Below, in pieces: positions 1-19,306 of a stretch of 19,306 nucleotides of DNA (positions are counted from its first letter, which is position 1; every line of letters starts with the position of its first letter). Source of the stretch: Actinomycetota bacterium (lineage in GTDB: Bacteria > Actinomycetota > Acidimicrobiia > Actinomarinales > Actinomarinaceae); assembly GCA_002724835.1 (NCBI GenBank), contig PBPX01000019.1:21962-41267 (forward strand). The letters run 5' to 3'. Both the position numbers and the translations under genes were made by a program. Under the pieces are notes generated by a model. That model searched no databases. It saw nothing but the letters and a program-made list of their open reading frames with translations, and was not told where the DNA came from.

Positions 1-2016
1 TTTAATGATGGTTTTAGATGCGAAACACAAATTATTGCAACAGTATTGAGTGTTGATAATGAAAACGAATATGATGTACTTTCGTTAAATGCTGCATCAC
101 TTGGTTTACAACTTGCTGGCGTACCACTAGATTCACCAGTTGGAGCAGTAAGAATGTCATTGATAAATGACAACTGGGTTGTGCAAGCAACAAACTCAGA
201 AATGGAAGAATCAGTATTCGATATGGTTATTGCTGGTAATTTAAATGAAAATAATGACGTAGATATAGTAATGGTAGAAGCGGGAGCAACTGAAACTGCT
301 TTTGATAAAATAGATTCTGGAAGTACTACACCAACAGAAGATATTGTTGCTGATGGTATTGATAAATCAAAAGAATATATATCTGAATTAATTAAAGCAC
401 AAGCTGAATTAGTATCACAAAATGAAGTACCAGAAATAGATTGGCCTTTGATTGAGGACTATACGCCAGAGTTATTGTCAGAATTGGAAGAATCATATAA
501 ATCTGATATCGAAACTATTACTTCCATAACTGATAGGAAAGAGAGAAGTACTAAGCAAGCAGAATTAGAAGAATCTGCAGTTGAAAAATATTTAAACGAA
601 GAAGAAGATAACTCAAAAGCAATCAAGTTAGCTTTTAAATCTATTGTTAAAAATGTTGTTAGGGATAGAGTTATCTCTGGTGGTGCAAGATTAGATGGCA
701 GGACACCAACTGATATTAGAAATATTTCTGCTGAAATTGATTTATTACCAACAGTTCATGGTTCATCTTTGTTTTTAAGAGGAGAAACGCAAGTTTTAAA
801 TGTAACAACTTTAGGTATGGGACGTTTAGAACAAATGTTAGATACGATAGATACTGTCACTTCTAAAAGATATATGCATCATTATAACTTTCCACCATAT
901 TCAACAGGTGAAGCATATATGATGAGAGGTCCAAAGAGGAGAGAGATTGGACATGGTGCTTTAGCAGAAAAAGCATTAGTCCCTGTAATACCTACTAAGG
1001 TAGATTTTCCGTATACTATCAGAGTAGTAAGTGAAGCTATATCCTCTAATGGATCAACATCCCAAGCTTCTGTATGCGCCTCAAGCTTATCTTTGATGGC
1101 TGCAGGAGTACCTATAAGAGAACATGTTGCTGGAATTGCTATGGGGTTAATTTCAAAAGAAGATAATTACGTTACTTTAACTGACATACTAGGAGCAGAA
1201 GATGCTCTAGGTGATATGGATTTTAAAGTTGCTGGTACTAGGAATATGATTACAGCACTTCAATTGGATATGAAAATCGAAGGATTACCTTCTGATGTTT
1301 TAAGAAAAGCATTAAATCAAGCTATGGATGCAAGGCATCACATATTAGATATTATGGAAGATGCAATTTCTGAACCAGCTGAAAGCTTGTCAGGTAATGC
1401 GCCTAGGTTAGAAACAGTTGAACTACCAAAAGATAAAATTGGTGAGGTAATTGGACCTAAAGGTAAAAATATCAGAAAAATTGAAGAAGAAACTGGTGTA
1501 AGTGTTGAAATTGATGATGAAGGAATACTTACATTAGGCTCAACAGAAGAAGACTCCCTAGCTGAAGCAAAAGAAATGGTTATGTTGATTATTGACCCAC
1601 CTGAAGTTGAAGTAGATACAGATTACGATGGTGAGGTTGTAAGCGTAGCAACATATGGAGCTTTTATTAATATATTGCCAGGAAGAGATGGTTTATTACA
1701 TATTTCTAAATTCCACTCTGAAAAAAGAGTTAAGAATCCTGAAAATGTAGTCAATGTAGGAGATAAATTAAAAGTTCATGTTGATTCAATAGAAAATGGA
1801 AAAGTAAGTTTATCACTTCTTGAAGACTTAGATATACCTGAAGAATCAGTTGATACTGGTGGATCAAATAGAGGAAATAGAGACTCAAAACCTAGAAGAA
1901 ATGATCGTTCTGACAGAGGAAATTCAAGTCGAAATCGAAGGGAATCTGGAAACAGAAATGATAATGCTAAAAGAAAAAGAGTATCTTTTGAGGATGAATT
2001 CGAAAAAGGAATCTAG
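1..2016 (+). CDS. pnp: Polyribonucleotide nucleotidyltransferase (PNPase), 5' end outside window
   Basis: Phosphorolytic 3'-to-5' exoribonuclease of RNA turnover, cytoplasmic and trimeric. The reading frame is already open at base 1, and the first residues (NDGFRCETQIIATVLSVDN) match the interior of the first RNase PH domain. The gene therefore starts upstream, with roughly 90 residues missing by comparison with typical PNPases; a TTG at 46 is internal. Counting from base 1, the order is: rest of RNase PH domain 1, a Glu-rich helical linker (about 120-215), RNase PH domain 2 (about 220-455), KH domain with a GPKG loop (485-488), S1 domain (about 540-605) and a basic Arg/Asn/Gly-rich tail (about 620-671). 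The second PH domain keeps the phosphate-binding SNGSTS (349-354) and the catalytic region LGDMDFKVAGT (403-413, Asp405 and Asp407). The basic tail is presumably an RNA-binding extension. The stop directly abuts the stop of the opposite-strand gene. Confidence 0.97.
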   Translation, partial: FNDGFRCETQIIATVLSVDNENEYDVLSLNAASLGLQLAGVPLDSPVGAVRMSLINDNWVVQATNSEMEESVFDMVIAGNLNENNDVDIVMVEAGATETAFDKIDSGSTTPTEDIVADGIDKSKEYISELIKAQAELVSQNEVPEIDWPLIEDYTPELLSELEESYKSDIETITSITDRKERSTKQAELEESAVEKYLNEEEDNSKAIKLAFKSIVKNVVRDRVISGGARLDGRTPTDIRNISAEIDLLPTVHGSSLFLRGETQVLNVTTLGMGRLEQMLDTIDTVTSKRYMHHYNFPPYSTGEAYMMRGPKRREIGHGALAEKALVPVIPTKVDFPYTIRVVSEAISSNGSTSQASVCASSLSLMAAGVPIREHVAGIAMGLISKEDNYVTLTDILGAEDALGDMDFKVAGTRNMITALQLDMKIEGLPSDVLRKALNQAMDARHHILDIMEDAISEPAESLSGNAPRLETVELPKDKIGEVIGPKGKNIRKIEEETGVSVEIDDEGILTLGSTEEDSLAEAKEMVMLIIDPPEVEVDTDYDGEVVSVATYGAFINILPGRDGLLHISKFHSEKRVKNPENVVNVGDKLKVHVDSIENGKVSLSLLEDLDIPEESVDTGGSNRGNRDSKPRRNDRSDRGNSSRNRRESGNRNDNAKRKRVSFEDEFEKGI

Positions 2017-2532
2017 TTATTTCTCTTTATCTGTTAAATAAGTAGGGCTTGTAGCTTCAGTAGTTACGTATGCATTTGGACTTATTTCTGAAACAATACT
2101 AAGAACTTTTTTTACTTGTTTTCTTGGCGTAACGCACCAAGCTATACTAACTTCGCCCTCCATACCTTCACCATTTATAACTGTTACTCCAAATCCATTT
2201 GATCTTAATTCCTTAGTTAGAGACTCACTATTAGTTCCTTTTTGTAAAAATATTCTTACTACTACGTCTCCAATAGCAATTGATGATTCTATATAAGATC
2301 CTGAAATAGTTCCTGCAGCAAACCCTAGTGCATAACCAATTATTAATAATGGGTCATCAAGATCTTTTATCACTTGAGAGATAGCAAGTACCCAAATAGC
2401 AGATTCGATAAATCCTAACACGGCACCAATACCAGGTCTTCCTTTATTTACATATAATGCTCTTAAAGTACCAAGAGTTTGATCAATTAAGCGTAATAAA
2501 AAAATGTAAATAACTGCTAAGAAAATATTCAT
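2017..2532 (-). CDS. UPF0316 / DUF5698-DUF2179 membrane protein
   Basis: A 171-residue protein with about three hydrophobic segments in the first 80 residues (near 3-23, 35-57 and 62-80), followed by a soluble alpha/beta C-terminal part. The N-terminal pattern (FLLRLIDQTLGTLRALYVNKG, then GFIESAIWVLAISQVI) and the later GSYIES resemble the UPF0316 family (DUF5698 plus DUF2179), whose biochemical role is unknown; DUF2179-type domains are thought to be small regulatory or ligand-binding modules. It starts at an ATG 4 bases after the stop of the acyltransferase on the same strand, so the two are very likely one transcript. No Shine-Dalgarno sequence is visible. Its stop codon begins at the base right after the pnp stop, with no spacer. 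Confidence 0.85.
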   Translation of the reverse strand: MNIFLAVIYIFLLRLIDQTLGTLRALYVNKGRPGIGAVLGFIESAIWVLAISQVIKDLDDPLLIIGYALGFAAGTISGSYIESSIAIGDVVVRIFLQKGTNSESLTKELRSNGFGVTVINGEGMEGEVSIAWCVTPRKQVKKVLSIVSEISPNAYVTTEATSPTYLTDKEK

Positions 2533-2536
2533 GTAT

Positions 2537-3268
2537 TTATTTTATTGCTAATTGAAGTTCTTCATAAACTTTTTTCATTTTTTTATGAGTATCTTTAGTT
2601 AATTGGTCAATTGTATCTTTGGTATAATTTGTCATATCAATTGGTTCTAAAGTTTTAATCATTGCTTTACCACTGCTAAGAAAATTTCTTCCTCTTGGCC
2701 ATATGTCACTTGTTCCTGCAATTACTACTGGAAGAATAGGCACATTGTTATCTAATGCTATATGAAAAGCTCCACTTTTGAACTCTTTAAAATCATCTTT
2801 AGGCACCCTCGTGCCTTGAGGATAAACCATAAGTGACCAACCATTTTTAAATAAATTTTTTGCCTGCGCATTTATTGATTCTTTATCGTTCGGGTTATTT
2901 CTATCTACTTTGATAAAATTAAATGCTTTAATTGCTGTTTTAAAGAAAGGAAGTTTATACACTTCTTTTTTAGCCATGAACACCCAATTAATTTTAAGAA
3001 ATTTAAAAAGTATCATATTGTCTATATTTGATAGATGATTTGATATAACTACATATGGTTGATTTTGTTTATACTCAACTACTTTTGTAAATGTAGTTTT
3101 TGCTCTTGCAGCCCACATCCATGGTTTTACCCAAGATTGGGCAATATAATATTTAATTTTTGTATATTTATTAAACAAACCAACAAACCAAATACTATAA
3201 GCTACAGGGATTGTATATAAAGCCATTATTAATAGGTTTATCCAAGATAAAATTTTGTTCTTTAACAT
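2537..3268 (-). CDS. plsC: PlsC-like 1-acyl-sn-glycerol-3-phosphate acyltransferase
   Basis: Membrane-associated acyltransferase of 243 residues, expected to make phosphatidic acid from lysophosphatidic acid in phospholipid synthesis. The N-terminus has a hydrophobic segment (about 8-32). The catalytic HX4D motif is HLSNID (His78, Asp83) in the context VISNHLSNIDNM. Block II-like FIKVDRNN lies at 118-125, the glycerophosphate-binding block reads YPQGTR (149-154, Gln instead of the commoner Glu), and VPILPVVIAGTSD (176-188) is the terminal block. Gln at this position occurs in some PlsC homologues, so the enzyme is probably active. It is the first gene of a two-gene minus-strand unit. Its ATG lies 7 bases downstream of a TATTAT hexamer in the 40-base divergent region, so translation may be leaderless. 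Exact acyl acceptor is not provable from sequence. Confidence 0.9.
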   Translation of the reverse strand: MLKNKILSWINLLIMALYTIPVAYSIWFVGLFNKYTKIKYYIAQSWVKPWMWAARAKTTFTKVVEYKQNQPYVVISNHLSNIDNMILFKFLKINWVFMAKKEVYKLPFFKTAIKAFNFIKVDRNNPNDKESINAQAKNLFKNGWSLMVYPQGTRVPKDDFKEFKSGAFHIALDNNVPILPVVIAGTSDIWPRGRNFLSSGKAMIKTLEPIDMTNYTKDTIDQLTKDTHKKMKKVYEELQLAIK

Positions 3269-3274
3269 GCCTTC

Positions 3275-3281
3275 TATAATA
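3275..3281. promoter_or_regulatory. Overlapping divergent -10 elements between plsC and cyclo-ligase gene
   Basis: The 7-base block TATAATA gives a perfect TATAAT (3275-3280) for the plus-strand cyclo-ligase gene, and its complement gives TATTAT (3276-3281) for the minus-strand acyltransferase. Predicted starts are about 20 bases before the plus-strand ATG, and at or next to the minus-strand ATG. No good -35 hexamer is seen for either. Assignment is by motif and position only. Confidence 0.5.
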
Positions 3282-3308
3282 CATAAGTAATTGATTGATT
3301 AATAAAGT

Positions 3309-3818
3309 ATGAATGAGAAAAAGTTATTAAGAAGTAACCTTGAGGAAATTAAAGGTATAAAAAAATTATCAATAGATAACATAAAAATAATTAATAATTT
3401 TATAAAGAACAAAATAGTATGCACTTACATCCATACAGATTCTGAAGTTGACATAACTAATGATCTAATCGGTTATAAACAATTAATTACTTCATATCTT
3501 GTTACATCAGATATAGAGTTATGTCTATATAAAGAACCATTTATTAAAAATGCTTTAAATATTTTAGAACCAGAAAATCCAATAAAAATTAAAGAGGTTG
3601 ACGTTTTTTTAGTACCCGGAGTAGCTTTTACTGCAAGTGGTAAAAGATTAGGCAGGGGAGGTGGGTATTATGATAAATTATTAAGCAAATATCCCGATAC
3701 TCTTAAAATAGGTATAACTTTTAACGAAAGAATATTGCAAGATCTACCTACTGAAAGTCACGACATATCTATGGACTATGTTTTTACAAATGACAAATAT
3801 TACAAATCAGAAATATAG
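3309..3818 (+). CDS. 5-formyltetrahydrofolate cyclo-ligase (MTHFS)
   Basis: Converts 5-formyl-THF to 5,10-methenyl-THF with ATP in one-carbon metabolism, in the cytoplasm. At 169 residues it is slightly shorter than the usual 180-200. The family signature is clear near the C-terminus: VDVFLVPGVAFTASGKRLG followed by RGGGYYDKLL (about 97-125), where the Gly-rich loop and YYD form the ATP/folate site. The N-terminal KKLLRSNLEEIKG fits the usual Lys/Arg-rich start of the family. The ATG at 3309 is preferred because little upstream space exists before the divergent gene. A TATAAT 28 bases upstream could serve it. It is followed after 12 bases by the luciferase-like oxidoreductase, probably on the same transcript; the functional link between them is unclear. 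Confidence 0.92.
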   Translation: MNEKKLLRSNLEEIKGIKKLSIDNIKIINNFIKNKIVCTYIHTDSEVDITNDLIGYKQLITSYLVTSDIELCLYKEPFIKNALNILEPENPIKIKEVDVFLVPGVAFTASGKRLGRGGGYYDKLLSKYPDTLKIGITFNERILQDLPTESHDISMDYVFTNDKYYKSEI

Positions 3819-3830
3819 TAATATTTAAGA

Positions 3831-4880
3831 ATGGATTTAAGTATTAATGTTGGGTATTTTGGACCACATATAACTGATGATCACAAATTAATAAAAGATC
3901 TAGATGAATTAGGTGTATCTTGTGTATGGACTGCTGAAGCTTACGGATATGATGCCGTTACTCCACTTGCATATTTTGCAGCATTAACAAAAAATATGGA
4001 TATTGGTTCAGGAATTATGCAAATTCCAGGAAGAACTCCTGCCATGACTGCCATGACTGCTGTTACCTTAGATAAAATGTCAAATGGAAGATTTAGGTTA
4101 GGACTAGGTGTATCTGGTCCACAAGTTGTAGAAGGTTGGCATGGAGTTCCATATGGAAAACCATTAGCAAAAACAAGAGAATATGTTCAATTAGTAAAAG
4201 AAATGTTTAAACGTGATGGAAAAATTGAACATCAAGGAGAATATTACACCCTTCCCTATACTGAACCTGATTCAACAGGATTAGGCAAACCACTAAAGAT
4301 TATTGAAAAACCTTTAAGAAGTGATATTCCTATATATATAGCAGCAATAGGACCAAAAAATATCGAACTAACTGCCGAAATTGCAGATGGATGGTTACCA
4401 TTTATGTACTCACCTAGTCAAGGTGATGATATATTTAATAAATATTTAGAAAAAGGGTTTAGTAAATCAGAAAATAAAAATAAAAAAGATAAATTTAATA
4501 TTGTTGCAACAGTAAATGCAAAAATATGTACTGAAGAAGAAAAAGAAGACAATTTAAAACTTGCAAGAAATGTATACACTCTTTATGTAGGAGGTATGGG
4601 AGCTAAAGATAAAAACTTTTATTTTAATTTAGTGTGTGATTATGGCTATGAAGAAGAGGCCAATCAAATACAAGAATTATATTTATCAGGCAAAAAAGAT
4701 GAAGCTGAAGCTATATTTCCATCAGAATTATTAGATGACTTAACTTTGGTTGGAACAAAAGAAGAAATAAAAGAGAAGTTTAATGTATGGAAAAATTCAA
4801 ATGTTACAGAACTTTCAATTGGTTTGCCTGTAGATCTTGAAACTATAAAATACTTAAATACTTTAAATGAAATGTATTAA
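3831..4880 (+). CDS. LLM-class (luciferase-like) F420-dependent oxidoreductase
   Basis: A TIM-barrel flavin/deazaflavin oxidoreductase of 349 residues, a normal length. The segment GIMQIPGRTPAMTAMTAVTLDK (about 61-82), GRFRLGLGVSGPQVVEGWHG (87-106) and VPYGKPLAKTREYV form the well-conserved core of the actinobacterial F420-type subgroup (TIGR03559-like, related to mycobacterial Rv3520c). Cofactor F420 is inferred from that similarity; the substrate is unknown. There is no Shine-Dalgarno sequence before the ATG, and translation probably follows from the cyclo-ligase 12 bases upstream. The last 14 bases overlap the start of a small double-CxxC gene in another frame. A short tandem DNA repeat inside (encoding AMTAMTA) is a normal conserved part of the family. 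Confidence 0.92.
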   Translation: MDLSINVGYFGPHITDDHKLIKDLDELGVSCVWTAEAYGYDAVTPLAYFAALTKNMDIGSGIMQIPGRTPAMTAMTAVTLDKMSNGRFRLGLGVSGPQVVEGWHGVPYGKPLAKTREYVQLVKEMFKRDGKIEHQGEYYTLPYTEPDSTGLGKPLKIIEKPLRSDIPIYIAAIGPKNIELTAEIADGWLPFMYSPSQGDDIFNKYLEKGFSKSENKNKKDKFNIVATVNAKICTEEEKEDNLKLARNVYTLYVGGMGAKDKNFYFNLVCDYGYEEEANQIQELYLSGKKDEAEAIFPSELLDDLTLVGTKEEIKEKFNVWKNSNVTELSIGLPVDLETIKYLNTLNEMY

Positions 4881-4977
4881 GTGTAAAAATAAATGGAAAA
4901 GAACAAAAATTACAGAATTTGTTTCTTTTTTATCAAAATGTCCAAAATGCAAAAGTAGAATAATTCTAAGGTACTAA
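4867..4977 (+). CDS. 36-residue zinc-ribbon-like microprotein (CxxC...CxxC)
   Basis: A short gene read in a different frame from its neighbours: ATG at 4867, TAA at 4975-4977. The peptide begins MKCIKCKNKW and contains SKCPKCKSRI, giving two CxxC knuckles (Cys3/Cys6 and Cys25/Cys28) 18 residues apart, as in a minimal zinc ribbon. It is Lys/Arg-rich (net positive) and could bind nucleic acid, but no function is known. Two features argue that it is real. It starts inside the last codons of the oxidoreductase gene (14-base overlap), and its stop shares one base with the next ATG (TAATG), an arrangement typical of translational coupling. Four cysteines in perfect CxxC spacing in 36 residues is also hard to explain as a chance product of AT-rich DNA. 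It could still be a chance frame. Confidence 0.7.
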   Translation: MKCIKCKNKWKRTKITEFVSFLSKCPKCKSRIILRY

Positions 4978-5669
4978 TGAAAAAAATTATTTATCTAATT
5001 TTATCAAATTTATTTATTTTTATAATTTATCCAATCATAAGGTTTACAAATAAGAAATTCTATGAAAAGAAAATTCTACCTTCTGTAATTAATTCAACTT
5101 GTAATTCACGGCCGATTCAATATCAAAGAAAAAAGGTAGTTCCAAAAGCTTTTGGTATAGTATTAGAAATAGGTATTGGAAGTGGTCATAATTTAAAATA
5201 TTATGAGCCAAGTAAAGTTACAAAAATATATGGGGTTGATCCTTCAAACGAATTAAATAAATTAGCAAAAGATAAAGCAAGTAAATATAATTTAGATGTC
5301 GATTTTATAGTTTCTTCTGCCGAAGAAATACCATTAGATGATAACTCAATCGATACAGCTGTGACAACTTTTACTTTATGCTCCATACCTGATAGCCAAA
5401 AAGCATTAAATGAAATATATCGTGTATTAAAACCATCAGGAAAACTAATATTTAGTGAACACGGTCTTTCTCCAGATAAGTTTGTAGCAAATATCCAAAA
5501 TGGTATTGAATTTTTCTATCCTAAAATATCTGGTGGATGTCACGCTAATAAAGATATTCCTAATCTTATAACAAATGCAAAATTCAATATAGACAACTTA
5601 GAGACCATGTACTTACCTGGAACACAAAAGTTTCTAGGTTATAATTTCTGGGGAACAGCAAATAAATAA
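4977..5669 (+). CDS. Class I SAM-dependent methyltransferase, METTL7-like
   Basis: A 230-residue methyltransferase with an N-terminal hydrophobic segment (about 4-22) that may anchor it to the membrane. Motif I is LEIGIGSGHN (63-72), followed by the acidic motif II residue in YGVDPS (85-90), AEEIPLDDNSID (115-126, motif III region), then RVLKPSGKLIFSEHG (149-163) as the post-motif block. The C-terminal SGGCHANKDI (185-194) and GYNFWGTA recall the METTL7 / Methyltransf_11 group, whose animal members methylate thiols; the bacterial substrate is unknown. An AAGG 5 bases before the ATG may act as a ribosome site, and the ATG overlaps the stop of the microprotein by one base. It ends one base before the convergent dehalogenase gene. 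Confidence 0.88.
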   Translation: MKKIIYLILSNLFIFIIYPIIRFTNKKFYEKKILPSVINSTCNSRPIQYQRKKVVPKAFGIVLEIGIGSGHNLKYYEPSKVTKIYGVDPSNELNKLAKDKASKYNLDVDFIVSSAEEIPLDDNSIDTAVTTFTLCSIPDSQKALNEIYRVLKPSGKLIFSEHGLSPDKFVANIQNGIEFFYPKISGGCHANKDIPNLITNAKFNIDNLETMYLPGTQKFLGYNFWGTANK

Positions 5670-5670
5670 A

Positions 5671-6567
5671 TTAAAATATAGATAATATTGCTTTTACACA
5701 ATCTTCAGGGTTGTCTTCTTGAAGAAAGTGCCCAGCTTTCTCAATAGTGGTATGTGGCATATTTTTAGTTCCAGGTACAAGTTTAAGAAAAGCTTTATCA
5801 ACACCTTGCATAACAGGGTCACTGTCGCTAAATGCACATAAAAAAGGTTTATCCCATTCTTTTAATTTAACCCAGGCGTCTCTGTTGTGTTGGGAGCTTG
5901 GATCATCAGGTGTTATTGGTACAAGAGTTGGGAATTGTCTTGCAGCTTCTTTATAACTATCATCTGGGAAAGGTGCATTATATGCATCTATTGTTTCTTG
6001 AGAAATATCTCTAACAGTACCACCTTTAATAATTCCGCCAACGTGAAAGTCTTCAACTGTTTGAGAGTATTCTTTCCAATTCATAAATGCTTCTCCCGGG
6101 TCATAATCACCAGTAGGAAGCATCGTATTTGCAGCCACAATATTTACAAAACGATCAGGATATTTAGTGACTAATCGCAAACCTATTAATCCACCCCAGT
6201 CTTGTCCATAAAGTGTTATGTTGTTTATATCAACAGCTTCTAACCAATCAGACATCCATTTAACATATTTTTCATATGTGTACCCATTTCTATCTGTCAG
6301 CTTATCTGATCTACCAAAACCTGGTAAATCAGGAACAACCACTCTTTTACCTGCACTGACCAAAGGGTCTATCATCTTCCTATATAAGTAACCCCAACTT
6401 GGTTCACCGTGTATTAAAAGTATCGTATCAGAATTTTCTGTACCTTCGTCTATGTAATGAATTCGTATATCTCCAAATTCTGATTCTATTTCTTGATACT
6501 TTGCTTCATAAGGCCAATCTTTTATATTTTCAAATCTTGCGTCGTCTGTTCTTATAATGTTTACCAT
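5671..6567 (-). CDS. Haloalkane dehalogenase (HLD-I-like alpha/beta hydrolase)
   Basis: A 298-residue alpha/beta hydrolase expected to cleave carbon-halogen bonds hydrolytically. The oxyanion-region motif is HGEPSW (53-58). The nucleophile elbow is GQDWGG, with Asp123 as nucleophile and Trp124 as the first halide-binding residue. The likely acid is in FSDSDPV (Asp250, or Asp248), and the base is His280 in AGHFLQED. Asp as nucleophile followed by Trp is characteristic of haloalkane dehalogenases; epoxide hydrolases share the Asp but usually act with lid tyrosines. The length and late acid position fit subfamily I (DhlA/DhmA-like). The gene starts 9 bases after the umuD stop on the same strand, so it is probably co-transcribed with umuD, an unexpected partner. 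No signal peptide is seen. Confidence 0.88.
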   Translation of the reverse strand: MVNIIRTDDARFENIKDWPYEAKYQEIESEFGDIRIHYIDEGTENSDTILLIHGEPSWGYLYRKMIDPLVSAGKRVVVPDLPGFGRSDKLTDRNGYTYEKYVKWMSDWLEAVDINNITLYGQDWGGLIGLRLVTKYPDRFVNIVAANTMLPTGDYDPGEAFMNWKEYSQTVEDFHVGGIIKGGTVRDISQETIDAYNAPFPDDSYKEAARQFPTLVPITPDDPSSQHNRDAWVKLKEWDKPFLCAFSDSDPVMQGVDKAFLKLVPGTKNMPHTTIEKAGHFLQEDNPEDCVKAILSIF

Positions 6568-6576
6568 ATATTTATT

Positions 6577-7092
6577 TTACAGATTATGAATAACATTTGT
6601 GACAACACCCCAAATATATCCTTCACTTTCTTTCTCTACAGTGATAGGTTTGTATTTTGGATTTTCAGGCTCTAACACTATTTTTTTACCATTAGTTTTA
6701 TATCGTTTGACCGTTAATTCATTATCCATAACTGCAATTACAACTTTTCCATTCTCAGCTTTTAAGCTTCTGTCAACAATTAAGATATCATCTGGAAAAA
6801 TTCCAGCATTAATCATGGAATCACCAGATGCTCGTACTAAAAAAGTAGAGGAAGGATGTTTAACAAGATATCTATTCAGATCAATTTTATCTTCTAAATA
6901 ATCATCTGCAGGGGATGGGAATCCAGCGGCCACTTTATTTCCATATAGTGGAACTTCATGCAGTCCTTTATTAACGACCTTAGATACATAATCGACTTTG
7001 CTAATAGGTATGCGAATAGCTTTAGTAGCTTCACCATACTTACCTTGCCCTTTTGGCCTACCGGCTCCCTTGCGAGCTCCACCTCTTGTCAT
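6577..7092 (-). CDS. umuD: UmuD-like self-cleaving protein (S24/LexA peptidase fold)
   Basis: Accessory subunit of a translesion polymerase and RecA-stimulated self-cleaving peptidase. It has 171 residues against about 139 in E. coli UmuD; the extra length is N-terminal. That extension starts MTRGGARKGAGRPKGQGKYG, a basic Gly/Arg/Pro/Lys stretch resembling an AT-hook (GRPKG), and occurs in some UmuD homologues. The predicted cleavage bond is Ala56-Gly57 in KVAAGFPSPADDY. The catalytic dyad is Ser92 (SGDSM) and Lys129 (ELTVKRY), separated by 37 residues exactly as in E. coli UmuD (60 and 97). The C-terminus ends EGYIWGVVTNVIHNL, as in the family. It diverges from umuC across 56 bases containing a near-palindrome, rather than preceding umuC in one operon, and is followed by the dehalogenase gene. 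Confidence 0.93.
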   Translation of the reverse strand: MTRGGARKGAGRPKGQGKYGEATKAIRIPISKVDYVSKVVNKGLHEVPLYGNKVAAGFPSPADDYLEDKIDLNRYLVKHPSSTFLVRASGDSMINAGIFPDDILIVDRSLKAENGKVVIAVMDNELTVKRYKTNGKKIVLEPENPKYKPITVEKESEGYIWGVVTNVIHNL

Positions 7093-7114
7093 AAATAATG
7101 TCTTTCTTTTTCTT

Positions 7115-7120
7115 TAGAAT
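7115..7120 (+). promoter_or_regulatory. Candidate -10 of umuC
   Basis: TAGAAT matches TATAAT at five of six positions and would start transcription about 22 bases before the umuC ATG, leaving room for the ribosome site. It overlaps the left edge of the dyad at 7117-7134. No convincing -35 is seen. Confidence 0.4.
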
Positions 7121-7134
7121 AGTGTACAGTATTC
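7117..7134. promoter_or_regulatory. 18-base near-palindrome: candidate SOS/UmuD operator
   Basis: GAATAGTGTACAGTATTC is a dyad with arms GAATA/TATTC around a TGTACA core and only one mismatched pair (G opposite G). Allowing a one-base bulge it extends to CTTT ... AAAG (7112-7138). It sits between the divergent umuD and umuC genes, over the presumed umuC start region, so a bound repressor would block one or both promoters. It fits neither the common actinobacterial LexA site (GAAC-N4-GTTC) nor the full E. coli CTG-N10-CAG site. Which repressor binds it (LexA, or the UmuD product) is inference. Confidence 0.6.
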
Positions 7135-7141
7135 AAAGGAG
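7135..7141 (+). promoter_or_regulatory. Strong Shine-Dalgarno sequence of umuC
   Basis: AAAGGAG lies 7 bases before the umuC ATG. It is the only full-strength ribosome site noticed in the window; most other starts have none. This supports the start at 7149 and a leadered umuC transcript. Confidence 0.8.
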
Positions 7142-7148
7142 TAAGTGA

Positions 7149-8414
7149 ATGAATAATAAAATATTTGCCTTAGTTGACTGTAATAACTTTTATGCATCTT
7201 GTGAAAGAGTATTTAACCCAGCGCTAGAGGGGAAACCAATTGTTGTTCTATCCAATAATGATGGTTGCATTGTTGCACGATCTAATGAAGCAAAAGCACT
7301 AGGGATTCCGATGGGAGCCCCTTTTTTTAAGTATGAACACTTAATGAAGAGAAATAACGTATATGTATTTTCTTCGAACTATACATTTTATGGAGATATG
7401 TCAGCAAGAGTCATGACATCTCTGCGCTCAATAGTTGGTGAAATAGAAGTTTACTCAATAGATGAAGCATTCCTTGATATTACTGACTTTTATTATTGCG
7501 ATTTAACAGAGACCGCAAAAGAAATAAGGAGACTAGTTAAGCAGTGGACAGGTATTCCAATATCGATTGGCATAGGACCAACAAAAACATTAGCAAAAGT
7601 GGCTAATAGGCAAGCAAAAAAATATGAATCATCCAATGTTTTTGATATTAGAGGTGAGTCTGAGAGAGTTGAAGTTTTAAAAGATTTAGAATTAGAAGAT
7701 ATTTGGGGAATTTCCACAAGATGGGGTAGGAGGTTAAGAAAGATTGGGATTGAAAATGCTTATGACCTATCTACAGGCAACCCAAGGCAGATACGTAAAG
7801 CTTTAAGCATTGTTGGAGAGAGGATTCATTATGAACTTAATGGAAAGTCTTGTATCCAGGTAGAAGAAGTAAAAAATAAAAAGAATATTATTTCATCAAA
7901 ATCTTTCGGAAAGAAAGTAACTAAGGTTCAAGAACTAGAGGAAGCTGTTTCTATGTATACAGCTAGAGCTTGTGAAAAATTAAGAGAACAGGGATCAAGA
8001 GCTCAGGGTATCTATGTATTCTTAAGAACGAGTCCTTATCTTGAAGAAGAGAATAAATACAGCAATGGTATGTCTTCATACTTCGATATTCCAACTAGTA
8101 ATACCTCGAACATTATTAAAGAAGCCAAGCTTTTAACAAATAAGCTATTTATTTCAGGTTATGAATATCAGAAAATAGGAGTGATGCTACTCAATATTGC
8201 AGATGCTAAAAATGAACAGTATAGTTTTTATAAATTTGAAGATTATAAAAAATCAGATACAGTGATGGATTCTTTAGATAGTATTAATGGAAAGTTTGGG
8301 ACAGGGAGCCTCTTTCTTGGGGCACAAGGAATTCATAAAAATTGGAAAATGAGAGCAGATAGAAAGTCAGCATCATATACAACTAAAGTAGATAACCTAC
8401 CAAGAGTTACTTAG
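7149..8414 (+). CDS. umuC: UmuC, Y-family translesion DNA polymerase V catalytic subunit
   Basis: Error-prone polymerase that copies past DNA lesions together with cleaved UmuD. At 421 residues it has the full family length. The start [19 protein letters not shown] gives the metal ligand Asp10, and [11 protein letters not shown] gives Asp105/Glu106, matching E. coli Asp6, Asp101 and Glu102. [20 protein letters not shown] is the thumb/HhH entry. The C-terminal little-finger part is followed by [21 protein letters not shown] and a closing LPRVT, typical of UmuC rather than DinB. The ATG has a strong ribosome site. Expression is probably damage-regulated through the dyad upstream. Its stop abuts the stop of the convergent MFS gene with no spacer. 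Confidence 0.96.
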
Positions 8415-9644
8415 TTATTTATTAAGTTCTCTCCAGAACTTTCTTGTTTGTAAATACCAAATAAAACCAAACAAGAATCCCATCATTGGAAAATATCTAA
8501 ATAAAAGCAAGATGTCATATTTTGTAGCAAGATATCCTATTAATAAATTTGAGATAGTATACATTGAAAAATAAAAAGTATAATCAATACCTGCAATCCT
8601 ACCTCTTAGTTTGTCAGGAGTGAGTATTTGCAATCCATACGAAGAAAATGCCCATTGCGCTCCACCACCGCAGTGTGCAATTATTAATAAAAACACAGTT
8701 AGATAAAGTGATGCTGAAAATGGAATCAGAAAATAAAAAATTCCCCAAATCATTATTCCGGGACCAATTGTTGATAAAAGTTTTCCATCGCTTGATCCAT
8801 AAAAATATCGAAATAGTAATGGTCCTACAAATGCTCCAACACCCCGTGCTCCCCACATTAAACCAGAACCGTAATCTCCAGTTGAGTAAACATCAACTGA
8901 TAGAATAGTAAATAAAGCAAGCAGTCCTGCTGCAGAAATTCCAAATGTTCCTTTTGTAATAACAAGATAAAGAACATTTTTGTTATTTCTTGCAAAATTT
9001 AAACCATCAGATAATTTAGTATTTTCAAAAGTTGTTTCTTTGTTTCTGTCTTCACTTAAATTTGTTTTTATTAAAAATATTAAAAAAGCAGATATAACAA
9101 ACGATAAAAAATTAATTGTAAATAACTGATTTCTAGTAAGTATTGATGATAGTAGACCACCAAGTCCAGCACCTAAACCAGCAGCTATTCCCCAAGTAGA
9201 AAAAAATAGTACATTTGCTTCAGGTAGTAATTCTCTTTTTACTATATTTGGCAATGCAGCATCTGAAGTTGGCATATAAGCTACATTCACTAATAGCAAC
9301 ATAAAGTAAGATGAGAGTATATAGAATACATTTTCTGTGCTGACAGCATACATTACTAATAAAACTGCTAAAGCACTTAAAAATTCAGATATTGTTAAAA
9401 TTACTCGTCTATCATATTTGTCTGCTAGATAACCACCAAAACTAGAAAAAAGCACCATTGGAGCACTTTGAACTATTAATACTGTCGAAGTTAACAAAGC
9501 ATTATTTGTTAACTCATAAACTATGCCTAACAAAGGAACAACTAAAAACCAATCACCAGAAAAAGTTATCAATTTTGCATAAAATAATTTTTGGAAATCT
9601 CTATTTTTTGTAAGTAGGTATGTATATTTATCTAAATTTTGCAT
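8415..9644 (-). CDS. MFS transporter (MFS_3 / EntS-like exporter)
   Basis: Inner-membrane transporter of about 409 residues with many hydrophobic helices, as in a 12-helix MFS carrier. The family loop motif between helices 2 and 3 is GGYLADKYDRR (about 70-80 from this start). The order and short loops resemble the MFS_3 group, which includes the enterobactin exporter EntS and macrolide exporters; the substrate cannot be read from sequence. I place the start at the ATG at 9644 (MQNLDKY). A GTG four codons upstream (9656) is in frame and possible, but neither has a Shine-Dalgarno sequence. It diverges from the short-chain dehydrogenase gene and converges on umuC with no intervening base, so it is transcribed independently of both. 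Confidence 0.88.
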   Translation of the reverse strand: MQNLDKYTYLLTKNRDFQKLFYAKLITFSGDWFLVVPLLGIVYELTNNALLTSTVLIVQSAPMVLFSSFGGYLADKYDRRVILTISEFLSALAVLLVMYAVSTENVFYILSSYFMLLLVNVAYMPTSDAALPNIVKRELLPEANVLFFSTWGIAAGLGAGLGGLLSSILTRNQLFTINFLSFVISAFLIFLIKTNLSEDRNKETTFENTKLSDGLNFARNNKNVLYLVITKGTFGISAAGLLALFTILSVDVYSTGDYGSGLMWGARGVGAFVGPLLFRYFYGSSDGKLLSTIGPGIMIWGIFYFLIPFSASLYLTVFLLIIAHCGGGAQWAFSSYGLQILTPDKLRGRIAGIDYTFYFSMYTISNLLIGYLATKYDILLLFRYFPMMGFLFGFIWYLQTRKFWRELNK

Positions 9645-9681
9645 CAGTCTTATCACTGTAACTGAAAATTAAAATAAGATG

Positions 9682-9687
9682 TATACT
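9682..9687 (+). promoter_or_regulatory. Candidate -10 of the short-chain dehydrogenase gene
   Basis: TATACT ends 10 bases before the ATG at 9698, predicting a leader of only about 4 bases. No good -35 is seen. Motif and position only. Confidence 0.4.
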
Positions 9688-9697
9688 TAACATAATT

Positions 9698-10429
9698 ATG
9701 AAAACAATATTAATAACTGGTGGCAGTAGGGGAATAGGCTTAGCAATCGCTGAAAAGTATTTAAAAACAGAAGAATACAATGTAGTTGTTACTGGCAGGA
9801 AAGAACAGACACTAGAAGAATTATCAAAAGAAGTAGATAATAAAAACTTTCATACTATCGCAGCTAAAGCAGATGATGAAGAAGCCGCAGATAATACTTG
9901 TAAAGATGTTAATGAAAAATTTGGAAGCTTAGATATATTAGTTAATAATGCTGGAACTAATCCAGCTGGCGGAGCACTGATGGATGTAGATATTGGTGCT
10001 GTACAGAAAACCTGGGACGTTAATTTAATGGGACCACTTTTATGGTCTAGAGCAGCTTACAAAAACGAATTAAGTACAGCAATAATGAATATTTGCTCAG
10101 TAGGAGGTATTGCACCTTCTCAACTAATGGGAGCATATAATGTTTCTAAAGCTGCATTAATTTACTTAACTAAACAACTTGCATACGAGCTTGCACCAGA
10201 AATTAGAGTAAACGGTGTTGCTCCAGCAATTGTGAAAACTAAATTATCTCAGCTTCTATGGGAAAATGAAGAATTTGCAAAAAATCTACACTTATTAAAA
10301 AAATTAGGTGAGCCTGAAGATATTGCAAATGCTGTATATTACATGTGCTCAGACGATGCTGGTTGGGTTACTGGTGAAGTCTTAACTATTGATGGAGGTT
10401 TCTTATTGAGTGGAAACTCAATGATTTAA
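9698..10429 (+). CDS. Short-chain dehydrogenase/reductase (FabG-like SDR)
   Basis: NAD(P)-dependent oxidoreductase of the classical SDR type, 243 residues. The Rossmann motif is TGGSRGIG (7-14) and the structural motif is NNAG (83-86). The catalytic set is Asn109, Ser134 (NICSVGG), Tyr147 and Lys151 (YNVSK). PEDIANAVYYMCSDDAGWVTGEVLTIDGG at the C-terminus is standard. An Arg at residue 34 (VTGRKE), just after beta-2, favours NADP(H), by family knowledge. The substrate is unknown; FabG cannot be assumed without fatty-acid genes nearby. It stands alone on the plus strand, between a divergent transporter and a convergent operon with which it shares the four bases TTAA as overlapping stops. Confidence 0.93.
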   Translation: MKTILITGGSRGIGLAIAEKYLKTEEYNVVVTGRKEQTLEELSKEVDNKNFHTIAAKADDEEAADNTCKDVNEKFGSLDILVNNAGTNPAGGALMDVDIGAVQKTWDVNLMGPLLWSRAAYKNELSTAIMNICSVGGIAPSQLMGAYNVSKAALIYLTKQLAYELAPEIRVNGVAPAIVKTKLSQLLWENEEFAKNLHLLKKLGEPEDIANAVYYMCSDDAGWVTGEVLTIDGGFLLSGNSMI

Positions 10430-10863
10430 TCTTTCCAAACGCTTAAACATAATTCATCATCAAAGTGTCTTTCAATTCCTTTTCCCCAAAATGTTGGTTC
10501 TGTAATAACAGCTTCTATTAGCCAAATCTTTGTACCTTCATCTAGATGCCCACCAAAAGCTTTACCATTCTTATCAGCTACAGTCATATGAACATGAACA
10601 AAAGGTTCATCATCAAGTATAGAAATATTACCTAAACCATTTAGTACTTCGTGACCCCCATCAAATGTATGCTTATCATATTTTTTATTTTCCTGATTCA
10701 TATACATTACATTTACATTTTGAACAGCTCCAATAAATCGAATTTCTGCTGTTTTTATTTTATTTTTTTTGGCATAGTCTGTTAGTGACTCTAGTAACAG
10801 TTGGTCCTTTTCAAATTTTATATAGTGTACTTTATGCACCCAATTGAATATTTTTTTATACAT
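10426..10863 (-). CDS. PPC/DUF296 domain protein
   Basis: A 145-residue protein made of one PPC (plant and prokaryote conserved, DUF296) domain, which forms trimers and is often called DNA-binding by analogy with plant AT-hook proteins. In bacteria its role is unproven. Visible landmarks are DQLLLESLTDYAKKNKIKTAEIRFIGAV (20-47), GHEVLNGLGNISI (70-82) and FVHVHMTVADKNGKAFGGHL (88-107). His90, His92 and His106 form the putative metal site typical of the family. No AT-hook is present. It is the last gene of a three-gene unit, starting 4 bases after the BtpA-family stop, with no ribosome site. Its stop overlaps that of the convergent dehydrogenase by 4 bases. Confidence 0.85.
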   Translation of the reverse strand: MYKKIFNWVHKVHYIKFEKDQLLLESLTDYAKKNKIKTAEIRFIGAVQNVNVMYMNQENKKYDKHTFDGGHEVLNGLGNISILDDEPFVHVHMTVADKNGKAFGGHLDEGTKIWLIEAVITEPTFWGKGIERHFDDELCLSVWKD

Positions 10864-10867
10864 TTTG

Positions 10868-11632
10868 TTATTTTATCTTTTTTATTAACTGTTCAACACT
10901 TCTCTGGTCGATTCTTTTTGACACATCATGGTCTACCTTAAAACTCGTACCTATTATCAAAATATCTGCTAAATCAACGTATTGTTCTATGTTTTCTTCA
11001 TTAACTCCTGAACCAATAGCTAGTTTTCCTTGAGGTACTATATCTCTAACTTTATTTAAATCTTCAATATTTATTTCATGCCCAGTGCCATCACCAGTGA
11101 CGATTACAACATCTGCACCAGCTCTATGTATTAGTTCTTCAGTATGATTTTCAATTTTTGAACCTTCTGGTGGTACAGCATGCTTTACAAATACATCTGC
11201 ATATATTTCAATTTCTTTATTTAACGAATTTTTAAATTGTGCAATTTCATGAGCTTTTCCTTCAATCATTCCTTGATCTGTGTACATCATTACATTATTT
11301 AATACATTAATTCTTACAAAATCTGCTTTAGTTGCTTCAGCTATAGATAATGCTGCTATTCCGTCATTCCTTAGAACATTTATTCCAACTTTTATATCTC
11401 GATCGTATTCAAGGTTTTCAACTACAGTTGTAAAACTTGCTAGCGTTCTTTTAGAAATATCATCCTTTACAAATGGAGTGTCACCAAAATTTTCAATAAT
11501 AATTCCATCAATACCACCAAATATTAAATTATTAACATCTTCTTGAGCAGATTCAATTATCTCATCTAATGATAAATAATTACCAGAAGATCCTGGCAGC
11601 GGTTTTAAATGAACAACTCCGTATACAATCAT
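10868..11632 (-). CDS. BtpA/SgcQ-family TIM-barrel protein
   Basis: A 254-residue protein with the family start YGVVHLKPLPGSSGNYLS and then GIDGIIIENFGDTPFVKDD (about 40-58), both hallmarks of the BtpA/SgcQ family. Later blocks are KADFVRINVL, AGADVVIVTGDGTG and LAIGSGVNEENIEQY, consistent with a phosphate-binding TIM barrel. Cyanobacterial BtpA is linked to photosystem I stability, and SgcQ lies in a sugar operon. Neither role transfers here, since no photosystem or sugar-PTS gene is nearby, so the function is open. The gene sits 3 bases after the TIGR03084-family stop and 4 bases before the PPC gene, so the three are presumably co-translated. Confidence 0.87.
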   Translation of the reverse strand: MIVYGVVHLKPLPGSSGNYLSLDEIIESAQEDVNNLIFGGIDGIIIENFGDTPFVKDDISKRTLASFTTVVENLEYDRDIKVGINVLRNDGIAALSIAEATKADFVRINVLNNVMMYTDQGMIEGKAHEIAQFKNSLNKEIEIYADVFVKHAVPPEGSKIENHTEELIHRAGADVVIVTGDGTGHEINIEDLNKVRDIVPQGKLAIGSGVNEENIEQYVDLADILIIGTSFKVDHDVSKRIDQRSVEQLIKKIK

Positions 11633-11635
11633 TAT

Positions 11636-12373
11636 TTATATTTTTACGTGATTAAAGTTAATAAACTTTTTAGCAAAGTCGCCTTCAGCTGAAAGTGTTG
11701 GTTTGAAGCCTTTATCAGTTCTTCCTGTAATTATTCGACACCAATCACTTGCATTTCCTTTTACACTATTTTCTGATTTTTCATTACCAAATTGCCAAGC
11801 TTTATATTCAGGTCCAATTAATTCAACTCTTAAATCTTGAAATTTAGTTTTATTTTCTTTACTTACATTTTCTGCATTTAGCCAACCATATAAAGCAACA
11901 TGTTCAATTCTTATTGTGTCTTCATAATCTTTCTTCATAGAAGCGTAGATATCAAGACCATGTGCCCATGTTTCTGCTAATTTAGATGAGGCAAATGTTA
12001 GGTAATCTATTTCTTTATGCCACCAGTTGATTTTTCTTCCTGGTGTTGCATCAGCTAACGTTTCAACCACTTTTGCTCTTGAAAGTCTCCACCATTCAAT
12101 TACATCTTGTGGTCTCATATCTTTACCTTTTTCAAGGCAACTGTTTTCAAATTTTTCTAGCCCTTTTGGCCCTTTGTAAATAGAAAAGTCAGTACCTTTT
12201 TTCTTCAATGCATTGAACGCTAAATCTTCTAATCCAGCAAGATAACTAACATGATTAGTAATTGTCCAATTTTTAAAACTTGTTTTAGTACCCCAATTAC
12301 GAACTGGAATACTTTGTAAATATTGATCTAGTAATTGTTGTTCCGCTACTAGATTACTTAGAATTTCTTTCAC
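11636..12373 (-). CDS. TIGR03084-family metal-binding protein (mycothiol-dependent isomerase-like, DinB fold)
   Basis: A 245-residue protein of the MDMPI/DinB-like superfamily. The N-terminal four-helix part carries WTITNHVSYLAGLED (His41) and KLAETWAHGLDIY (Glu134, His138), a His/Glu/His set matching the metal ligands of mycothiol-dependent maleylpyruvate isomerase. The C-terminal part (about 165-245) contains LRVELIGPEYKAWQFG and GNASDWCRIITGR, typical of TIGR03084. The family is mostly actinobacterial; substrate unknown. The start is GTG (12371-12373), because no ATG is available near the conserved N-terminus. It heads the minus-strand operon with the BtpA- and PPC-family genes. A short TTGTGAAACAA inverted repeat lies 14 bases upstream, of uncertain meaning. 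Confidence 0.85.
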   Translation of the reverse strand: MKEILSNLVAEQQLLDQYLQSIPVRNWGTKTSFKNWTITNHVSYLAGLEDLAFNALKKKGTDFSIYKGPKGLEKFENSCLEKGKDMRPQDVIEWWRLSRAKVVETLADATPGRKINWWHKEIDYLTFASSKLAETWAHGLDIYASMKKDYEDTIRIEHVALYGWLNAENVSKENKTKFQDLRVELIGPEYKAWQFGNEKSENSVKGNASDWCRIITGRTDKGFKPTLSAEGDFAKKFINFNHVKI

Positions 12374-12452
12374 TATATAAGTCTAATTGTGAAACAACTT
12401 TAAAAAAAGAGGAAGATTAAATAAAAGTGCTATGAAAGTAACCAATATTAAT

Positions 12453-12458
12453 TAAAAT
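12453..12458 (+). promoter_or_regulatory. Candidate -10 giving a leaderless start for the small membrane protein
   Basis: TAAAAT (five of six to TATAAT) is followed by exactly 6 bases and then the ATG at 12465, so transcription would begin at the start codon. The same spacing is seen at ftsK. Confidence 0.45.
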
Positions 12459-12464
12459 CTACAT

Positions 12465-12668
12465 ATGAAGAAATTAATAAAATTAATAATTTACTTAGTT
12501 TTTATTAGATTTGTTGTTTCATTATTTAATGAAAATTCTTCTATAAAAGAACAGATAGACAAACTAAAAGAAGAAATCACTAATTTAGAAATAAGTGATT
12601 TAGATCAAAAAATAAAAGATTTTCAAAATAAAATAGATGGTTTTAAAGATAAAAATCAAGAATCCTAA
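12465..12668 (+). CDS. Small membrane-anchored coiled-coil protein
   Basis: A 67-residue protein not recognised as any named family. It starts with MKKLIKLIIYLVFIRFVVSLF, a Lys-led hydrophobic segment (about 4-21) that should span or anchor to the membrane. It then has a highly charged helix (about 26-63) with heptad-like Ile/Leu/Phe spacing (IKEQIDKLKEEITNLEIS, then LDQKIKDFQNKIDGF), likely a coiled coil. An oligomerising membrane protein or adaptor is a reasonable guess, nothing more. It is in the same reading frame as the following Ddn-like gene, separated by a single TAA and 9 bases, and probably co-transcribed with it. It ends upstream of an AAGGA. Confidence 0.7.
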   Translation: MKKLIKLIIYLVFIRFVVSLFNENSSIKEQIDKLKEEITNLEISDLDQKIKDFQNKIDGFKDKNQES

Positions 12669-12677
12669 GGATATCTT

Positions 12678-13127
12678 ATTTGGCGTTTACTAGGTAAATC
12701 ATTTCATATTTGGCCAACTTGGTTAATTAAGTTTGTAACTTTTATTCACACAAAATTAATAAAATTCAATCATACAAAAATAGGTACGTTGATCTTAGGT
12801 GGAAATATTTTATTGTTAGAAACAAAAGGGAGACAAACTAGGAAAATAAGAAAAGTACCACTTACTTATGCAGAGATTGATAACGGATTCCTAGTAGCTG
12901 CTTCCTATGGTGGAAGAGATAAAACACCGAATTGGTTTTACAATTTAGAAAATAGTAATACATTCGTTACTGTAGATAAAGATAGGTTAAAAGTAAGACA
13001 TGAAATTGTACAAGATAATGAATTAGAGTACTTCTGGAATAAATTAATTGATATATACCCAACATTTAATATTTACAAACAAAGAACTAGCCGAAAGATT
13101 CCACTAGTAAAACTGCTTAAAGTTTAG
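12678..13127 (+). CDS. Ddn-like deazaflavin (F420)-dependent nitroreductase family protein, possible ATT start
   Basis: The conserved core NILLLETKGRQTRKIRKVPL followed by GFLVAASYGGRDKTPNWFYNLENS identifies the Ddn/Rv3547 family of F420H2-dependent split-barrel reductases. RKIPLVKLLKV is the usual C-terminus. The coding frame is open from just after the TAA at 12666-12668, yet it contains no ATG or GTG and its only TTG is at 12789, which would leave 112 residues and remove the N-terminal helix. An ATT at 12678 lies 6 bases after AAGGA (12667-12671) and gives 149 residues, the normal size (M. tuberculosis Ddn has 151). I therefore mark the ATT, as in infC. Alternatives are the TTG, read-through fusion with the preceding gene in the same frame, or a damaged start. 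The last 11 bases overlap the convergent AAA+ gene. Confidence 0.72.
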   Translation: MWRLLGKSFHIWPTWLIKFVTFIHTKLIKFNHTKIGTLILGGNILLLETKGRQTRKIRKVPLTYAEIDNGFLVAASYGGRDKTPNWFYNLENSNTFVTVDKDRLKVRHEIVQDNELEYFWNKLIDIYPTFNIYKQRTSRKIPLVKLLKV

Positions 13128-14103
13128 GTTTTAAGCTAGGACCAGATCTAACTACTGTATTCCACAATGTATTGTAGTGATCTATGTCATCAGCATCTAC
13201 GTGGGGTAGTACAAAGTTTTTCCATGCTTCAAACAAAGGATCAGATGAATTTTTATATATATCTAAACCTACTGGTATTCTTTCAACTATTGTTCTTAAA
13301 CTCATAGGAGTTTCTATATTGATACTTATATCATCAGACATAAATGAATTATTAATTTCAATAGCAAGTTTGATTATTAAATCACTGAATTCTGATTGTA
13401 AGTTCGGATATCTTTTTTTAAATATTAATTGTAGTTGATCTTTATCAGGAAATGGTTTATCCCATATAACCCATCTATCGGCAAATGCTTTATTTAAAGT
13501 TTGTGTACCTGAGTAGTCTCTTAAGCTAGTTGGATTCATTGTGCCGAAAATATAACAGTCGTCTCTTAGTGATATTACCTCGCCGTGTGGTAGTTCTAGT
13601 TTTTTATGTCTATCAAGTAAAGAATGCAAGGCAAACAATACTTCAGGTCCTGCTGCATTTAATTCAGACAAATTAACAATTGCAGGACCCCTCAAAGCTC
13701 TTGTTAGCTCACCATCTTGCCATTTACTTTCTGTTCCACCTTTACCATCACCGTATAGTTGAACTGAACCAAGCAATGTAACGTCTCTAACTTCGCCAGA
13801 TAATGGAATCCTGTAATAGGGATATTTTAATTTAGCTGCAAATTGTTCTATATCATGATCTTTTCCTGTTCCCATATGGCCTTTTAATGCAACATGGATA
13901 GGAATTTCATTTTTAAAAGATATGTTTTTTGAATTTATTAATTGCGCTAATTTGAATTGAATGCCAAGATCTACATAGTTTTTATCTACATTAGGAATTC
14001 TTTCAGCCCTTCCTTCGTAGTCTTCAATTGATTTAGATAGTTTGCATTCATCTAGTTCAACTGTTTCGTTATTTATAGGATTTGTAAATTCTTTTTTTAC
14101 CAT
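13117..14103 (-). CDS. CobS-like MoxR-type AAA+ ATPase with altered Walker A and B residues
   Basis: A 328-residue AAA+ ATPase of the CobS/MoxR kind (AAA_5), expected to form a ring that acts on a vWA partner. Landmarks are Walker A GHMGTGKD (75-82), then IEQFAAKL as in CobS, DVTLLGSVQLYGDG (107-120) and Walker B region AIVNLSELNAAGPEVLF (141-157). Sensor 1 is FGTMNP (Asn190), KAFADRW (Arg210) is an arginine-finger candidate, and SLRTIVERI (268-276) is the sensor 2 region. Two Mg-site side chains differ from the norm: Walker A has Asp82 instead of Ser/Thr, and Walker B has Ser146 instead of Asp, with catalytic Glu147 kept. Its ATG shares one base with the stop of the vWA gene (TAATG). No cobalamin genes are nearby, so cobalt chelation is not implied. 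Confidence 0.88.
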   Translation of the reverse strand: MVKKEFTNPINNETVELDECKLSKSIEDYEGRAERIPNVDKNYVDLGIQFKLAQLINSKNISFKNEIPIHVALKGHMGTGKDHDIEQFAAKLKYPYYRIPLSGEVRDVTLLGSVQLYGDGKGGTESKWQDGELTRALRGPAIVNLSELNAAGPEVLFALHSLLDRHKKLELPHGEVISLRDDCYIFGTMNPTSLRDYSGTQTLNKAFADRWVIWDKPFPDKDQLQLIFKKRYPNLQSEFSDLIIKLAIEINNSFMSDDISINIETPMSLRTIVERIPVGLDIYKNSSDPLFEAWKNFVLPHVDADDIDHYNTLWNTVVRSGPSLKPKL

Positions 14104-16055
14104 TACGCAGCACCAATATTTTCTTTCATGTTCTTAATAAGTATATCTTTTGTGATGTTTACAATCGAATATATTAACTCTTCTGGTTTAAATATTTGTG
14201 TGTGATTTATATATTCTTTCCATGTACCTCTTTCTCCAATTCCAATTCCAACAACATCGATATTATTTTTAGTTGCATAGTTAATAGAATTTTTTAAATC
14301 ATTCAAAGAACCCCTTGTCATTCCATCTGAAAGTACAACAAGCATTTTTGAGTTAGAGGGATGAGTTAGTAGTCTTTTAGTAGCATACATAATATTTCTT
14401 TCATCAACGTTTGTACTTCTTTCAAACATGCTGATTGGAGGTATATCATTTTTAATATCTATATTATCTATCGAATCTCTTAACTTTCTTGAGAAATCAA
14501 CCAGACCAATAAATTTTTCATAGTTATCTTTCCAGTTGTCTTTAAAATCTTTAACAAAGTAATGATTCGTAGTATTGAAATAGTTTTCGGCATTTGAACC
14601 ATAATTTGTATTTAGCATTGAAGATACAGACATTTTTCTAGACAGATAGTTTGTTTCAGTCTCATTTTCATCTGAAACGAAGCCTCTATTAAAAATTGCT
14701 AATTCAAAGTCAATATTTAATTCATGACAAATTTGTGCTAAATAACTAGCTCCAATTAAACCAGCAGACAATGACCAGGGATAAAAATCACCTTTCTTTT
14801 TTTCTAACATGGAACCGCTTCCGTCAATAAGAAGTGAAACAGCATATGATTTATTTGATAATCTTTGTTTCTGCTCAAACATTCTTTCGTATCTTCCTGA
14901 AGCTAACATAAGTGGAACATGTGGAGAAAGATCTCCTTGATCATATCCACTTATTCTTTGTCTTTTTTGATTATGAATAAAATAAGGTTTAATTTTATTT
15001 GTTACTTTAAATACTGGTAAGTTCCACTCTTCTAAAAGATTATTATAAGTTAAAGAACCTGAGCTATATAGGGAATCAAAATTATTAGGTAATTTAGTAG
15101 ACACTAGTTTAGAAACTTTGCCATCAGGAAGATAAATTGTTTCGGAAGCACCAACTTTAGTAATATGATCATCCATTAGATTTTCCTTATTGTTATCCTT
15201 CTTTCCATCTTTATCACCAATAAATTTTTCTAAAGCATTTCCTGTGGTTATATTCACGGAAGAGGGGATAAGTGTTTTGTTTAGATCATTAATGATTGTA
15301 TCTTCCATAGATTCTACAATTTCTCTTTTTTCACCTAAAGAATATTTATCAAGATCAGGTAATAGGTTGTATCTTTTGCAAATATCGATTATTTCTATAG
15401 TACTTTCTATAACATCATTAATAAATATATCTTCAGAGTTTAAATTGTTAACTATAGGCAGTGACTCATCTAGAGCTTTTTTAATATTCGACTTATACTT
15501 AGACAAATCAATCTCTATATAGTTTGTTATTTTATGAAAAAGCAATGTAAGGAATAAATTAAATTCCTTTAATGATATTATTTTGGATTCTTTTTCAAAA
15601 TAAATTTCTTTAAGTATGCTAAACAAACCATCAAATTTGTTAACAAAATTTTTCTCTTCAAGTGAGTGAATTATTATTTCAAAAACATATTGACCAAAAG
15701 GACCTGACAGTACTTCTAATACATCTTCAATGTCTTTTAATCCTTCTATTTCGTCATTAAAATTCTTAAAATCTATATCAGGATCAATTTTATATTCGTT
15801 TATTGAATGTATTGATTCATGAACTACAGTACCAATCAAAACATCTTTTTTATTTATATTTGAATTTTCTATTGAGTTAACAAGAATTGTTGGATTTATA
15901 GTTACTTCATTAGAATTTTCACTAGAAGATTTACCTAATCTTAAAATTAAATCCTTATTGTTGTTTTCTGACTGTAAGAGTCTTGTAATAGCAGGTTTTA
16001 TTTTTTCAAATTCTAAAATTACTTCAGACTCAATATTATTCTTTGTAGACTTCAT
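14103..16055 (-). CDS. CobT-like von Willebrand factor A protein with N-terminal HExxH motif
   Basis: A 650-residue protein upstream of, and coupled to, the AAA+ gene. Near the N-terminus GTVVHESIHSINEY carries HExxH (His79, Glu80, His83), a zincin-type metal site; acidic residues at 102-114 might supply a third ligand. The middle (about 135-370) is charged, helical and divergent. The C-terminal vWA domain (about 403-640) has MIDAS motif DGSGS (411-415), the stretch STNVDERNIMYATKRLL (547-563) equivalent to the CobT region around its NIDGE motif, and VVLSDGMTRGS (573-583), all CobT-like. The N-terminal part recalls the putative metallopeptidase-plus-vWA (DUF2201) proteins that pair with AAA+ ATPases; that link is inference. 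It diverges from dapB across 56 bases. Substrate and client are unknown. Confidence 0.85.
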   Translation of the reverse strand: MKSTKNNIESEVILEFEKIKPAITRLLQSENNNKDLILRLGKSSSENSNEVTINPTILVNSIENSNINKKDVLIGTVVHESIHSINEYKIDPDIDFKNFNDEIEGLKDIEDVLEVLSGPFGQYVFEIIIHSLEEKNFVNKFDGLFSILKEIYFEKESKIISLKEFNLFLTLLFHKITNYIEIDLSKYKSNIKKALDESLPIVNNLNSEDIFINDVIESTIEIIDICKRYNLLPDLDKYSLGEKREIVESMEDTIINDLNKTLIPSSVNITTGNALEKFIGDKDGKKDNNKENLMDDHITKVGASETIYLPDGKVSKLVSTKLPNNFDSLYSSGSLTYNNLLEEWNLPVFKVTNKIKPYFIHNQKRQRISGYDQGDLSPHVPLMLASGRYERMFEQKQRLSNKSYAVSLLIDGSGSMLEKKKGDFYPWSLSAGLIGASYLAQICHELNIDFELAIFNRGFVSDENETETNYLSRKMSVSSMLNTNYGSNAENYFNTTNHYFVKDFKDNWKDNYEKFIGLVDFSRKLRDSIDNIDIKNDIPPISMFERSTNVDERNIMYATKRLLTHPSNSKMLVVLSDGMTRGSLNDLKNSINYATKNNIDVVGIGIGERGTWKEYINHTQIFKPEELIYSIVNITKDILIKNMKENIGAA

Positions 16056-16111
16056 TATTTATAACATTATCATTAAAGACTGAACATGTTAGATATAAAT
16101 AGAAATTAATA

Positions 16112-16867
16112 ATGATTGATAATATAAAAAAAATTGCAATATCTGGTGGTAATGGAAAAATGGGCAAACTTCTATCAGAACATATTAAAGGTAAAGATTC
16201 TTTTGAAGTTTCTGGTATTTATGATCCTATTTCAAATAGTAAAGAATATAAAAACTTTAAGGATTATAAAGAAATAAAAGCAGATTTTCTTTTTGAATTT
16301 GCACCATCAAACAAAATTAATGAAAATATAGAAATTTTATGCAACGAACAGGTAAATTTCGGAATAATAATTGGATCATCAGGTATCTCAGAAGAAAGTA
16401 TAGAAAAGCTAAAAGTTTTGGGGGAGAGATTGTTAGTTATTGTTATTCCAAATTTTTCAATCGGAGCAAGCTATCAAAAACTTATGTCAGTAATTCTATC
16501 TGATGTATTTGTAAATAAAGATATTATTGAGAAACATCATTCTCAAAAAAAAGATGCTCCTTCTGGTACAGCAATTGATTTAGCTAATAGTATAAATTCA
16601 ATAAATAATGAAATTAATGAACTAGAGTCTGAAAACATAATAAATGTGATTAATAATATAAAAATAGAATCAATAAGATCGGATGAATTTTTAGCTGAAC
16701 AAACTGTAAGCATGTCTAATGAATATGAAATATTTAATACAGAGCATATAGTTAATGATAGAAAAGCATATCTGTCTGGAATTAATTTAGTTTTAGATTC
16801 TCTTGAAGATTTAGAAGGATATTATTTTGGCTTGGAGAGCATATTAAAGAACAGGTTTAAAATATAA
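16112..16867 (+). CDS. dapB: 4-hydroxy-tetrahydrodipicolinate reductase
   Basis: Second dedicated enzyme of the diaminopimelate/lysine pathway, NAD(P)H-dependent, 251 residues. The nucleotide-binding loop is SGGNGKMG (11-18). The family signature EKHHSQKKDAPSGTA (140-154) contains the catalytic His/Lys region, and IPNFSIGA (112-119) is also conserved. It is rather diverged: the usual GTTG loop is GSSG (88-91), and the RGG...GEHTV block near the domain junction reads RSDEFLAEQTV, with Gln for the usual His. The signature remains, so function is expected to be kept. The ATG has no Shine-Dalgarno sequence; a TATAAA at 16094-16099 could be its -10, giving a very short leader. dapA follows after 2 bases in the same operon. 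Confidence 0.94.
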   Translation: MIDNIKKIAISGGNGKMGKLLSEHIKGKDSFEVSGIYDPISNSKEYKNFKDYKEIKADFLFEFAPSNKINENIEILCNEQVNFGIIIGSSGISEESIEKLKVLGERLLVIVIPNFSIGASYQKLMSVILSDVFVNKDIIEKHHSQKKDAPSGTAIDLANSINSINNEINELESENIINVINNIKIESIRSDEFLAEQTVSMSNEYEIFNTEHIVNDRKAYLSGINLVLDSLEDLEGYYFGLESILKNRFKI

Positions 16868-16869
16868 AT

Positions 16870-17745
16870 ATGGTTGAATTTGGTAAACTAATAACCGCAG
16901 CAATAACTCCATTTGATAAAAATGGTGTAATCAATACAGATACTTTATGGAGGTTGTGCAGGAAATTAATTCATGATAAATCTGAATCATTAGTTCTGAC
17001 TGGTACAACTGCAGAATCACCAAATCTAACTAAAGAAGATAGAGAAATAATTTACTCAACAGCAAATGACTCTGTAGGGGATAAAGCAAAATTAATTGCA
17101 GGAACAGGTACTTACTCAACTAAAGAATCTATTGAATATACGAAATTAGCAGAGGATTTAGGAATGGATGGCATAATGATAGTCACTCCTTATTATTCAA
17201 AACCATCACAATATGGAATATTAAAACATTTTGAAGCAATAAGTAACACTACAAATCTACCAATTATGGCTTACAATATTCCAGGTAGAACGGGCACGCT
17301 TATTGAACTAGATACTTTAGAAAAATTAGTGAATGATATCTCTATACATTCAATTAAAGATGCAGTAGGCGACTTAAAATTTTCTAAAGATCAGATTGAT
17401 TTAATTGGTGATAAAGTAAAAATTTACTCAGGAGACGATGCATTAACCTTTGATTTTGTTAAAAATGGTGCAGTAGGTGTTGTATCAGTTGCATCACATA
17501 TAGTTGGTAATGAAATATCTCAAATGATTAGCCTTATTCAGTCAGGCGATATTGATCAAGCAGAAGAAATTAATACTTCATTACAAGAATTCTTTTCATT
17601 AATATTTGAAGAACCCAGCCCTGGTCCAATCAAGGATATTTTATCTCAAACCTGGGAGGATGTAGGAATGCCTTTATTGCCGATTACATCTATAAGTGAT
17701 GATTTAAGCTTGAAATTACTGGATAATTATAAAAAAATACAATAA
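16870..17745 (+). CDS. dapA: 4-hydroxy-tetrahydrodipicolinate synthase
   Basis: Condenses pyruvate and aspartate semialdehyde, the first committed step of diaminopimelate/lysine synthesis, supplying the peptidoglycan cross-link residue. It has 291 residues, a normal length. The Schiff-base lysine is Lys163 in SIKDAVGD. The catalytic triad is visible as Thr46 or Thr47 in TGTTAESP, Tyr135 in AYNIPGRTG, and the neighbouring Tyr108 in TPYYSKPSQYG. Arg140 is the carboxylate-binding residue. GDDALTFDFVKNGAVGVVSVASH is the usual C-terminal block. The gene is immediately downstream of dapB (2 bases) and upstream of ftsK. No hairpin terminator is seen in the 41 bases before ftsK. Confidence 0.96.
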   Translation: MVEFGKLITAAITPFDKNGVINTDTLWRLCRKLIHDKSESLVLTGTTAESPNLTKEDREIIYSTANDSVGDKAKLIAGTGTYSTKESIEYTKLAEDLGMDGIMIVTPYYSKPSQYGILKHFEAISNTTNLPIMAYNIPGRTGTLIELDTLEKLVNDISIHSIKDAVGDLKFSKDQIDLIGDKVKIYSGDDALTFDFVKNGAVGVVSVASHIVGNEISQMISLIQSGDIDQAEEINTSLQEFFSLIFEEPSPGPIKDILSQTWEDVGMPLLPITSISDDLSLKLLDNYKKIQ

Positions 17746-17771
17746 ATAATAGCTTTTTTCTTCTAAAAGTA

Positions 17772-17780
17772 TGATATAAT
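17772..17780 (+). promoter_or_regulatory. Extended -10 promoter of ftsK, leaderless geometry
   Basis: TGATATAAT is a perfect extended -10 (TGnTATAAT). It is followed by 6 bases and then the GTG at 17787, which places the transcription start at the first base of the start codon. No clear -35 is present, as is common for extended -10 promoters. Confidence 0.7.
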
Positions 17781-17786
17781 GTATTC

Positions 17787-19306
17787 GTGGCTGTGAAGAC
17801 ATCCACTCGCAAAAGGGTAAATGGGCGTAAGCGGGTGTCTAAACAAAACAATTTAATAAAAGTTAACAAGGGCTTTAAAACACTTAACTCAAGTATTAAA
17901 ACTCTTTTATCTAATTTTCTTGGTTCCCATCAAACTCTTGCTATATTTATGTTCGCATTGGGGATATTCGTAGGCTTATCTTCATTTGGTAAGGGAGGGC
18001 CAATTGGAGAATTGTTACATGGCCTTCTTACATGGGCTTTTGGTTATGCTACCTATTCACTTCCTTTACTTCTTTTTTATGGCTCAGCAATATTAATTAG
18101 AGATAAAGAAGTAATTAAGTCTCAAAATGTTTTTACTGGCACTATTTACGTTCAAATATGCTCAGCTTCATTATTTCATTTTTATATTCATTCTGAACCA
18201 TTATCAATAAGTGTTGGGAGCAACATATTACAGAAATCAGGTGGTTTCGTATCAGCATTTATAGTTTATCCACTTAATAATATGCTTGATCAACAAATGA
18301 CCCATGCCGTCTTGTTAATAGGTTTAATTATCTCAGTCTTAAAAATGACAGATATTGACTTAAAAGATTTAATTGGCGGAGGTCAAGCCATAATAATTTA
18401 TATTTATAAATTTATATTTGCATTTTTTAAAGCTAGAAGGGAAGTTTCAAAAGTTAATTTTGATAATATTCTTGAAGTTAATGAAAATGATAATACAGAT
18501 GAAGAAGAAGATATAAACAGTAATGTTCTTAAACTAAAAACAAAAAAAATTACTAAAAAGAAAGATGAATCATTAGAAAATACATTAAGTAGTAAAAAAG
18601 AAGTCAAGAAATACAATAATATTCAAAAAAACAAAAATAAATATGTTTTACCACCGCTTAAGTTGCTTAAGAGTGGTTCGTCAGTTTCAACTTCTAAAAA
18701 ACTACTTCAACAAACTGCAACAGACTTAACAAACCTACTTAAAGAGCATGGAGTTGAAGCTGAACTTACAAATATCGTTCCAGGACCTACTGTAACTAGA
18801 TATGAAGTTGAACTAGCTCCTGGTGTTAAAGTTTCGAAAGTTACTTCTCTTTCTCATGATATTGCATATGCATTAGCAACGCCGGATGTAAGATTGCTTG
18901 CTCCAATACCAGGTAGAAGTGCAATAGGAATAGAAATACCTAACAGACAAAGAAAACTGGTTTCACTTGGAGATGTACTCTCATCTAGTGAAGCTAAAAA
19001 AGAAGATCATCCACTATCAGTAGCATTAGGATTGGATATTTCAGGCAAACCTAGACTTTTCAATTTATCTGAATTACCTCACGTCTTAATAGCTGGTCAA
19101 ACTGGTGCTGGTAAATCATCTTGTATTAATTCAATAGTAACTTCATTATTAACAAGAACTAATCCTGACGAAGTCAAAATGGTAATGGTAGATCCAAAAA
19201 GAGTAGAACTTGGGCAGTACAATAATGTTCCACATTTGTTAACTAAAGTTATTACTAATCCAAAGAAAGCAGTAGACGCATTAACTTGGGCTGTTTCTGA
19301 AATGGA
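17787..19306 (+). CDS. ftsK: DNA translocase FtsK/SpoIIIE, 3' end outside window
   Basis: Septum-located ATP-driven DNA pump that clears and resolves chromosome termini at division. I read it from a GTG at 17787, through 506 codons to the window end without a stop. A basic N-terminal tail (VKTSTRKRVNGRKR) is followed by about four hydrophobic segments (residues about 48-205, e.g. TLAIFMFALGIFVGL and LPLLLFYGSAIL). A charged linker rich in Lys, Glu and Asn follows (about 215-285), shorter than in many actinobacteria. The alpha/beta motor parts then begin with YVLPPLKLL. VPGPTVTRYEVELAPGVKVSKV is a hallmark. Walker A is AGQTGAGKSS, and Walker B is MVMVDPKRVEL. The downstream gamma domain lies beyond the window. 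The GTG is supported by a perfect extended -10 exactly 6 bases upstream. Confidence 0.95.
   Translation, partial: MAVKTSTRKRVNGRKRVSKQNNLIKVNKGFKTLNSSIKTLLSNFLGSHQTLAIFMFALGIFVGLSSFGKGGPIGELLHGLLTWAFGYATYSLPLLLFYGSAILIRDKEVIKSQNVFTGTIYVQICSASLFHFYIHSEPLSISVGSNILQKSGGFVSAFIVYPLNNMLDQQMTHAVLLIGLIISVLKMTDIDLKDLIGGGQAIIIYIYKFIFAFFKARREVSKVNFDNILEVNENDNTDEEEDINSNVLKLKTKKITKKKDESLENTLSSKKEVKKYNNIQKNKNKYVLPPLKLLKSGSSVSTSKKLLQQTATDLTNLLKEHGVEAELTNIVPGPTVTRYEVELAPGVKVSKVTSLSHDIAYALATPDVRLLAPIPGRSAIGIEIPNRQRKLVSLGDVLSSSEAKKEDHPLSVALGLDISGKPRLFNLSELPHVLIAGQTGAGKSSCINSIVTSLLTRTNPDEVKMVMVDPKRVELGQYNNVPHLLTKVITNPKKAVDALTWAVSEM

Follow-up and report, generated by a model that had tools for sequence, protein, structure and literature searches.

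We describe a family of CobS-like AAA+ proteins of the Acidimicrobiia in whose ATP site the Walker A Ser/Thr and the Walker B Asp appear to have swapped places: the residue after the P-loop Lys (the K+1 position) is Asp, the position of the Walker B Asp is occupied by Ser and the adjacent catalytic Glu is retained. The window, i.e., the whole stretch of 19,306 nucleotides of an Actinomycetota bacterium that was analysed, encodes one such protein together with a CobT-like vWA partner (Table 1). In the window protein, the P-loop runs G75-HMGTGK81-D82 and the Walker B segment AIVNLS146E147LN; the respective codons are GAT (D82), AAT (N144), TCT (S146) and GAA (E147), and the Pfam AAA_5 model (PF07728) matches with 58.7 bits against a gathering score of 22. 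The alignment with CobS is gapless across both motifs, with D82 opposite the K+1 Ser and S146 opposite the Walker B Asp of CobS. Thus, the codons and this alignment confirm the reading of the earlier note, made from the letters of the window alone, which had placed Asp82 at K+1 and Ser146 at the Walker B Asp with Glu147 kept.

Table 1. Coordinates in the window of the AAA+ gene, its vWA partner and their motifs.
Feature	Position	Strand	Remarks
CobS-like AAA+ (AAA_5/MoxR-type) ATPase with exchanged Walker residues	13117..14103	minus	328 aa, ATG start
Walker A GHMGTGKD, residues 75-82	13858..13881	minus	D82 codon 13858-13860
Walker B strand AIVNLSE, residues 141-147	13663..13683	minus	N144 13672-13674, S146 13666-13668, E147 13663-13665
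CobT-like partner, N-terminal zincin-motif domain and C-terminal vWA	14103..16055	minus	650 aa
Partner HExxH (H79-E80-S-I-H83)	15807..15821	minus	invariant in 77/77 rows with letters, 84 rows in total
Partner MIDAS DxSxS (D411-S415)	14811..14825	minus	invariant in 84/84 rows

The exchanged residues are conserved far more strictly than chance would allow. D82, N144, S146 and E147 are invariant in all 117 aligned family ORFs, a collection that includes the window gene (L081), repeats (L116-L118 and L128) of L085-L087 and some overlap between its sources; in place of a Walker A GK[S/T] and a Walker B [D/E]E, every one of them reads GKD and SE. Equally invariant across the 117 are K81, the sensor 1 residue N190, the Arg-finger candidate R210 (aligned with the DRW of CobS) and the sensor-2 candidate R270, in agreement with the earlier claim that sensor 1 and the Arg finger stay conserved. 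To these we can add three features beyond that note: N144, the likewise invariant H83 and D84 that directly follow D82 (117/117), and the invariant HExxH of the partner protein. At the DNA level, D82 is encoded by GAC in 59 and GAT in 58 of the family ORFs, and S146 by TCC (53), TCA (27), TCG (20), TCT (16) and AGC (1); as codon choice varies at both sites, the residues have been held while the DNA drifted, and the AAA family is evidently under selection.

As a comparison, we used 40 other AAA_5 ORFs, which were picked for their likeness to the query rather than at random and include a few repeats (L114/L088, L115/L089, L119/L090 and L120/L091). D82 or S146 occurs in none of them: position 82 is Thr in 29, Ser in 10 and Asn in one, whereas position 146 is Asp in 26, Glu in 11 and Asn in three. 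Position 144 is more variable (Tyr 21, Leu 9, His 4, Val 3, Asn 2, Ile 1), both instances of Asn (L103 and L110) stemming from an alignment insertion in that stretch. Judged from these alignments, N144 of the Walker B strand is a putative third coupled change beside D82 and S146. None of the 40 represents an evolutionary intermediate carrying D82 or S146 alone; the single-position variants, namely Asn82 in L157, Asn146 in L082, L083 and L156, and the 11 cases of Glu146, occur separately from each other. A second AAA_5 protein of the genome G000 (L082 and L083) supplies one of these variants, with Asn for the Walker B Asp (LVLNEID) and an ordinary GKT P-loop; its two loci, at G000:C30:5054-5413 and 48913-49272, give identical alignments and are perhaps an assembly duplicate. 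The earlier note had proposed tabulating residues 82 and 146 across homologues: paired Asp/Ser is found in 117 of 117, and close homologues with an ordinary GK[S/T] and DE were not seen in the searches made.

In phylogenetic terms, the family forms one clade (support 0.947), which neighbours CobS and the L088/L089 proteins, the latter with GHTGVGKT and EE, in a single FastTree tree of 52 sequences; this was built after masking sites 82, 144 and 146, discarding duplicate rows and those with over 70 gaps and thinning the family at 88% identity, and is rooted for display on L101. In these near AAA relatives (L088/L114 and L089/L115), the AAA gene and a vWA gene (LLVDASYSMLQ) converge tail to tail instead of sharing one orientation. 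Since all Asp/Ser members found fall in a single clade with no intermediate, the double change belongs to one stem branch: it is one joint event and is not countable as repeated co-variation. Hence, of the co-variation advanced in the earlier note, the conservation of Asp and Ser as a pair stands, and the exchange itself is accounted for by one joint change.

The AAA gene was recovered by profile (E <= 1e-40) in 165 of the 395 Acidimicrobiia genomes sampled, with one match in each; carriers account for 84 of 268 near-complete Acidimicrobiia genomes and 62 of 184 genera. All 165 carriers have D82. The exact degenerate P-loop pattern is present in 164 genomes, with zero in the control columns, and a comparison of the two lists by eye shows agreement except for G645, the sole carrier off the pattern, in which Arg replaces M77 and D82 and S146 are kept. 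For S146, the reading covers the 117 ORFs and also L177 and L178 rather than all 165 carriers. In a separate scan with one genome per species, 103 stretches matched a seed and 92 encode relatives, of which the best 80 were used; these and the window copy all have D82 and S146-E147, although the exact 8-residue seeds, one of them spanning K81-D82, favour query-like members. The titles of the relatives name Actinomarina/Actinomarinales and Acidimicrobiia, and some merely Actinobacteria, Actinomycetota, Acidobacteria or bacterium. The gene is absent from four genomes of the window's genus (66 to 79% complete), from 11 genomes in the sample that belong to other carrier families (G460, G469, G544, G548, G577, G579, G589, G597, G603, G613 and G643) and from many further Acidimicrobiia families of the 395-genome sample. 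Completeness among these 11 is 93 and 91% for G460 and G469, both from a single genus, and 56 to 88% for the other nine.

Exact seeds, phages, plasmids and viral contigs provide a weak sampling of what lies beyond Actinomycetota. No relative emerged from the seed scan of viral contigs, and three matches there to the pattern GHxGTGKDH were judged from the surrounding reading frames to be chance. With tblastn, 119 phage and 1675 plasmid records were matched, all at less than 60% identity. Eight of these records were read: six have GK[S/T] and DE, L156 has GKT and NE, and L157 has GKN and DE. The last of these, with its ordinary DE Walker B, is a phage-labelled fragment (MT839881.1). A mobile or phage origin was rejected on the absence of a viral-contig relative by seed and the identity of all phage and plasmid matches below 60%.

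The AAA gene is directly preceded by that of the vWA partner, the stop of which overlaps its start (TAATG). A vWA gene precedes the AAA gene on the same strand in 79 of the 80 scan loci; in the remaining one (L034), the contig stops inside the AAA gene. A partner ORF is likewise present in all 30 loci L121-L150, and across the 296 genomes of the phylum sample, the partner family and the close AAA family share the same four carriers. In the loci outside Actinomarinales (L035-L080 minus L077), the AAA protein is 55-62% identical to that of the window and the partner 26-31%, the fragment L058 excepted. At its C-terminus, the partner has a vWA domain in which D411, S413 and S415, as well as T495 and D577 as candidates for the remaining MIDAS set, are invariant in all 84 rows. 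The CobT vWA model PF11775 matches the window partner with 24.6 against a gathering score of 21; among other partners, L016 scores 25.1, L004 20.9 and L064 11.7, and L042 and L060 give no match. A profile comparison with the CobT of L151 covers most of the chain (E 1.5e-9), and the CobT equivalog TIGR01651 is matched by one of 25 partner members (E 0.085). The N-terminal domain is recognised by the CobT model PF06213 in 10 of 19 members, at best with E 0.00079, and weakly by an SprT-like zincin model in four of 19, at best with E 0.016; in the window partner, the SprT-like match covers the HExxH motif, and none of the zincin models among the matches listed reaches its cut-off. E134, a candidate third metal ligand, is invariant in 78 of 78 rows with letters (84 rows in total). 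An AF2 model of the partner, free of Mg and ATP (pLDDT 77.8, pTM 0.54), finds NorD as its first match, with the MIDAS domain of Midasin also listed and no zincin in the best 50 rows. HExxH is missing from the vWA neighbours of L088/L089. Since the motif is invariant in the partner and absent from the CobT of L151, the CobT N-terminal domain may, by this comparison, be a degenerate zincin.

In terms of affinities, the AAA protein is related to CobS, the relationship claimed in the earlier note and upheld here by the tree and by a profile comparison with the CobS of a Cereibacter plasmid (L151; E 5.6e-16, 32% identity), which is collinear from the N-terminal CobS block that precedes the AAA domain through the sensor-2 region. 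With CobS/CobT, the pair shares the pairing of AAA+ and vWA proteins and a collinear alignment of both, including their N-terminal parts; it differs in the exchanged Walker residues, in the HExxH of the partner, which the compared CobT lacks, and in the near-constant absence of CobN. The MoxR-type remodelling pairs NorQ/NorD and CbbQ/CbbO likewise combine an AAA_5 protein with a MIDAS-bearing vWA protein, but the N-terminus of the partner here is CobT-like, and a locus annotated as CbbQ/NirQ/NorQ (L152) keeps GKT and DE, unlike the present family. Several AAA domains of Midasin (Mdn1/Rea1) also align, with its LDELN opposite LSELN; Midasin, however, is one large eukaryotic chain and its best-aligned domains keep the Asp. 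Midasin, CobS, NorQ and CbbQ take the top ranks of a PDB sequence search, while the best fold matches of an AF2 model of the ATPase, made without Mg or ATP (pLDDT 78.3, pTM 0.78, residues 189-215 below 50), are NorQ and CbbQ at low TM-scores of 0.31-0.40 by query length.

In P-loop enzymes, the K+1 Ser/Thr is a ligand of Mg2+ and forms a hydrogen bond with the Walker B Asp. According to PMC9599734, these two residues are strictly conserved and are proposed to constitute a universal catalytic module, the exceptions including Glu for Asp and, in nucleotide monophosphate kinases, Gly for Ser/Thr; activity is stated to be lost when either of the two is replaced, with slow residual hydrolysis allowed in mutants. 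Asp at K+1 may itself be one of the exceptions covered there. Asp is found at K+1 in one solved P-loop kinase, the dNMP kinase of phage T4 (SGKD; PDB 1dek/1del), which shares this residue with our family and differs in being annotated as a kinase rather than an AAA+ protein: its phosphate acceptor is a nucleotide, and it has no need to deprotonate water. By analogy with this enzyme, an Asp at K+1 would be compatible with a working P-loop enzyme; since the exchange also keeps the same two partners, hydrolysis is likely.

We favour, with restrained confidence, an active MoxR/CobS-type remodelling ring that hydrolyses ATP at a rebuilt Mg site and acts with a vWA co-chaperone. In its favour are the invariance of the exchanged residues and of K81, E147, N190, R210 and R270, the variation of their codons at D82 and S146, the single match per carrier, the recurrent vWA partner, the NorQ, CbbQ and NorD fold matches and the K+1 Asp of the T4 kinase. 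Against it are the loss of activity that PMC9599734 states for replacement of either residue, the low TM-scores and the low-confidence stretch 189-215 of the AF2 model, the confinement of the change to a single clade and the 11 genomes of other carrier families in which the P-loop pattern is missing. That the ring is an active hydrolase with an exchanged module, in which the P-loop Asp is the Mg2+ ligand and the Walker B Ser its hydrogen-bond partner, we hold more tentatively, at a little under an even chance. Briefly, inferring Mg coordination, hydrolysis, ring assembly and any peptidase or metal-handling role, we advance the following mechanism. The pair would descend from a CobS/CobT-like pair and no longer act as a cobaltochelatase. 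D82 would most likely be a direct Mg2+ ligand, hydrogen-bonded by S146 and assisted by N144 from the same strand as S146; the two motifs would thus stay in contact, with the polarity of that contact inverted. Water would still be positioned by Glu147, the Arg finger and the sensors, and ATP would be hydrolysed. The ring might then drive its vWA partner to remodel a client, on the analogy of the coupling described for NorQ-NorD (PMC13036017 and PMC9976466). The MIDAS site could hold this client, or the zincin-like domain of the partner could handle it.

The main rival to this active ring, which we regard as unlikely, is a ring that binds Mg-ATP and hydrolyses it very slowly or never, having lost the Ser/Thr-Asp module and serving the zincin-vWA partner as a scaffold or clamp gated by nucleotide; the exchanged residues would then be selected for binding or assembly rather than catalysis. 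It draws on the model of PMC9599734, in which fast hydrolysis depends on the K+1 Ser/Thr and which accounts for the absence of this residue from nucleotide monophosphate kinases. Moreover, the sole K+1 Asp precedent found, the T4 enzyme, is a kinase and not a hydrolase, which counts against the active ring. Yet in pseudo-ATPase rings it is usually the catalytic Glu or the Arg finger that is lost, and here E147 and the Arg-finger and sensor residues are invariant in all 117 ORFs. Compatible with the active ring, and in our view possible if doubtful, is an ATP-dependent machine for metalloproteolysis or metal-site maturation, whose ring would feed an active zinc peptidase in the partner N-terminus. 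The invariance of HExxH and E134 in all rows with letters (77 and 78 of 84) and the SprT-like matches speak for such a peptidase; against it stand the sub-threshold scores of all zincin models listed, the match of the same domain to PF06213, a family whose member in L151 has no HExxH, and the want of a zincin in the fold matches.

The collinear alignment with CobS and its position in the tree would also suit an ordinary CobS of the aerobic cobaltochelatase, tolerating drift at two residues, but the exchanged residues are invariant rather than drifting. Further, the CobS equivalog TIGR01650 gives 64.9 bits against a cut-off of 558.55, and CobN (PF02514) was not found in the genome of the window (80% complete). 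CobN is present in 36 of the 395 Acidimicrobiia genomes, overlapping with the carriers in G398 alone when the lists are compared by eye; its absence from the other 164 of the 165 carriers (Fisher p 4e-8, uncorrected for relatedness) argues that the pair is not a cobaltochelatase. We thus consider an ordinary CobS very improbable, and a cobaltochelatase subunit was ruled out by the equivalog score and the absence of CobN. A sequence error, frame problem or decaying gene can practically be dismissed: no support for it was found, and the occurrence of D82 in 165 of 165 carriers, matches listed without internal stops and conserved synteny rule out sequencing error, frameshift and decay.

The way in which P-loop NTPases activate water is a matter of continuing dispute. 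A natural family with a swapped near-universal pair and the catalytic Glu kept offers a natural test of how ATP is split, and searches of the open-access literature for unusual Walker motifs brought up no report of a reciprocal exchange. If these rings hydrolyse ATP at normal rates, the universal-module model needs revision; if they do not, it would be naturally confirmed, these rings then being AAA+ proteins that retain the catalytic Glu yet do not hydrolyse. Were an exchanged-module hydrolase to be true, either the polarity of the module would be non-essential or a different proton path would operate. The partner is unusual in its own right, as a CobT-like vWA protein whose invariant N-terminal HExxH hints at the ancestral nature of the CobT domain.

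Finally, the gene neighbourhood was tallied in 79 loci, leaving out L034; several of these are too short to contain all neighbours. Downstream of the pair and on the same strand lie an MDMPI/DinB-like gene (34/34 Actinomarinales, 36/45 others), a BtpA gene (33/34 and 30/45) and a LOG/lysine-decarboxylase-like gene (0/34 and 41/45), the first two at 10868-12373 in the window. An M16 peptidase gene (0/34 Actinomarinales, 39/45 others) and dapB (34/34 and 22/45) are further neighbours. This conservation suggests vertical inheritance. PMC7159879 describes vWA-MoxR ternary conflict systems whose third component is VMAP, iSTAND, FtsH or a beta-propeller; the Pfam-named neighbours here are of other kinds. 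An anti-phage defence system was rejected, as PADLOC returned no family for either the AAA protein or its partner at E <= 0.01. Elsewhere in the window, at 6577-8414, a divergent gene pair resembles, judging from the ORF sequences, a LexA/UmuD-like peptidase and a UmuC/DinP-type polymerase.
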